Positions 1 to 52,728 of a stretch of DNA of 52,728 nt are shown here, piece after piece; the first letter of the stretch is position 1; each line of letters begins with the position of its first letter. This stretch comes from a bacterium (GTDB lineage Bacteria; Patescibacteriota; Minisyncoccia; Phycocordibacterales; JABMNX01). The stretch lies in assembly GCA_002687905.1 (NCBI GenBank), contig NZBM01000009.1:1-52728 (forward strand), written 5' to 3'. The position numbers and the translations under genes are program-made. The notes under the pieces are model-generated. The model saw only the letters and a program-made list of their open reading frames with translations. It made no database searches and had not been told where the DNA came from.

Positions 1-2
1 AC

Positions 3-395
3 TGCGATGCCAATCCGCACATCCCCGACGGCTGGTCAGTCGAGGAGCATCAGAAAGGTGGCGCGTTCCACTGGAATGCTGCCAACGTGGCACTTCATCT
101 CGACAAAGGCCAGAGGAACGGCAAGTGGATCGAGGGCTACAAGCTCCGCAAGGCGCTGGCAAAACAGCCGGTGCTGAACGCCAACGTCCTCGACTACCTG
201 CTCGCCCACCTGCACCTCATCCCCGAGGAGTGGAAGGGCAAGGCCGTTTTTTTCTGGGGGACGATCTACCGCGACCGGGACGGCAGCCTCTGCGTCCGCT
301 ACCTCTTCTGGGACGGCGACAGGTGGAGCTCGTGCTTCGACTGGCTCGACAGCGACTGGAGCGACAACGACCCCGCCGCGGTGTCCGCAAGTTGA
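3..395 (+). CDS. DGR target (variable) protein, 5' end outside the window
   Basis: The frame is open from the left edge and stops at TGA 393-395, so only about the last 130 residues are visible. The C-terminus is rich in Trp, Asp and Ser (motifs FWDGDRW and DPAAVSAS). Its last 40 codons are the variable repeat 267-382, which has a near copy 440 bases downstream; all differences fall where the downstream copy has A. That is the signature of a protein diversified by mutagenic reverse transcription, usually a ligand-binding or display protein. The sequence is GC-rich compared with the following genes. The upstream domains and the true start cannot be seen. The function of the displayed surface is unknown. 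Confidence 0.8.
   Translation, partial: CDANPHIPDGWSVEEHQKGGAFHWNAANVALHLDKGQRNGKWIEGYKLRKALAKQPVLNANVLDYLLAHLHLIPEEWKGKAVFFWGTIYRDRDGSLCVRYLFWDGDRWSSCFDWLDSDWSDNDPAAVSAS
267..382 (+). repeat. DGR variable repeat (VR)
   Basis: This stretch aligns without gaps to 707-822 (offset 440). From 268 on, eleven positions differ (273, 286, 292, 306, 328, 333, 334, 339, 352, 361, 369) and every one is A in the downstream copy; nine became G and two became T. No C, G or T of the template differs. After 382 the copies diverge (383-385, then fully after 390), as expected near the initiation-of-homing end. Confidence 0.85.
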
Positions 396-706
396 ACTAG
401 ACTTTGGATTCTTAGTGCTTGCACTTGAGCACTTTGCCCTTGGCTCCGCGCCCCGCGCGAAGCCATTTTTTTTGCTAAAATAACAGGTGGTAGTAGGTGA
501 ATACGTGGCCGGTTACGGCTTCTCGCTACCGAATCCAGTTTCCATATCTGTGAGAGTGCTCTCGGCTACGGCTTAGAACAGTGTGCAATATGCAAACTTC
601 AAAAATGAAGATACTTGGTGCGATATGCTGGGGCATTTTAGATGCCAGATTCGATACAGCTCGGAGAGCATTCAATGAGCAGTGGTATGGATGGCATTTC
701 GTACAT

Positions 707-830
707 AACCGCAACCGGGACGGCAACCTCTACGTCCGCTACCTCATCTGGGACGGCGACAGGTGGAACTCGAACTTCAACTGGCTCGACAACGACTGGA
801 ACGACAACAACCCCGCCGCGGTTGACGCAA
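707..830 (+). repeat. DGR template repeat (TR-like)
   Basis: This is the A-rich partner of the variable repeat. Its codon-like AAC triplets (for example around 767-810) give the highly mutable positions typical of a DGR template. It lies in a region with no convincing gene; a frame through it exists but is probably fortuitous. The template RNA would be read on the + strand. No reverse transcriptase gene is in the window, so it must lie to the left or elsewhere, or be lost. It could also be a second variable repeat that has stayed close to the template. Confidence 0.75.
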
Positions 831-836
831 CTCTTT

Positions 837-1175
837 TCATTTCTCACCCTGCTTCGGCAGGGTTGAGTTTTTGGTAAGTTGTCCGTTCCAGCCACCTAAC
901 ATCTTGCCAATCTCATCTAATGCTTCTGATAACACAATGTACTTCTTAATATCAAGCGACTTTGTTTCCCATAAGATTAAGCTGAGGAGTTTCAGAGTAT
1001 CAACTTTTCGTGTTGCCTGTCGTACGTGCGGTAACTTTTCGTCACGATTGAGAAATGCCGCAGCAAAAATATTTGAGGACAACCCACACCTCAAGCAATC
1101 AGGGGCGTACGTTGAAGTGTCGGAGCTCATGGAGATGTAGTCACAGCGAAGTGTTGATGATAATCTATATTTCAC
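837..1175 (-). CDS. Avd-like four-helix-bundle protein of the DGR
   Basis: The 112-residue product has, from about residue 40, the pattern of DGR accessory variability proteins: Asn-Arg-Asp-Glu-Lys, then a helix with KVDTLKLL, LILWETKSLDIKKY and the ending LDEIGKMLGGW. In DGRs this protein binds the reverse transcriptase and template RNA. The N-terminal 40 residues do not look like the family, so the gene may be degenerate or frameshifted there. It faces the template repeat from the opposite strand, an unusual arrangement. The family call rests on my recognition of the C-terminal pattern, not on a search. Confidence 0.6.
   Translation of the reverse strand: MKYRLSSTLRCDYISMSSDTSTYAPDCLRCGLSSNIFAAAFLNRDEKLPHVRQATRKVDTLKLLSLILWETKSLDIKKYIVLSEALDEIGKMLGGWNGQLTKNSTLPKQGEK
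843..867 (+). other. TTCG-capped hairpin next to the template repeat
   Basis: CTCACCCTGC and GCAGGGTTGAG form a stem with one bulged T and a stable TTCG loop. Hairpins just beyond the homing end of a variable repeat are known from DGRs. Here it also overlaps the 3' end of the opposite-strand Avd-like gene, so it may act as that gene's end signal. Confidence 0.5.
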
Positions 1176-1197
1176 AAAAAATTTCTCAATAGACAGA

Positions 1198-1206
1198 TGC
1201 TATACT
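1198..1206 (+). promoter_or_regulatory. Extended -10 promoter (TGCTATACT)
   Basis: TGC followed by TATACT ends 8 bases before ATG 1214. No Shine-Dalgarno lies between them, so the transcript is expected to start at or next to the start codon. Confidence 0.65.
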
Positions 1207-1213
1207 TTGTGAG

Positions 1214-1903
1214 ATGGATCTAGCGATCACTGTAGTCGTTGTCTTTGTTGTAGCTCAGTTGCTTACGCTTATCGCTGCCGCGGCAGTATGCACACTGGTG
1301 AGTGTGGTGAGCAGAAAATCCGCAGCTAACAAAGTAGCTAACAAAGCTATATTTTCAGACATATCGTATTATTGGCTACTTAGGCCTCTTGCGTATATAC
1401 CGCTTACAGTTTTTCTGGTTGTAATGTTAGATTCTGCAGGGTGGACAGGAGGGGGATTATTGACGTCAGCGCCAATTGTTGTACAGATAATTTTGTTGTA
1501 TCTCTTGTTTGAGTTTGTTGCATATTGGGTACATAGAATTTTTCATGGAAATCGTCTATTGTACAGATTCCACATGCCACACCATAGGATTAAGCGTTTG
1601 GAGTGGAGTAATGGACGCCAAGACCACTTTGTATTTGAAATACTACTGTTAGTAGTATTTGTGTCTTTGGGTCTTTTGCTTGGAGTATCACCTCTTACTT
1701 TCGTCACTACTATAATTGTGTGGTATATCTTACTTTCCCTCTCGCATCACAATGTCGCCTTTTCATATGGTCCTCTTGGGAAAGTACTTCTCTCTTCGAG
1801 CGCTCATGCGGTACATCATTTTGGCTGTACTTTTGAAAACTCCAAGAACTTTGGAGTGACGCTTACACTTTTTGATCGTCTTTTTGGAACATATGCCAAG
1901 TAA
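1214..1903 (+). CDS. Fatty acid hydroxylase / sterol desaturase family membrane protein
   Basis: This 229-residue protein has several hydrophobic helices and the three histidine clusters of the membrane di-iron hydroxylase superfamily: HRIFH, HMPHH and HAVHH, spaced as in sterol desaturase/carotene hydroxylase relatives. Such enzymes use O2 to hydroxylate lipids or isoprenoids in the membrane. The next gene overlaps it and encodes a UbiA prenyltransferase, which hints at an isoprenoid-type substrate; that is inference. The ATG at 1214 is chosen because a -10 box ends 8 bases upstream. Length is normal for the family. Confidence 0.85.
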   Translation: MDLAITVVVVFVVAQLLTLIAAAAVCTLVSVVSRKSAANKVANKAIFSDISYYWLLRPLAYIPLTVFLVVMLDSAGWTGGGLLTSAPIVVQIILLYLLFEFVAYWVHRIFHGNRLLYRFHMPHHRIKRLEWSNGRQDHFVFEILLLVVFVSLGLLLGVSPLTFVTTIIVWYILLSLSHHNVAFSYGPLGKVLLSSSAHAVHHFGCTFENSKNFGVTLTLFDRLFGTYAK

Positions 1904-2717
1904 CTTTAAATGGGGTGCGGGTATAGCTATGCATCGATTAGTTAAGGTATGTAACGCAGTTCGATTACATGTAGCATTGGTGTATGCCCTTATCGCAATC
2001 ACGTTCGTCTGGGCCGAAGGCATACGCACTCAGGAACTTGTCGCAGTTCTTTGTTTTACATCGCTTTTATCTGCGTCATATTTACTTAATAGAATAACGG
2101 ATGTTGACAGTGATAGGTTGTCGCAGCCAGGTGAGGAGCTTGAAGGGAATCTAGTATTGTTCTCTGTGGTACTGCTTGCGTTTGTGCCGCTTGCTTTTCT
2201 TGTAATGTTCTCTCTTCCTGTATTGCCGTACATAACATTCATAATGGTGGGAGCTTTTTACAGCCTGCCTGCAATTTCGGGAAAAAGTTTAAGGGAGATC
2301 TTGATACTTAAGAACTTGTACGCTGCCGCAGCCTGGTACGTATCTTTTGCCTTGCTTGAATCGGTATACGCGGGTGCGACTTCTTTTTTGGAATCTCTGT
2401 TGTCTTCACCGCATGTTTTTGCCCTGGTGTTGGCTTACGAGATTATGTGGGACATCCGGGATGCGGATGCCGATCGGGCTGCTGGCATTTCAACGATACC
2501 GAACACGTTCGGGATGGTCACGACACGGCTGTCGTTACTTACGTTGTTTGCATGGGTATTGTGGATGCGCGACTTTGATGTGTCGGATCCAATCTCAGTT
2601 GCTACTGTCGTGTTAATACCCCTTTCGCTTTTGGCAACACCAAAAACTCCTCGTTGGGTCTTTCACTTAACTGTATATATTATGTTGGCGGCTGTTGCCG
2701 TGTTGGTTTTATGGTAG
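1893..2717 (+). CDS. UbiA-family prenyltransferase
   Basis: This is a multi-helix membrane protein of about 274 residues with both Asp-rich motifs of the UbiA superfamily: NRITDVDSD early and DIRDADADRAAG in the second half. These bind Mg-diphosphate of a prenyl donor. The family transfers prenyl chains to quinone precursors, tetrapyrroles or lipid glycerol ethers; the acceptor cannot be told here. The ATG at 1893 overlaps the upstream gene by 11 bases; ATG 1929 is an equally possible start. The stop overlaps the start of the next gene, so the three genes are probably one transcript. Confidence 0.85.
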   Translation: MPSNFKWGAGIAMHRLVKVCNAVRLHVALVYALIAITFVWAEGIRTQELVAVLCFTSLLSASYLLNRITDVDSDRLSQPGEELEGNLVLFSVVLLAFVPLAFLVMFSLPVLPYITFIMVGAFYSLPAISGKSLREILILKNLYAAAAWYVSFALLESVYAGATSFLESLLSSPHVFALVLAYEIMWDIRDADADRAAGISTIPNTFGMVTTRLSLLTLFAWVLWMRDFDVSDPISVATVVLIPLSLLATPKTPRWVFHLTVYIMLAAVAVLVLW

Positions 2718-3526
2718 TGCTCTCTCCTTTGGTGTTCACACTTCTTTTGTTGCCGCCGCTTGCCGCAGTTTTGTTGTTACCAATTCCAGCGATTGTGGGG
2801 CTTTTTATTGTTCTCGGGCAGGGTCATTTCGTTGGTTCGTATGTGTATCAATTCTTTGCTGGCAGACTAGGGTGGTGGCGCGTTGTTCTTTACGCATTAC
2901 TTTTTATTTTGCTGTGGGCGGTGTTTATAAGCACTAAGAGTTTTGACGCGTTACTTGCCTTGACTGCTGTCGTATTTACAGCTCATTTTACGTGGGACTC
3001 TTCTCATATACTCGGCAATAGGGAATTGCTTCCGGCGGTTATCACAAGGCTTCCTATTTTCCTACTTTTTTCCGGTTTCGTTGTGGAGAAGGTCTATGTA
3101 GTGCCGCTGGTGCCTTTTATCGTGCCGCTCGTTGTATTGTTGCTTGGCATCTACATCTTTTGTGTTGCTTTGAAGGTTTTTCATTATGATATAAGCGATT
3201 TTTTGTTTATGGGAGGGGCACTTGGTTTTCTGGGGTTAATCAGCGTATATCCGCTTCTTTCGGCGTGGATCCCTTTTGGTTTTCTGATTCTTTATCACTA
3301 TTTGCAATGGTACGTATTTTACTGGAAGAGGTGTGCCTCAGTTGGCAAAGCAAGAGTACGAAAATATATAAGAAATATGCTTATTGTGAACGTGGTGGTT
3401 ATCTGCTTATTTTTGTTTTGGAAGTTTTATGAAATTGGTGATATGTTACGGTATTTTTTTGTGCCGGAATATTTTTACCTTTGGACACTTACTCACATAG
3501 TCAGTAGTGTGAGATTGAGATATTAA
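2711..3526 (+). CDS. Polytopic membrane protein with scattered His motifs, unknown
   Basis: This 271-residue, very hydrophobic protein has about eight or nine likely membrane helices. His residues sit near helix ends: GQGHF, FTAHFTWDSSH, KVFHYD, LILYHYLQW and LTHIVSS. The pattern resembles membrane metalloenzymes working on isoprenoids (Brp/Blh carotene oxygenases carry comparable His motifs), but no firm family match can be made by eye. The start ATG overlaps the stop of the UbiA gene (ATGGTAG), showing translational coupling. I do not assign a function. Confidence 0.75.
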   Translation: MVVLSPLVFTLLLLPPLAAVLLLPIPAIVGLFIVLGQGHFVGSYVYQFFAGRLGWWRVVLYALLFILLWAVFISTKSFDALLALTAVVFTAHFTWDSSHILGNRELLPAVITRLPIFLLFSGFVVEKVYVVPLVPFIVPLVVLLLGIYIFCVALKVFHYDISDFLFMGGALGFLGLISVYPLLSAWIPFGFLILYHYLQWYVFYWKRCASVGKARVRKYIRNMLIVNVVVICLFLFWKFYEIGDMLRYFFVPEYFYLWTLTHIVSSVRLRY

Positions 3527-3570
3527 TCGCGAGGCGCACGTGCTTGCCAGCGCAATCTTGATTTACAAGA

Positions 3571-3579
3571 TGATATGAT
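3571..3579 (+). promoter_or_regulatory. Extended -10 promoter (TGATATGAT)
   Basis: TGA plus TATGAT ends 9 bases before ATG 3588. There is no Shine-Dalgarno, consistent with a leaderless or nearly leaderless transcript. Confidence 0.5.
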
Positions 3580-3587
3580 AGGCATGT

Positions 3588-4139
3588 ATGTTATACACGG
3601 GAAAAGGCGACAAAGGAGAGACAAAACTCTTTGGAGGTGGCAAGAAAGTTTCAAAAGCTTCTGTTGTTTCAGAGGCACTAGGGACGCTTGATGAGCTCAA
3701 TTCTTTTCTTGGACTTTGCAAGGTTGAAGCTGAAAAGTACGACATTTCAGTTTCTGGGCAGAAGGTTGAGAACATTTTGCACGATGTGCAGAAAAATCTG
3801 TTTATTGTCCAAGCTGAAACTGCCGGCGCGGACAAAGCTGTTGAGGAGAGTAAGTTAAGGAGGGCAGAATTATTGATAAACGATATTGAAAGTGAACTCC
3901 CACCGATAAAGGCGTTCTTTATTTCAGGCGGCACCGAGCTTGCAGCGCGAATTGATGTGGCGCGAACGCTTGCACGACGCGCCGAGAGGCGCGTCGTGGG
4001 GGTGGTAGAGAGCAAAGAGAGAAAATTGGGAAAGTATAGCTTGGCATATATGAACAGACTCTCCTCATTACTCTATACACTGGCTCGACTAAGTAACCAT
4101 AAATCTGGTATAAGTGAAGAGTCTCCAGACTATAAGTAA
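3588..4139 (+). CDS. ATP:cob(I)alamin adenosyltransferase, PduO type
   Basis: The 183-residue protein begins with the family signature YTGKGDKGETKLFGG, which binds ATP. LDELNSFLG and ISGGTELAARIDVAR (conserved Arg residues of the active site) follow, and it ends with a helix YMNRLSSLLYTLAR. It adenosylates cob(I)alamin to make coenzyme B12. No cobalamin synthesis gene is in the window, so the substrate is probably scavenged. A likely user in such reduced genomes is a B12-dependent class II ribonucleotide reductase (inference). It is a single gene, followed by strong hairpins. Confidence 0.93.
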   Translation: MLYTGKGDKGETKLFGGGKKVSKASVVSEALGTLDELNSFLGLCKVEAEKYDISVSGQKVENILHDVQKNLFIVQAETAGADKAVEESKLRRAELLINDIESELPPIKAFFISGGTELAARIDVARTLARRAERRVVGVVESKERKLGKYSLAYMNRLSSLLYTLARLSNHKSGISEESPDYK

Positions 4140-4150
4140 TTTGGAGGCGC

Positions 4151-4201
4151 CAAATTTTGGCTCTGTTGAGCCAAAATTTGCGACCGAATCGGTTCGGTCG
4201 C
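4151..4201 (+). terminator. Two back-to-back perfect hairpins
   Basis: Hairpin one pairs CAAATTTTGGCTC (4151-4163) with 4168-4180 around TGTT. Hairpin two pairs GCGACCGAA (4180-4188) with 4193-4201 around TCGG and is followed by AAAAATA. They lie between the adenosyltransferase gene and tRNA-His. The same two-hairpin layout occurs at 32488-32538. Confidence 0.65.
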
Positions 4202-4211
4202 AAAAATAGAT

Positions 4212-4285
4212 GGCGGTTGTAGCTCAGCTGGTAGAGCACTCGGTTGTGGTCCGAGAGGTCACGGGTTCGATCCCCGTCAATCGCC
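4212..4285 (+). tRNA. tRNA-His (GTG)
   Basis: A full cloverleaf: D stem GCTC/GAGC, anticodon stem CTCGG/CCGAG with loop TTGTGGT (anticodon GTG) and T loop TTCGATC. The extra G(-1) at 4212 faces C73 at 4285, as required for histidine tRNA. The acceptor has one G-T pair. CCA is not fully encoded (CA follows C74). The start codon of the next gene lies two bases after the tRNA end. Confidence 0.95.
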
Positions 4286-4286
4286 C

Positions 4287-4904
4287 ATGGTAGGAAATTT
4301 CAAAAAAGGTGAATGGTTTTTAGCACTTTTTAATCTTCTCTATATTCTTGGTTTTGGGGGATATTACATCTCCATAAAAAATTTCGAGTTCCTCTGGTAC
4401 GTTGCAGTGCTCGTCTTCTTTTTCCTACTTGTAGTGCTTACGTTAAAAAAGAGCAAATTTGATTACACAATTCTCTGGGGACTTTCACTCTGGGGGTTTC
4501 TCCATATGGCAGGGGGCGGGGTGCCGGTAGGAGATGGAGTGCTTTATGGATACCAATTACTTTCGCTAGTAGATAATGGCGGGGGCTTCTTTATTCTCAA
4601 ATTTGATCAATTAGTGCACGCATTTGGCTTCGGAGTGGCAACACTTTTTATATATCATCTACTAAAACCGTATCTAAATGAAAAAACTAATTGGGGAGCC
4701 GTCTATGCAATTCTCATTGCCGCTGGTTCAGGCCTAGGAGCTCTTAATGAAATAGTTGAGTTTGTTGCGGTTGTATCATTCCCAGAGACAGGAGTCGGCG
4801 GTTATGCAAATACTGCTCTTGATCTGGTGTTTAACATAATTGGCGCCACTCTCGCCGTGATTTTCATTCACGTCCGCCGGCTAAAAACGGCAAGAGGTAA
4901 TTAG
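4287..4904 (+). CDS. DUF2238 (YjdF-like) membrane protein
   Basis: The 205-residue protein has six or seven predicted membrane helices and the conserved polar signature of the DUF2238/YjdF group: FLHMAGG, then LKFDQLVHAFGFG and ALNEIVEF. The role is unknown. The ATG lies two bases behind the tRNA-His body, so tRNA 3' processing would create an almost leaderless mRNA. No Shine-Dalgarno can exist in the usual place because that space is the tRNA acceptor stem. Confidence 0.85.
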   Translation: MVGNFKKGEWFLALFNLLYILGFGGYYISIKNFEFLWYVAVLVFFFLLVVLTLKKSKFDYTILWGLSLWGFLHMAGGGVPVGDGVLYGYQLLSLVDNGGGFFILKFDQLVHAFGFGVATLFIYHLLKPYLNEKTNWGAVYAILIAAGSGLGALNEIVEFVAVVSFPETGVGGYANTALDLVFNIIGATLAVIFIHVRRLKTARGN

Positions 4905-4906
4905 CC

Positions 4907-4936
4907 AACGTGGGCTCGATTCCCGGTAGGCACCCA
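4907..4936 (+). pseudogene. Possible tRNA 3'-end remnant
   Basis: TCGATTCCCGG resembles a T loop and its 3' stem strand, and GTAGGCACCCA resembles an acceptor 3' strand with C73 and CCA. No matching 5' half is present. It may be the scar of a rearrangement involving a tRNA-His-like gene. The evidence is weak. Confidence 0.3.
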
Positions 4937-4940
4937 AGAA

Positions 4941-5022
4941 ATTGCGGGGGCGACGTATCCTGGTATGCTAATAAGCGAGCGGGCGAGGTAGCTGAAAAAC
5001 TTACCTCTTGGTTCGATAGGTA
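4941..5022 (+). pseudogene. Decayed copy of the 3' end of the alpha/beta hydrolase gene
   Basis: TCCTGGTATGCTAAT and AAAACTTACCTCTTGG recur at 5860-5934 inside the intact hydrolase gene. Read with one frameshift, the remnant gives a family-like end: Tyr-Pro-Gly-Met-Leu, then EVAEKLTSWFDR. It is the tail of a lost paralogue lying just upstream of the surviving gene. Confidence 0.7.
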
Positions 5023-5107
5023 GAAGTTCAAGATTCAAAGCGGAGCTTCGGTTCTGGAAATGGAACTAGTAATTGAAGCCAGAAAGGGTTAGTAATTTTA
5101 AGTTAAC

Positions 5108-5116
5108 TGATATAAT
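5108..5116 (+). promoter_or_regulatory. Extended -10 promoter (TGATATAAT)
   Basis: A consensus TATAAT with an upstream TGA ends 9 bases before ATG 5125. No Shine-Dalgarno is present. Confidence 0.7.
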
Positions 5117-5124
5117 TTTCCTCA

Positions 5125-5937
5125 ATGCAAATTAAAGACCACAAAGTTGGACCGAATAATTTATTCGTACGGGAAGCAATTCCCGACACTAAGAGCTTTG
5201 ACTCCCCGCTTGTGCTTGTGCACGGCTCTTTTGGAGGCGCGGAGATGTGGAAGATGGTTGCGCACGGTCTTTCTGAGATGGGATTTCATGCCTACGCTCT
5301 TTCACTTCGTGGGCATATGCCAAATGAGAAAATTAATCTTGGCGAGGTAGGTATGAGCGACTATGTGGAGGATATAAAGCAGGTAATAGAAGCTCTTAAG
5401 CTAGAGAGTCCAGTTGTGGTGGGCCACAGTATGGCAGGGCTCCTCGTACTAATGTATACAAAAGACAATCCTGTCAAAGCGGCTGTATTAATTGATCCGA
5501 GTACATCTAGTGAAGTACAAAGAGAGCCAGACGAGGTAAAAATTGCTGAGATTCCCGATGTATACAATGTGATGCAGGCAGGCATGCCAATGGATCCAAT
5601 GGAAGTAATGAAAGCACTTCCTGATGTGTCACAAGAAGTTTTGATGCAGATGAAAGATATGCTCGGAGAAGAATCTGGCAAGGCAAGGCGTGACAGAAAG
5701 CGTGGTATATCAGTTCCTGAAGGGTCAATTAGCGCACCGCTACTAATTATGGGTGCCGAGCTTGGGGATTCTCTCCCTTTTGGAATTTCACTTGAATCAT
5801 CAAGAAATATGGCAGAGTACTACAACGCCGATTTCTTTGAGGTGAAAGGTGCTACACATCCTGGTATGCTAATGGGCGAGCATTCAGGTAAAGTAGTCGC
5901 AAAACTTACCTCTTGGCTCAAGGGATTAGAAATTTAA
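5125..5937 (+). CDS. Alpha/beta hydrolase
   Basis: The 270-residue protein has the family layout: oxyanion motif LVHGSFGG near residue 33, nucleophile elbow GHSMAG, and the catalytic His in the late motif GATHPGM. No signal peptide is seen, so it is cytoplasmic. The substrate is unknown; esterase, lipase or haloperoxidase-like activities are all possible. A decayed copy of its 3' end lies just upstream, so the locus once held two paralogues. The following small gene begins 9 bases after the stop and is probably cotranscribed. Confidence 0.88.
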   Translation: MQIKDHKVGPNNLFVREAIPDTKSFDSPLVLVHGSFGGAEMWKMVAHGLSEMGFHAYALSLRGHMPNEKINLGEVGMSDYVEDIKQVIEALKLESPVVVGHSMAGLLVLMYTKDNPVKAAVLIDPSTSSEVQREPDEVKIAEIPDVYNVMQAGMPMDPMEVMKALPDVSQEVLMQMKDMLGEESGKARRDRKRGISVPEGSISAPLLIMGAELGDSLPFGISLESSRNMAEYYNADFFEVKGATHPGMLMGEHSGKVVAKLTSWLKGLEI

Positions 5938-5946
5938 GAAAATAAT

Positions 5947-6444
5947 ATGGATAGTAATAAGTTGACGTGGGCGGTCCTTATACTAGTTGTTCTGGTGGGA
6001 GGGTATTTGTTTCTAAATAATGAACGCACCGATGAAGAAGATTTAAAAGATGAGGTGGCGGAGATGGCAATGGAGGATTCTCATGAACATGAAGATGGTG
6101 AGGGACATAGTCACGAAGAGTTGGTTGTGGACGGAGAAGCTCCGACTGTTGATTTTACAATTGAGAAAGATTCAGTCGGCGGATGGAATGTTCACATCTT
6201 GACGGAGAATTTTGTATTTACTCCCGAGAATGTAAACGAAGAATATGTTGACGGAGAAGGACATGCGCACATTTACGTGGATGGAGAAAAAATAGCGCGA
6301 GTATATAACGATTGGTACCACATCGGCGCGCTTGAGGATGGAGAAAGAGAGGTTCGTGTTGAGCTAAACTCAAATAACCATAACCCATATGGAGAAGGCG
6401 GTGTGGTAGTAGAGAAGACAATCATACTTGAGGTAGTAAAATAA
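5947..6444 (+). CDS. Membrane-anchored His/Asp/Glu-rich extracytoplasmic protein
   Basis: The 165-residue protein has one N-terminal membrane helix (residues 8-24). An acidic, His-rich stretch (DSHEHEDGEGHSHEE) follows, then a beta-rich domain with GEGHAHIYVDG and NDWYHIG. The His clusters suggest metal binding outside the membrane, possibly copper or zinc; this is inference. No enzyme family is recognised with confidence. It follows the hydrolase gene closely. The terminator at 6477-6510 ends the unit. Confidence 0.75.
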   Translation: MDSNKLTWAVLILVVLVGGYLFLNNERTDEEDLKDEVAEMAMEDSHEHEDGEGHSHEELVVDGEAPTVDFTIEKDSVGGWNVHILTENFVFTPENVNEEYVDGEGHAHIYVDGEKIARVYNDWYHIGALEDGEREVRVELNSNNHNPYGEGGVVVEKTIILEVVK

Positions 6445-6476
6445 AGCCTCTAAAGAGCCCTGCCTGCCGGCAGGCG

Positions 6477-6510
6477 CAAAAATCGACTCAATTGATTGAG
6501 TCGATTTTTG
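6477..6510 (+). terminator. Convergent terminator with TCGACTCAA-type stem
   Basis: A long stem, AAAAATCGACTCAAT pairing with ATTGAGTCGATTTTT around TG, lies between two converging genes and has T runs for both strands. The stem core recurs at 32510-32531 and 47891-47909. A GC palindrome, GCCTGCCGGCAGGC, lies just before it near 6462-6475. Confidence 0.8.
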
Positions 6511-6512
6511 TT

Positions 6513-6821
6513 TTAACCGTATTGAATTATCTGGACTATTACCACAAAAAGTACAATTGCAGATATACCAGTGGTGATAATAAGTGGTTTGTTTTTTATA
6601 TAAAGACCGTAGAAAAACCACGCTACAACGGTTCCAAACGCTATCGCTTGAGTTGCAAGCGATATTCCTTCAACTGTTCCTGTCTCAAAAATCTTTAAAA
6701 CTTGAGGGATGCTTGAAAGTGATGCTACGATACCAACCGAAGTCATTAGAGAGTTAACAATTCTTCGCTTCTTTCTTCTTTTTTCTTTCTCGCACTCGTT
6801 CAGGTTTTGGGGATTGTACAT
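6513..6821 (-). CDS. SemiSWEET / PQ-loop transporter
   Basis: The 102-residue protein has three membrane helices with the PQ motif (ASLSSIPQVLKIF) in the first and a following EGISLATQ segment, the half-size layout of bacterial SemiSWEETs. These work as dimers and let sugars or other small metabolites cross the membrane. The N-terminal 22 residues are unusually basic (KEKRRKKRR) and cytoplasmic. It is transcribed away from arsR, so the 85-base gap 6822-6905 must hold promoters for both directions. Confidence 0.85.
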   Translation of the reverse strand: MYNPQNLNECEKEKRRKKRRIVNSLMTSVGIVASLSSIPQVLKIFETGTVEGISLATQAIAFGTVVAWFFYGLYIKNKPLIITTGISAIVLFVVIVQIIQYG

Positions 6822-6905
6822 ATAAAAATCGTATCACGGAGATTTTAAGTGGGTATTTCTGTATCCACATGTAACCTTTCCTCTAGGCAGTCGTTGTATT
6901 AATAT

Positions 6906-7229
6906 ATGAGCATATATTCATATATGAATACGGTAGATATTACAGACGTAGATAGGATTGTACGCACAACCTCTGCTTTTCGCCTGCTTTCTGACCCAAC
7001 ACGCTTTAAAATTTTGTGTATTTTAAGCAGGGCACCCAATGGAATGTGCGTTTATGAAATTGCTGAAGCGGTTGGTATCACACATTCTGCCGCTTCACAT
7101 CAACTGAGTAGGCTTGAAGACAAGAAGATAGTGAAGTGTTTTAGGCATGGTCAATCTGCGTGTTATGAATTGACCAATACTCTTTTCGTAAAGGACTTAA
7201 TAACGGTTATGAAATCTTTTAAGAAATAA
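6906..7229 (+). CDS. ArsR-family winged-helix regulator
   Basis: The 107-residue protein matches ArsR repressors: FRLLSDPTRFKILCIL in helix 1-2, then the recognition helix ITHSAASHQLSRLEDKKIV and the wing FRHGQSACYEL. Cysteines lie in helix 2, before the recognition helix and in the wing (Cys in MCVYE, KCFRH, SACYE). They could sense metal or thiol redox state; no complete known metal site is recognised. ATG 6924 is an alternative start. The gene heads a unit with thiol-redox proteins, only 3 bases before the next start. Confidence 0.9.
   Translation: MSIYSYMNTVDITDVDRIVRTTSAFRLLSDPTRFKILCILSRAPNGMCVYEIAEAVGITHSAASHQLSRLEDKKIVKCFRHGQSACYELTNTLFVKDLITVMKSFKK
6915..6930. promoter_or_regulatory. 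16-bp palindromic operator at the arsR start
   Basis: TATTCATATATGAATA is a perfect 16-bp palindrome lying over the first codons of arsR. ArsR/SmtB repressors bind AT-rich inverted repeats of the ATTCA/TGAAT type, so autoregulation is likely. If ATG 6924 is the start, the operator spans the start codon. Confidence 0.6.
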
Positions 7230-7232
7230 TGT

Positions 7233-8294
7233 ATGCAAAATACAACCACAGTTACTTTAATATTGCTATTTATCGTGGCAGCAGGATTCTTTTTTCTTAC
7301 AAGAGGGGATAAATTTGAGCTTCCGGAGGGGGAAACCACTTCACTTGAAGAGAAAGAAGAAAAGAAGGAGAATGTAGATATTATGAAAGAAGTAGAAAGT
7401 TCAGGAGACAAAACTGCTCGTGTTTCTGAAAGAGAAGTTTTTGTTACAGACGGAGTTAGGCACTCAATCCCACTAAACGAAATACTTTCAGGAGGTCCTC
7501 CAAAAGATGGAATTCCTTCAATCTATGAGCCAAAATTTATTTCAATCAAAGAGGCCAGAGATTTTTTGGATGATAATAGTCCTGGGTTGGGTGTAAAAAT
7601 TGGTGAGGTTTCGAGGTTTTATCCATATCAGATACTTGTATGGCATGAGCTTGTTAATGACACATTAAATGGGGAGGATATTTTGGTTTCTTATTGTCCA
7701 CTTTGTCTTACAGGTGTCGTATTTGATAGAAGAGTTGACAGCAAAGCAGTTGAATTTGGCGTTTCCGGTAAGCTTTGGAAGTCTAATCTTTTAATGTATG
7801 ACCGAACTGGAGATTCTGAGACTGAGTCGTTATGGTCACAAGTCCTTGGTGAAGGAGTGCTTGGTCCAGAAACTGGCACAAAACTAAAGATTATTCCATC
7901 TGACGCTGTTAGGTTTTCTGATTGGATAAAGGAGAATCCCAACACAGAGGTTCTTTCAAAAGACACAGGTGCTACTAGAATTTATGGAGGCGATCCTTAC
8001 GGAGATTATTACACGAACGATACTGTATCGTTCGGCGCAAGCTTTAGCGATACACGACTTCATCAAAAAGAGTTTGTGCTAGGAATTGAGGTCGCTGGAG
8101 AGTTTAAGGCATACCACACAGATGCTCTAAAAGAGGGAATCACAATTGACAGTTTTAGAGGAGAGACTATAGAGATTGTTAAAGATAAGTTTGGCGGGGT
8201 CCGAATGTCGATAGACGGGGAAGATCTTCCGTACATTGGCGGATTTTGGTTTTCGTGGTTAGCAGTGCACCCAGATACAGAATTATTTAAGTAA
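7233..8294 (+). CDS. DUF3179 domain protein, membrane-anchored
   Basis: The 353-residue protein starts with a membrane helix and an acidic linker. From about residue 70 it carries the DUF3179 domain, with the hallmark SYCPLCLTGVVFDR and, after it, LLMYDRTGDSETESLWSQ. The CPLC pair is the likely functional centre. The domain's activity is not established. Its place between an ArsR regulator and two thioredoxin-fold proteins suggests the Cys pair is kept reduced or is oxidised by them (inference). Length is normal. Confidence 0.88.
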   Translation: MQNTTTVTLILLFIVAAGFFFLTRGDKFELPEGETTSLEEKEEKKENVDIMKEVESSGDKTARVSEREVFVTDGVRHSIPLNEILSGGPPKDGIPSIYEPKFISIKEARDFLDDNSPGLGVKIGEVSRFYPYQILVWHELVNDTLNGEDILVSYCPLCLTGVVFDRRVDSKAVEFGVSGKLWKSNLLMYDRTGDSETESLWSQVLGEGVLGPETGTKLKIIPSDAVRFSDWIKENPNTEVLSKDTGATRIYGGDPYGDYYTNDTVSFGASFSDTRLHQKEFVLGIEVAGEFKAYHTDALKEGITIDSFRGETIEIVKDKFGGVRMSIDGEDLPYIGGFWFSWLAVHPDTELFK

Positions 8295-8298
8295 AATT

Positions 8299-8988
8299 AT
8301 GAAAAAATTAGCAGAAAGTAAATATTTAATTCCAAGTTCAATTGTTGTTGCAGGGTTTCTTATTGCAGTTTCAATTTATATAGCTCAACCGAAAGGAGAA
8401 ATTACCGATAGTGGTTTCGGGAATAATCTTTCGGCAACAGTAAACAACATAAATGAAGTAAATGAAGATGATCATGTACGTGGTAATAGAGATGCAAAAG
8501 TCTCCATCGTTGAGTTTTCTGATTTTGAATGCCCGTTTTGTTCACGTCTTCACCCAACTATCAGCCAAATTGTTGATGAATACGACGGTGAGGTAAATTG
8601 GGTCTACCGTCATTTTCCGCTTACCTCAATTCATTCAAGAGCATTGGGAACAAGTATTGCATCAGAGTGTGTGGCGGAATTTGGTGGAAATGACGCATTT
8701 TGGACGTTCACTGATCGTGTGTTTGAAAACCAGAGAGAGCTTGGAGTTGAGCTTTTCTATGAGATTCTTGATGAGCTTAGTATATCGCGAAACGCATTTA
8801 ATGCTTGTGCTGAAGCAGAGGATGTTGTCATGGGGATTCAGGCCGACTTTGAGAATGCTAGAGAAATTGGAGCCAGAGGCACTCCGTTTGTGGTAGTAAT
8901 AAATGAAAAGGGAGAGACATTTCCTTTTAGTGGAGCTCTTTCATATGAGCAAATTCGTTTAATAGTTGAAGAAGCGCTAGCAAGTTAG
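8299..8988 (+). CDS. DsbA-like thioredoxin-fold protein, membrane-anchored
   Basis: The 229-residue protein has an N-terminal membrane helix (about residues 12-29) and a DsbA-type domain. The active site CPFC is at residues 78-81 in FSDFECPFC, and the cis-Pro motif GTPFVVV is near the C-terminus. A long helical insert lies between them, as in DsbA/DsbG-type enzymes. It should form or isomerise disulfides in exported proteins. It follows the DUF3179 gene by 4 bases and precedes a TlpA-like gene by 1 base, so it is part of the same operon. Confidence 0.9.
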   Translation: MKKLAESKYLIPSSIVVAGFLIAVSIYIAQPKGEITDSGFGNNLSATVNNINEVNEDDHVRGNRDAKVSIVEFSDFECPFCSRLHPTISQIVDEYDGEVNWVYRHFPLTSIHSRALGTSIASECVAEFGGNDAFWTFTDRVFENQRELGVELFYEILDELSISRNAFNACAEAEDVVMGIQADFENAREIGARGTPFVVVINEKGETFPFSGALSYEQIRLIVEEALAS

Positions 8989-8989
8989 T

Positions 8990-9541
8990 ATGAAGAACAC
9001 AATTATAATTCTAATTATCTTAATATCCCTTTTAGTCCTGTGGTTTTTTCTTTTCTTTAATGGAGATAAAAAGGAATCAGAAATTATAGATACCCCGGAT
9101 TCAATTACTGAAAATCTTGATAAAGCACCGGAGTTTAGTTTTGAAGATTATGAAGGAAATACAGTAGCGTCAGCTTATAGTGATAAGAAATTAACAGTAG
9201 TTAATTCGTGGACGACATGGTGTCCGTTTTGTGTGGATGAGTTGCCCGACCTTGCTCTTCTTCAGGAAGAATTCCCCGATGACATCTCTGTTATAGCGAT
9301 TGACAGGGCAGAAAGTCTTTCAAAAGCAAAGAAGTTCTCGGATGATTTGGGTGTTACGGATAGGATGACATTTCTACTCGATCCCGGTGACAGTTTTTAT
9401 CAGTCAATAGGAGGATTTTCTATGCCAGAGACTTTGTTTGTGGGGAGCAATGGAGAAATTCTTCTTCACAAGCGAGGCCCTCTTACATTTGAGCAGGCAA
9501 AGAAAATCGTTGAGGATTTATTAACCCAAGCCAGCAACTAG
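8990..9541 (+). CDS. TlpA/ResA-like thioredoxin, membrane-anchored
   Basis: The 183-residue protein has a membrane helix at residues 4-22 and a TlpA/AhpC-TSA-type thioredoxin domain. The active site is WCPFC (Cys 78 and 81), followed by VDELPDL, and the cis-Pro lies in FSMPETLFV. Such proteins reduce disulfides outside the membrane, taking electrons from CcdA-type transporters. The next gene, 1 base away, encodes that partner. Confidence 0.9.
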   Translation: MKNTIIILIILISLLVLWFFLFFNGDKKESEIIDTPDSITENLDKAPEFSFEDYEGNTVASAYSDKKLTVVNSWTTWCPFCVDELPDLALLQEEFPDDISVIAIDRAESLSKAKKFSDDLGVTDRMTFLLDPGDSFYQSIGGFSMPETLFVGSNGEILLHKRGPLTFEQAKKIVEDLLTQASN

Positions 9542-9542
9542 T

Positions 9543-10307
9543 ATGGAACCAATTTCATTAGGCTTTGCGATTTCAGCTTTTGTAGCAGGGCTCTTAACAT
9601 TTCTTGCGCCTTGCACACTTCCTCTTGTTCCCGGCTACCTCGGTTTTATTAGCGGAGTTCCACCAGAGGATTTAAAAGATCCTAGCAAACAAAAAGAAGT
9701 AAAAAGGAAAATTTTTCTAAACGGAGTCTTTTTCATTATAGGTTTTGCAATTATATTTATCCTTTTTGGAACGCTTGCTGGAGTTATCGGGCAAGGGCTA
9801 ACCCCTTATAAGATTTGGCTTACAAGAATTGGAGGTGTCTTTGTAATACTATTTGGGCTTTTTATGCTGGGGGCTTTTAATATTCCATTTTTACAATCAG
9901 ACAAAAGACTTCGTGCGCCAAAATGGCTTCAGGTAGGCAAGCCTTCAAGTTCCTTTATAATCGGCTCCGCTTTTGCATTTGGTTGGACTCCTTGCGTAGG
10001 GCCTATTTTGGGCTCAATACTTCTTCTTGCCTCAACCTCCTCAACAGCTCTTTCAGGAGCACTCCTTCTAACTGTGTTTTCAGCAGGACTAGCAGTACCA
10101 TTCTTGCTTGTAGCGCTTGGCTTTTCCCACGCCGCGACTTATATAAAAAAGATAAGCAAATATCTTAAGTGGGTTTCTGTAATCGGAGGAATATTCTTGA
10201 TATTTCTTGGGATTCTTCTTATTACAAACAACTTCAATCTTCTCATTCAGTGGGGATTTCAGTACTTTGGATTTCTTGAATATGAGGCACTTCTTGATCT
10301 CCTTTAA
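9543..10307 (+). CDS. ccdA: CcdA/DsbD-family electron transporter
   Basis: The 254-residue protein has six membrane helices and the paired cysteines of the family: Cys24 in LAPCTLPLVPGYL and Cys151 in GWTPCVGPILGS. It moves electrons from cytoplasmic thioredoxin across the membrane to the anchored CPFC proteins encoded just upstream. No cytochrome c maturation gene is seen nearby, so protein thiol maintenance rather than haem attachment is the likely job (inference). It is the last gene of the arsR unit. Confidence 0.92.
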   Translation: MEPISLGFAISAFVAGLLTFLAPCTLPLVPGYLGFISGVPPEDLKDPSKQKEVKRKIFLNGVFFIIGFAIIFILFGTLAGVIGQGLTPYKIWLTRIGGVFVILFGLFMLGAFNIPFLQSDKRLRAPKWLQVGKPSSSFIIGSAFAFGWTPCVGPILGSILLLASTSSTALSGALLLTVFSAGLAVPFLLVALGFSHAATYIKKISKYLKWVSVIGGIFLIFLGILLITNNFNLLIQWGFQYFGFLEYEALLDLL

Positions 10308-10334
10308 TATGCTAGAATGGCGGCGCATTAGCTA

Positions 10335-10340
10335 GATAAT
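10335..10340 (+). promoter_or_regulatory. -10 promoter (GATAAT)
   Basis: GATAAT ends 7 bases before ATG 10347, with no Shine-Dalgarno between. A second candidate, TGCTAGAAT, lies near 10310-10318. Confidence 0.5.
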
Positions 10341-10346
10341 ATTTAT

Positions 10347-11150
10347 ATGTTTAATTCATTTATTGACGAAAGGATGAAGAAATCAGCTCTTTGGGCACTA
10401 ATACTCCTTGTTGTTTTTCTTGGAGCAAAGACAATCACCGAGTTTCTTGGCTGGCAACATATAGGCGCTGACACTCCTGTGGTAAGTACAATTTCTGTAC
10501 AAGGTGAGGGCGAAGTATTTGCTGTGCCAGATGTTGCTACACTTACTTACACGGTTTCGGTAGAAAAGGCTAAGACTGCAAAGGAGGCGCAAGATGAAGC
10601 TGCGCGGGTCTCAAATTTGGCACTTGATTATCTTAAAAAAAACGATATTGATGAAAAAGATATAAAAACAACAAACTTTAATCTTCAGCCACAATACACA
10701 GTCACTCCTATTAACTGCTTCACTTTTCCGTGTCCGCCACGAGAAAGAGTATTTGAAGGATTTTCTCTCTTTCACAGTATAGAAGTAAAAGTGCGTGAAA
10801 TTGACTCTGCTGGCGAAATACTTTCCGGGCTAAGCGAGGCTGGAGGCGAAGGCTTAATTAGCGTAGGTAGTCTAAACTTCTTAATTGACGATGAAGAGGA
10901 GCTTCAGGAAGAGGCAAGAGAGATGGCCATTGACGACGCAAAAGACAAAGCAAAAGCACTTGCTAAAGATTTAGGAGTTCGACTTGTTCGAGTTGTTAAT
11001 TTCAACGAATTTGGAGGAGGACAAGTATTCAGGGCGTTTGAGGAATTTGGTATTGGAGGAGATGCTTCAACAGCCTCTTCTGTTCCTCAGATTCCAACAG
11101 GAGAGAATCGAATTAGCTCAACTGTAAGCGTTACCTACGAGATTAGATAG
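10347..11150 (+). CDS. SIMPL (DUF541) domain protein, membrane-anchored
   Basis: The 267-residue protein has one N-terminal membrane helix (about residues 13-30) followed by a SIMPL domain. It opens with ISVQGEGEVFAVPDVATL and contains DIKTTNFNLQPQY, the usual first third, and ends with a ISSTVSVTYEIR strand. The family is found in periplasmic or surface proteins of unclear role, including oligomeric ring formers. A Cys pair (NCFTFPC) occurs in an extended loop near residue 130, perhaps oxidised by the adjacent Dsb-like system (inference). Confidence 0.88.
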   Translation: MFNSFIDERMKKSALWALILLVVFLGAKTITEFLGWQHIGADTPVVSTISVQGEGEVFAVPDVATLTYTVSVEKAKTAKEAQDEAARVSNLALDYLKKNDIDEKDIKTTNFNLQPQYTVTPINCFTFPCPPRERVFEGFSLFHSIEVKVREIDSAGEILSGLSEAGGEGLISVGSLNFLIDDEEELQEEAREMAIDDAKDKAKALAKDLGVRLVRVVNFNEFGGGQVFRAFEEFGIGGDASTASSVPQIPTGENRISSTVSVTYEIR

Positions 11151-11171
11151 GTCTCACTAGACAATCTTTAA

Positions 11172-11207
11172 ACACAGCGCTTTTTTCTACCACAGAAGGC
11201 GCTGTGT
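11172..11207 (+). terminator. Terminator after the SIMPL gene
   Basis: ACACAGCGC (11172-11180) pairs with GCGCTGTGT (11199-11207); CTT and AAG-type pairs may extend the stem inward. The 3' arm ends where the next -35 box begins. Confidence 0.65.
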
Positions 11208-11234
11208 TGACTTTTGAGGTCTGTGCTGTAGTAT
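11207..11234 (+). promoter_or_regulatory. Promoter of the secE-nusG operon
   Basis: TTGACT (11207-11212), a 16-base spacer and TAGTAT (11229-11234). It leads into a 40-base leader that holds a hairpin with a T run. Confidence 0.65.
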
Positions 11235-11243
11235 GCTCCTAAC

Positions 11244-11262
11244 ACCCCGGGAGGGGTTTTTT
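11244..11262 (+). terminator. Leader attenuator before secE
   Basis: ACCCC pairs with GGGGT around GGGA, followed by six T. It lies only about 10 bases after the promoter and before secE, so it would end transcripts early unless read through. This could be feedback control of the secE-nusG-rplK operon, or an RNA stabiliser. Confidence 0.5.
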
Positions 11263-11276
11263 AATAACCAGAGAAT

Positions 11277-11459
11277 ATGAAGCGATTAACACAATATATT
11301 AAAGATACTAGAGGTGAGATGAAGCATGTCTCTTGGCCAACGCAAAAGCAAGCAATTGTTTTTACTGTACTCGTGATTTTTATTTCACTTCTTACAGCGG
11401 CATACTTAGGCGTCTTTGACTTTATTCTTACAAGATTATTGGACATTTTTGTTGTTTAA
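11277..11459 (+). CDS. secE: Preprotein translocase subunit SecE
   Basis: This 60-residue, single-helix protein has the SecE signature: an amphipathic N-terminal helix with RGEMKHVSWPTQKQA, then one membrane helix. It clamps SecY in the protein export channel. Length is normal for short bacterial SecE. It lies directly before nusG, the conserved bacterial order. Confidence 0.93.
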   Translation: MKRLTQYIKDTRGEMKHVSWPTQKQAIVFTVLVIFISLLTAAYLGVFDFILTRLLDIFVV

Positions 11460-11462
11460 ATT

Positions 11463-12008
11463 ATGAGTAAGCAATCTGGAGATCAGGCGCGTCACTGGTA
11501 CGCAATTCACACATACGCAGGGTATGAAAATGCTGTTGCAAGAAACTTGCGTCAGCGAATTGACTCTATGGTTATGGAGGACAAGATTTTTAGCATTGTT
11601 GTACCAACAGAGAAGAAAGTAAAGATAAAAGGTGGCAAGCGAGTTACAGAGGAAGAGAAAATTTACCCAGGATACGTACTGGTTGATATGGTGGTGGACG
11701 ACGCTTCTTGGTATGTCGTTAGAAACACTCCTCGCGTTACTGGTTTTGTTGGTTCGGGTACGCAACCGGTTCCTCTTCAAAAAGAGGAAATAGAAGCACT
11801 ATTTGCGCGAATGCAGTCAGACACTGTAAAGCATAAGATTGATCTCTCAGTTGATGATGCAGTTTCTATTGTAGATGGGCCATTTAAGGAGCTTGAAGGC
11901 AAAATTGGAGAGATAGACGAGGAGCGCGGAAAAGTAAAGGTAATGGTTCCTATGTTTGGTCGTGAGACTCCGGTTGAGCTAGATTTCTTGCAAGTTAAGA
12001 AGATTTAA
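11463..12008 (+). CDS. nusG: Transcription elongation/termination factor NusG
   Basis: The 181-residue protein has the NGN domain (HWYAIHTYAGYENAVARNL; YPGYVLVDM; VRNTPRVTGFVG) and a C-terminal KOW domain starting near residue 130 (VSIVDGPFKELEGKIGEID). It binds RNA polymerase and links it to Rho or the ribosome. It starts 3 bases after secE and is followed by rplK, the normal operon. No insert domain is present. Confidence 0.97.
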   Translation: MSKQSGDQARHWYAIHTYAGYENAVARNLRQRIDSMVMEDKIFSIVVPTEKKVKIKGGKRVTEEEKIYPGYVLVDMVVDDASWYVVRNTPRVTGFVGSGTQPVPLQKEEIEALFARMQSDTVKHKIDLSVDDAVSIVDGPFKELEGKIGEIDEERGKVKVMVPMFGRETPVELDFLQVKKI

Positions 12009-12023
12009 GTAGGATACTCTCGT

Positions 12024-12449
12024 ATGGTAAAAAAAGTTGAAAGAAAATTAAAGCTACAAATTCCAGCAGGTAAAGCTAATCCTGCGCCGCCAGTTGGTCC
12101 AGCTCTTGGGCAAGTTGGTGTTAATATTAGAGACTTCGTGAATCGTTTTAATGACGCAACCAAGGATATGGGGGGCGATATTATACCTGTTGAAATTTCA
12201 GTTTATGATGACAGGAGTTTTGATTTTGTACTAAAAACTTCTCCTGCTTCAAGAATGATTCTTAAAACAATCGGAAAGCCTAAAGGCTCTGGAAAGAATG
12301 TAGTCAGCAAAGCAGGTGAGATAACTCAAAAACAATTAGAGGAGATTGCAGAAGCTAAACTTGAGGACCTAAATACTAATGATGTAAAGCAGGGGGCAAA
12401 GATAATAGCTGGGACAGCACGTTCAATGGGAGTAGAAGTAAAGGATTAA
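12024..12449 (+). CDS. rplK: Ribosomal protein L11
   Basis: The 141-residue protein has the L11 N-terminal domain ([19 protein letters not shown]) and the C-terminal rRNA-binding domain ending [10 protein letters not shown]. It binds the GTPase-associated centre of 23S rRNA, whose gene segment is at about 51480-51535 here. In most bacteria rplA (L1) comes next, but folD follows 3 bases later and rplA is not in the window. Confidence 0.97.
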
Positions 12450-12452
12450 ATT

Positions 12453-13238
12453 ATGGTTATAGACGGCAAGGCTATTGCCGAAAGTATTAAAACTGAATTA
12501 AGGGAAGAAATAGAAAGACGTGGTATAAGGCCACGTCTTGCGCTTGTAGTGGTTGGGGAAGATTTCGCGACGGATAAGTTTGTATCAGCTAAAAAGAGAT
12601 TTGCGGAGCGCGCGGGTATAGAGGTTTTAATAGCAAATCTGCCGGAAGATTCTTCACAGACCAACGTAGAGAACGCAGTTAGAAAATATGCAGAAGACGA
12701 GAGCGTCTCGGGCATAGTAGTGCAACTACCGCTTCCAGAAGAGATTAATGTTAAGGATGTATTAAATATAATTCCTCCCAAAAAAGATGTAGATGCTCTT
12801 ACTGAAAACGGAGAAATGCTTTCTCCTGTTGTTCTTGCGGTAAAAGAGATTCTTGAAAGAGAGAGCGTGGAGATTAGTAATAAGAAAGCGCTTGTAATAG
12901 GTAGGGGAAAGCTGGTAGGTATTCCAGTATCAGATTGGTTGAAAGAAAGCGGCGCAGAGACTACTGTAGTTGATATAAATACAAAAGATTTGGATAATCT
13001 TACAAAAAAAGCCGATATAATAATTTCGGGCACCGGATCTCCGGGACTTATAAAAGAAGATATGATTTCAGAGGAGGTTGTTTTAATTGACGCAGGAACA
13101 AGTGAAGCCTCTGGTAAGTTAAGGGGCGATGCCGAGTCGGATTGTGCTTCAAAATGTAGTATTTTTACTCCAGTTCCAGGAGGTGTAGGTCCTATAGTTG
13201 TAGCAACACTTTTAAAGAATGTTGTAGAGAATTCATAG
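12453..13238 (+). CDS. folD: Methylenetetrahydrofolate dehydrogenase/cyclohydrolase FolD
   Basis: The 261-residue bifunctional enzyme interconverts methylene-, methenyl- and formyl-tetrahydrofolate. Motifs: FVSAKKRFAERAGI (catalytic Lys; the usual Tyr is Phe), VVQLPLP, PPKKDVDALT, the dinucleotide site IGRGKLVGIP, and TPVPGGVGPIVVATLL near the end. It is slightly shorter than the usual 280-290 residues. It is in one operon with rplK and glyA, an arrangement coupling one-carbon supply to translation genes. Confidence 0.96.
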   Translation: MVIDGKAIAESIKTELREEIERRGIRPRLALVVVGEDFATDKFVSAKKRFAERAGIEVLIANLPEDSSQTNVENAVRKYAEDESVSGIVVQLPLPEEINVKDVLNIIPPKKDVDALTENGEMLSPVVLAVKEILERESVEISNKKALVIGRGKLVGIPVSDWLKESGAETTVVDINTKDLDNLTKKADIIISGTGSPGLIKEDMISEEVVLIDAGTSEASGKLRGDAESDCASKCSIFTPVPGGVGPIVVATLLKNVVENS

Positions 13239-13243
13239 AATAT

Positions 13244-14485
13244 ATGAAAGACAAGGAAATTAGAGAAGCTATAGAGTCGGAAGAAAATAGGCAAAAGGAA
13301 GGGTTAGAACTTATTCCTTCTGAAAACTATGTTTCAAAAGATATTCTTACTGCATTAGGATCAGCTTTTACTAATAAATACTCAGAAGGCTATCCAGGAA
13401 ATCGTTACTACGGTGGTCAGGAGTTTACTGACGAAGTAGAAAATATTGCAATTGATAGAGCAAAGAAGATTTTTAATTGTAAGTTTGCAAACGTACAACC
13501 TCTCTCTGGTGCTCCTGCGAATATAGCTACGTACTTTGCTTTACTTGAGCCCGGGGACACTATACTCGGAATGGACCTTTCCCACGGTGGACACTTAACT
13601 CACGGACATCCTGTGACGTCTGCCACAAAGATATTTCGCTTTGTGAGATATCATATGAAAGATATTGAGACGGGGGAGATTGATTATGATGAGTTAGAGA
13701 AAATTGCCGATAAGGAAAAACCGAAGATGATTCTTGCGGGATTTTCTGCCTACTCACGAGAGCTTGATTACAAAAGATTTGCTTCTATTGGGAAGAAAAT
13801 AAGAGCATACACAGTGGCTGATATAGCACACGTTGCCGGGCTCATTGCGGGAGGTGTCTCGGAGAATCCATTTGATTCAGGCTTTGACGTTATAACAAGC
13901 ACAACGCACAAAACATTGCGTGGTCCCCGAGGCGGAATGATTCTCACAAGAGAGAATGGAGAGATTTCAAAGAAAATAGATAAATCGGTTTTCCCAGGAC
14001 TTCAAGGGGGACCACATATGAACAACATTGCTGCAAAAGCGGTGTGTTTTGGAGAAGCTCTAAAGCCATCTTTTAAAGAGTACGCAGGGCAGATACTAAA
14101 AAATGCAAAAGCTATGGAGGAAGTTCTCAGAAAGCGAAATGTAAAAATGATTGGAGGAGGAACATCAAACCATCTAATCCTAGCAGATGTGCACGGATCT
14201 CTTGGAGTAACAGGAGGTGAGGCGGAAAAAGTACTTGATGAAATTGGTATTACGGTTAACAAGAATGTTATAGCAGACGACAAACTTCCACCAAAAGACC
14301 CGTCCGGCATTAGATTTGGAACTCCCGCCATGACGACTCGCGGTTTTAAGGAGAATGAGTCAAAGGAAGTCGCTGAGCTTATGATAGATGCCCTTGAGAA
14401 CAGAAATGATGCAAAAAAGAAAGAAGAAATAAGAGAAAAAGTAAGAAACTTGGCAGAAGAATTTCCTATTCCAGAGAGTTTTTAA
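13244..14485 (+). CDS. glyA: Serine hydroxymethyltransferase
   Basis: The 413-residue PLP enzyme converts serine and tetrahydrofolate to glycine and methylene-tetrahydrofolate. Motifs: LIPSENYVSKDILTALGS, TNKYSEGYPGNRYYGG, the PLP Lys in TSTTHKTLRGPRGG, and GTPAMTTRG. Length and order are normal. Its product feeds ThyX, encoded convergently just downstream, and FolD upstream. Confidence 0.97.
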   Translation: MKDKEIREAIESEENRQKEGLELIPSENYVSKDILTALGSAFTNKYSEGYPGNRYYGGQEFTDEVENIAIDRAKKIFNCKFANVQPLSGAPANIATYFALLEPGDTILGMDLSHGGHLTHGHPVTSATKIFRFVRYHMKDIETGEIDYDELEKIADKEKPKMILAGFSAYSRELDYKRFASIGKKIRAYTVADIAHVAGLIAGGVSENPFDSGFDVITSTTHKTLRGPRGGMILTRENGEISKKIDKSVFPGLQGGPHMNNIAAKAVCFGEALKPSFKEYAGQILKNAKAMEEVLRKRNVKMIGGGTSNHLILADVHGSLGVTGGEAEKVLDEIGITVNKNVIADDKLPPKDPSGIRFGTPAMTTRGFKENESKEVAELMIDALENRNDAKKKEEIREKVRNLAEEFPIPESF

Positions 14486-14492
14486 AAGAAGA

Positions 14493-14517
14493 ACCTCCGG
14501 CCTGTAGGGCCGGAGGT
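14493..14517 (+). terminator. Hairpin between glyA and thyX
   Basis: ACCTCCGGCC pairs with GGCCGGAGGT around TGTAG. It lies between two converging genes and may serve both strands; the T run is poor on the + side and TTTTAAAA-like on the - side. Confidence 0.65.
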
Positions 14518-14529
14518 AGTCGTAAGGCT

Positions 14530-15894
14530 TCACGCGACTGAGACGATGTCGTCATTTCCCCGCCGAACATCGAAACGACCAGGTTCGTCGTCCGTGTGTA
14601 CGACAAGATTGAAATCGCTGAATTGCTGACGAAGCTCCTCCGCGATTCCGTGCGCAACGATCTGTAGTGTTGGATGTACTCTGCTTGACGCCCTCAACTC
14701 GACCAAGTAGACGAGAGCATGCAGACCCCCCACCAGACGATTAGGGAGACGATAGCCCATCGGAACGAAGTACTGTTTTTCTTCGGACGATACATCAAAA
14801 GAAGAGGTGGTCCTCGCATACTTCCGAAGGAACTCCTGTACTTTGTCCCGCAGACTTTCGGGCATCTGATTGAGATACCACGGCTCAAAGCCGTGAGTAT
14901 CCGTTACGAGCGGCATTCTCTGGAGCACAGCTCGATGTCGCTGAACATCACGGAACGATCCGAAGTCGAGCGGAAATTCACAGCGGACCAAACCACATTC
15001 CCCAATTTGCCTGGGCAGCTCGGTCATTTGTGGGCGTGCAGGGAGAAAGCTCCGGTATTCCCAAAGAAGCCCGCGGTCTACTCCATCCGAGTTAACGGAG
15101 AGAGGTGGCAAGTCTGCGAGGAGAGAGGAAAGCAGGTAACCATCTCTCATCCACCAAGCATTGTAGCCTTCGGTCGCATCGTAGCGCTTGTGACCAAAGG
15201 AATTTGGGCACGCCACTGACGCAGCTTCCTCGATTGCCTTAGCGATATCGCGCACTTCCGCAAGAGGGTGATGCCGAAGAAGCATCAGTTTATCGGCCAC
15301 CTGCCTGAGATTTGATATCCAGGCAAGGTTGGTGTTTGCGCCCGACGGTAAAAGCGAGCGTGCGATGTCAAAGGCCCTTGCCTTGATGGCCTTTTCGTAC
15401 ACGGCTTCTTTTTCGCTCTCATCGCGGGGATGTTTTCGCGCAAGTTCAGGCACGAGAACTTCAAGCACCTCAAGGTAAAGCGCCCGCAATGCCTCAAGCA
15501 CCTCACTCGCGCTTCTGTGTTTGATCGGAGATCTGAACACCTGCTTGGAGAAGTTGATGTATCTTGTTGAGGACTCTTGGCCGGAATAGAGTGGCCAGTC
15601 TTGCACCGCTTTTGCGGCAAGCATAGATACGCCCTCGATGAAGATGATGATGGTTCCACAATCGCCAATTGACTTGTGGTTGTAGCCAACATAGTACGTT
15701 GACATGAAACCCTTGGCACCGCGCTCTGCGAGAGCCTTAAGGTGCTCAAAGATTCCACCGACAGAGCGTGAATGAAGAGCCTGCAGCATTGCTTGCGCTT
15801 CAGGTGGTATAACGGCACCTGTGTCGAGCACTACCACCTTACCTCCTTCAACAAGAGGTATCGTTACGTGATTAAGGTTGTCTAATGACGGCAT
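14530..15894 (-). CDS. thyX: Flavin-dependent thymidylate synthase, fused double-domain ThyX
   Basis: This 454-residue protein is about twice the usual ThyX length. The N-terminal half has GYNHKSIGDCGT and QESSTRYINFS (the dUMP-binding Ser-x-Arg-Tyr part), but the place of the RHR motif reads VQDWPLY. The C-terminal half has FRDVQRHRAV (the RHR flavin motif) but no QSxRY part. The two halves therefore look complementary, like a fused dimer. ThyX makes dTMP from dUMP with methylene-tetrahydrofolate and FADH2. AAAGGAG lies 7 bases before the ATG. The gene is GC-richer than its neighbours, suggesting transfer. The family call rests on motif reading. Confidence 0.85.
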   Translation of the reverse strand: MPSLDNLNHVTIPLVEGGKVVVLDTGAVIPPEAQAMLQALHSRSVGGIFEHLKALAERGAKGFMSTYYVGYNHKSIGDCGTIIIFIEGVSMLAAKAVQDWPLYSGQESSTRYINFSKQVFRSPIKHRSASEVLEALRALYLEVLEVLVPELARKHPRDESEKEAVYEKAIKARAFDIARSLLPSGANTNLAWISNLRQVADKLMLLRHHPLAEVRDIAKAIEEAASVACPNSFGHKRYDATEGYNAWWMRDGYLLSSLLADLPPLSVNSDGVDRGLLWEYRSFLPARPQMTELPRQIGECGLVRCEFPLDFGSFRDVQRHRAVLQRMPLVTDTHGFEPWYLNQMPESLRDKVQEFLRKYARTTSSFDVSSEEKQYFVPMGYRLPNRLVGGLHALVYLVELRASSRVHPTLQIVAHGIAEELRQQFSDFNLVVHTDDEPGRFDVRRGNDDIVSVA

Positions 15895-16136
15895 GGTCTA
15901 CTCCTTTGTGCCATTCCGTGTTCTCTGATCGCAAGTTTATGTTCTTATGTTTGAAGTGTAAATATGGACTGGGCACATTTACTGTGGCGCATCTCTTAAA
16001 TTCATCTGTGTTTTGAATAAAGAGCAGTCTAAAGCATTTGACTTTTTCTTTTTGTGTCCCAAAGTTCGTGATTTTATGAAAAGATAGACTAGTTGTGGTA
16101 CATATAATTAGCTTTCAGTTCTAAAAGGAGATGCCA
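15895..16136. promoter_or_regulatory. Divergent promoter region of thyX and dcd
   Basis: This AT-rich gap holds TATAAT (16103-16108) for the rightward gene, ahead of AAAAGGAG at 16123-16130. The leftward Shine-Dalgarno AAAGGAG is at about 15901-15907. No clear -35 box or gene is seen. Confidence 0.6.
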
Positions 16137-17243
16137 ATGGTTTTACCAAGACAGCACCTTCTGAGCATCGCTTTCGGTGAGAACCCTATGCTAATCGGGT
16201 TTGAGAGAAAACAGGTTCAGATTGTTTCAGTAGATCCGCGTCTTGGCGACAAAGTTCACGTCACCAAGTGCGCTGGACTGCCAATGGCCGGTGAAACTGT
16301 AGAAAAGCTTATCGAAAGAAATAAGCGCTACAAATTCACCATGAGGCCCCGCGAGACATACCCTCTTCACAAAGGGGTGTGTCACATTATCCCGCTTAAA
16401 GGAGAGCTCGCACTCAGTCCTGATTTTCGGGCAGTGTTTTCTCCCAAGAGTTCAACCGGTAGATGCGACGTGTTTGTTAGGGTTCTTACAAACGGGTGTC
16501 CGCACTACGACCGGACAACTTTCGGCTATCAGGGTCCAATGTATCTTGAGGTAGTCCCTCTCTCATTTGATATTGAGGTGGCAATGGGTCTTGAGCTGAC
16601 CCAGTTCAGGGTTCAAGGAGTCACGCGGAGGTCTCTTACAAGTGAGGAGATAGCGTGCCTTCATTCGAAGTTCGGTATTCTTCGGGACAAGGAGGGAGTT
16701 CCTCTTCCGAATGAATGCATCAGGCTCTCTGACGGCGATAGCAATGGTGGACTATACTATCACGTTGACTTGGACAGGGATATTGTTGGCTTTGAGGCCC
16801 GCAGGTCTGCTGTTGAGTCAATTAATCTCACCACGAAGGACTCTCACAACCCGGAGGATTTCTGGACGCCAATTCCGCGACCTTCTGGAGGGAAGTTGGT
16901 CCTTGTGCCCGGAGCCTTCTATCTTCTTGCAACTAAGGAAAGGACGTTCATCCCCCCAAGCGTGTGTGGGCAGATACTCCCATACGACATCAGCGCTGGG
17001 GAATTCCGCCCTCACTACGCCGGATTCTTTGACCCTGGCTTTGGTGGGGAAGGTGGAACCGTCGGTGTGCTTGAGGTCAGAAGCCGGGACATGCCTTTCT
17101 CGCTCACGCATGGGCAGATCGTCTGCAGGATGGACTTCGAGTGGGCAGACGAGACACCCGATCAACTATACAGTGGGCATTACACCGATCCACGTCCCTC
17201 ACTTTCGAAGCACTTTAGCCGTCGCCACAAAGTTTGGGATTAG
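16137..17243 (+). CDS. dcd: dCTP deaminase, double-domain type
   Basis: The 368-residue protein matches the long 2'-deoxycytidine triphosphate deaminases with two trimeric-dUTPase-like halves. The first has FSPKSSTGRCDVFVRVL with the Ser-Ser-x-Gly-Arg core; the second has HYAGFFDPGFGG. It deaminates dCTP to dUTP; some relatives also act as dUTPase. The Shine-Dalgarno AGGAG (16126-16130) fits ATG 16137 (6-base gap); ATG 16131 abuts it and is unlikely. It lies with thyX and tmk in a GC-richer thymidylate block. Confidence 0.9.
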   Translation: MVLPRQHLLSIAFGENPMLIGFERKQVQIVSVDPRLGDKVHVTKCAGLPMAGETVEKLIERNKRYKFTMRPRETYPLHKGVCHIIPLKGELALSPDFRAVFSPKSSTGRCDVFVRVLTNGCPHYDRTTFGYQGPMYLEVVPLSFDIEVAMGLELTQFRVQGVTRRSLTSEEIACLHSKFGILRDKEGVPLPNECIRLSDGDSNGGLYYHVDLDRDIVGFEARRSAVESINLTTKDSHNPEDFWTPIPRPSGGKLVLVPGAFYLLATKERTFIPPSVCGQILPYDISAGEFRPHYAGFFDPGFGGEGGTVGVLEVRSRDMPFSLTHGQIVCRMDFEWADETPDQLYSGHYTDPRPSLSKHFSRRHKVWD

Positions 17244-17254
17244 CGTTGCAAGTT

Positions 17255-17290
17255 CCCCGTCCAGCGAAGTCTGGACGGGGACACTTTTTT
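17255..17290 (+). terminator. Intrinsic terminator of dcd
   Basis: CCCCGTCCAG pairs with CTGGACGGGG around CGAAGT, then ACAC and a run of nine or more T. It is a textbook form. Confidence 0.9.
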
Positions 17291-17330
17291 TTTGATATAA
17301 CATCCGGAGACGAATCATAGGAGGCCGATG

Positions 17331-18023
17331 ATGGCTAATAGAAATTCCAGAAAAAATCTCCTCATCTGCCTTGAAGGGGGCGATGGGGCTGGCAAAGGAA
17401 CACAGGCAGATCTTCTTCTGGCGCGGCTCAGGGAAGTAGGTGCGGCGTCCTTGATGTCGTTTCCAGACTACAAAACTCCAAGTGGGGAGTTGGTCGGGGA
17501 ACTTCTCGCAGGGAAGCACTGGGATCTGAACGAAATGGACCCTCGCATGCTTTCAGCGTTCTACGCTCTAAACAGGGCTGGCGCAAAAGAGAAACTTCTA
17601 AACACGCTTTCTGAGGGGCACGTTATCCTCAATCGTTATGTCGGGAGCAACATGGCCTATCAAGTCTCAAGGGTTAGCGGCGAGCATGTCCAGGGGTTGC
17701 TTGAATTTCTTTACAGGCTTGAGTTTGGGGAGCTTGGCTTGCCTAAGCCAGACGTCGTTATATTTCTCGACGTCGAGCCCGAGATTTCCGCAGGGCAAGT
17801 TGGTGGCAAGGAAGTGCGTGACTATCTTGCCGGAACAGGACATACCGCTGATGTAAATGAGAGAGACACGAGCCTGCAGGCTCGTGTGTACGCAACACAC
17901 CAGACATTCGTTTCTCGGTACGAAAAATGGCATTCAGTACAGTGTCTCAAGGACCAAAGGATATTGCCTCCCGAGAAAATCCACGAGCTGGTCTGGGAGG
18001 TGGTGGAACCCCTTATTTCCTGA
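17331..18023 (+). CDS. tmk: Thymidylate kinase
   Basis: The roughly 230-residue P-loop kinase phosphorylates dTMP to dTDP. The Walker A motif LEGGDGAGKGTQ is near residue 14; FPDYKTPSGELVGELL binds dTMP; NRYVGSNMAYQ corresponds to the DR(Y/F) motif with Asn in place of Asp; DVVIFLDVEPE is the Walker B strand. AGGAGG at 17319-17324 fits ATG 17331 (6-base gap) better than ATG 17328. It has its own promoter-like TATAAC (17296-17301) and terminator. Function is probable but the altered DR motif is unusual. Confidence 0.9.
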   Translation: MANRNSRKNLLICLEGGDGAGKGTQADLLLARLREVGAASLMSFPDYKTPSGELVGELLAGKHWDLNEMDPRMLSAFYALNRAGAKEKLLNTLSEGHVILNRYVGSNMAYQVSRVSGEHVQGLLEFLYRLEFGELGLPKPDVVIFLDVEPEISAGQVGGKEVRDYLAGTGHTADVNERDTSLQARVYATHQTFVSRYEKWHSVQCLKDQRILPPEKIHELVWEVVEPLIS

Positions 18024-18035
18024 CTATCACCGATA

Positions 18036-18064
18036 CGACCCGCACAGCTTGTGCGGGTCGTTAG
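18036..18064 (+). terminator. Terminator of tmk
   Basis: CGACCCGCACA pairs perfectly with TGTGCGGGTCG around GCT, then TTAG. The T run is short. Confidence 0.8.
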
Positions 18065-18093
18065 CCTTTATAGCAAAGGTATAAGAGCTTATA

Positions 18094-18099
18094 TATACT
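18094..18099 (+). promoter_or_regulatory. -10 promoter of argS (TATACT)
   Basis: TATACT ends 7 bases before ATG 18106. No Shine-Dalgarno is present. Confidence 0.65.
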
Positions 18100-18105
18100 A
18101 GGGTA

Positions 18106-19809
18106 ATGATTGCTGAAGAGTTGGAGAAAAAAATTAGGGAAGCGCTGGATAAACTCAATATTTCTGTCGAGGAGATTTCTCTTGAACATCCTACCGAGCT
18201 TTCACACGGTGATTATTCTACAAACGCTGCACTCGTTGCAGCAAAAGAGTCAGGAAAGAATCCAAAAGAGTTGGCAGAAGAGATTGTAAAAAATATTGAG
18301 AGCGGAGAAAATATTTCGAAAGTTGAAGTTGCAGGACCGGGGTTTATAAATTTCTATTTATCAAATAAATTTTTTGCTGAAAGTATTAAAGAAATTTTAT
18401 CTTCTGGAGAAAATTGGGGAAGGAATAAAAGTCTTTCTGGCAAAAAAATTATCGTTGAGTACACCGATCCTAATCCTTTTAAGGAATTTCATATTGGGCA
18501 CTTAATGAGTAACGCCGTTGGTGAGAGTATTTCAAGGTTAATGGAGTTCTCGGGGGCCGTGGTTAAGCGCGCAAATTACGAGGGAGATGTAGGTCTTCAT
18601 GTAGCGAAAGCTGCTTGGGGACTTTCAAAGGCTGGTGGCGACACTTCAAGTATTAAAGCTTTGGGTGAGGCCTATGCAAATGGTGCCGCTTCTTACGAAG
18701 AAGACGAAAGCGCTAAAAAAGAAATTGATGAAATAAATAAAGTGATTTATGGAAGTTCTGATTCAGAGATAAATAAATTATATGAAAGTGGACGAACAAC
18801 TTCTCTTAAATATTTTGAGGAGATATACGGGAAATTAGGAACAAAGTTTGACTATTACTTTTTTGAAAGTGAAGTTGGAGATAAAGGAAAAGAGATAGTC
18901 GAAGAAAATAAAAATATATTTGAAGAGAGTGATGGTGCTGTAGTTTATAGGGGGGAAGAAGAAGGACTTCACACTAGAGTATTTATAAACTCCCAAGGCC
19001 TCCCTACATATGAAACAAAAGAGCTCGGGCTGGCATTTATAAAACGTGACGAGTGTCCTGTGCGGGAGAATTCTTGGGAAGAAGCAAAAAAGACAGAACC
19101 ATTTCCATACGATTTATCTTTTGTAATCACTGGAAATGAAATAGTTGGATATTTCAAAGTACTTTTATCGGCTCTTTCAAAAATTGCGCCGGAGCTTTCA
19201 GAAAAGACAGTGCATATTCCGCACGGAATGATGCGCCTCCAGACGGGTAAGATGTCATCGCGTACTGGAGATGTGATTACGGGCGAGGCCCTCTTAAATG
19301 AAGTCGAGGGTAGAGTAAAAGATAAGATGAAAGACAGCGGGGTTGAATTAAACGAAGAAACTTCAGAACAAGTTTCAGTTGGCGCTGTTAAATATTCTGT
19401 ACTTAGACAGTCATCTCACAAGGATATTATCTTTGATTTGGAAAAGTCACTTTCTTTTGAAGGAGATTCAGGACCATACCTTCAATACACAAACGCCCGG
19501 GCCCTTTCTGTTTTAGCTAAAAGCAATAAAGAGGAAAAAGTTTCTGATGATGTTGAAGCAAGTATCTTAGAGAAACTGCTTTATAGATTCCCCGAAGTTG
19601 TTGAGAGAGCTACGGAGCTAAATGAACCACATTACGTTACAACATACCTCACAGAGCTGGCTGGGGCATTTAATTCTTGGTACGGAAATGTGCATATTTT
19701 GGATGGGACAGAAGACGAGGGGCATAAATTAGCTCTTACTAGAGCCGTTTCAGAGACACTAAAAAATGGACTTTGGGTTCTTGGCATAAAAGCCCCAGAG
19801 AGAATGTAG
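18106..19809 (+). CDS. argS: Arginyl-tRNA synthetase
   Basis: The 567-residue class I synthetase charges tRNA-Arg. The N-terminal additional domain contains HGDYSTNAAL. The HIGH motif is FHIGHLMSN after DPNPFKEF, with NYEGDVGLHV next. The signature region near residue 380 is GMMRLQTGKMSSRTG. The C-terminal anticodon-binding domain ends LGIKAPERM, typical of ArgRS. Length is normal. It is transcribed alone from a -10 box just before the ATG. Confidence 0.97.
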   Translation: MIAEELEKKIREALDKLNISVEEISLEHPTELSHGDYSTNAALVAAKESGKNPKELAEEIVKNIESGENISKVEVAGPGFINFYLSNKFFAESIKEILSSGENWGRNKSLSGKKIIVEYTDPNPFKEFHIGHLMSNAVGESISRLMEFSGAVVKRANYEGDVGLHVAKAAWGLSKAGGDTSSIKALGEAYANGAASYEEDESAKKEIDEINKVIYGSSDSEINKLYESGRTTSLKYFEEIYGKLGTKFDYYFFESEVGDKGKEIVEENKNIFEESDGAVVYRGEEEGLHTRVFINSQGLPTYETKELGLAFIKRDECPVRENSWEEAKKTEPFPYDLSFVITGNEIVGYFKVLLSALSKIAPELSEKTVHIPHGMMRLQTGKMSSRTGDVITGEALLNEVEGRVKDKMKDSGVELNEETSEQVSVGAVKYSVLRQSSHKDIIFDLEKSLSFEGDSGPYLQYTNARALSVLAKSNKEEKVSDDVEASILEKLLYRFPEVVERATELNEPHYVTTYLTELAGAFNSWYGNVHILDGTEDEGHKLALTRAVSETLKNGLWVLGIKAPERM

Positions 19810-19897
19810 TTTTACACAATCTTTTATTTGCAAACCTTAAATCATAGGAGTAGGTTGGGGTTAAGCTGTTCTGCTCGGTCAATTGGAGGACTTTAAA

Positions 19898-20083
19898 ATG
19901 AGTAAGGAATCCAAGCAGTCGGCTGGGATTGGCGGCTCTTCCAGAGTGCGAGAGTCTGATTGCAGAGAGTACAGAAGATTTCAAGCACAGGAGGAGGAGA
20001 GGGTAAGGAGTTGTGCGGCAAGACGTACTCCGGTCCAAGTTCCCGAGAACAGAAGGGAAATGCCAAGCGCCCAGCTGCGCTGA
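19898..20083 (+). CDS. Small basic protein, unknown
   Basis: A 61-residue, Arg- and Ser-rich protein (for example RVRSCAARRT) without membrane helices. GGAGGA (19885-19890) lies 7 bases before the ATG, much stronger than at the neighbouring core genes, and the gene runs straight into its own terminator. I recognise no family. It may bind nucleic acid because of its charge, or not be a protein gene at all. It lies between argS and another orphan gene. Confidence 0.5.
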   Translation: MSKESKQSAGIGGSSRVRESDCREYRRFQAQEEERVRSCAARRTPVQVPENRREMPSAQLR

Positions 20084-20126
20084 AAGCCGAAACTGGCGCC
20101 ACACTTTGTGTGGCGCCACGGCTTTT
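20083..20126 (+). terminator. Nested terminator hairpin
   Basis: TGGCGCCACAC pairs with GTGTGGCGCCA around TTT, and an outer AAAGCCG pairs with CGGCTTT ending in TTTT. It begins within the stop region of the small gene. Confidence 0.85.
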
Positions 20127-20163
20127 ATATAAAGTCGTGTGTACCATGAACAGGTTTTATTTC

Positions 20164-20191
20164 TTGCTCATTAATTTTATTTCTGTATAGT
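20164..20191 (+). promoter_or_regulatory. Promoter of the orphan gene at 20225
   Basis: TTGCTC, a 16-base spacer and TATAGT. GGAGG at 20210-20214 follows in the leader. Confidence 0.5.
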
Positions 20192-20224
20192 TTTTGTGGT
20201 ATTGGAAGTGGAGGTTCAAGAACA

Positions 20225-20560
20225 ATGGACTGTTGTTTGTATTCAGACGCCAAAACCACAACAGAACTAATGGCAGACATAGCGAAGATTGGAGGTTTGC
20301 CAGTCAACTTGCGGGTTATGCGTGGGGAAAAGACAAGTCCGGGTGACCTTATGGCGGTAATTCGAAGTCATACGCAAGACTGTATGATTCGAGTTGTTGT
20401 CTGCTATGCGTCGCAGCTTGGCGAGGGTGGCTGTATTCGAATCCAAAGGGCAAGTTTGGAAGAGAGTACTTTAGAGGTTGATCCGGAAGTTGCTGAAGAG
20501 CATGCAAGAACTCTCACCACACTTCTTGGGCTTAATGAAGACGAGGTGAAATCGACCTAG
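20225..20560 (+). CDS. Orphan protein of 111 residues
   Basis: A soluble protein with an alternating helix/strand pattern and six cysteines (CC at the start, then DC, VC, GC). No family is recognised. GGAGG lies 10 bases before the ATG and a private terminator follows directly, so it is a one-gene transcription unit, like other small genes in the GC-richer parts of this window. Confidence 0.65.
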   Translation: MDCCLYSDAKTTTELMADIAKIGGLPVNLRVMRGEKTSPGDLMAVIRSHTQDCMIRVVVCYASQLGEGGCIRIQRASLEESTLEVDPEVAEEHARTLTTLLGLNEDEVKST

Positions 20561-20561
20561 T

Positions 20562-20598
20562 AACCCGGCGCGTATGCGCCGGGTTCTCGACTTTTTAA
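20562..20598 (+). terminator. Terminator of the orphan gene
   Basis: AACCCGGCGC pairs with GCGCCGGGTT around GTAT, starting one base after the stop codon. CTCGACTTTTT follows. Confidence 0.85.
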
Positions 20599-20611
20599 TA
20601 AGAGGCTAATC

Positions 20612-20620
20612 TGCTAGGAT
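20612..20620 (+). promoter_or_regulatory. Extended -10 promoter of ileS (TGCTAGGAT)
   Basis: TGC plus TAGGAT lies 15 bases before ATG 20635, giving a very short leader without a Shine-Dalgarno. Confidence 0.5.
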
Positions 20621-20634
20621 TGCTGATATTGCTT

Positions 20635-23600
20635 ATGGATAAGAAAGCGGAAAAAGAGGATTTAACAAAGAGTGAAACGGCTAAAAGAGAGGAAGAAGTC
20701 CTTAGTTTTTGGGATAAAAATAAGATTTTTGAGAAATCAGAAGAAAAGGATTCTCCAAAAGGAGAGTTCGTTTTTTATGACGGACCTCCGTTTGCAACAG
20801 GGCTTCCTCACTACGGACATATTCTTGCTGGGACAATTAAAGATGCAATTCCAAGATATAAGACAATGCGTGGATATAGCGTACGTAGACGTTGGGGTTG
20901 GGACTGTCATGGACTTCCACTTGAGGCAATTATAGAAAGTGAGCTTGGTATAAAAACTAAAAAAGATATTGAAGAGTTGGGAGTTGGAAAATTTAATAGT
21001 GCTGCGCGAGATGCAGTACTTCGCTATGCTGACGATTGGAAAAAGATTGTGCCAAGACTTGGTAGGTGGGTTGATATGGAGCGTGACTATAAGACGATGG
21101 ATGCTAATTATACGGAGAGTGTCTGGTGGGTATTTAATGAGCTTCACAAAAAAGGACTTGTATATAAAGGATACAAGGTTTTGTATTTGAGCCCACTTCT
21201 TGGAACCGAGCTTTCAAACTTTGAAGTATCACAAAATTATCAAGACATAGAAGACGTAGCTGTAACAGTAAAACTACCGCTTACGGACAAACCAAACACA
21301 TCAATTTTGGTTTGGACCACGACCGCTTGGACTTTGCCGGGAAATATGGCCGCCGCAGTCAATAAAGATTTTGATTACGTGAAGATAAAAATGCGTGATG
21401 AGTTCTTGGTTTTGGCAAAGGAGCGTTTAGATACTCTGGACGATGAATACGAAGTGGTAGATGAGTTTAAAGGAAGTGTACTTGTAGGAGAAAGCTACGA
21501 GCCACCTTTTGCATACTTTAAAGACAAGGAAATTGAAGGAAAAGAAAACGCTTGGAAAATTTATCATGCTCCGTATGTCACGCTTGAAGAGGGAACAGGA
21601 ATAGTTCATCTTGCACCAGCCTATGGTGCGGAAGACATGGAACTGGCGGAAGAAAGTAATGTGCCGGTGATCCACCATGTAAATAAAGATGGAACTTTTA
21701 AGGAGGAAGTGCGCGATTTCAGGGGAATGCAGGCAAAACCAAAAGGGGATCATCAGAGAACAGATGCACTAATTGCTGATAATTTAAAGGCCAGAGGGCT
21801 TTTGTTTAAAAAAGAGACCGTAATGCACTCCTATCCTCACTGCTGGCGGACTGACGCTCCTCTTCTTAACTACGCTATGGATTCATGGTTTGTGAGAGTT
21901 ATAGATTTTAAAGACAAGCTTGTTTCGGAAAACAATAAAGTTAAGTGGGTTCCAAAAGAGGTTGGTTCAGGAAGATTTGGGAATTGGCTTGAGAATGCTC
22001 GCGACTGGTCTGTAAGTAGAAGTAGATATTGGGGAGCCCCTCTTCCAGTTTGGCAAAATAAGAAAACCGGAGAGTATAAAGTTATTGGCTCGGTTGAGGA
22101 ACTAAAACGCTATACAAAGAAGAAAAATAATAATTATTTTGTAATGCGACACGGTGAGGCAGAGAGTAATGCAAAAAATATTTTAAGTTCAGATCCAAAG
22201 GACCCTGTTCATTTAACTGAAAATGGAAAAGAACAGGTAAAAAAAGCAGCAGAGTCACTTAAAGAGAAAAATATTTCAGTGATTTATCATTCACCCCTAC
22301 TTCGGGCAAAAGAAACAGCAGAATTAATTGCAAAAGAGATTGGTATATCAAAAGAAAAACTTGTTATAGATAAAAGGATTGCGGAAATGGACTTTGGAGA
22401 GTTTTCAGGGGGTCCTATACAAAAATATTATGACTTCTTTGCGTCTGTGAAGGATCAGTTTAATAAAAAAGTTCCTGGAGGAGAAAATTTAATGGAAGTT
22501 AAAAGAAGAAGTGGGGAATTCATATATGACATTGATTCAAAACACGAAAATGAGACGATCCTTGTGGTAACACATGATGATACGGCGTGGATGCTTGCTT
22601 CTGCTTGCGGATGTTTAGTGGGTGACAGGATTAGGGAGCTTGAGACTGATGGTCAATTTATTAAGATTGGAGAGATTCAGGAGACACACTTTGAACCGCT
22701 TCCGCATAATGAGAATTATGAACTAGATTTACACCGTCCTTACATAGATGAAATAGAATTAATTGACAGCGATGGAAGTAGATTAAAAAGGATTCCGGAT
22801 GTATTTGATTGTTGGTTTGAATCTGGCTCAATGCCTTACGGACAATTTCATTATCCATTTGAAAACACAAAAACTTTTGAGCCAAAAAGTGGCTTATTTA
22901 GAGGCTCTCGTGGATTTCCAGCCGATTTTATAGCTGAGAGTATTGATCAGACGAGAGGTTGGTTTTATTCACTAATTGTTCTTGGAGTTGGGCTTTTTGG
23001 AAAGAGTCCATACAAAAATGTAATTACAAACGGATTGGTATTGGCTGAAGACGGTAAAAAGATGAGCAAACGTTTACAGAATTACCCTGACCCGCTTTAT
23101 GTTGCTAATAAGTACGGCGCTGATTCCATGCGCTATTACTTACTCTCATCGTCGATTATGAGAGGAGAAGATTTAAATTTCTCTGAACGTGGTGTTGATG
23201 AGATTTTGAAGAAAGTTATATTGCGACTTTCAAACGTCCACTCTTTCTTTGCTCTTTATGATAAGGGGAATTCATCAAAACTTAATACGAAAGATGTCTT
23301 AGATAGATGGATTCTAACTAGATTAAATCAACTTATAAAAATTAGCACTGATGGGTTAGAAAACTATGAGATTGATAAGGCAACAAGACCAATTGCGGAT
23401 TTCATAGAGGATTTATCTGTTTGGTACTTGAGGCGCTCACGCGACAGATTCAAAGGTGATGATGAGGAAGATAAAAATGCAGCGCTTGGGATGACAAAAC
23501 ACGTTTTGTTTGAGCTATCAAAGACAATGGCGCCGTTTATGCCATTTTATTCTGAGCATCTGTATCAAAAACTGCGAGGAAAAAACGATCCGGAGAGTGT

Positions 23601-24117
23601 GCATCTTTCAAGTTGGCCAGAAGGTGGAAATGTGGAAGAGCAACTACTCAAAGATATGAAAGAAGTACGAAGTATTGTATCTTCCTCACTTGAACTGCGT
23701 TCATCTGCGGATATAAAGGTTAGGCAACCACTCCAGACTTTATTTGTTCCAGATGATAGTGTTGCAACCAAGAAAGAGTATGCGTCGCTAATAAAAGATG
23801 AAGTTAATGTAAAAGAAGTTAAAGGACATAAGGGAGAAATTAAATTGGACACAGACATAAGCAAAGAGCTAAAAGAAGAGGGATTAGTTCGCGAATTTTT
23901 ACGCCATGTTCAGGAGTTGCGTAAAAAGGAGGGACTTACTCCCGAAGACAGGCCAGAACTTACGGTAGAAGCGGAGGGCAGGATGAAAGAGGTTCTTGAA
24001 GAGAAAAGTAATGATGTCAAAAAAATGGCTAATCTGGGCGATTTTCTGCTAAGAGAAACCAGTGGAGAAGAAATAAGTCTTGAGGGAAATAAGGTTATAC
24101 TTTCTCTTAAGAAGTAA
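20635..24117 (+). CDS. ileS: Isoleucyl-tRNA synthetase with inserted histidine phosphatase domain
   Basis: This 1160-residue class I synthetase charges tRNA-Ile. HIGH-type motif HYGH is at 59-62, DCHGLPLE follows, and KMSK is at 809-812. The synthetase reading stops after GSVEELKRY near residue 494 and resumes at ELDLHRPYIDEI near 700. Between them lies a complete histidine phosphatase (phosphoglycerate-mutase-like) domain: RHGE at 505-508, SPLLRAKETA with Arg557, AEMDFGEFSG with Glu584, PGGEN, and VTHDD with His647. All usual catalytic positions are kept. DVFDCWFESGSMPYG resumes the normal synthetase core. The phosphatase substrate is unknown. recO overlaps the stop codon. Confidence 0.96.
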   Translation: MDKKAEKEDLTKSETAKREEEVLSFWDKNKIFEKSEEKDSPKGEFVFYDGPPFATGLPHYGHILAGTIKDAIPRYKTMRGYSVRRRWGWDCHGLPLEAIIESELGIKTKKDIEELGVGKFNSAARDAVLRYADDWKKIVPRLGRWVDMERDYKTMDANYTESVWWVFNELHKKGLVYKGYKVLYLSPLLGTELSNFEVSQNYQDIEDVAVTVKLPLTDKPNTSILVWTTTAWTLPGNMAAAVNKDFDYVKIKMRDEFLVLAKERLDTLDDEYEVVDEFKGSVLVGESYEPPFAYFKDKEIEGKENAWKIYHAPYVTLEEGTGIVHLAPAYGAEDMELAEESNVPVIHHVNKDGTFKEEVRDFRGMQAKPKGDHQRTDALIADNLKARGLLFKKETVMHSYPHCWRTDAPLLNYAMDSWFVRVIDFKDKLVSENNKVKWVPKEVGSGRFGNWLENARDWSVSRSRYWGAPLPVWQNKKTGEYKVIGSVEELKRYTKKKNNNYFVMRHGEAESNAKNILSSDPKDPVHLTENGKEQVKKAAESLKEKNISVIYHSPLLRAKETAELIAKEIGISKEKLVIDKRIAEMDFGEFSGGPIQKYYDFFASVKDQFNKKVPGGENLMEVKRRSGEFIYDIDSKHENETILVVTHDDTAWMLASACGCLVGDRIRELETDGQFIKIGEIQETHFEPLPHNENYELDLHRPYIDEIELIDSDGSRLKRIPDVFDCWFESGSMPYGQFHYPFENTKTFEPKSGLFRGSRGFPADFIAESIDQTRGWFYSLIVLGVGLFGKSPYKNVITNGLVLAEDGKKMSKRLQNYPDPLYVANKYGADSMRYYLLSSSIMRGEDLNFSERGVDEILKKVILRLSNVHSFFALYDKGNSSKLNTKDVLDRWILTRLNQLIKISTDGLENYEIDKATRPIADFIEDLSVWYLRRSRDRFKGDDEEDKNAALGMTKHVLFELSKTMAPFMPFYSEHLYQKLRGKNDPESVHLSSWPEGGNVEEQLLKDMKEVRSIVSSSLELRSSADIKVRQPLQTLFVPDDSVATKKEYASLIKDEVNVKEVKGHKGEIKLDTDISKELKEEGLVREFLRHVQELRKKEGLTPEDRPELTVEAEGRMKEVLEEKSNDVKKMANLGDFLLRETSGEEISLEGNKVILSLKK

Positions 24118-24710
24118 TGTCATATCAATTATATAAAACTGAGGGAATAGTCTTAGCTTGCCTTGACAAAGGAGAGGCACACAGACAATACGATTTGCTT
24201 ACAGAAGAACTAGGTTTTGTTCGTGCTGTAGCAAGAAGTGTCAGAGAAAATAAATCTAAATTAAGGTATTCTCTTCAGAATTTTTCAGTTAGCTCAATCT
24301 CTCTTGTTCGCGGAAAGGAAATATGGAGAATAACTGGCGCAAGCGAAGTCTTTAATATCTATCATTCCCTTAAGGAAAGTAGAGAAAGACAGCAATCAAT
24401 CGGGAGAATAATCTCACTTGTGAGAAGACTTGTTCACGGAGAAGGAGAGAATAGTGAGCTTTATCGAATAGTTTTAAATGCAGTTTTGTTTCTAAAGTCT
24501 GCACCAGATGAAATATTTAAAGACGATCGCTTTGAAATACTAACTGTATTAAGGATTCTCTATAATTTGGGTTATCTGGCTAAAAAGCCTCCTTATGAGG
24601 AACTTCTTAACTCAATAGATTTGGACAAAGAGCTTGTGACAAGTGTCTCTCCTGTAAGAAAAGACTTAATTAATACTATAAATTCATCACTCTCAGAGAG
24701 CCATCTATAG
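24117..24710 (+). CDS. recO: DNA repair protein RecO
   Basis: The 197-residue protein opens with the RecO OB-fold signature YKTEGIVLACLDKGE and LTEELGFVRAVARSVRE, followed by a helical domain. RecO loads RecA on SSB-coated DNA with RecR. It is shorter than the usual 240 residues and has no Cys zinc site. The ATG overlaps the ileS stop (TAATG), so translation is coupled. Confidence 0.88.
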   Translation: MSYQLYKTEGIVLACLDKGEAHRQYDLLTEELGFVRAVARSVRENKSKLRYSLQNFSVSSISLVRGKEIWRITGASEVFNIYHSLKESRERQQSIGRIISLVRRLVHGEGENSELYRIVLNAVLFLKSAPDEIFKDDRFEILTVLRILYNLGYLAKKPPYEELLNSIDLDKELVTSVSPVRKDLINTINSSLSESHL

Positions 24711-24719
24711 TGATATACT
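24711..24719 (+). promoter_or_regulatory. Extended -10 promoter (TGATATACT)
   Basis: TGA plus TATACT ends 8 bases before ATG 24727; no Shine-Dalgarno. It overlaps the end of recO. Confidence 0.7.
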
Positions 24720-24726
24720 TTTATAT

Positions 24727-26631
24727 ATGGACGGCGACAAAAGTCGGATAAATGAACTTAGGAGACGCCTTTATTCTAGAGGAAAACCCAGCGACGTTAT
24801 TGAAGGAAGACGAAGGCTGCGTCCTGAAAAATACGATGTTAAGAGTGGTTGGCAAAAGAGTATTAAGCCTATGCCTACTTCAAGAAAGAAAAAATCATCT
24901 TTTTTAAAAGGTTTTTTAATATTCTCAATAGTGTTTTTCGTAGTTGCGATAGGGTTTTCGTCAATATATTTCTTTGGTGGTTCAAACGTCGTCTCTTCGG
25001 ACAATATAGATATTGAAATAAAAGGACCAACTTCTATTGCAGGCGGGGAGGAACTTAAGCTTCAGCTTACTATCACAAATAAAAACAATGTTGAAATTCA
25101 GTTGGCGGATTTAATTATTGAATACCCTGAAGGCACGAGAACTGCCGGCGATATAGGAAGAGAGCTTCCAAGACACCGAGAAAGTTTGGGGAACATAAGG
25201 CCGGGAGCAAGCGCGAAAAAGACCGCAAAATCAGTACTTTTTGGGGAGGAAAATAGTCCCAAAGACATTACAGTTACTGTTGAGTATAGGGTAGAAGAAT
25301 CAAATGCAATCTTTTTCACAGAAAAGAAATACCCCATTGTGCTTTCTTCTTCGCCTCTAGGGATTGCGGTTCGCGCCCAAGAGGAAGCAATTTCTGGTCA
25401 AGATATGACCATAACTGTTACAGCTATATCAAATGCAACCACTGTAATAGAAGACGCACTTTTAGTTGCAGAATATCCTTTTGGTTTTGAATTTGATTCT
25501 GCGACACCAAAACCTTCCTCTGGAAACTCTGTTTGGGATTTGGGCGACTTATCCCCTGAAGAAGATGTAGTTATAAAAATTAATGGAACTATTAAAGGCC
25601 AAGATGGTGAGGAAAGAGTGTTTAGGTTTTCTGGTGGAGTAAAAGATGAAAACGATGAGACAAAACTCGCCACAGCATTTTCAACGGTGCTTTCCGGAGT
25701 CTTTATTAAACGACCGTTTCTCGCAGTTGAGTTAGCATTAAACAGCAATACAGGCAGTGAGTACATTTCAAGAGCTGGAGAAAGAATTCGCGCCGACTTA
25801 ACTTGGACAAATAATCTTCCAACAAAACTCACTAACGCAAAGATAGAAGTAAGGCTTGGAGGGTCTATAAATAAGTCTTCAGTATCTACGACACAGGGAT
25901 TTTTCAGATCTCTTGATAGCACTATTGTATGGGACCAGACCACGACCCCTCAACTGGCTTCAATTAATGCCGGGGAAAGTGGGCGGGTAGCTTTCACTTT
26001 CTCTCCTTTAGATATTTCAGACTTAGGTTCAATAAGAAACCCAGAGATAGCTATTGACGTGAAAGCGAGCGCAACAAGAACTTCTGATAGAGGTGCTCCG
26101 GATACAGTTGTCTCAGACGCAAAGAGTTTAGTTAAAGTTGCTTCAGGTTTATTGTTAAATTCGCGCGCGCTTCATTTCTCAAGCCCACTTTCAAATAGTG
26201 GACCTCTACCTCCTCTTATTAATAAAGAGACAACATATACAATTGTTTGGACTATAACTAACTCATCAAATCAAGTATCTGACGCGAGAATTAATGCTAC
26301 ACTTCCACCGTCGGTTCGATTTATCGGTATAGTAAGTCCGACAACAGAGCAGGTTACCTATAATCCGGTGGGTGGAGTAGTGACTTGGGCTCTCGGGGAC
26401 GTGCCTTTTGGGGTTGGGACCACAAAAAGCCCTAAAGAAGTAGCTTTTCAGGTAGGTTTTACGCCAAGCATTAGTCAGGTCGGGAAAATCCCTGTGATAA
26501 TAGGGGAGCAGACAGTGAGCGGATTTGATCAATTTACAGAAACCACAATTCAGAGTACAAATAATGCGCTTACTACTGATTTAAAAACGGAGTCCGGTTT
26601 TGATAGAAAAAATGCAACAGTAGGTGAATAG
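24727..26631 (+). CDS. Large membrane-anchored surface protein with Ig-like repeats
   Basis: The 634-residue protein has a basic cytoplasmic N-terminus (about 58 residues), one membrane helix (about 60-84), and a long extracytoplasmic part of repeated beta-sandwich-like units. Their starts read like DIEIKGPTSIAGGEELKL, AVRAQEEAISGQDMTI and TYTIVWTITNSSNQVSDA, resembling DUF11/CARDB-type modules. No enzymatic motif is seen. It is probably a cell-envelope structural or adhesion protein. The glyS start lies one base after its stop. Confidence 0.8.
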   Translation: MDGDKSRINELRRRLYSRGKPSDVIEGRRRLRPEKYDVKSGWQKSIKPMPTSRKKKSSFLKGFLIFSIVFFVVAIGFSSIYFFGGSNVVSSDNIDIEIKGPTSIAGGEELKLQLTITNKNNVEIQLADLIIEYPEGTRTAGDIGRELPRHRESLGNIRPGASAKKTAKSVLFGEENSPKDITVTVEYRVEESNAIFFTEKKYPIVLSSSPLGIAVRAQEEAISGQDMTITVTAISNATTVIEDALLVAEYPFGFEFDSATPKPSSGNSVWDLGDLSPEEDVVIKINGTIKGQDGEERVFRFSGGVKDENDETKLATAFSTVLSGVFIKRPFLAVELALNSNTGSEYISRAGERIRADLTWTNNLPTKLTNAKIEVRLGGSINKSSVSTTQGFFRSLDSTIVWDQTTTPQLASINAGESGRVAFTFSPLDISDLGSIRNPEIAIDVKASATRTSDRGAPDTVVSDAKSLVKVASGLLLNSRALHFSSPLSNSGPLPPLINKETTYTIVWTITNSSNQVSDARINATLPPSVRFIGIVSPTTEQVTYNPVGGVVTWALGDVPFGVGTTKSPKEVAFQVGFTPSISQVGKIPVIIGEQTVSGFDQFTETTIQSTNNALTTDLKTESGFDRKNATVGE

Positions 26632-26632
26632 T

Positions 26633-27934
26633 ATGGAAAATTTAATGGAAAAAATTGTTTCTCTTTCTAAAAGAAGAGGATTCCTATATCAAAGCTCTGA
26701 GATTTATGGGGGCTTCGCTGGTTTTTGGGACTACGGTCCACTCGGTGCGCAACTCTCTTACAATATAAAAGATTTATGGTGGAAGACGTTTGTATCAGGT
26801 CGTGATGACATTTATGGAATCTCAAGCACGAACATAATGCCAAAGAGCGTTTGGGAGGCAAGTGGGCATTTGGAAGGATTCACTGACCCTATGGTTCTGT
26901 GTAAAAAATGTAAAAAGCGTTTTCGCGCAGATCACCTCAACGACGCTAGTAAGTGCCCTGAGTGTAGTGGAGAGTTGGGAGAAGTGAAAACTTTTAATTT
27001 GATGTTTCCAGTTGAAGTCGGAAGCACTGGCGAGAAATCTACAACAGCGTATCTACGTGGAGAGAATGCGCAGGGAATGTTTGTTAATTTTAAGAACGTA
27101 ATTGATTCATTTCATCCAAAACTTCCATTTGGCCTTGCTCAAGTTGGGAGATCTTTCAGAAATGAAATTGCCCCGCGAGATTTCCTTTTCCGTGCGCGCG
27201 AATTTGACTTGGCGGAGTTTGAATATTTTGTAAGAGAAGATGAGTGGGAAAAGTGGTTCTCATACTGGGAAGGAGAGATGGAAAACTGGATTGATCTTGT
27301 CGGAATAGACAAAAACAAAGTTCACAAAGTTGAAATCGGAGAGGACGATAGGGCTCATTATTCTAAAAGGACTATTGATTTCGAGTTTGACTATCCGTTT
27401 GGACAAAAAGAACTTTATGGTCTCGTATACAGGACGGACCATGATTTAAAATTACATATGGAACATTCCGGTGTTTCTCTTGAATACACTGACGAAGCCA
27501 CTGGGGAGAGATTTATACCGCACGTTGTGGAGCCTACGTTTGGAATTGGAAGAACTATTCTTGCAGTGCTTCTTTCGGCTTATACAGAGGATGAAATGGG
27601 AGGCGAGAAAAGGGCTTATTTAAAGCTTAAACCAACGATTGCTCCTATAAAAGCTGCTGTATTTCCGCTTGTAAAAAATAAGGAAAATTTGGTTAAAAAA
27701 GCGCAGGAAGTTTACGCAAATCTAAAAAAAGAAATTCCATCTGTAATGTGGGATGACAATGGAAATATTGGAAAGCGCTATCGCAGACAAGATGAAATAG
27801 GAACACCGTTTTGTATTACAGTTGATCACGACACGCTTGAAGACGATTCTGTGACAGTTCGAGATCGCGATACTGGAGAACAAGAGAGAATTTCTACAAA
27901 AGAATTGGTTTCTTACATTGAAAAAGCACTCTAG
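26633..27934 (+). CDS. glyS: Glycyl-tRNA synthetase, single-chain type
   Basis: The roughly 433-residue class II synthetase is of the alpha2 type also found in eukaryotes, archaea and many bacteria. Motifs: RRGFLYQSSEIYGG, YGPLGAQL, motif 2 FRNEIAPRDFLFRAREF, and motif 3 EPTFGIGRTI. A four-Cys zinc site, CKKC and CPEC, lies near residues 88-115. A C-terminal anticodon-binding domain follows. ATG 26633 is preferred over GTG 26624, which overlaps the upstream gene. Confidence 0.96.
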   Translation: MENLMEKIVSLSKRRGFLYQSSEIYGGFAGFWDYGPLGAQLSYNIKDLWWKTFVSGRDDIYGISSTNIMPKSVWEASGHLEGFTDPMVLCKKCKKRFRADHLNDASKCPECSGELGEVKTFNLMFPVEVGSTGEKSTTAYLRGENAQGMFVNFKNVIDSFHPKLPFGLAQVGRSFRNEIAPRDFLFRAREFDLAEFEYFVREDEWEKWFSYWEGEMENWIDLVGIDKNKVHKVEIGEDDRAHYSKRTIDFEFDYPFGQKELYGLVYRTDHDLKLHMEHSGVSLEYTDEATGERFIPHVVEPTFGIGRTILAVLLSAYTEDEMGGEKRAYLKLKPTIAPIKAAVFPLVKNKENLVKKAQEVYANLKKEIPSVMWDDNGNIGKRYRRQDEIGTPFCITVDHDTLEDDSVTVRDRDTGEQERISTKELVSYIEKAL

Positions 27935-27936
27935 AG

Positions 27937-27945
27937 TGCTACCAT
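27937..27945 (+). promoter_or_regulatory. Extended -10 promoter (TGCTACCAT)
   Basis: TGC plus TACCAT ends 7 bases before ATG 27952, with no Shine-Dalgarno. Confidence 0.5.
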
Positions 27946-27951
27946 TAATCT

Positions 27952-29025
27952 ATGTTAGGAGATTCAAAAGATGTAAACATTAACATCAGTGTTGGCACAA
28001 TTATTACCGTAATTCTTTTGGTGCTTCTTGTCTCGCTTATTTTTTTTCTACAAGACTTAGTTCTCGTGGTTCTAACCGCTGTTGTAATAGCTTCGGCAAT
28101 TGAGCCTGCCACTAAATGGTTTGTGCGGCATAAATTTCCGCGTGTAGCTGCAGTCTTGGTAGTATATCTTTTATTTTTTACAGTTCTTCTTAGTTTCTTT
28201 TACTTTTTCTTACCGCCAATACTTACTGAAGCACTTAATTTTCTAGCAGCAGCGCCACGTTACATTGATACTTTTGATTCCCTTAATCCATTTCGAGACA
28301 GTCTCTTTCTTGGCACACAAACTGTTGTAGAAGGATTCTCTATTAATGAGGGAGTCAACGAGCTTCGGGCGCTCTTTTCTAATGTGTCAGAAAGTTTTCT
28401 TGCAACAGTTAACTTAGTCTTTGGAGGAGTAGTTAGTTTTATTCTAATAATTATTTTCTCTTTCTATTTCGCTATGCAGGAAACAGGAATTGATGATTTT
28501 CTTCGTGTTATTACCCCTATAAAGCATCAAAACCACGTACTTGATTTATGGAAGCGCTCACAATTTAAGATTGGGCGTTGGATGCAGGGGCAACTGATAC
28601 TTGCCGTAATAGTTGGAGTGCTTGTTTATCTTGGTTTAACAATTCTTGGAGTAAAGCACGCGCTTCTATTGGCCCTCATTGCAGCGCTCTTTGAGCTTAT
28701 ACCGGTCTTTGGGCCGATACTTTCCGCAATTCCTGCAACAATAATAGGGTTTGTTGACGGAGGAGCGACTATAGGGCTTTTGGTAATAGGTCTTTATTTG
28801 ATAATTCAGCAATTTGAAAACCACCTCATTTACCCTCTTGTTGTGACAAAGGTTGTTGGAGTTCCGCCGCTTCTCGTTATTATTGCGCTTCTTATTGGTG
28901 CCCAGGTGGCAGGCTTTTTAGGTATTATTCTCTCTGTGCCGGCGGCGGCGGTGATACAGGAGTTTGTTAAGGATCTTCAGAAAGAAAGAAAGCGAGCGCT
29001 TGAAAACAGCACCGCCGAAGCGTAG
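27952..29025 (+). CDS. AI-2E family transporter (PerM-like)
   Basis: The 357-residue membrane protein has about seven or eight helices. The family pattern includes ASAIEPATKWFVRHKFPR early, IGRWMQGQLILAVIVGVLVY in the middle and ENHLIYPLVVTKVVGVPPL near the end. Members include transporters of signalling molecules and Na+/H+ antiporters, so the substrate cannot be named. metG starts 10 bases after the stop. Confidence 0.92.
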   Translation: MLGDSKDVNINISVGTIITVILLVLLVSLIFFLQDLVLVVLTAVVIASAIEPATKWFVRHKFPRVAAVLVVYLLFFTVLLSFFYFFLPPILTEALNFLAAAPRYIDTFDSLNPFRDSLFLGTQTVVEGFSINEGVNELRALFSNVSESFLATVNLVFGGVVSFILIIIFSFYFAMQETGIDDFLRVITPIKHQNHVLDLWKRSQFKIGRWMQGQLILAVIVGVLVYLGLTILGVKHALLLALIAALFELIPVFGPILSAIPATIIGFVDGGATIGLLVIGLYLIIQQFENHLIYPLVVTKVVGVPPLLVIIALLIGAQVAGFLGIILSVPAAAVIQEFVKDLQKERKRALENSTAEA

Positions 29026-29035
29026 TATCTCCACA

Positions 29036-30466
29036 ATGGAGAAGAAGAAATTTTACATAACAACTACCATTCCTTATGTAAATGCCGATCCCCACATCGG
29101 CTTTGCTCTTGAAGCTGTGCAAGCTGATGTGCTTGCCCGTCATTACAGGAATCTTCAGCACGAAGTTTTTCATAATGCCGGCACAGACGAGCATGGTCAG
29201 AAAATTTGGGAGGAAGCAGAGAATAGTGGAGAGAACGTACAAAAGTACGTTGATAGACACGTTGAGTCAGTAGAAAAACTGAAAGAGATTCTCAATCTTA
29301 ACTACGATAATTTTATTCGTACCACAGACGAAGCTCATAAAGCCGCGGCACAAGAGCTGTGGCGATTGTGTAAAGAAAACGGAGATATATACAAAGCGAA
29401 ACACAAAGGACTATATTGTGTTGGTTGCGAGAAATTTTTAACTGAGCGTGATTTAGAAGATGGAAAATGTCCGATTCATCCTAATAAAGAACCGGTAGTT
29501 CTTGAAGAAGAGAATTGGTTTTTTAAACTTAAAAAATACGAGTCTTTTCTTAAAAAATATCTTTCTAAACAAGATGTGATAATTCCAGAGCACAGACTTA
29601 AAGAAGCACAACTTTTTGTAGAAAATGGTTTGGAGGATTTTAGTATTTCCCGCGAGAAAGAAAAACTTCCTTGGGGGGTGCCAGTGCCAGATGATGACAC
29701 ACAGACAATGTACGTGTGGTTTGACGCACTAACCAACTATATTTCAACACTCGGTTGGCCGGAAGATAAAGAGGGAAAGTACAAAAAGTTCTGGGAAGAG
29801 GGTGCCACGATTCAATTGGCCGGGAAGGATCAAATACGCTTTCAATCAATTATGTGGCCTGCAATGCTAAAATCTGCCGGACTTCCTGCACCAAAACAGA
29901 TTTTCTATCACGGCTTCATTAACTCTGGTGGGCAAAGAATGTCTAAGTCTATTGGAAATGTAATAGAGCCAAAGGATTTAGTAGAGCGTTATGGAACTGA
30001 TGCCACAAGGTATCTTCTTCTTCGTCATATCCACCCAACCGATGACACTGATGTGACATGGGAAAAACTTGATGAGTGGTATGAAGCAAATCTAGTAAAC
30101 GGACTGGGGAATTTAGTAGCGCGCGTTTTGAAGCTATCTGAGACACATCTAGAAAATCCAGTTAAAGTCGATGAGGAATTTGAAAGGCTACCCAAAGAAT
30201 TTATCTCAAACTTTTCTTTTAACGAAGCGATGGATGAAATATGGAGGTTGTTCTCTAACATTGACTTACACATAACAACTACAGAACCTTATAAACAGAT
30301 TAAGGAAGATCCAAGCAAAGCAATGTCTGATATTGAAGTTGCAGTGAAAAGTCTCTGGAAATGGTCTCTGTGGCTAGAACCATTTTTGCCGGAAACGAGT
30401 GAGAAAATACAAAGGGCAATAGAGGAAAACAAAAAGCCAGAAAATCTTTTTGAGCGAAAAGAATAA
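29036..30466 (+). CDS. metG: Methionyl-tRNA synthetase
   Basis: The 476-residue class I synthetase charges tRNA-Met. HIGH motif: YVNADPHIGFA. The zinc-type knuckle is CVGC ... CPIH. The KMSKS motif reads RMSKSIGN. WFDALTNYI and the anticodon-binding helices follow. ATG 29036 is chosen because the upstream frame extends into the preceding gene and lacks family residues. No C-terminal tRNA-binding EMAP-like domain is present, so it is the short form. Confidence 0.96.
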   Translation: MEKKKFYITTTIPYVNADPHIGFALEAVQADVLARHYRNLQHEVFHNAGTDEHGQKIWEEAENSGENVQKYVDRHVESVEKLKEILNLNYDNFIRTTDEAHKAAAQELWRLCKENGDIYKAKHKGLYCVGCEKFLTERDLEDGKCPIHPNKEPVVLEEENWFFKLKKYESFLKKYLSKQDVIIPEHRLKEAQLFVENGLEDFSISREKEKLPWGVPVPDDDTQTMYVWFDALTNYISTLGWPEDKEGKYKKFWEEGATIQLAGKDQIRFQSIMWPAMLKSAGLPAPKQIFYHGFINSGGQRMSKSIGNVIEPKDLVERYGTDATRYLLLRHIHPTDDTDVTWEKLDEWYEANLVNGLGNLVARVLKLSETHLENPVKVDEEFERLPKEFISNFSFNEAMDEIWRLFSNIDLHITTTEPYKQIKEDPSKAMSDIEVAVKSLWKWSLWLEPFLPETSEKIQRAIEENKKPENLFERKE

Positions 30467-30472
30467 TAGAGC

Positions 30473-31258
30473 ATGAAATACGAATATGTAGATATTCATT
30501 GTCATCTTGCATTTAAGCGCTACAAAGATGATTTAGATGAAGTACTAAAAAGAATGCGGGAGGCTAAGGTTTTTGCGGTAACTATTGGAACTGATCTTCC
30601 TCATTCAAAAGTTGCGGTAGAGCTTGCGGGTAAGCACGATGATATTTATGCAACCGTGGGGCTTCATCCTGCGGACAATGAAAAAGAGGTTTTTGAAACT
30701 TCAAATTACGAGCAGTTTATGAGGGACAGCAATGTTGTAATGGTGGGGGAGTGTGGCCTTGATTATTATCACGAAAAAGAGGAGGAGGGGAGAAAAAGGC
30801 AAAGAGATGAATTTGAAAAGCAAATTGAATTTGCAGTTTTGCACGACAAACCACTAATGCTCCACATTCGAGACGCACATGACGATGCGATTGAAATTCT
30901 TTCATCAAAAAAGAAAGAGCATGGAGAAAAAATACGCGGAAATAGCCATTTCTTTACAGCAAGTAAAGAGATTGCAAAAAAATATTATGAACTTAATTTC
31001 TCAACTTCATTTCCGGGAGTTATCACATTTACTAAAGACTACGACGAAACAGTGAAATACGCGCCAAGTGATTTAATACTTTCTGAAACCGACGCTCCCT
31101 ATGCCGCGCCGGTGCCATATAGGGGGAAAAGAAATGAGCCGAGTTATGTGATTGAGGTGGTTAAAAGAATTGCTGAAATCAGAGGTGAGAATATAGAGGA
31201 TTTGAAAAGGCAGATACTGGAAAATGCAGAAAAGCTAACTGGTCTAAGATTGAGCTAG
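30473..31258 (+). CDS. tatD: TatD-family metal-dependent hydrolase
   Basis: The 261-residue TIM-barrel hydrolase has the expected ligands: DIHCHL near the start, GECGLDYY, LMLHIRDA, GNSHFF and SETDAPY. Family members are 3'-5' exonucleases or D-aminoacyl-tRNA deacylases. It follows metG by 6 bases, a very common bacterial arrangement. Confidence 0.93.
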   Translation: MKYEYVDIHCHLAFKRYKDDLDEVLKRMREAKVFAVTIGTDLPHSKVAVELAGKHDDIYATVGLHPADNEKEVFETSNYEQFMRDSNVVMVGECGLDYYHEKEEEGRKRQRDEFEKQIEFAVLHDKPLMLHIRDAHDDAIEILSSKKKEHGEKIRGNSHFFTASKEIAKKYYELNFSTSFPGVITFTKDYDETVKYAPSDLILSETDAPYAAPVPYRGKRNEPSYVIEVVKRIAEIRGENIEDLKRQILENAEKLTGLRLS

Positions 31259-31304
31259 CTTTGTTGCAGGGCTAAAACCCTTGTGATAAGCTGTGGCCTA
31301 CAAT

Positions 31305-31814
31305 ATGGCAGAAGATAAAGACCAAGGCAGAGAAAACGACAACGGGGCAGAACCCCGTATTTATGAATTGGGATACCTAATAATCCCAACCATAAAGGAT
31401 GATGAGACGGAGGAAGAAACGGCAAAACTTAAAAGCTCCATTGAGAGTGTGGGAGGCACTTTCCTCTCTGAAGAAATAGCTAAAGACACCGCACTTTCTT
31501 ACACGATGCGAAAAGGTCATGGCGGAAAGTACGAGAAATTTGACCACGCATATTTCGGTTCCATCAAATTTGAAGCAGATCCTGAAAAGGCGACTGCACT
31601 TGATATAGAGCTTAAAAAAGATGACAATCTTCTTCGCTACATAATAATAAAGACAGTGAGAGAGAACACTCGAGCAACAGTGCGAATTGCGCCACAACTA
31701 GATACCGTAGCTACTTCTACAAAAAGGCAGCCAGTAAAGAGGGTGGAAGAGAAGTCGGGCCCTGTTTCAGAAGAAGAGCTAAACAAGTCAATTGAGGAGT
31801 TGGTGGTAGAATAA
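31305..31814 (+). CDS. rpsF: Ribosomal protein S6
   Basis: The 169-residue protein contains the S6 fold: YELGYLIIPTI, a helical region, then YEKFDHAYFGSIKFEADPE and a RYIIIKTVRE strand. It has an extra acidic N-terminus of about 20 residues and a C-terminal tail, longer than the usual 95-130. It binds S18, encoded two genes downstream with ssb in between, the standard rpsF-ssb-rpsR operon. Confidence 0.94.
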   Translation: MAEDKDQGRENDNGAEPRIYELGYLIIPTIKDDETEEETAKLKSSIESVGGTFLSEEIAKDTALSYTMRKGHGGKYEKFDHAYFGSIKFEADPEKATALDIELKKDDNLLRYIIIKTVRENTRATVRIAPQLDTVATSTKRQPVKRVEEKSGPVSEEELNKSIEELVVE

Positions 31815-31822
31815 ATTTATCT

Positions 31823-32269
31823 ATGTATCTAAATAAAGCATTAATAATAGGAAACCTCACGCGCGACCCGGAGCTCCGCTCTCTTCCTTCTGGAATTCAG
31901 GTTTCTTCTTTTAGTGTTGCAACAAATAGAGTTTGGAAAGACAAAGACGGAAATAAACAGGAGGCCGCAGAATTTCACAACATAGTAGTGTTTGGCCGCC
32001 AGGCAGAGACTGTTTCTCAATATCTAAAAAAAGGAAGTTCAGTTCTGGTAGAAGGAAGGCTTCAGACTAGAAGCTGGGAGTCAGAGGGTGTAAAGAAATA
32101 TAGAACTGAGATTGTCGCTGACCGTGTTCAGTTTGGGCCGCGTAGCGCTGGAGCAGGAGCGCCGGCTACAAATGAAAGCGCAGACCAATCAGCAGGTGGG
32201 GCAAAAAGTGGGGGAGATTCAATAGAGTATCCTCAAGAAGATATTAATCCAGACGATATACCATTTTAA
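31823..32269 (+). CDS. ssb: Single-stranded DNA-binding protein
   Basis: The 148-residue protein has an OB fold ([45 protein letters not shown]), a flexible Gly/Ala linker, and the acidic protein-binding tip ending DDIPF. It coats ssDNA during replication and repair. It lies in the rpsF-ssb-rpsR operon. Confidence 0.97.
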
Positions 32270-32271
32270 AT

Positions 32272-32472
32272 ATGAGTGCAGATTATTTTTCAACACACGG
32301 AATAAAATATATTGATTACAAAGATACAGAGATCCTTAAGCGCTTTCTTAATCCTCACGGAAGGATTCTTGCAAGAAAAAGAACAGGACTCTCTGCAAAG
32401 CACCAACGTGAGCTTGAGCAGGCGGTAAAGCGGGCTCGTTTTATGGGACTTCTTCCTTACGTTTCTCGATAA
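32272..32472 (+). CDS. rpsR: Ribosomal protein S18
   Basis: The 66-residue protein has the S18 core: [33 protein letters not shown] and [12 protein letters not shown]. It sits on the platform of the 30S subunit next to S6. Start is 2 bases after ssb. Length is slightly short but complete. Confidence 0.96.
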
Positions 32473-32487
32473 ATTGATTCTCTAGAG

Positions 32488-32538
32488 TGGCTCTATGGAG
32501 CCAAAATAATCGACTCAACCGGTTGAGTCGATTATTTT
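32488..32538. terminator. Bidirectional terminator with a 36-bp perfect palindrome
   Basis: TGGCTC/GAGCCA with loop TATG (32488-32503), then an 18+18 perfect palindrome (32503-32538) with core TCGACTCAACC and ending in ATTATTTT. It separates rpsR and the converging efp, whose stop codon lies inside the palindrome. Confidence 0.85.
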
Positions 32539-33095
32539 GCTCTCTCTACATACTCACCGGTCTCTGTGTTTATTCTTATAGAGTCTCCAACTTCTATAAA
32601 AAGAGGGGTAGTTACGGTCGCTCCGGTCTCAAGCACTACTTGTTTGTTTCCGCTTTGTGCAGTATTTCCTTTAGTCGCCGGTGGAGCTTCTGTAACTACA
32701 AGATCGACTTTAATAGGAAGCACTACTCCTATAATGTTTTCATTAAAAAACTTTGCCTCAACTAAAGTATCTTGCTTTAGAAACTTAGCTCGTTCTCCTA
32801 TTATTGATTCTTTGAGAGGGAATCTATCTTTCGGATTGTCTGGGTCTGAAAACCAAAATTCCTCACGATTGTTGTATATGTATTTAATCTCTCTTTTTTC
32901 TATTTCGGCCTCTTTTACCTTATCTGACTGACGAAAGGCTCTTTCAGTCACAGAGCCTGTGAGAAGGTTTCTTAGTTTTGTCTGATTGGTTGGTTTTTGC
33001 CTTTGTTTTTTTACAGTTTGAGAACTTATAACCTCATAAGGTTCCCCACCAATAATGATTGTCTTTTTTGGACTAATTTCATTGTAAGAAAGCAT
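32532..33095 (-). CDS. efp: Elongation factor P with an altered tip loop
   Basis: The 187-residue protein has three beta-barrel domains: N-terminal KOW-like (IIIGGEPYEVISSQTV), middle OB domain and a C-terminal OB domain ending ETGEYVERAK. It relieves ribosome stalling at proline runs. The domain I tip, normally KPGKGQA with a modified Lys34, reads KKQRQKP: aligned without gaps, Arg replaces Lys34. Arg at this place is known in EarP-rhamnosylated EF-P, but the flanking residues differ, so the modification state is open. Confidence 0.94.
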   Translation of the reverse strand: MLSYNEISPKKTIIIGGEPYEVISSQTVKKQRQKPTNQTKLRNLLTGSVTERAFRQSDKVKEAEIEKREIKYIYNNREEFWFSDPDNPKDRFPLKESIIGERAKFLKQDTLVEAKFFNENIIGVVLPIKVDLVVTEAPPATKGNTAQSGNKQVVLETGATVTTPLFIEVGDSIRINTETGEYVERAK

Positions 33096-33187
33096 AATGA
33101 AGAAAAGTTTACGATAAATTCATTTTACTGCAACCTGAAACCTAGACTCCTCTATCTTAGTTGCAAATAACAAGGAGGTCGAATAAT

Positions 33188-33829
33188 ATAGCAAGCACTA
33201 CAGGGGGAGCGTCAAGCTTTCTCCCTGTGGCCTCAAATATGGGATTGCTAGACACAGAAAATGACCTCGTTGATCTTTGTGAAAAGAGCGATGAGGAAGT
33301 ACTGAGAGAATCGGTGAAGAACCCGAGATGCTTTTCTGTGTTACTTGAGCGATACCAAGAGGCCTTTCTAAGAAAAGCAGAAAGAGTTTTAAGGAGTCGT
33401 GAGGATGCAGAAGATGTGGTCCAAGAGACTTTCAGTAAGATCTATCTAAATGCTGAACGATTTCAAGTGGTAGAAGGTGCTTCATTTAAGTCGTGGGGTT
33501 ACAAAATCCTCATGAACACTTCGTTTACGAAGTATCAGAAGCTAAAAAAAGACAGGGGAGCTATAGCTCCAATTGATCCTGAATTTTACGAAGTGCTTCC
33601 CGATACTTTAAGTAGGCAGTTTGAAAAACAGGAAGTGTCAGACTATTTAGTATCTGTTTTATCAAAGATGCCGGAACACTTAAGGCGTGTACTTGAGCTT
33701 CACTTCATTGAAGGCCGTCCACAGCAGGAAATTGCTGAAATAGAAGGAGTCTCTGTTGGGGCAATAAAAACTAGGGTGCATCGTGCCAAAGAAGCGTTTA
33801 AAAATATAGAAAACACAATGAAGATATGA
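33188..33829 (+). CDS. ECF-type RNA polymerase sigma factor
   Basis: The roughly 213-residue protein has a sigma-2 region (REDAEDVVQETFSKIYLN; SFKSWGYKILMNT) and a sigma-4 HTH (RPQQEIAEIEGVSVGAIKTRVHRAK), the layout of ECF sigma factors. A perfect Shine-Dalgarno AAGGAGGT (33172-33179) is followed at the optimal distance by ATA 33188, not ATG. The next in-frame ATG is 33239, with no ribosome site; TTG 33161 lies upstream of the Shine-Dalgarno. I place the start at ATA 33188, flagged as unusual. The next gene overlaps by 4 bases and may encode its membrane partner. Confidence 0.85.
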   Translation: MASTTGGASSFLPVASNMGLLDTENDLVDLCEKSDEEVLRESVKNPRCFSVLLERYQEAFLRKAERVLRSREDAEDVVQETFSKIYLNAERFQVVEGASFKSWGYKILMNTSFTKYQKLKKDRGAIAPIDPEFYEVLPDTLSRQFEKQEVSDYLVSVLSKMPEHLRRVLELHFIEGRPQQEIAEIEGVSVGAIKTRVHRAKEAFKNIENTMKI

Positions 33830-34152
33830 ACGAAAAAGAATTACAAAATAGAATAATGAGAAGAGTGGTGAGTATGTATTACCTTAAGAAGGTAATTAAC
33901 CCAGTCATGCTAAAACTCTACGCGCTAGCTGCGGTTGCCGCATTTATGACATCAATAGTTTCTGTGAAGAGTGTAATTGCAAATATGCCAGGCCTTTTTG
34001 AGGTAAACAGCCTTGTTTACTTTTCAAAATACGCACTCACTCACACAGAGCTATCCGTCCAGCTTTCAATCGCACTTGCCGGAGTTGTGGCTGTGCTATT
34101 AGTTAAGGATTCTCTTTCAAAAATAACTCACTCAAGAGAGTTAGTCGTTTAA
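33826..34152 (+). CDS. Small membrane protein coupled to the sigma factor
   Basis: The 108-residue protein has a short basic N-terminal segment and two membrane helices (about residues 29-50 and 77-95). It starts within the sigma gene's stop (ATGA). Position and topology suggest an anti-sigma-like or signal-relay role, but no zinc anti-sigma motif is visible, so this is inference. Its 3' end overlaps the converging recA gene by 12 bases. Confidence 0.7.
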
Positions 34153-35142
34153 TTCTTTCTTAATATCCTTAAGGATTTGGTTTGACACTTTCTTATTTTC
34201 TTTAAGGTATTGCCTGGTTGCATCGTACCCACGACCAAGTTTCTGGTCTCCATAACTGTATGAGGCGCCGCTTTTAGACACAATGTCAAGCTTCTCTCCT
34301 AATGCCAGAATCTCGCCCTCGCGCGAGATTCCTTCGTTGTACATAAGATCAAATTCTACTGCTCGGAAAGGCGCAGCAACTTTGTTTTTAACTATCTTTA
34401 CACGATGTCTTCCGCCCATTACCTCATCCGCCTTTTTGATTTGGGCAATTCGCCTAATATCTATTCTTACAGATGTGTAGAATTTAAGAGCTTTTCCTCC
34501 GGGAGTTGTTTCTGGGTTTCCAAACATAACACCGATTTGCATTCTTATTTGGTTTATGAAAATTACAACGGTCTTACTTTTTGCCACAATTGCAGTTAGC
34601 TTTCGGAGCGCTTGGCTCATTAGGCGAGCCTGTTTTCCAACATGGTGTGCTCCCATATCTCCTTCAATTTCATCTTTTGGAGTAAGTGCCGCAACAGAGT
34701 CAACAACTATTACATCAATTTTTCCAGAGCGCACCAAGCTCTCAACAATTTCAAGAGCTTGTTCTCCTGTATCAGGTTGTGAAATTAATAGGTCATCAAT
34801 TTTAACCCCAATCTTTTTTGCGTATTCTGGATCCATTGCGTGTTCTGCATCAATAAACGCGCAGATCCCTCCGTCTTTTTGAGCTTCGGCTACAGCGTGG
34901 AGTGAAAGCGTAGTCTTTCCAGAAGACTCTGGTCCAAAAATCTCAACGATACGTCCTCGTGGGAGTCCTCCAATTCCAAGCGCCCAGTCAATTCCAACGG
35001 AACCAATAGAGATTGCGTCAACATTTACCTTAGGACGCTCGCCAAGCTTCATTATGGCTTCATCACCAAACTTAGTTTTAATTTCACTTATTGCATCGTC
35101 GACGTTACCCTCTGCTTTTTTTGTTGTTTTTTTGGTTGCCAT
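34141..35142 (-). CDS. recA: Recombinase RecA
   Basis: The 333-residue ATPase has Walker [10 protein letters not shown] near residue 70, the Walker B strand [12 protein letters not shown], loop L1 [14 protein letters not shown] and loop L2 [16 protein letters not shown]. It forms filaments on ssDNA for recombination and SOS induction. It is slightly shorter than average with a small C-terminal domain and a Lys-rich N-terminus. It is the last gene of a leftward unit with ftsK. Confidence 0.98.
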
Positions 35143-35143
35143 A

Positions 35144-35488
35144 TTATCTATAAACTAATTCAATAACTTCTTTAGTAGTTCTGTCAAAGCGATCTCTCGC
35201 AACAATGGTCATTATAGAATAGCCGGGGGAGACCAGCAATTTCTCTTTAAAATTGCCTTCTTCATCTATAAAAATAGGCCTATCGTTAAGTGATATATAA
35301 GATACATTTCTAGCTACTCCAGAAATACTTACTAAAGGATTATCTACGACGGCACCGCTTATGGGATTTTCAATCTTTACTACTGGGCCAATGATTATAT
35401 TTCTTGCTTGAAAAAGTACGTATCCACCAATGAGTATTACTAAAGCTAGAAAACCTGATACATAGAGTTTTGTACGACTAGGAAGCAT
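35144..35488 (-). CDS. Membrane-anchored protein with an Ig-like domain
   Basis: The roughly 114-residue protein has an N-terminal membrane helix ([19 protein letters not shown]) and a single beta-sandwich domain: [19 protein letters not shown], then [17 protein letters not shown], a glucodextranase-B/bacterial Ig-like pattern. The ATG 35488 overlaps the ftsK stop. It is likely an envelope protein. Nothing shows a catalytic role. Confidence 0.78.
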
Positions 35489-37655
35489 GTCGGTCTTCCT
35501 CCATTTCACCTTCATACTCTTCATCAGCTTCCGCACTTTCTCCAACCAACACTTCTCTTGGCTTCGAGCCTTCAGCCGGACCAATTACTCCGTTATCCTC
35601 AAGCATATCCATAAGTCGCGCGGCTCTCGCATAGCCAACCCTTAGCTTTCTCTGAAGATATGATGAAGAAGCCTTACCTGCGTCAACGACAACTTGGTAA
35701 GCGTCATCGTACAAATCATCATCTTCTTCACTACCCGCACTATCAAGAACAGCTTTATCTCCTATGTTTGAGGTATCAGAGAAATCAACTTCATCAAGTA
35801 TCTCGTCTTCATATTCTCTCGCGAGGTGTTTTGCCACTTTTTTAACTTCCACTTCTGTTATTAGTGGGGATTGTATTCGTCTTGGTTTACTCATATCTCC
35901 TGATAGGTAGAGCATGTCTCCAGCGCCAAGAAGCTTTTCTGCACCACCCATATCAAGTATTGTGCGCGAGTCAATTTGTGAAGCCACTTGAAGCGCAACT
36001 CTGGCCGGTATATTTGCCTTTATAAGCCCAGTAATAACTTGTACGGAAGGGCGTTGAGTTGAAAGAATCAGGTGTATTCCAACAGCCCTACTCATTTGAG
36101 CAAGCCTAACAACCGCGGACTCTAGCTCGCGTGGATATGCCTGCATAATGTCGGCAAGCTCATCAATAACAACAACAATATAAGGCATGGCTTCTGGGAG
36201 CTCCACTTCCTCTCCCTCTTTTTTACTCGCCCTATCCTTTGCGGGCTTAAATACATTCTCGTGATAAGAAGAAATATCTCTTACTTTCTCGGCCTCAAGT
36301 ATGTCGTAGCGTCTATCCATCTCATTTGCGAGCCACTTAAGAGCAAGAATAGATTTCTTTGCGTTTGTAATTACCGGAGTTAGTAAATGAGGAATGCTGT
36401 TATAAAGCGTTAGCTCAACACGCTTCGGGTCGACCATTATAAAGCGCATCATCTCTGGGCTACTTCTATAAAGAAGAGAAGTAACTAAAGAATGAATCAT
36501 CACAGATTTACCAGAACCAGTAGATCCGGCGATTAAGAGATGGGGCATTTTAGCAAGGTCTGCAAAATGAGCAGAACCGGTAATATCTTTACCGAGCGTT
36601 ATAAGAAGAGGTTTTTCAGAATTACTAAATTGTTCATTTGAAAGAAGTGTTGCAAGTCCGAGTGTAGTTTTCGCACTATTTGGAACTTCAACACCAACCA
36701 GAGATTTTCCAGGGATAGGTGCTTCAATACGCACTGGATGTGCCGCTAGTGCTAACTCTAAGTTTGTTTGAAGCGCTACTATTTTTGAAAGCCTAACCCC
36801 CTCAGCTGGTTTTAGGGCGTAACGCGTAACGGTTGGGCCAATAGATATTTCATCTACCTCAACAGTTATTCCAAAGTTATGAAGAGTTCGTTTTATTAAG
36901 TTTGCATTTGCTTTGATATCACCAACGCCTGGTTTTCCACGATCTTTCTCAAGAAGAGATATTGGCGGTGGATTATAAGGTCCAAATATTGCTGTTACTG
37001 ATTTTTTCTTTTTCCCTCCTATACCAAATAAACCTTTTTCCTCCGCTTCCTCTTCATCTTCATCCTCATATTCTTCTTCCTCAGGTCCTTCTTCATCCTC
37101 ATATTCTTCTTCCTCGTAAGAATCTTCCTCATACTCATCATAGCCCTCCTCTTTTTTAAAGATGTTTAGAAGTCCCTGAAAACTTAGGGTGGGATGAATC
37201 TCAAACGTTATAAGAAGAGATATAGTGCTTGCAGCAACCAATATCAAAAGGCTTCCGAATGTATCAAATAGGGAAACTAAAGGAGAGGAAACAAGACCAC
37301 CCACAAGCCCGCCTTTTCCATCAAGCACAAGCTCTATCAGACCAAGTCCTGACAGAAGAAATATGACAGCAGTTATTGTTTTTAGGGGGCCAAATGGGTT
37401 GTCAAAAGCTTGAAAGAAGGTAAGGGAAAGCATTACAAGTAGAAATGGGAGAAGGAAATATCCTACTCCTAAAAGGTATGTGAGGCCGCCGTATACCCAA
37501 TTTCCAGCCATACCAGCGTACCCAAGGGAGGCCAGTACTAGAAATATGGAGATAACCAGAAAAAGCACTGCCCAGACGCCTCGCATAGTGTCTTCTTTTA
37601 GACTAGCAAACCACGAACGGAAGTTGCTTGTCCGTTTCTTCTTTCGTTTAGCCAT
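35478..37655 (-). CDS. ftsK: DNA translocase FtsK/SpoIIIE
   Basis: The 725-residue protein has four N-terminal membrane helices, a very acidic linker (Asp/Glu/Tyr-rich, around residues 180-215), the RecA-like motor with Walker A AGSTGSGKS near residue 380 and Walker B YIVVVIDELADIM, and a C-terminal winged-helix gamma domain (YLQRKLRVGYARAARLMD). It pumps DNA at division and activates Xer recombination. GGAG lies 5 bases before ATG 37655, deciding the start. The linker is short compared with Escherichia coli. Confidence 0.96.
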   Translation of the reverse strand: MAKRKKKRTSNFRSWFASLKEDTMRGVWAVLFLVISIFLVLASLGYAGMAGNWVYGGLTYLLGVGYFLLPFLLVMLSLTFFQAFDNPFGPLKTITAVIFLLSGLGLIELVLDGKGGLVGGLVSSPLVSLFDTFGSLLILVAASTISLLITFEIHPTLSFQGLLNIFKKEEGYDEYEEDSYEEEEYEDEEGPEEEEYEDEDEEEAEEKGLFGIGGKKKKSVTAIFGPYNPPPISLLEKDRGKPGVGDIKANANLIKRTLHNFGITVEVDEISIGPTVTRYALKPAEGVRLSKIVALQTNLELALAAHPVRIEAPIPGKSLVGVEVPNSAKTTLGLATLLSNEQFSNSEKPLLITLGKDITGSAHFADLAKMPHLLIAGSTGSGKSVMIHSLVTSLLYRSSPEMMRFIMVDPKRVELTLYNSIPHLLTPVITNAKKSILALKWLANEMDRRYDILEAEKVRDISSYHENVFKPAKDRASKKEGEEVELPEAMPYIVVVIDELADIMQAYPRELESAVVRLAQMSRAVGIHLILSTQRPSVQVITGLIKANIPARVALQVASQIDSRTILDMGGAEKLLGAGDMLYLSGDMSKPRRIQSPLITEVEVKKVAKHLAREYEDEILDEVDFSDTSNIGDKAVLDSAGSEEDDDLYDDAYQVVVDAGKASSSYLQRKLRVGYARAARLMDMLEDNGVIGPAEGSKPREVLVGESAEADEEYEGEMEEDRHAS

Positions 37656-37756
37656 TTTGCTCCTAAATGATAGCACGCAGTAAGTGGTGCAAAAAATTTT
37701 TCGTGATGTTTTTAGGTTGCAAATACATAAAAGTTGTATTCAAGTGCTAAATGCCC

Positions 37757-37784
37757 TTGCAAGCGTATAGGACAATTATATAAT
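37757..37784 (+). promoter_or_regulatory. Promoter of the HTH gene
   Basis: TTGCAA (37757-37762), a 16-base spacer and the consensus TATAAT (37779-37784). The transcript would begin about 60 bases before ATG 37855. Confidence 0.75.
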
Positions 37785-37807
37785 GGACACATTAATCGTC
37801 CTTTATT

Positions 37808-37873
37808 AAAAGACATTAAGGACATATATAAAAGACAGATAAAAGACATATCTCATGGACAACATAAAAGACA
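37808..37873 (+). repeat. Four AAAAGACA iterons around the HTH start
   Basis: Copies start at 37808, 37830, 37841 and 37866 (spacings 22, 11 and 25). GGACA/TGTCC elements lie between them. The first three precede ATG 37855 and the fourth is inside the gene. This looks like a multi-copy binding site, possibly for the encoded HTH protein. Confidence 0.5.
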
Positions 37874-38607
37874 ATAAATTGTCCGATAGAAATAAGAGTA
37901 GTTTTAATGTTGATCCATTTGGTGAGAACAAGGCATGTATCTTTGCTTACCAAAAAGCAGAGAGGATATCTGTGGCAATTCATCTTGTTACAAATTTTGT
38001 CCCAGAAGGCGAGCCTGTGCGAAATGTCCTTAGGGACAAATCAATATCTGTTTTATCGGACATATTGACCTTAAGGGGAGGTCTGCGTTCCACTGGTTCT
38101 GAAAATGTAAATAGAATTATCGCCAAGCTATATGAAATTGTATCGCTTTTAACGGTGGTTCAGTCCTCTGGGCATATATCTGCGATGAATTTAGACATTA
38201 TAAAAAATGAGTGCAATAGCTTATGTGCTTTTTTAAGAGAGGTTGAGGACATGGAGGGTTCAGAGAGTTTAAATTTACCAGTAGCATTTTTTAAGGTCTA
38301 TTCAGAGCCACTAACTATGTTTAAAGGTCAAAAAGTAAAAGACACTCAAAAGTCCTTTAAAGAGCCTGTTACTTCAAAAGGACAAGTTAAGGAAAGAATA
38401 CCACGAGCTTCTAAAGGTCACGGCAAAAGGAGGGACGCTATACTTGCTTTATTTGGCGAAAAAGAAAGGATAAATGTAAAGGATGCTGCGGTCGCTATCC
38501 CTGACTGCAGCGAAAAGACACTACAAAGAGAGCTAGTATCAATGGTTTCTGAAGGGATTTTGAAGAAGGAAGGGGAGAGAAGGTGGAGTACATATTCTCT
38601 GGTTTAA
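37855..38607 (+). CDS. HTH-domain regulator-like protein
   Basis: The 250-residue protein has a helical N-terminal half (about residues 30-135), a basic linker (SKGHGKRRDAILALFG) and a C-terminal winged helix (INVKDAAVAIPDCSEKTLQRELVSM ending GERRWSTYSLV). It is a probable DNA-binding protein of unknown target. Repeated AAAAGACA elements cover its leader, suggesting self-regulation (inference). The N-terminal half matches no family I can name. Confidence 0.75.
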   Translation: MDNIKDNKLSDRNKSSFNVDPFGENKACIFAYQKAERISVAIHLVTNFVPEGEPVRNVLRDKSISVLSDILTLRGGLRSTGSENVNRIIAKLYEIVSLLTVVQSSGHISAMNLDIIKNECNSLCAFLREVEDMEGSESLNLPVAFFKVYSEPLTMFKGQKVKDTQKSFKEPVTSKGQVKERIPRASKGHGKRRDAILALFGEKERINVKDAAVAIPDCSEKTLQRELVSMVSEGILKKEGERRWSTYSLV

Positions 38608-38714
38608 GAGGCTAAAATATTGACATTTCCTGATTTTGGGGTCTTTTTTTAGTCTCATTGACATTTTGTGGGTACACCGATACTCTACTCATTGTGTTTG
38701 GTGTCAGATAAAGA

Positions 38715-38748
38715 AAAAGCCTTATTTTTTGGGGCTTTTATTTATTCT
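38715..38748 (+). terminator. Terminator before the structured leader
   Basis: AAAAGCC (38715-38721) pairs with GGCTTTT (38733-38739) and T-rich sequence follows. Another T run (38643-38651) lies soon after the HTH stop. TTGACA at 38658-38663 could be a -35 box for a short transcript ending here. Confidence 0.55.
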
Positions 38749-38766
38749 GGTTATCCACACGGGTCT

Positions 38767-38796
38767 TTGTCGCTAGGCTATTTTTGAGCATATAAT
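38767..38796 (+). promoter_or_regulatory. Promoter of the structured RNA / surface-protein transcript
   Basis: TTGTCG (38767-38772), an 18-base spacer and the perfect TATAAT (38791-38796). Transcription would start near 38803. Confidence 0.7.
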
Positions 38797-38802
38797 CTAG
38801 CG

Positions 38803-39100
38803 TAAGACAGTAACTTAAATCTTTTTAGGTAACTGTCTTTGCACGATACTGATAGAAAGTGCGGCAGAGTCGAGCAGGACTTTGACAACAAAATATCCTG
38901 CGAAGCCGCGACGGTTATTCCGTCGTGCACTTTATTGTTTTTCTGAACGACTATTTCAATTATGGAAGCAAAAAGACAGAGACTCGGACTAACTTCTGTC
39001 AACTAACCTGCGTATATCACTTTGTGTCGATACATAACGAGTGATGCGGGGTAGTTAAAAGAAGGATTATCAGCCCAACATCTTTGATGTTGGATAATCC
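38803..39100 (+). ncRNA. Structured RNA or long 5' leader before the surface-layer gene
   Basis: About 300 bases without a credible gene fold into a chain of helices. They are: GACAGTAACTT with AGGTAACTGTC (about 38806-38836); a three-way junction closed by AAAGTGC/GCACTTT (about 38856-38933) holding GCGGC/GCCGC, GCAGGA/TCCTGC and GACGG/CCGTC; GACAGA/TCTGTC (about 38975-39000); AACTAACCTGC with GCGGGGTAGTT around ATCACT/AGTGAT (about 39001-39057); and GGATTATC..CAACATC with GATGTTGGATAATCC (39064-39100). No RNase P, tmRNA, SRP or riboswitch signature is visible. It could be a separate RNA, or the mRNA leader controlling the gene at 39211. Confidence 0.6.
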
Positions 39101-39210
39101 AAAGGAATGAATATATTGAGGTCGAAACAATGTATTCGTACCTATCAAAACGTCTTTAGTTTTCGATTAGAAAACAAGGACATAACTAAAATAGGAAAAT
39201 AAAGGTCAAC

Positions 39211-42200
39211 ATGAGTATCACATTAACAACAAAGAGAGTTGCCGCAGTAGTAATTGCTGTAGCAATGATCTTCAGTGTGTCATTTGCACTTACTGCAACA
39301 AAGGCACACGCAGTTACACTTTCTGAACTTGTAGAGCTATTTATCGCGCTTGGAGTTATCGGCCCGGATAAGGCTGAACAAGCTCGCTCAGTTCTCGCTA
39401 GTCAGGAAAGTGGATCAACAGGAGGAAATGGATTTACCTTCACAAAGAGCTTCTCACAAGGAGACTCTGACTCTGAAGTTAAAGAAATCCAGAAATTCCT
39501 AAACACTGACTCTGACACGCAAGTTGCAGCGTCAGGCGTTGGATCAGCAGGAAATGAGACCAACTTCTTTGGTGGACTCACCAAGGCAGCTGTAATCAAG
39601 TTTCAAGAGAAGTACGCTTCAGAAGTTCTAGCACCAGTTGGACTTTCAGCTGGAACAGGATATTGGGGTTCATCTTCACGAGCTAAAGCTAATGCACTAA
39701 ACACAGGTTCATCTAGCTCAGGTTCAACAGATTCAGGTTCAACAGACTCTGGTTCAACAGACTCTGGTTCAACTTCAACAGGAACCGGTCTTTCTGTGGC
39801 GAGTGTTAGCCAACCTGCTAACACACTAGCTCCTGACTCAGCGGCAAGAGTTCCATTTACAAAGGTGGCTCTTACTGCTAGCTCAGACGGAGACATTGTA
39901 GTTAACAACATTACGGTTGAAAGAACTGGACTAGCTCCAGACGCAGTCTTTGCTAATGTCGCTCTTATGGACGAGGACGGCAATTTGATTGGTCTTACTA
40001 AGACTCTTAACTCAAATCACCAAGCAAAGGTTGGCACCGACTTTACAGTGAAAGCTGGAACTACCAAGGTAGTAACAGTTGTAGCTAACATGGCAGCTGA
40101 CAACTCAACTCGAGACGGAACTGTAGCTAAGCTTGAAGTTGTGTCAGTTAACACTAGCGCAACAGTTTCTGGCTCACTTCCATTAGTTGGAGCTTCTCAC
40201 ACGATTAACGCATCACTAGCAATTGGTGCTGCAACACTTAACCGTGGAGTGGATGACCCTAACGCGTCGGACACGCTTGAGATTGGAGAAACTGGATACA
40301 CATTCCAGGCTATCCGCGTAACAGCTGGATCAGCTGAAGACATTCGTCTAAGAAACGTAAGGTGGAACCAAACAGGTTCTGCTGGAAGCGAAGACTTGGA
40401 CAATGTTGTAGTAGTAGTTGACGGTACAGAATATGCTACAGAAGTATCTTCTGACGGCAAGTTCTACACAGCTAACTTTGGTTCAGGAATCGTTATCGCA
40501 AAGGGACTGAACAAGCAGTTCTCTATTAAGGGAGACTTGGTTGGAGGTCCAAACAGAACAGCAATCTTTGACATCGACAAAAACATTGACATCTACATTA
40601 CAGGTGAGACCTTCGGATATGGAATCACCGGTGCAGCAGGTTCAACAGCAACAGCTGCAGCAGGTAGCTCACAGTTCACGACAGGAACACCATTCTACGA
40701 TGGTTCGACTGTGACAATTAGTGCAGGTAGTGTTTCAACTATCTCAAAGGCAACAACAGTTGCTGCACAAAACATCGCAATCAGTGTGGCAAACCAGCCA
40801 CTTGGTGGGTTTGACATCGAAATTAAGGGAGAAGCTATCTCTGTAGGTCAGATGGTATTTAACGCACTTGCCACAGGCAACACCGTTGAAGACATCACCA
40901 ACGTTTCGTTGGTAGACCAAAATGGAAATGTTATAGCTGGACCAGTTGATGGTTCGGGTACCGGAGCTGATGGAACATTTACTTTCACAGACACCGTTAC
41001 TCTTCCTATCGGTAAGACTACTCTTACCCTTAAAGGACAGCTAAACACTGACTTCGTTAACGACGACACAATTGTCGCTTCAACAACGCCTTCATCAGAC
41101 TGGACAACAGTTACTGGAGACGTTACAGGTAACACAATCACACCGCCATCAACGACTGCTACGGGTAACACCATGACAGTTAAGGCGGCTACAACAACTG
41201 TTACTGTTGCGGCTGACCCTGCAACACAAAACGTTGTTGCTGGAACAACCGGATTCACATTCGCAAACTACCAGTTTGACGCCACTGACTCTGGAGAAGA
41301 CGTGCGTGTGTCAACAATTCAGTTCCGTTACACAGATGGTGGTTCTGACCCAACAAACTGTCTTGCATGGGACGGAACAACCAAGCTTACAAACAGCGCG
41401 GTTAACCCATCAGGAACAGGTGCGGACACCTACACATTTAACCAAGCTCTTGTAATTCCTAAGGGAACAATCAAGACGGTAGCACTTAAGTGTGATGTCC
41501 CAGCTTCTTCAACAGCGGATGAAGATATCATCTTTGGTATCAACAACGCCGACACCATGGCAGCTGTTGGACTTGGCTCAGGTCAAACAATCACACTTAC
41601 TCACGGAACAACAAATAGTGGAACGATGACAATCAAGTCGACAGGTACATTTACCGTCCTTCTTGACTCATCAAGCCCTTCATACAAGCATGCTTCAGCT
41701 GGAACAACCGGAAACGTTGCTTCAGTTCTTAAGCTTCGTTCAACAAACGAGGACATCACGCTTAACCGACTAGGTCTTCAGTTGACTGGTGCTACTGCAT
41801 CATCAACAGCAGCCGACATCACAAAGGTTACGCTCTGGGACGGAACAACCAAGGTTGGTGAAGGACTATTCACTGGAACAAACACGGTTGCTACAACCAC
41901 GCTTACAAGTGGATTCACACTTACTAAAGACGTAGACACACTTCTGACTGTGAAGATAGACCTAGCAGCAATTGGTACATCTAAGCCAGGTACTGCGGGA
42001 TCACTTCACAAGATTGACTACGACGGAGATAGAGTGTTTGCAACGGAGGGTAACGGAGCAGACTCTGGAACCTCAGTTCAATCAAGCTCTACCTCAGACA
42101 CAGCAGCTTCAGGACTACGTACAAACAAGTCGTACCCAACGCTAGCTAAATTGGCACTTCCAACGAACACACTTGCTAACGGTGACAGGTCACTTCTACG

Positions 42201-42732
42201 ATTCAGCGTTACAGCTGACTCAGCAGGACCGGTTGGGCTATACAAGTTCACACTTGTATTTTCTACAACCACGGCAACAATGACTTCGCCGAACGTCTTC
42301 GCCTACACTGACCAGTTATTCTCAGTTCCTGTATCTGGTCTATCATCAGACGGTGCAGTAGATTCAGATGCGCCAACTAACTGGGCAACTTCTTCAACTC
42401 AAATTGAGTTCCTAGCAAACACTTCAACTGGTGCCTCAACAACCATTCAGGTTCCAGCGGGAGCTACTCGATACTTCGAGGTTCGCGGAACGGTTTCAGG
42501 CTCAGCAAGTGGTGCGTCTATCTCAACACAGCTTGAAGGTGACACGGGTTACCCGTCACTATCAACTCTTATGACACCAGCTCAGACGGTTGATAACGAT
42601 GGAAACGATGACTTCTTGTGGTCACCGAACTCTACGACTACAGCTGCGTATAACGATGACGACTGGACCAACGGATTTGGTCTTATAGGACTTCCGTCAT
42701 CTAATATGACTGCTGAAATCGTATCTCAGTAA
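39211..42732 (+). CDS. Major surface-layer-like protein with peptidoglycan-binding domain
   Basis: The 1173-residue protein has a signal peptide (residues 1-34, cleavage after AHA) and a PG-binding domain (about 75-155, VKEIQKFLN to GLTKAAVIKFQEKY). A repetitive Ser-Thr-Asp-Ser-Gly linker follows, then about 950 residues of Thr/Ser/Gly-rich beta domains. Codons are strongly biased (AAC, GAC, TTC, ACA, GGA), unlike neighbouring genes, implying very high expression. Such proteins coat cells as S-layers or large adhesins. A 400-base structured leader precedes it. AAAGG lies 6-10 bases before the ATG. Confidence 0.85.
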   Translation: MSITLTTKRVAAVVIAVAMIFSVSFALTATKAHAVTLSELVELFIALGVIGPDKAEQARSVLASQESGSTGGNGFTFTKSFSQGDSDSEVKEIQKFLNTDSDTQVAASGVGSAGNETNFFGGLTKAAVIKFQEKYASEVLAPVGLSAGTGYWGSSSRAKANALNTGSSSSGSTDSGSTDSGSTDSGSTSTGTGLSVASVSQPANTLAPDSAARVPFTKVALTASSDGDIVVNNITVERTGLAPDAVFANVALMDEDGNLIGLTKTLNSNHQAKVGTDFTVKAGTTKVVTVVANMAADNSTRDGTVAKLEVVSVNTSATVSGSLPLVGASHTINASLAIGAATLNRGVDDPNASDTLEIGETGYTFQAIRVTAGSAEDIRLRNVRWNQTGSAGSEDLDNVVVVVDGTEYATEVSSDGKFYTANFGSGIVIAKGLNKQFSIKGDLVGGPNRTAIFDIDKNIDIYITGETFGYGITGAAGSTATAAAGSSQFTTGTPFYDGSTVTISAGSVSTISKATTVAAQNIAISVANQPLGGFDIEIKGEAISVGQMVFNALATGNTVEDITNVSLVDQNGNVIAGPVDGSGTGADGTFTFTDTVTLPIGKTTLTLKGQLNTDFVNDDTIVASTTPSSDWTTVTGDVTGNTITPPSTTATGNTMTVKAATTTVTVAADPATQNVVAGTTGFTFANYQFDATDSGEDVRVSTIQFRYTDGGSDPTNCLAWDGTTKLTNSAVNPSGTGADTYTFNQALVIPKGTIKTVALKCDVPASSTADEDIIFGINNADTMAAVGLGSGQTITLTHGTTNSGTMTIKSTGTFTVLLDSSSPSYKHASAGTTGNVASVLKLRSTNEDITLNRLGLQLTGATASSTAADITKVTLWDGTTKVGEGLFTGTNTVATTTLTSGFTLTKDVDTLLTVKIDLAAIGTSKPGTAGSLHKIDYDGDRVFATEGNGADSGTSVQSSSTSDTAASGLRTNKSYPTLAKLALPTNTLANGDRSLLRFSVTADSAGPVGLYKFTLVFSTTTATMTSPNVFAYTDQLFSVPVSGLSSDGAVDSDAPTNWATSSTQIEFLANTSTGASTTIQVPAGATRYFEVRGTVSGSASGASISTQLEGDTGYPSLSTLMTPAQTVDNDGNDDFLWSPNSTTTAAYNDDDWTNGFGLIGLPSSNMTAEIVSQ
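39717..39776 (+). repeat. 15-bp tandem repeat in the linker
   Basis: About four copies of a 15-base unit (TCAGGTTCAACAGAC-like) encode Ser-Gly-Ser-Thr-Asp. The repeat number could vary by slippage in steps that keep the frame. Confidence 0.75.
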
Positions 42733-42796
42733 TAGTTGGTCGCTAACACAAAACGTGTTTAGTTAAATTAACTACCACGTTGGCTAGCTAGAGAAA

Positions 42797-42830
42797 GCAA
42801 AAAGCCACCCAGAAATGGGTGGCTTTTTGC
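42797..42830 (+). terminator. Strong terminator of the surface-layer gene
   Basis: GCAAAAAGCCACCC pairs perfectly with GGGTGGCTTTTTGC around AGAAAT. Confidence 0.9.
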
Positions 42831-42838
42831 ATTTGTTT

Positions 42839-42847
42839 TGTTAGAAT
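42839..42847 (+). promoter_or_regulatory. Extended -10 promoter (TGTTAGAAT)
   Basis: TGT plus TAGAAT ends 10 bases before ATG 42857; no Shine-Dalgarno is present. Confidence 0.55.
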
Positions 42848-42856
42848 AGTCCGCAC

Positions 42857-43681
42857 ATGAGCTATGCTATAAGGTCAGTAATTATATTAGGAGCTGTCGG
42901 GGTCTTTGCTATTGGTTACTTTATTTTAAGTGATAAGCCTGGAGTTAATGATGAGAGTTTAGACAGCGCAACTACTACAGAGGTAACAGTGAGAGATAGT
43001 GACGATATCTCTTCTGGAGCGAGTGTTGATGTAATAAGTGATACTGACCTAGGGTCAATTCCATTAGTTACGTTAGTTGAAGACACAAGTGTTCCTCATC
43101 CAGACATAGAAAGAGAAGCAATCTACAATTCTCCATTTGAAGAATTAAAAGTCCTTATGGCCCCAAAATTTTCTGAAACTAGAGAAAGCCTTAGAAAAGA
43201 GCCCTACTCTATCTTTGATTGGCTTGAGTTGGCAATACATTACAAAACTATAGACGATTTTGATGGTGCAGAGGAGATATGGATATATTTAACAAAAGCT
43301 TCTCCAAATAATTCAGTGGCATTTAATAACCTTGGAGACCTATACCACTACTATCGTCACGACTTTCCACAAGCAGAGGAATATATGCTAAAGACTCTGG
43401 AGCGTGCGAGCGACCCTTCGTACTTTGTGAACCTATTTACGCTCTACAAAATCTCTTACAAAACTGAGACAAACCTTGCTGAGGAAACGCTTCTAAATGG
43501 TCTTAAGAAAAACAAAGATGATTTAAATTTACTTATGGAGCTTGCCAGGTATTACGAAGAGAAAGGTGAGAATACCAAGTCGCTAGAACTGTATAAAGAG
43601 GCTAGGCCTCATGCGCAGTTAGCTGGAAATACTTCTCTTGTGGATGCCATAGATCAAGCTATAGTTAGACTTGATAGATAA
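42857..43681 (+). CDS. Membrane-anchored TPR protein
   Basis: The 274-residue protein has an N-terminal membrane helix (about 6-24), an acidic Ser/Thr-rich spacer and a C-terminal helical-repeat region from about residue 110. TPR-like units include NNSVAFNNLGDLYHYYRHDF and LLMELARYYEEKGENTKSLELYKEA. It is probably a scaffold for protein contacts on the outer face of the membrane. It follows the surface-layer gene, so a role in its assembly is possible but unproven. Confidence 0.82.
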   Translation: MSYAIRSVIILGAVGVFAIGYFILSDKPGVNDESLDSATTTEVTVRDSDDISSGASVDVISDTDLGSIPLVTLVEDTSVPHPDIEREAIYNSPFEELKVLMAPKFSETRESLRKEPYSIFDWLELAIHYKTIDDFDGAEEIWIYLTKASPNNSVAFNNLGDLYHYYRHDFPQAEEYMLKTLERASDPSYFVNLFTLYKISYKTETNLAEETLLNGLKKNKDDLNLLMELARYYEEKGENTKSLELYKEARPHAQLAGNTSLVDAIDQAIVRLDR

Positions 43682-43827
43682 TGAGATTTTTTAATAAATC
43701 CTCAATAAAATTCATAACAGGCTTTGTAGTAATAATTGCCGCAAGTCTTGTGGTGGCTTTCTTTGCCTCCTCGTATGACGGAGAGGGCACAAAGAAAATA
43801 AACTCCAAAACCCAAACCGCCAACTAA
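43681..43827 (+). CDS. Small single-helix membrane peptide
   Basis: A 48-residue product with one membrane helix (FITGFVVIIAASLVVAFFA) flanked by basic and polar ends. Its ATG overlaps the stop of the TPR gene (TAATG), which supports translation by coupling. No family is recognised. Confidence 0.6.
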   Translation: MRFFNKSSIKFITGFVVIIAASLVVAFFASSYDGEGTKKINSKTQTAN

Positions 43828-43925
43828 ACTCCAAAAGGTTCCCTTGTACTGGCAAGTATCACAGCGCCAACTGCTATTATTAAAACAAGAGCTGCAACAA
43901 CTGTTAGTTGTTTTTTAGATATCAC
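43824..43925 (-). CDS. Possible 33-residue membrane peptide
   Basis: GTG 43925 opens a frame for MISKKQLTVV followed by a hydrophobic helix and a polar tail. It converges with the previous small gene, overlapping by 4 bases. Amino-acid composition fits a membrane peptide, but no Shine-Dalgarno or conservation can be shown. Confidence 0.35.
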   Translation of the reverse strand: MISKKQLTVVAALVLIIAVGAVILASTREPFGV

Positions 43926-44054
43926 GTTGTTGAAATACTAGCACTCACAATTTTTAAAAAACTGCATAATGTGGAAAACTCCGTGGATAAACTGTGATTA
44001 TGGAATTCTCGAATGGAAATACGGTACAGCGCCTTAAAAACGGATAAGATAACT

Positions 44055-44106
44055 CATCCTTAACATCTCAGCCATGGCTGAGATGTTAAGGATGAAGTTT
44101 TTTGGG
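44055..44106 (+). terminator. Very long perfect hairpin terminator
   Basis: CATCCTTAACATCTCAGC pairs over 18 bases with 44077-44094 around the self-complementary CATG, followed by AAGTTTTTT. It separates the TPR region from the next island. Confidence 0.85.
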
Positions 44107-44123
44107 TATTGTTGGCTTAGAGT

Positions 44124-44151
44124 TTGCGAGGTTTTTTATTTTAGGTATAGT
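44124..44151 (+). promoter_or_regulatory. Promoter of the GC-rich RNA at 44158
   Basis: TTGCGA (44124-44129), a 16-base spacer and TATAGT (44146-44151). Confidence 0.6.
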
Positions 44152-44157
44152 TTCTTT

Positions 44158-44411
44158 AGGATAACGGCGTGGGTAAGTTGCTGGACGACCGACCGAGCTC
44201 ACACCAAGTGTCGCAGACGTGGCCGCCTCGACCCTCGACTGAGTCTGCGACATCAGGCTGCGATGCAGGATAGTGAAGCTCCTGCTGTCGCGCCGTTTGG
44301 TGCCACGGCGCTATACAAGCTAGGCCTTCGGCTTTAGCGCCGTGGCGCCATCCAATCGTTTTTAGTTGCCCGCCGCCCGGACCCCGGAAGTAGAGTATCG
44401 CTTCCGGGGTC
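44158..44411 (+). ncRNA. Candidate structured non-coding RNA, GC-rich
   Basis: A promoter, about 250 bases without a credible gene, and a terminator frame this unit. Helices: TGTCGCAGAC/GTCTGCGACA (about 44198-44253); GCGATGCAGGA with TCCTGCTGTCGC (about 44260-44291); GGTGCCACGGCGCT with AGCGCCGTGGCGCC (about 44300-44350), capped by GCC-TTC-GGC; and the terminator stem. It has no RNase P, SRP, 6S or tmRNA signature that I can see. GC content is well above the flanks. Confidence 0.6.
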
Positions 44412-44419
44412 TTCTTTTA
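44380..44419 (+). terminator. Terminator of the candidate RNA
   Basis: GACCCCGGAAG pairs perfectly with CTTCCGGGGTC around ten bases, followed by TTCTTTTAT. Confidence 0.88.
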
Positions 44420-44430
44420 TATAAAAGAGC

Positions 44431-44462
44431 GAAGCGGACGCTAGGTCCGCTTCATATTTTTT
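44431..44462. terminator. Bidirectional hairpin at the end of the leftward small gene
   Basis: GAAGCGGAC pairs with GTCCGCTTC around GCTAG. The + strand side is followed by ATATTTTTT and the - strand side by GCTCTTTTAT. Confidence 0.75.
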
Positions 44463-44727
44463 GCATAGCTTTGATTTGTCCTTTGAGTTCAGCCTCTGCC
44501 ACTTCCATTACCTTCATCTCGTGGAGCTCACAAGCTCCTACGGAAAAGGCAATGTTCATGATGATAATCTTTGAGCCATTTCGGTTAGCTCTTCTCAACC
44601 GCACTTTTTTTCGCGCAGCGATAATTGAAACCACTTCATCCTTACACATTGCCCCGCTCTCGCAATGGGCGCAGTTTCTCGCTGATTTTTCTCCGTCTAG
44701 TTCATGGCACTCGAAAACTATACCCAT
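44452..44727 (-). CDS. Small Cys/His-containing protein, unknown
   Basis: A 91-residue protein with an N-terminal cluster of Cys and His (FECHELDG, then NCAHCESGAMC) that could hold zinc, followed by a basic stretch (RKKVRLRRANRNG) and a C-terminal helix. AAAGGGGG lies about 5 bases before ATG 44727. No family is recognised. It ends in its own bidirectional terminator, like the other island genes. Confidence 0.6.
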   Translation of the reverse strand: MGIVFECHELDGEKSARNCAHCESGAMCKDEVVSIIAARKKVRLRRANRNGSKIIIMNIAFSVGACELHEMKVMEVAEAELKGQIKAMQKI

Positions 44728-44776
44728 TTCTACCCCCTTTCTTTGATGAGTATGCACGAACTAAAAAGTCGGTCAA

Positions 44777-44804
44777 TTGTTGCATGATTTTTATATGCTA
44801 TTGT
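44777..44804 (+). promoter_or_regulatory. Promoter of the RNA with a small frame
   Basis: TTGTTG (44777-44782), a 16-base spacer and TATTGT (44799-44804). Confidence 0.5.
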
Positions 44805-44810
44805 GTAATT

Positions 44811-45094
44811 AGCGAGGTAGCATTCGATTTACCTTGTTTGTACAAACCTGGGGGTTTTCCAATGAATAAGATAACCCGATTTTTCTCTGGCGGAGCGAAA
44901 AGTTGCCCCATCTGGGATATCGATCTCCCCCCACCAAAATACCTATTCCCCCTCAGCTGAACCGAAAAGGATTTCACCCCGTAAGACGGGGATGCACTAG
45001 CTACCTCAAGCTAGCTGCTAACGGCGAAAGCCCTCCCTAAAGGTACTGTGCTGCGTTTAACTGGCACAGAACAATGTCTTTTTGGAGGGCTTTC
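44811..45094 (+). ncRNA. Structured transcript carrying a 32-codon frame
   Basis: A long-range stem GAGGTAGC (44814-44821) with GCTACCTC (45000-45007) closes a domain that contains the small frame 44862-44960. After it come CTAGCT/AGCTAG, and a nested terminator at 45026-45094. CCCCGT/ACGGGG lies inside the domain. No larger gene follows, so the RNA itself or its short peptide must be the product. Confidence 0.45.
44862..44960 (+). CDS. Possible 32-residue peptide
   Basis: ATG 44862 opens a frame for MNKITRFFSGGAKSCPIWDI and a Pro-rich end. GGGGG lies about 6-10 bases upstream and may act as a weak ribosome site. It sits inside a structured transcript. No homologue is known to me. Confidence 0.4.
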   Translation: MNKITRFFSGGAKSCPIWDIDLPPPKYLFPLS

Positions 45095-45100
45095 CTCTTT
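45026..45100 (+). terminator. Nested terminator
   Basis: GAAAGCCCTCC (45026-45036) pairs with GGAGGGCTTTC (45084-45094). An inner CTGTGC/GCACAG hairpin lies within, and CTCTTTT follows. Confidence 0.75.
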
Positions 45101-45222
45101 TCGTATCTAAAAATTGTGGTGTGGATTAAGTTCTTTTTTTAAATGCTTTTTGTTTGCTATATTTACCAATACCTTGCCGCTATGGGCATCAGGGGGATTA
45201 GCTCCGAAAGGGAGACACCACG

Positions 45223-45381
45223 ATGACCGCACGCGCTTTCGCCGAACGAATCGACCTGACCACCTCGCAGATCGACGCACGGGCCTCCTCCGCCGGCGAC
45301 AACGAGCTGGACGTCACGCAGGGCGAGCATTCCGACGGCGCCGAAGCCGGCGCCGCCATCACCGCGGGCAAGAGCTGCTGA
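45223..45381 (+). CDS. Very GC-rich 52-residue protein, unknown
   Basis: The product begins MTARAFAERIDLTT and is rich in Ala, Asp and Gly (DGAEAGAAITAGKSC at the end). The codons almost all end in G or C, quite unlike the AT-rich core genes, which suggests recent transfer. AAGGGAG lies about 9 bases before the ATG, and a GC-rich terminator follows at 45424. A short acidic Ala/Gly peptide ending in Cys can be a modified-peptide precursor, but no modifying enzyme is nearby, so no function is assigned. Confidence 0.55.
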   Translation: MTARAFAERIDLTTSQIDARASSAGDNELDVTQGEHSDGAEAGAAITAGKSC

Positions 45382-45423
45382 ACGTCGATGAGCAGCAGAG
45401 CTCGATCCGCAAGGGTCAAACAC

Positions 45424-45462
45424 GGGCCGTCGCTTCAAGCGACGGCCCAACTTCGTTTTATG
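45424..45462 (+). terminator. Terminator of the GC-rich small gene
   Basis: GGGCCGTCGCTT and AAGCGACGGCCC are perfect complements separated by one base (the loop opens a few pairs), followed by AACTTCGTTTT. Confidence 0.8.
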
Positions 45463-45474
45463 TGAATTAAAAAC

Positions 45475-45508
45475 GCCCGCTGACTAGTTAGTCAGCGGGC
45501 CGTATTTT
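45475..45508. terminator. Bidirectional terminator
   Basis: GCCCGCTGACTA pairs with TAGTCAGCGGGC around GT. The - strand side continues into GTTTTTAA and the + side into CGTATTTTTG. Confidence 0.85.
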
Positions 45509-45708
45509 TGCGTCTCCCGCGGTCGATTCTTCGACCGCGGGGCGCTTTTCCATTCCTTAACGCCTCGCGAAGATGTTTCGGTTTTTGCAGGGTCAAACTT
45601 GAAGCCGTTTTCATCAACGACGGTCTGAAGTATCAAAACCCTTGTTTGGTCGTTTGGTGGCTCGAATCCGTCTTCCGATCTACGTAGAAGTTTTTCAAGA
45701 CGCACCAT
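45484..45708 (-). CDS. Overlapping frame, possible second half of the previous gene
   Basis: A 74-residue frame that continues the helical region (MVRLEKLLRRSED) and then reads DQTRVLILQTVVDENGFKFDP, which looks protein-like. Its last third runs through two terminator hairpins, so the real end is probably earlier or the frame is decayed. It has no good ribosome site of its own. Confidence 0.3.
   Translation of the reverse strand: MVRLEKLLRRSEDGFEPPNDQTRVLILQTVVDENGFKFDPAKTETSSRGVKEWKSAPRSKNRPRETQKYGPLTN
45516..45541 (-). terminator. Second hairpin for the leftward island gene
   Basis: CCCGCGGTCGA pairs with TCGACCGCGGG around TTCT, followed at 45544-45550 by GCGCTTTT on the + strand. It may stop rightward readthrough as well. 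Confidence 0.6.
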
Positions 45709-45839
45709 CTTGATATTTCATCCCTTAGTGCGCCTATTTCACCTCTGATGTATTTCTGAAGCTCTTCGAGCCACTCGGGGTGATCCCCTGCAAGCCTCCT
45801 AATTTCACCCGCAGAGGACGTTGAGTATCTGCCAACCAT
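45633..45839 (-). CDS. Small protein of 68 residues, possibly frameshifted
   Basis: TTGGAG lies 7 bases before ATG 45839. The product has two helices, including HPEWLEELQKYIRGEIGALRD. Near 45700 the coding sense appears to continue better in another frame (45484-45708), which begins MVRLEKLLRRSEDGFEPP. The gene may therefore be a broken longer protein, or two overlapping small genes. No family is recognised. Confidence 0.45.
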   Translation of the reverse strand: MVGRYSTSSAGEIRRLAGDHPEWLEELQKYIRGEIGALRDEISRWCVLKNFYVDRKTDSSHQTTKQGF

Positions 45840-45991
45840 CGCGTACTCCAATTCTTGGCGTTGCTATGTTACTACCTAGAATGGATTTTAACATCAAAAG
45901 CAGTTTTGTCAAATTAGGTTGTTATGGAAAACTTGATGTGGTACAAACACGACAGGGGTTGTAAGATCTTCAACATAAATAGGAGGTGGAT

Positions 45992-46384
45992 ATGATAACT
46001 TTTCGCACTTGTCTGCCTCTTCTTAATTTAGGCAGCATCCTAATATTTAGCGCGGGCGCATACGTATTTTGGTCTGACTATGAAGGAATGGAAGAGATTC
46101 GAATAGCGCTTCTAATCATTTATGGAGTGCAGTCATTTCTTGGTTTTCTTGGCGGCATTTCTCTAGAGTCTCTTGGCTACAAGAAAGCTCTTTCTCCAAT
46201 CGCTCTCAATTTTCTTGGGGCAATTATGCCGGTTGGATTGATGATTTATTACGGAGGTGTGGACGGGTTTTGGGCTTTCTTTGTGTCATACCTTTTCCTC
46301 GGGCTGTTCTTTTGGTTCGGGTATATGGCGGCTTCAATCTGGACCAAGTTATTCGGATCAAAACAACCCGACAAGTCCGCGTAA
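45992..46384 (+). CDS. Small four-helix membrane protein, unknown
   Basis: A 130-residue, very hydrophobic protein with about four membrane helices (for example LNLGSILIFSAGAYVFW and NFLGAIMPVGLMIYYGG). AGGAGG (45981-45986) lies 5 bases before ATG 45992, which therefore is the start rather than GTG 45986. No family is recognised. Its last codons (for Gln-Pro-Asp-Lys-Ser-Ala) form the left arm of the terminator. Confidence 0.75.
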   Translation: MITFRTCLPLLNLGSILIFSAGAYVFWSDYEGMEEIRIALLIIYGVQSFLGFLGGISLESLGYKKALSPIALNFLGAIMPVGLMIYYGGVDGFWAFFVSYLFLGLFFWFGYMAASIWTKLFGSKQPDKSA

Positions 46385-46401
46385 CAGGGCTTGTCGGGTT
46401 G
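46364..46401 (+). terminator. Terminator overlapping the end of the coding sequence
   Basis: CAACCCGACAAG pairs with CTTGTCGGGTTG across the stop codon. The T run is absent or weak (GAGTGTTTC). Confidence 0.7.
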
Positions 46402-46458
46402 AGTGTTTCAAATTTTTCATTTGTGATATGGTTTTTTTAGGCAACAAAGGAGGCGTAA

Positions 46459-46671
46459 ATGAGCATCCAAAGACATCCTCCAATTTTGGATCCTAGCGAT
46501 CCTGACAGAGGGTCAGATCGCTTGCCATATAGGCAAGCCGTTCCAGTGTGGTTCGCACTAGCGTTCCTGGTCTGGGGAGTGGTTAGTGCTCCTGTCGTGT
46601 ATTTCTGGGATGAAATTATTCTGAACATCAGCATGTACGCAAGCATTCTCGTGAGCTATTTTCCTCCTTGA
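46459..46671 (+). CDS. Small membrane protein of 70 residues
   Basis: The product has a polar, Pro/Asp/Arg-rich N-terminus (HPPILDPSDPDRGSD) and one or two membrane helices (VWFALAFLVWGVVSAPVVYF). AAAGGAGG lies 5 bases before the ATG. No family is recognised. It is another single-gene unit with a strong Shine-Dalgarno, just before the L10 operon. Confidence 0.65.
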   Translation: MSIQRHPPILDPSDPDRGSDRLPYRQAVPVWFALAFLVWGVVSAPVVYFWDEIILNISMYASILVSYFPP

Positions 46672-46736
46672 TGATCTTTATGATAAAGCCCGGCCGGTCC
46701 AAACTTTGGGATCGCCGAGTGGTTTGTTTTTATAGT

Positions 46737-46764
46737 TTGACACACATAAATATATGGGTAATAT
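46737..46764 (+). promoter_or_regulatory. Promoter of the rplJ-rplL operon
   Basis: Consensus TTGACA (46737-46742), a 16-base spacer and TAATAT (46759-46764). Confidence 0.8.
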
Positions 46765-46772
46765 AGCGCTAC

Positions 46773-46846
46773 TGGACTAGAGAAAGTAGGCAGGGAATAC
46801 CTATAAGGCCTACCGAGGTCGAATCCGCCAAGCGGGCTCATGGTCC
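46773..46846 (+). promoter_or_regulatory. Ribosomal protein L10 leader RNA
   Basis: TGGAC/GTCCA closes a structure containing GTAGGC/GCCTAC with inner AGG/CCT around GAATA, the sequence CCGAGG and CCGC/GCGG. This matches the known L10 leader, where L10(L12)4 binds its own mRNA and represses rplJ-rplL. It lies 25 bases before rplJ. Confidence 0.75.
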
Positions 46847-46871
46847 ATTTGGTCATTTTTATTTTAGAACA

Positions 46872-47369
46872 ATGGCAAAAACAAAAGAACAAAAAGTAGC
46901 AATTTTAGAGAAATTACAGAATGCGTTTAAGGACGCTTCCTCTGTGGTATTTGTGAATTTCCACGGACTATCAGTCTCTGATACAAGTGAGATGAGACAA
47001 AACCTAAAAGAGAAAGGCGTTGGTTACTTTGTAGCAAAGAAAACTCTAATAGGAAGAGCTCTTAAGGACGCTAAGTTTGAAGGAGATGTGCCGGCTCTTG
47101 ATGGAGAAGTAGCAGTATCTTTTACAGACTCAAAAGAAGACAGTATTGCACCAGCAAGAGCGATCTATGATTTTTCTAAAAAGCACAAAGAAAACATTTC
47201 TATTCTAGGAGGTGTTTTTGAGAATCGTTTTCAGAGTAAAGAGGAAATGGAAAGCATTGCTACCATTCCACCGCTTGAAGTTCTCTACGGTCAGTTTGTA
47301 AATGTTATAAACTCACCTATTGCGGGACTTGCGGTGGCTATAAACGCAATTGCAGAGAAGAAATCTTAA
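46872..47369 (+). CDS. rplJ: Ribosomal protein L10
   Basis: The 165-residue protein has the L10 fold: KVAILEKLQNAFKDASSVVFVNFHGLSV at the start, GYFVAKKTLIGRAL, and a C-terminal helix for L12 dimers (PIAGLAVAINAIAEKK). It anchors the L7/L12 stalk on the GTPase-associated centre of 23S rRNA. It is preceded by an L10 leader and followed by rplL. Confidence 0.96.
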   Translation: MAKTKEQKVAILEKLQNAFKDASSVVFVNFHGLSVSDTSEMRQNLKEKGVGYFVAKKTLIGRALKDAKFEGDVPALDGEVAVSFTDSKEDSIAPARAIYDFSKKHKENISILGGVFENRFQSKEEMESIATIPPLEVLYGQFVNVINSPIAGLAVAINAIAEKKS

Positions 47370-47389
47370 TTAGAAGTTAAAAAAACAAC

Positions 47390-47890
47390 ATGGCAGAAGA
47401 AGAGAAAAAGGACGAGGTAGCGGAAGCTCCTGAAACAGATACAAAAGAAGACGCTCCTGCTGAGGCTCCAAAAGAAGAAGTAAAAGAGGAGAAAGAAGAA
47501 GGGACTGAAGTAGAAGTTCCAGCGAAATTCAAGAAGCTAGTTGAAGAAGTTGAGAGCATGAGTGTTCTTGAGCTAAATGAACTTGTGAAAGTTCTTGAAA
47601 AGAAATTTGGAGTTTCAGCACAGGCTGTGGCAGTGGCGGCACCTGGTGCCGGAGGTGACGGAGGAGGAGATGAAGCACAGGACTCATTTACAGTTGAGCT
47701 AACAAGTATGGGAGACCAGAAGATTGCTGTAATCAAGGTAGTCAAAGAAGTGCTTGGACTAGGACTTAAAGAAGCAAAAGACATGGTAGAAGGAGCTCCC
47801 GCTGTACTTAAAGAAGGAGTAAAGAAAGAAGAGGCAGAAGAAATTAAGGCAAAAATTGATGGAGCTGGTGGAACGGCAACACTAAAATAA
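47390..47890 (+). CDS. rplL: Ribosomal protein L7/L12 with long acidic N-terminal extension
   Basis: The 166-residue protein is about 45 longer than usual. Residues 1-42 are Glu/Lys/Pro/Ala-rich and lie before the normal dimerisation domain ([20 protein letters not shown]). A Gly-rich hinge and the factor-binding domain follow ([31 protein letters not shown]). The extension is unordered in appearance and very acidic. It should not block stalk function but may add contacts. The gene ends just before a double terminator. Confidence 0.96.
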
Positions 47891-47941
47891 TCGACTCAAC
47901 CGGTTGAGTTGCAAAAAAGGGCTTTTGAAAGCCCTTTTTTG
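47891..47941 (+). terminator. Double terminator of the rplJ-rplL operon
   Basis: ACTCAACC/GGTTGAGT (47894-47909) is the recurrent palindrome core. It is followed by AAAAAAGGGCTTT pairing with AAAGCCCTTTTTT (47913-47940), a strong terminator. Confidence 0.88.
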
Positions 47942-48023
47942 CTTTCTATTGCATTTAATAGATCACTCTGATAGGTTTTCAAGCAGGGTGTTTTGAGGAA
48001 GAAACTTTGAAAGGGGCGCAAAA

Positions 48024-48435
48024 ATGAAAATAGCGCTATATTGCAGAGGAGAAGGAATTCTTAGGTGGATGCGCATGTGTGTGGATGAGTACGAAGCATG
48101 TCTTTCAACTAAGTGGGAGGAGTTCCAGGAACAAATCCGGTCCGGCCAGTTTGAACTCTGCGTTATTGACTGCTCGGTCCGTGCAGTAACTCCAACGAGG
48201 ATGTATCCGAGTGAGGCAGAAGAGGCCTTGTGCGGGATGGTGCGGAAGGTTCTCGAAGTCCGAGACAAGTGGTCTCGGACCAAAGATCATACTGGTCTCA
48301 ATGGCGAGCGACTTCTGGAGAGATTTCGGCGGCGGAGCTCAAGGTGTTTATGTACTAGAAGACCTCAACAAGGAGGTAATGGCTGTGGCAATCGCATCCC
48401 TTATGGGCTCCATACCCAGAGTTGCAACAGCATGA
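48024..48435 (+). pseudogene. Frameshifted orphan gene with a receiver-like pattern
   Basis: The first frame (48024 to about 48260) reads MKIALYCRGEGILRWMRMCV, QFELCVIDCSVR and MVRKVLEVRDK. After a shift near 48260-48280 the next frame reads GPKIILVSMASDFW, GVYVLEDLNKEVMAVAIASL and stops at 48435, right before a terminator. Together they give a beta-alpha pattern like a response-regulator receiver fold. A perfect 9-bp hairpin (48258-48280) lies exactly at the shift. AAAGGGG precedes the ATG. It may be a broken gene, a sequencing error, or programmed frameshifting. Confidence 0.55.
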
Positions 48436-48487
48436 ATGACGGTTTGGACCGTCTGGCTCAAGGGAGACGGGAGGTCGTCATTTTTTA
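48436..48487 (+). terminator. Terminator of the frameshifted gene
   Basis: ATGACG (48436-48441) pairs with CGTCAT (48476-48481), with inner CCGTCT/AGACGG, followed by TTTTTT. Confidence 0.85.
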
Positions 48488-48524
48488 TATTTTGTCAAAT
48501 CTAGCGCTACTGTCTTCGGGTGGG

Positions 48525-48530
48525 TAAAAT
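48525..48530 (+). promoter_or_regulatory. -10 promoter (TAAAAT)
   Basis: TAAAAT ends 7 bases before ATG 48537; no Shine-Dalgarno. Upstream, TAGCGCTACTG also occurs before the L10 leader (46764-46774), a shared 11-base string. Confidence 0.55.
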
Positions 48531-48536
48531 AGGGCT

Positions 48537-49187
48537 ATGGAAATTCTATCAAAGTTATTTGGCTCGCAAGCTCGCGTTAAAGTAATGAGACTGTTTTTAT
48601 TTAACGAAGGGGAGAGTTTTGAAAATAGTGATGTAGCAAAACGTGCGCGAGTACTGGATTACACAGCAAGAAGTGAGACTAGAACACTTGAGAGCGCTGG
48701 ACTTATAAAACGCATTTCTTTTTTTAAGGAAGTAATGCGTGGGCGCGGTAAAAATAAAAAGTTAGTAAAAAAAAGAGTAAAAGGATTTACTCTAAATCCG
48801 AAGTTTAAATATCTTCAAGCGCTAAGAAATTTTTTGATAAACGCTGCTCCTCTTCAGCAGAATGAAATAGTAAAAAAACTTTCTGGCTCTGGCTCTCTAA
48901 AGCTAGTCATTATATCCGGAGTATTCATACAAGACTGGGATTCTAGAATTGACATACTAATAGTAGGGGACAACATAAAAACGACTAAATTGGAGGCTGC
49001 AATCAAAGGAATTGAGGCCGACATTGGGCGCGAGCTTCGTTATGCAATATTTCCTACAAAAGAATTTAAATATCGTCTAAACGTATATGACAAATTAATC
49101 CGCGATGTTCTGGATTACCCTCATCAAACCGTTGTTGACCGACTTGGAGAGTGGCAAAGCGCAGAGAAGTTAAAAGTAACACAGTAG
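48537..49187 (+). CDS. Winged-helix protein with a nucleotidyltransferase-like domain
   Basis: The 216-residue protein starts with a winged-helix DNA-binding domain (FGSQARVKVMRLFLFN; TARSETRTLESAGLIKR) and a basic segment (GRGKNKKLVKKRVKG). A domain resembling minimal nucleotidyltransferases follows: LKLVIISGVFIQDWDSRIDILIVGD. The usual GSxxxGxxxxxSDxDL acid residues are only partly kept, so catalysis is uncertain. It is probably a transcription regulator. It is transcribed alone and appears leaderless. Confidence 0.75.
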   Translation: MEILSKLFGSQARVKVMRLFLFNEGESFENSDVAKRARVLDYTARSETRTLESAGLIKRISFFKEVMRGRGKNKKLVKKRVKGFTLNPKFKYLQALRNFLINAAPLQQNEIVKKLSGSGSLKLVIISGVFIQDWDSRIDILIVGDNIKTTKLEAAIKGIEADIGRELRYAIFPTKEFKYRLNVYDKLIRDVLDYPHQTVVDRLGEWQSAEKLKVTQ

Positions 49188-49344
49188 GTGGCTCGGTTGT
49201 GCGACAAAACAGTCCACAGCTTCTTTGATAAAACACATTTGCGTGGTGTTATCATTAATATAGGTCGATTTAAAACAAAATACAGTTCTATAAGCTTTAT
49301 AGCCTAGGCACCTGCTCGTTTATTTGAGTGGGACACACTGTTAT

Positions 49345-50031
49345 ATGTTACTAGAAACGTGGACAGAGGTTTTACAAAGGTCTTTCCAAGACCTTTGGCT
49401 TGGCATCATCGATTTTGTACCAAATGTCGTAGTGGCGTTGATAATCTTTATCATCGGTTGGATAGTTGGTTCGGTGCTCGGTCGTGTTGTATCTCAAATT
49501 GTTGCATCTCTTAAGGTGGATAATGCCCTAAGAAGTGCGGGAGTTGAGGACACTCTAAATCGCGCTGGTTTTTCACTTAACTCAGGAGAATTTCTCGGGG
49601 GGTTGGTGAAGTGGTTTGCGATAGTTGTGTTCTTAGTAGCGGCACTAGATGTTCTAAACCTCGACCAAGTAAATATCTTCCTTGAGGAAGTTGTACTTCT
49701 CTATCTCCCTCGCGTGATTGCGGCGGTACTCATTCTTCTTGTTGCTGCAGTTATTGCTGAAGTTGCAAGAAATGTTGTTGCCGGAGCTGCGAAGGCTGCG
49801 GGATTGGATGCAGCAAACCTACTTGGAAGTGTAGCTAAGTGGGCAATCTGGGTGTTTGCAATTCTTGCATCACTTGACCAGATTGGTGTTGCAACAGCAT
49901 TCGTTCAAACTCTATTTACTGGAGTTGTAGTTGCACTATCACTTGGATTTGGACTTGCTTTTGGACTCGGAGGACAAGACGCTGCGGCGGACTACCTCGG
50001 AAGGATTCGAAAGGAAGTATCTCGAAAGTAG
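49345..50031 (+). CDS. Small mechanosensitive-channel-family membrane protein
   Basis: The roughly 228-residue protein has four or five membrane helices with repeated Gly/Ala-rich segments: FVPNVVVALIIFIIGWIVGSVLGR, YLPRVIAAVLILLVAAVIAEVARN, and a last helix VVVALSLGFGLAFGLGG. This matches the conserved-TM-helix (CmpX/MscS-related) group. It lacks the MscS cytoplasmic vestibule. The ATG 49345 is preferred over GTG 49324. A strong terminator follows. Confidence 0.85.
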   Translation: MLLETWTEVLQRSFQDLWLGIIDFVPNVVVALIIFIIGWIVGSVLGRVVSQIVASLKVDNALRSAGVEDTLNRAGFSLNSGEFLGGLVKWFAIVVFLVAALDVLNLDQVNIFLEEVVLLYLPRVIAAVLILLVAAVIAEVARNVVAGAAKAAGLDAANLLGSVAKWAIWVFAILASLDQIGVATAFVQTLFTGVVVALSLGFGLAFGLGGQDAAADYLGRIRKEVSRK

Positions 50032-50060
50032 ATTCTTTCATTTCACAACGAATTTCAAAC

Positions 50061-50091
50061 AACCCCGCCCTGTCGTATACAGGGCGGGGTT
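50061..50091 (+). terminator. Terminator before the rRNA promoter
   Basis: AACCCCGCCCTGT pairs perfectly with ACAGGGCGGGGTT around CGTAT. Confidence 0.85.
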
Positions 50092-50113
50092 GTGCGATTT
50101 TAAGCTAAATAAG

Positions 50114-50141
50114 TTGACACAGTGCCCCAAACGGGTATACT
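50114..50141 (+). promoter_or_regulatory. Strong promoter of the 23S rRNA
   Basis: Perfect TTGACA (50114-50119), a 16-base spacer and TATACT (50136-50141). It lies about 190 bases before the 23S 5' end, with no 16S gene between. Confidence 0.85.
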
Positions 50142-50182
50142 TCTAGCCACACGATGTTTGATTTAAGAAAAGAGCAATTAAT

Positions 50183-50248
50183 GAAGCGCAGACGGTAGCC
50201 GCGGATTCTTGTGTGCCGCCAGACGCCGCTTCAGAGAGCGGTTTTTTT
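50183..50248 (+). terminator. Attenuator-like hairpins in the 23S leader
   Basis: CCGCT (50226-50230) pairs with AGCGG (50237-50241), followed by seven T. An upstream GAAGCG (50183-50188) can instead pair with CGCTTC (50228-50233), giving a competing structure. Downstream, CTTTGAAAACTT (about 50267-50278) resembles the box A-type element of rRNA spacers and may antiterminate. Confidence 0.5.
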
Positions 50249-50866
50249 AATCCAAATTCGTGAGGACTTTGAAAACTTAATAGTAGAAATATATCGCATT
50301 TAAAACTCATATAGCGGTTTTTAAATTTCCTAGTAGGAAATTAAGGGTATACGGTGGATGCCTAGACTCTAGAAGGCGATGAAGGACGTGGCGTGGCTGC
50401 GATAAGCTTCGGGGAGATGCCTAGCAATCTTTGATCCGGAGATTTCCGAATGGGGAAACCCGGCCAGTAATGGTCACCTTAACTCTAGTTAAGGAGTACA
50501 CCCAGGGAAGTGAAACATCTCAGTACCTGGAGGAAAAGAAAACAAGCTGTACTTGTACAGCACATTTCCGGAGTAGCGGCGAGCGAAATGGAAACAGCCC
50601 AAACCTGACATCACCTTTACTGTCTGGATAGTCAGATGGTAAAGGTGGCGCCGGGGGTAGTAAGGCAATGACGTTGCTTTTAAAGCAAGAGGAGTTACAA
50701 ATTGTTTTGTTAGCGGAAGCTTCTGGGAAGAAGCACCCAAGAGGGTAATAGTCCTGTACGTGAAAATAAAACAACTCTTTTGTTGTTGTCCTTGAGTAGC
50801 TCAAGACACGAAAAGCTTGAGTGAATCTGCCAGAACTAACTGGTAAGGCTAAATACTTTTAGAGAT

Positions 50867-50903
<37 letters not shown>

Positions 50904-51479
50904 CAGTCCGGTGAGGACAGTGAAATAGACCTGAAACCGTATATCTACAAGGAGTCGAAGAGGATCTAATCCTCGACGGCGTGCCTATTGAAGAATGAGC
51001 CAACGAGTTTATGTATATTGCAGGCTAAGCACTCTCGTGCGGAGCCATAGGGAAACCGAGTGTTAATAGCGCGAAATAATTGTAGTGTGCATAAGACCCG
51101 AAACCAAGTGAGCTTGCCATGGGCAGGGTGAACATCTGAGAAATCAGGTGGGAGGCCCGAACCGGTTGGTCGTGCAATTCCATCGGATGACCTGTGGTAA
51201 GAAGTGAAAAGCTAATCGAACTTGGTAATAGCTGGTTCTCTCCGAAATAGCTTTAGGGTTAGCGTCTTGTGTTCCCTTTGGGGGTAGAGCACTGGAAGGT
51301 GAGAATAGGGGGAAACCTCGTCTCTCCTATCAAACTCCGAATACCAAAGATTAATAACAAGGCAGTTAGACTACGGGGGCGAAGCTCCGTCGGTCGAAAG
51401 GGAAACAGCCCAGATCTCAAGTTAAGGTCCCTAAATTCATACTAAGTGCACTTAAGGAGGTGGGATTCCTCTGACAATG

Positions 51480-51522
<43 letters not shown>

Positions 51523-51588
51523 CAGCTCACTCATTCAGGGATCCTGCGCCGCAGATAATCGGGGCTAAGTATGATACCGAAACTGAGG

Positions 51589-52003
51589 GCTTGTGAGTTT
51601 CATTGAGGAAAAAATAGAGACGAGAGGTGTTAGTAACTCCAGATCAGCTTGCTGGGGAGAATCGCATCTCTTTAGGTGTGGATTAAGGTGTGAGCTCCGA
51701 CACGTGAGCATTGCGCCTCCGCGCCGCCAGGAGGGTTAAGTTCCTAGGAGGCTGTGAGAGGACCGAAGCTGCGGGCCAATCACAAACTCCGAAGTTCAAG
51801 TCGGCTTTGTCGGCGCCCTCCTCACCGTTCTTTTGGAGCAAGTGCTCCTAAATTTGTTTGTTTGACTCCTGGTAGCTCAGCCTGGTAGAGCAGTGACCTC
51901 CAAAGCCATTTGTCGCAAGTTCAAATCTTGCCCGGGAGGCCAAACAAAATTTTCCGAAATTGTTGAGGACAACAATTTCGGATCCTCAATGAAATTCATA
52001 AGC
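51589..52003 (+). other. Helix 45 of 23S rRNA with a 375-nt apical insertion
   Basis: The two arms 51589-51608 and 51984-52003 are complementary over 20 pairs (two are G-T wobbles). They lie exactly where Escherichia coli has its short helix 45 (between ACCGAAGCTGCGG and TAGGGGAGCG). The 375 bases between them replace the apical loop. They include helices AGAGA-CGA/TCG-TCTCT, CCAG/CTGG, GGAGC/GCTCC (51835-51848), a tRNA-Trp gene and CCGAAATTGTTG with CAACAATTTCGG (51954-51981). No group I or II intron core or endonuclease gene is seen. Confidence 0.85.
51866..51942 (+). tRNA. tRNA-Trp (CCA) inside the 23S rRNA gene
   Basis: Acceptor CTCCTGG/CCGGGAG (one G-T pair), D stem GCTC/GAGC, anticodon stem GTGAC/GCCAT (one A-C mismatch and one G-T), anticodon loop CTCCAAA with anticodon CCA, T stem GCAAG/CTTGC with loop TTCAAAT. 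The discriminator is G73, usual for bacterial tRNA-Trp, and the CCA end is encoded. It lies on the same strand as the rRNA and within the helix 45 insertion. Confidence 0.9.
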
Positions 52004-52526
52004 GGTAGGAGAGCGTTCTGTTCTGCAATGAAGCTGAAGGGATAACCCACAGTGGAGCGTACAGAAGTGAGAATGTTGGCACGAGTAACCGCAATCAGGG
52101 TGAGATTCCCTGACGCCGAAAATCCAAGGTTTCCTTGGCGATGATAATCAGCCAAGGGTTAGTCGGTCCTAAGGTGATCCCGAAAGGGGGAATCGATGGA
52201 CACATGGTTAATATTCCATGACTTTATTATTGTGTGATGGGGTGACGGAGTGTTGTACTTTAAGCGCATTATCGGATTTGCGTCCGTGCTTTGAGGGTGC
52301 CTCTTAGGTAAATCCGGGGGGCCTTGCCCGAGATGAGCGGAAATCTAGCGGCTTCGGCCAAAGGAAATTTAAAGGAGCACGCTTCCAAGAAAAACCTCTA
52401 AGCTTAGCAATAGTAAAACCGTACCAAAACCGACACAGGTGGATAGGTCGAGTAGACCAAGGCGAACGAGTGAAAGGTCCTCAAGGAACTCGGCAAAACA
52501 GCGGCCGTACCTTCGGAATAAGGCCT

Positions 52527-52640
52527 GCCCCCACCACTTTGTACATTTCAGAGTGGTGGAGAGTAAACTTGAGAAAAGATAAAGAAAAAGAGATAAAGAG
52601 CTCTCTATCATTTTGGCGAAGTGTCCAAAGTGGTGGGGGC
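52527..52640 (+). other. Enlarged helix 68 of 23S rRNA with alternative pairings
   Basis: GCCCCCACCACTTTG (52527-52541) pairs perfectly with 52626-52640. The inner AGTGGTGG (52552-52559) can also pair with CCACCACT (52531-52538), so two folds compete. The interior 52560-52610 is purine-rich. The region is roughly 50 bases longer than in Escherichia coli. Confidence 0.65.
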
Positions 52641-52728
52641 CGCAGCGAAAGATCCCTGGCGACTGTTTATCAAAAACACAGCTCCCTGCGAACTCGTAAG
52701 AGGATGTATAGGGGGTGACGCCTGACCA

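Follow-up and report, generated by a model that had tools for sequence, protein, structure and literature searches.

The ileS gene and its insert

The gene described here raises the question of what a phosphatase domain is doing inside an isoleucyl-tRNA synthetase (IleRS), and whether the two enzymes take part in one chemistry or share little besides a polypeptide. It lies on a contig of 52,728 nucleotides, the whole stretch of DNA that was analysed (the window), from a member of the Patescibacteria whose genome comprises 591,505 bases in 18 contigs and is 99.7% complete. The ileS frame is unbroken from an ATG at 20635 to a stop codon ending at 24117 on the + strand and encodes 1160 amino acids. 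A TTG at 20620 is an alternative upstream start, but the ATG was judged more plausible, and the residue numbers of a preliminary description of this locus are exact when counted from it. The features of the gene are the following.

20635..24117, + strand: ileS, type-2 IleRS with embedded histidine phosphatase (TIGR00392; predicted structure, TM-score 0.84 normalised to 8c8u)
20809..20820, + strand: HYGH, class I signature (residues 59-62; direct reading)
21313..21345, + strand: WTTTAWTLPGN, CP1 editing domain (227-237), intact; W227, T228, T229, T230 and W232 invariant in 68 sequences
22099..22719, + strand: histidine-phosphatase insert with linkers (about residues 489-695), between WGAPLPVW and DLHRPYID, which are joined directly in genome G405
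22138..22656, + strand: PF00300 His_Phos_1 match (profile search of the own genome, 7.2e-36)
22147..22158, + strand: R505 H506 G507 E508, the phospho-accepting His and its Arg (R and H in 159 of 159 domains)
22303..22305, + strand: R557, second catalytic Arg (159 of 159)
22384..22386, + strand: E584, catalytic acid (158 of 159; Asp in one)
22573..22575, + strand: H647, distal catalytic His (159 of 159)
22726..22755, + strand: DLHRPYIDEI (698-707), where the synthetase sequence resumes
23059..23073, + strand: KMSKR signature (809-813; direct reading)
23302..23739, + strand: Anticodon_1 domain (Pfam)
23839..24111, + strand: DUF5915, IleRS C-terminal domain (Pfam)

The protein scores 901 bits against the ileS model TIGR00392 (cut-off 621), and its Pfam matches run in the order tRNA-synt_1, split by His_Phos_1, then Anticodon_1 and DUF5915. 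The frame is continuous and both synthetase signatures, HYGH at 59-62 and KMSKR at 809-813, are intact, as the preliminary description had stated. Since this is the sole IleRS match in its own genome (E<=1e-25), the enzyme is presumably functional. A second PF00300 gene of the same genome is free-standing and lies on another contig.

A full domain of phosphoglycerate-mutase type, about 200 residues long, had also been claimed, and the Pfam domain search bore this out: His_Phos_1 (PF00300) matches residues 507-676 of the predicted protein P0001, which are 502-671 from the ATG, and scores 118 bits where the cut-off is 21.7 (6.4e-34), far above chance. The catalytic positions RHGE 505-508, Arg557, Glu584 and His647 are all present as named. 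Membership of histidine phosphatase branch 1 is indicated by the profile score above its cut-off, by the catalytic RH/R/E/H set and by a predicted alpha/beta fold like that of phosphoglycerate mutase (PGM). Scores against narrower models were under their cut-offs: 94 bits versus 225 for dPGM_arch, likewise for the other PGM models listed, 80 versus 162.9 for the alpha-ribazole phosphatase CobC (TIGR03162) and 46 versus 74.5 for the phosphohistidine phosphatase SixA (TIGR00249). Taken together, a complete phosphatase domain with live-looking catalysis in a complete IleRS is strongly supported. Where the phosphatase had been called live, the catalytic set does look live and is intact in sequence; activity itself may be expected from that set rather than read off it.

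Predicted structure and nearest known enzymes

The AlphaFold2 model of the full-length protein (68 sequences) reached a mean pLDDT of 92.0 and a pTM of 0.85, linkers included, and that of the phosphatase domain alone a pLDDT of 96.5 and a pTM of 0.93. In a Foldseek search with the full-length model, 8c8v, 8c9d, 8c8u and 8wnd (type 2 and yeast) rank ahead of type 1 entries; on its predicted structure, the window IleRS is of type 2, not type 1. It shares its signatures, CP1 editing motif and anticodon domain with known type-2 enzymes, such as Priestia megaterium IleRS2 (8c8u) and Thermus thermophilus IleRS (1ile), but whereas these join the CP2 (connective-peptide-2) region directly, about 200 phosphatase residues stand there in the window protein. 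How CP1, CP2 and the editing domain are arranged in IleRS2 is described in PMC10485003; judging from its position in the sequence, the insert would sit in the CP2 region.

The solved folds nearest to the domain model are PspA (4ij6, a Hydrogenobacter phosphoserine phosphatase), PhoE (1h2e) and a riboflavin-pathway phosphatase (9mmh), and a profile search with the domain places PhoE (1ebb/1h2e) first, at 2e-30. The PhoE/PspA branch-1 phosphatases (1h2e, 4ij5) share the fold (TM 0.72-0.74) and the RH/N/R/E/H active site; they are free-standing, however, while the window phosphatase is embedded in a synthetase. PFK-2/FBPase-2, found among the PDB matches, is also a branch-1 histidine phosphatase joined to a second enzyme, but there the two are fused end-to-end and have opposed chemistry, unlike the insertion into a tRNA synthetase seen here. 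That the domain supplies the glycolytic phosphoglycerate mutase is suggested by dPGM being among its closest families and by PGM structures among its fold matches, but the dPGM_arch score stands against it. Moreover, neither enolase nor iPGM was found in the own genome or in five other family members searched, all of which keep the fused domain, so that a glycolytic role is highly improbable and excluded in practice.

Distribution of the insert in the Patescibacteria

A listing of genomes with the same architecture covered 60 at order level, the window's own together with those most closely related to it, and in 54 of them PF00300 falls in a frame no shorter than 735 aa. The frames fetched from those 54 are IleRS, with ValRS in addition in G417 and G395. 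The insert is also encoded on 80 named contigs, a sample collected by a query with the DLHRPYID flank and so biased to that motif. These belong to Nomura-, Zambryski-, Kaiser-, Taylor-, Adler-, Yonath-, Colwell- and Yanofskybacteria, and further ones to Harrison-, Nealson-, Niyogi-, Wolfe-, Wildermuth- and Doudnabacteria and to unnamed Parcubacteria/Paceibacterota. The named loci are from Patescibacteria or unclassified 'bacterium' MAGs, except L158, labelled Spirochaetia in its record. Of 145 genomes sampled evenly across the phylum, 121 had a match to IleRS, and at least 21 of those have His_Phos inside the IleRS (long frames fetched). The remaining IleRS of this sample are mostly frames of about 930-1080 aa, and the ones fetched are without the insert.

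Because 54 of the 60 order-level genomes have PF00300 in so long a frame and the 80 named contigs encode the insert, it is no assembly artefact. Nothing was found in favour of a chimera, whose probability is negligible given that the same junctions recur in over 100 genomes of independent projects. Neither of the findings that the preliminary description had named as damaging was made: the same insert occurs in more than 100 independent genomes, not in this assembly alone, and all 159 domains retain the catalytic His.

Retention is thus class-wide, with some clean absences. The insert is missing from the IleRS (968-980 aa) of six relatives of the same order or class. G405 (L222) has a clean empty site, reading SRSRYWGAPLPVWRNEETGETVVVGSTQELKAHSASTIAEQADLHRPNID, and the C-terminal part of its IleRS core is 65% identical to that of the window, yet without insert.

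Further sites, ValRS and other inserted domains

In other lineages there are two or three His_Phos domains per IleRS, at up to four sites. In family f83 and others, the second domain separates the DLHK..VDD segment from DCWFESG; in L074 it follows KMSKS. At L088 (G243; 2667-7382), a single IleRS frame of 1572 aa has three His_Phos_1 at three sites, two with the full catalytic set and the third with Asp in place of the Glu. In ValRS, His_Phos occupies the homologous site in L065, L090, L092, L064 and L069 and a position further on in L086; ValRS acquired the domain independently, at sites homologous to those of IleRS.

Each part comes from a known family, and the insertion of an enzyme into IleRS has a precedent in NCBIfam NF040702 (ileS_w_GNAT), although the inserted enzyme is there a GNAT instead of a phosphatase; the window protein scores 285 against that model (cut-off 1999) and has no GNAT match. 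An IleRS with GNAT between DCWFESG and KMSKS and His_Phos after KMSKS is encoded at L109 (G046; 1638-5990, reverse strand). The 1277-aa ValRS frame of L064 (G229; 1327-5157) has inserted HAD_2, Ser_hydrolase and His_Phos_1 matches, and the ValRS of L069 a Ser_hydrolase match as well as His_Phos. In family f33 (L112, L115, L118, L119), the phosphatase site of IleRS is taken by an unrelated insertion, about 130 aa long and with no Pfam match. The phylum also has His_Phos fusions of other kinds (L093, L095, L096), where the phosphatase lies C-terminally, behind a 2-hydroxyacid dehydrogenase, an MFS transporter and a VTT-domain membrane protein.

The class I signature itself varies among these enzymes. 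HxGS replaces HxGH (e.g. HYGS, HAGS) in the IleRS of L055, L059, L104, L150, L152, L162, L169, L170, L186 and L192; all ten carry the phosphatase insert, and HxGS differs from the published GXHH swap. The GXHH signature (EGPPTANG-PGIHH) is common in patescibacterial IleRS (L146, L149, L151, L154 and about 40 further relatives).

Catalytic conservation and selection

In the 159 fused domains, gathered by similarity to phosphatases so that a wholly decayed insert could escape, the first Arg, the phospho-accepting His, the second Arg and the last His are invariant, and the Glu is kept in 158, with Asp in one. The long IleRS frames fetched include none with a wholly decayed insert. In 68 full-length fused IleRS (mean identity 39%), the invariant columns include R505, H506, R557, E584 and H647, and the invariant columns of 63 named site-A domains (R17, H18, L39, G43, R69, E96, R137 and H159, domain numbering) belong mainly to the active site. 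In L186, L192, L194, L195 and L198 little is left of the stretch from the catalytic Glu to the GGE segment, so that these inserts resemble minimal lid-less members of the histidine phosphatase family, and the catalytic set is retained.

dN/dS was measured on the two pairs that are close enough. For L079/L087 it was 0.030/0.526 (~0.06) in the insert and 0.038/0.470 (~0.08) in the core, and for L062/L063 it was 0.125/1.23 (~0.10) and 0.122/1.326 (~0.09) in the inserts and 0.185/1.665 (~0.11) in the core. The insert is therefore under purifying selection for function as strong as that on the synthetase. A catalytically dead structural insert that merely enlarges the CP2 region would agree with the unrelated insert that f33 has at the same site, but it is very unlikely, given that conservation within the insert is highest at the catalytic residues and that even the trimmed-lid variants keep them.

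Evolution of the insert

In a tree of the domains, weakly resolved with 54 of 129 inner branches open, the site-A inserts of the window's class cluster together, the f83 site-A group stands apart, the f83 second-site group is placed among free-standing genes and the ValRS inserts amount to five changes. On the core tree, presence and absence of the insert require about 20 changes, at least 16 of them forced by starred branches. The tree of the IleRS N-half separates two backbone types with one change, whereas on the insert tree the backbone type switches 22 times, and starred branches force no fewer than 7 of these switches; the insert therefore probably moved between backbones or came from a common pool. 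The C-half tree gives seven changes of backbone type, so recombination may reach beyond the insert. By these sequence trees, the insert does not appear to track the IleRS backbone.

Possible roles of the embedded phosphatase

The preliminary description proposed linked chemistry, such as hydrolysis of a by-product, proofreading or signalling. In such a coupling the phosphatase would act on something that the synthetase makes or binds (AMP, PPi, a by-product derived from the adenylate or of Ap4A type, or a tRNA end that carries a phosphate) and so drive the reaction, proofread or signal charging. Among the long fused frames fetched the insert is essentially confined to IleRS and ValRS, mostly at one homologous site; it is kept in genomes with very few genes, and its linkers are predicted with high confidence. 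We nevertheless consider the proposal unlikely: the CP1 editing signatures are still present, a normal pyrophosphatase (PF00719) exists in the own family, and some close relatives with an otherwise normal IleRS lack the insert. Insertion also after KMSKS argues against a single fixed geometry. A substitute for pyrophosphatase was rejected on account of PF00719, which is missing from some members of the order; its presence in the own family makes PPi removal by the insert unneeded there. Replacement of editing was rejected since the TTT motif is intact; a stricter GTG-VVH-D editing pattern is uninformative, as only about half of both groups match it.

GNAT and serine-peptidase enzymes destroy microcin-C-type toxins. 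By analogy, the inserted enzymes might destroy phosphorylated or aminoacyl-nucleotide-type inhibitors of branched-chain synthetases. They are of modifying-enzyme type (His_Phos, HAD_2, Ser_hydrolase, GNAT), the insert is patchy, repeatedly gained and apparently exchanged, and many relatives have the GXHH motif, which is reported to give mupirocin hyper-resistance (PMC10485003). Such on-board detoxification seems rather improbable, as class-wide retention is steadier than that of typical resistance traits, the insert is present with both HXGH and GXHH backbones and there is no PADLOC match. A tie of the insert to the mupirocin-resistant motif was rejected on the same co-occurrence with both motifs, and a defence system on the PADLOC result.

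It is most likely (a probability of roughly 0.6) that the insert is a catalytically competent PhoE/PspA-like phosphomonoesterase module, carried by an otherwise normal type-2 IleRS and acting largely on its own. That the domain was taken up repeatedly and at different sites, and that some relatives cleanly lack it, suggests an enzyme that is carried and autonomous; the several sites, the occurrence in ValRS and the movement between two IleRS backbones fit such an enzyme at least as well as coupled chemistry. The standard two-step histidine-phosphatase route would be the most likely: H506 would take the phosphoryl group, with the phosphate held by R505, R557 and H647, E584 would serve as acid/base, and water would release Pi. 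The substrate would be a small phosphorylated metabolite, hydrolysed independently of aminoacylation, and the synthetase an abundant, always-expressed carrier.

Counting against a carried enzyme, the near-exclusive association with IleRS and ValRS, mostly at one homologous site, exceeds what an arbitrary carrier would predict, and this strong preference leaves room for a substrate connected with the two synthetases. A bolder and tentative proposal, which we think doubtful as a whole, is that the class Ia branched-chain synthetases of Patescibacteria are self-cleaning multienzymes: time and again they would have gained active hydrolases as modules in homologous surface loops (one to three histidine phosphatases and in some cases HAD, serine-hydrolase-like or GNAT domains), with the phosphatase clearing a phospho-compound specific to IleRS/ValRS function.

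The open-access papers searched gave no account of a phosphatase fused into IleRS, of the breadth and multiplicity of this fusion or of its recurrence in ValRS, and prior mention elsewhere is possible. Across much of a large bacterial group with stripped-down genomes, a second enzyme has been selectively kept within an essential synthetase, and the same type of module has entered ValRS independently and one IleRS up to three times. This pattern points either to an unrecognised need for a phosphatase beside isoleucine and valine charging, or to an unusual way in which minimal genomes keep enzymes.
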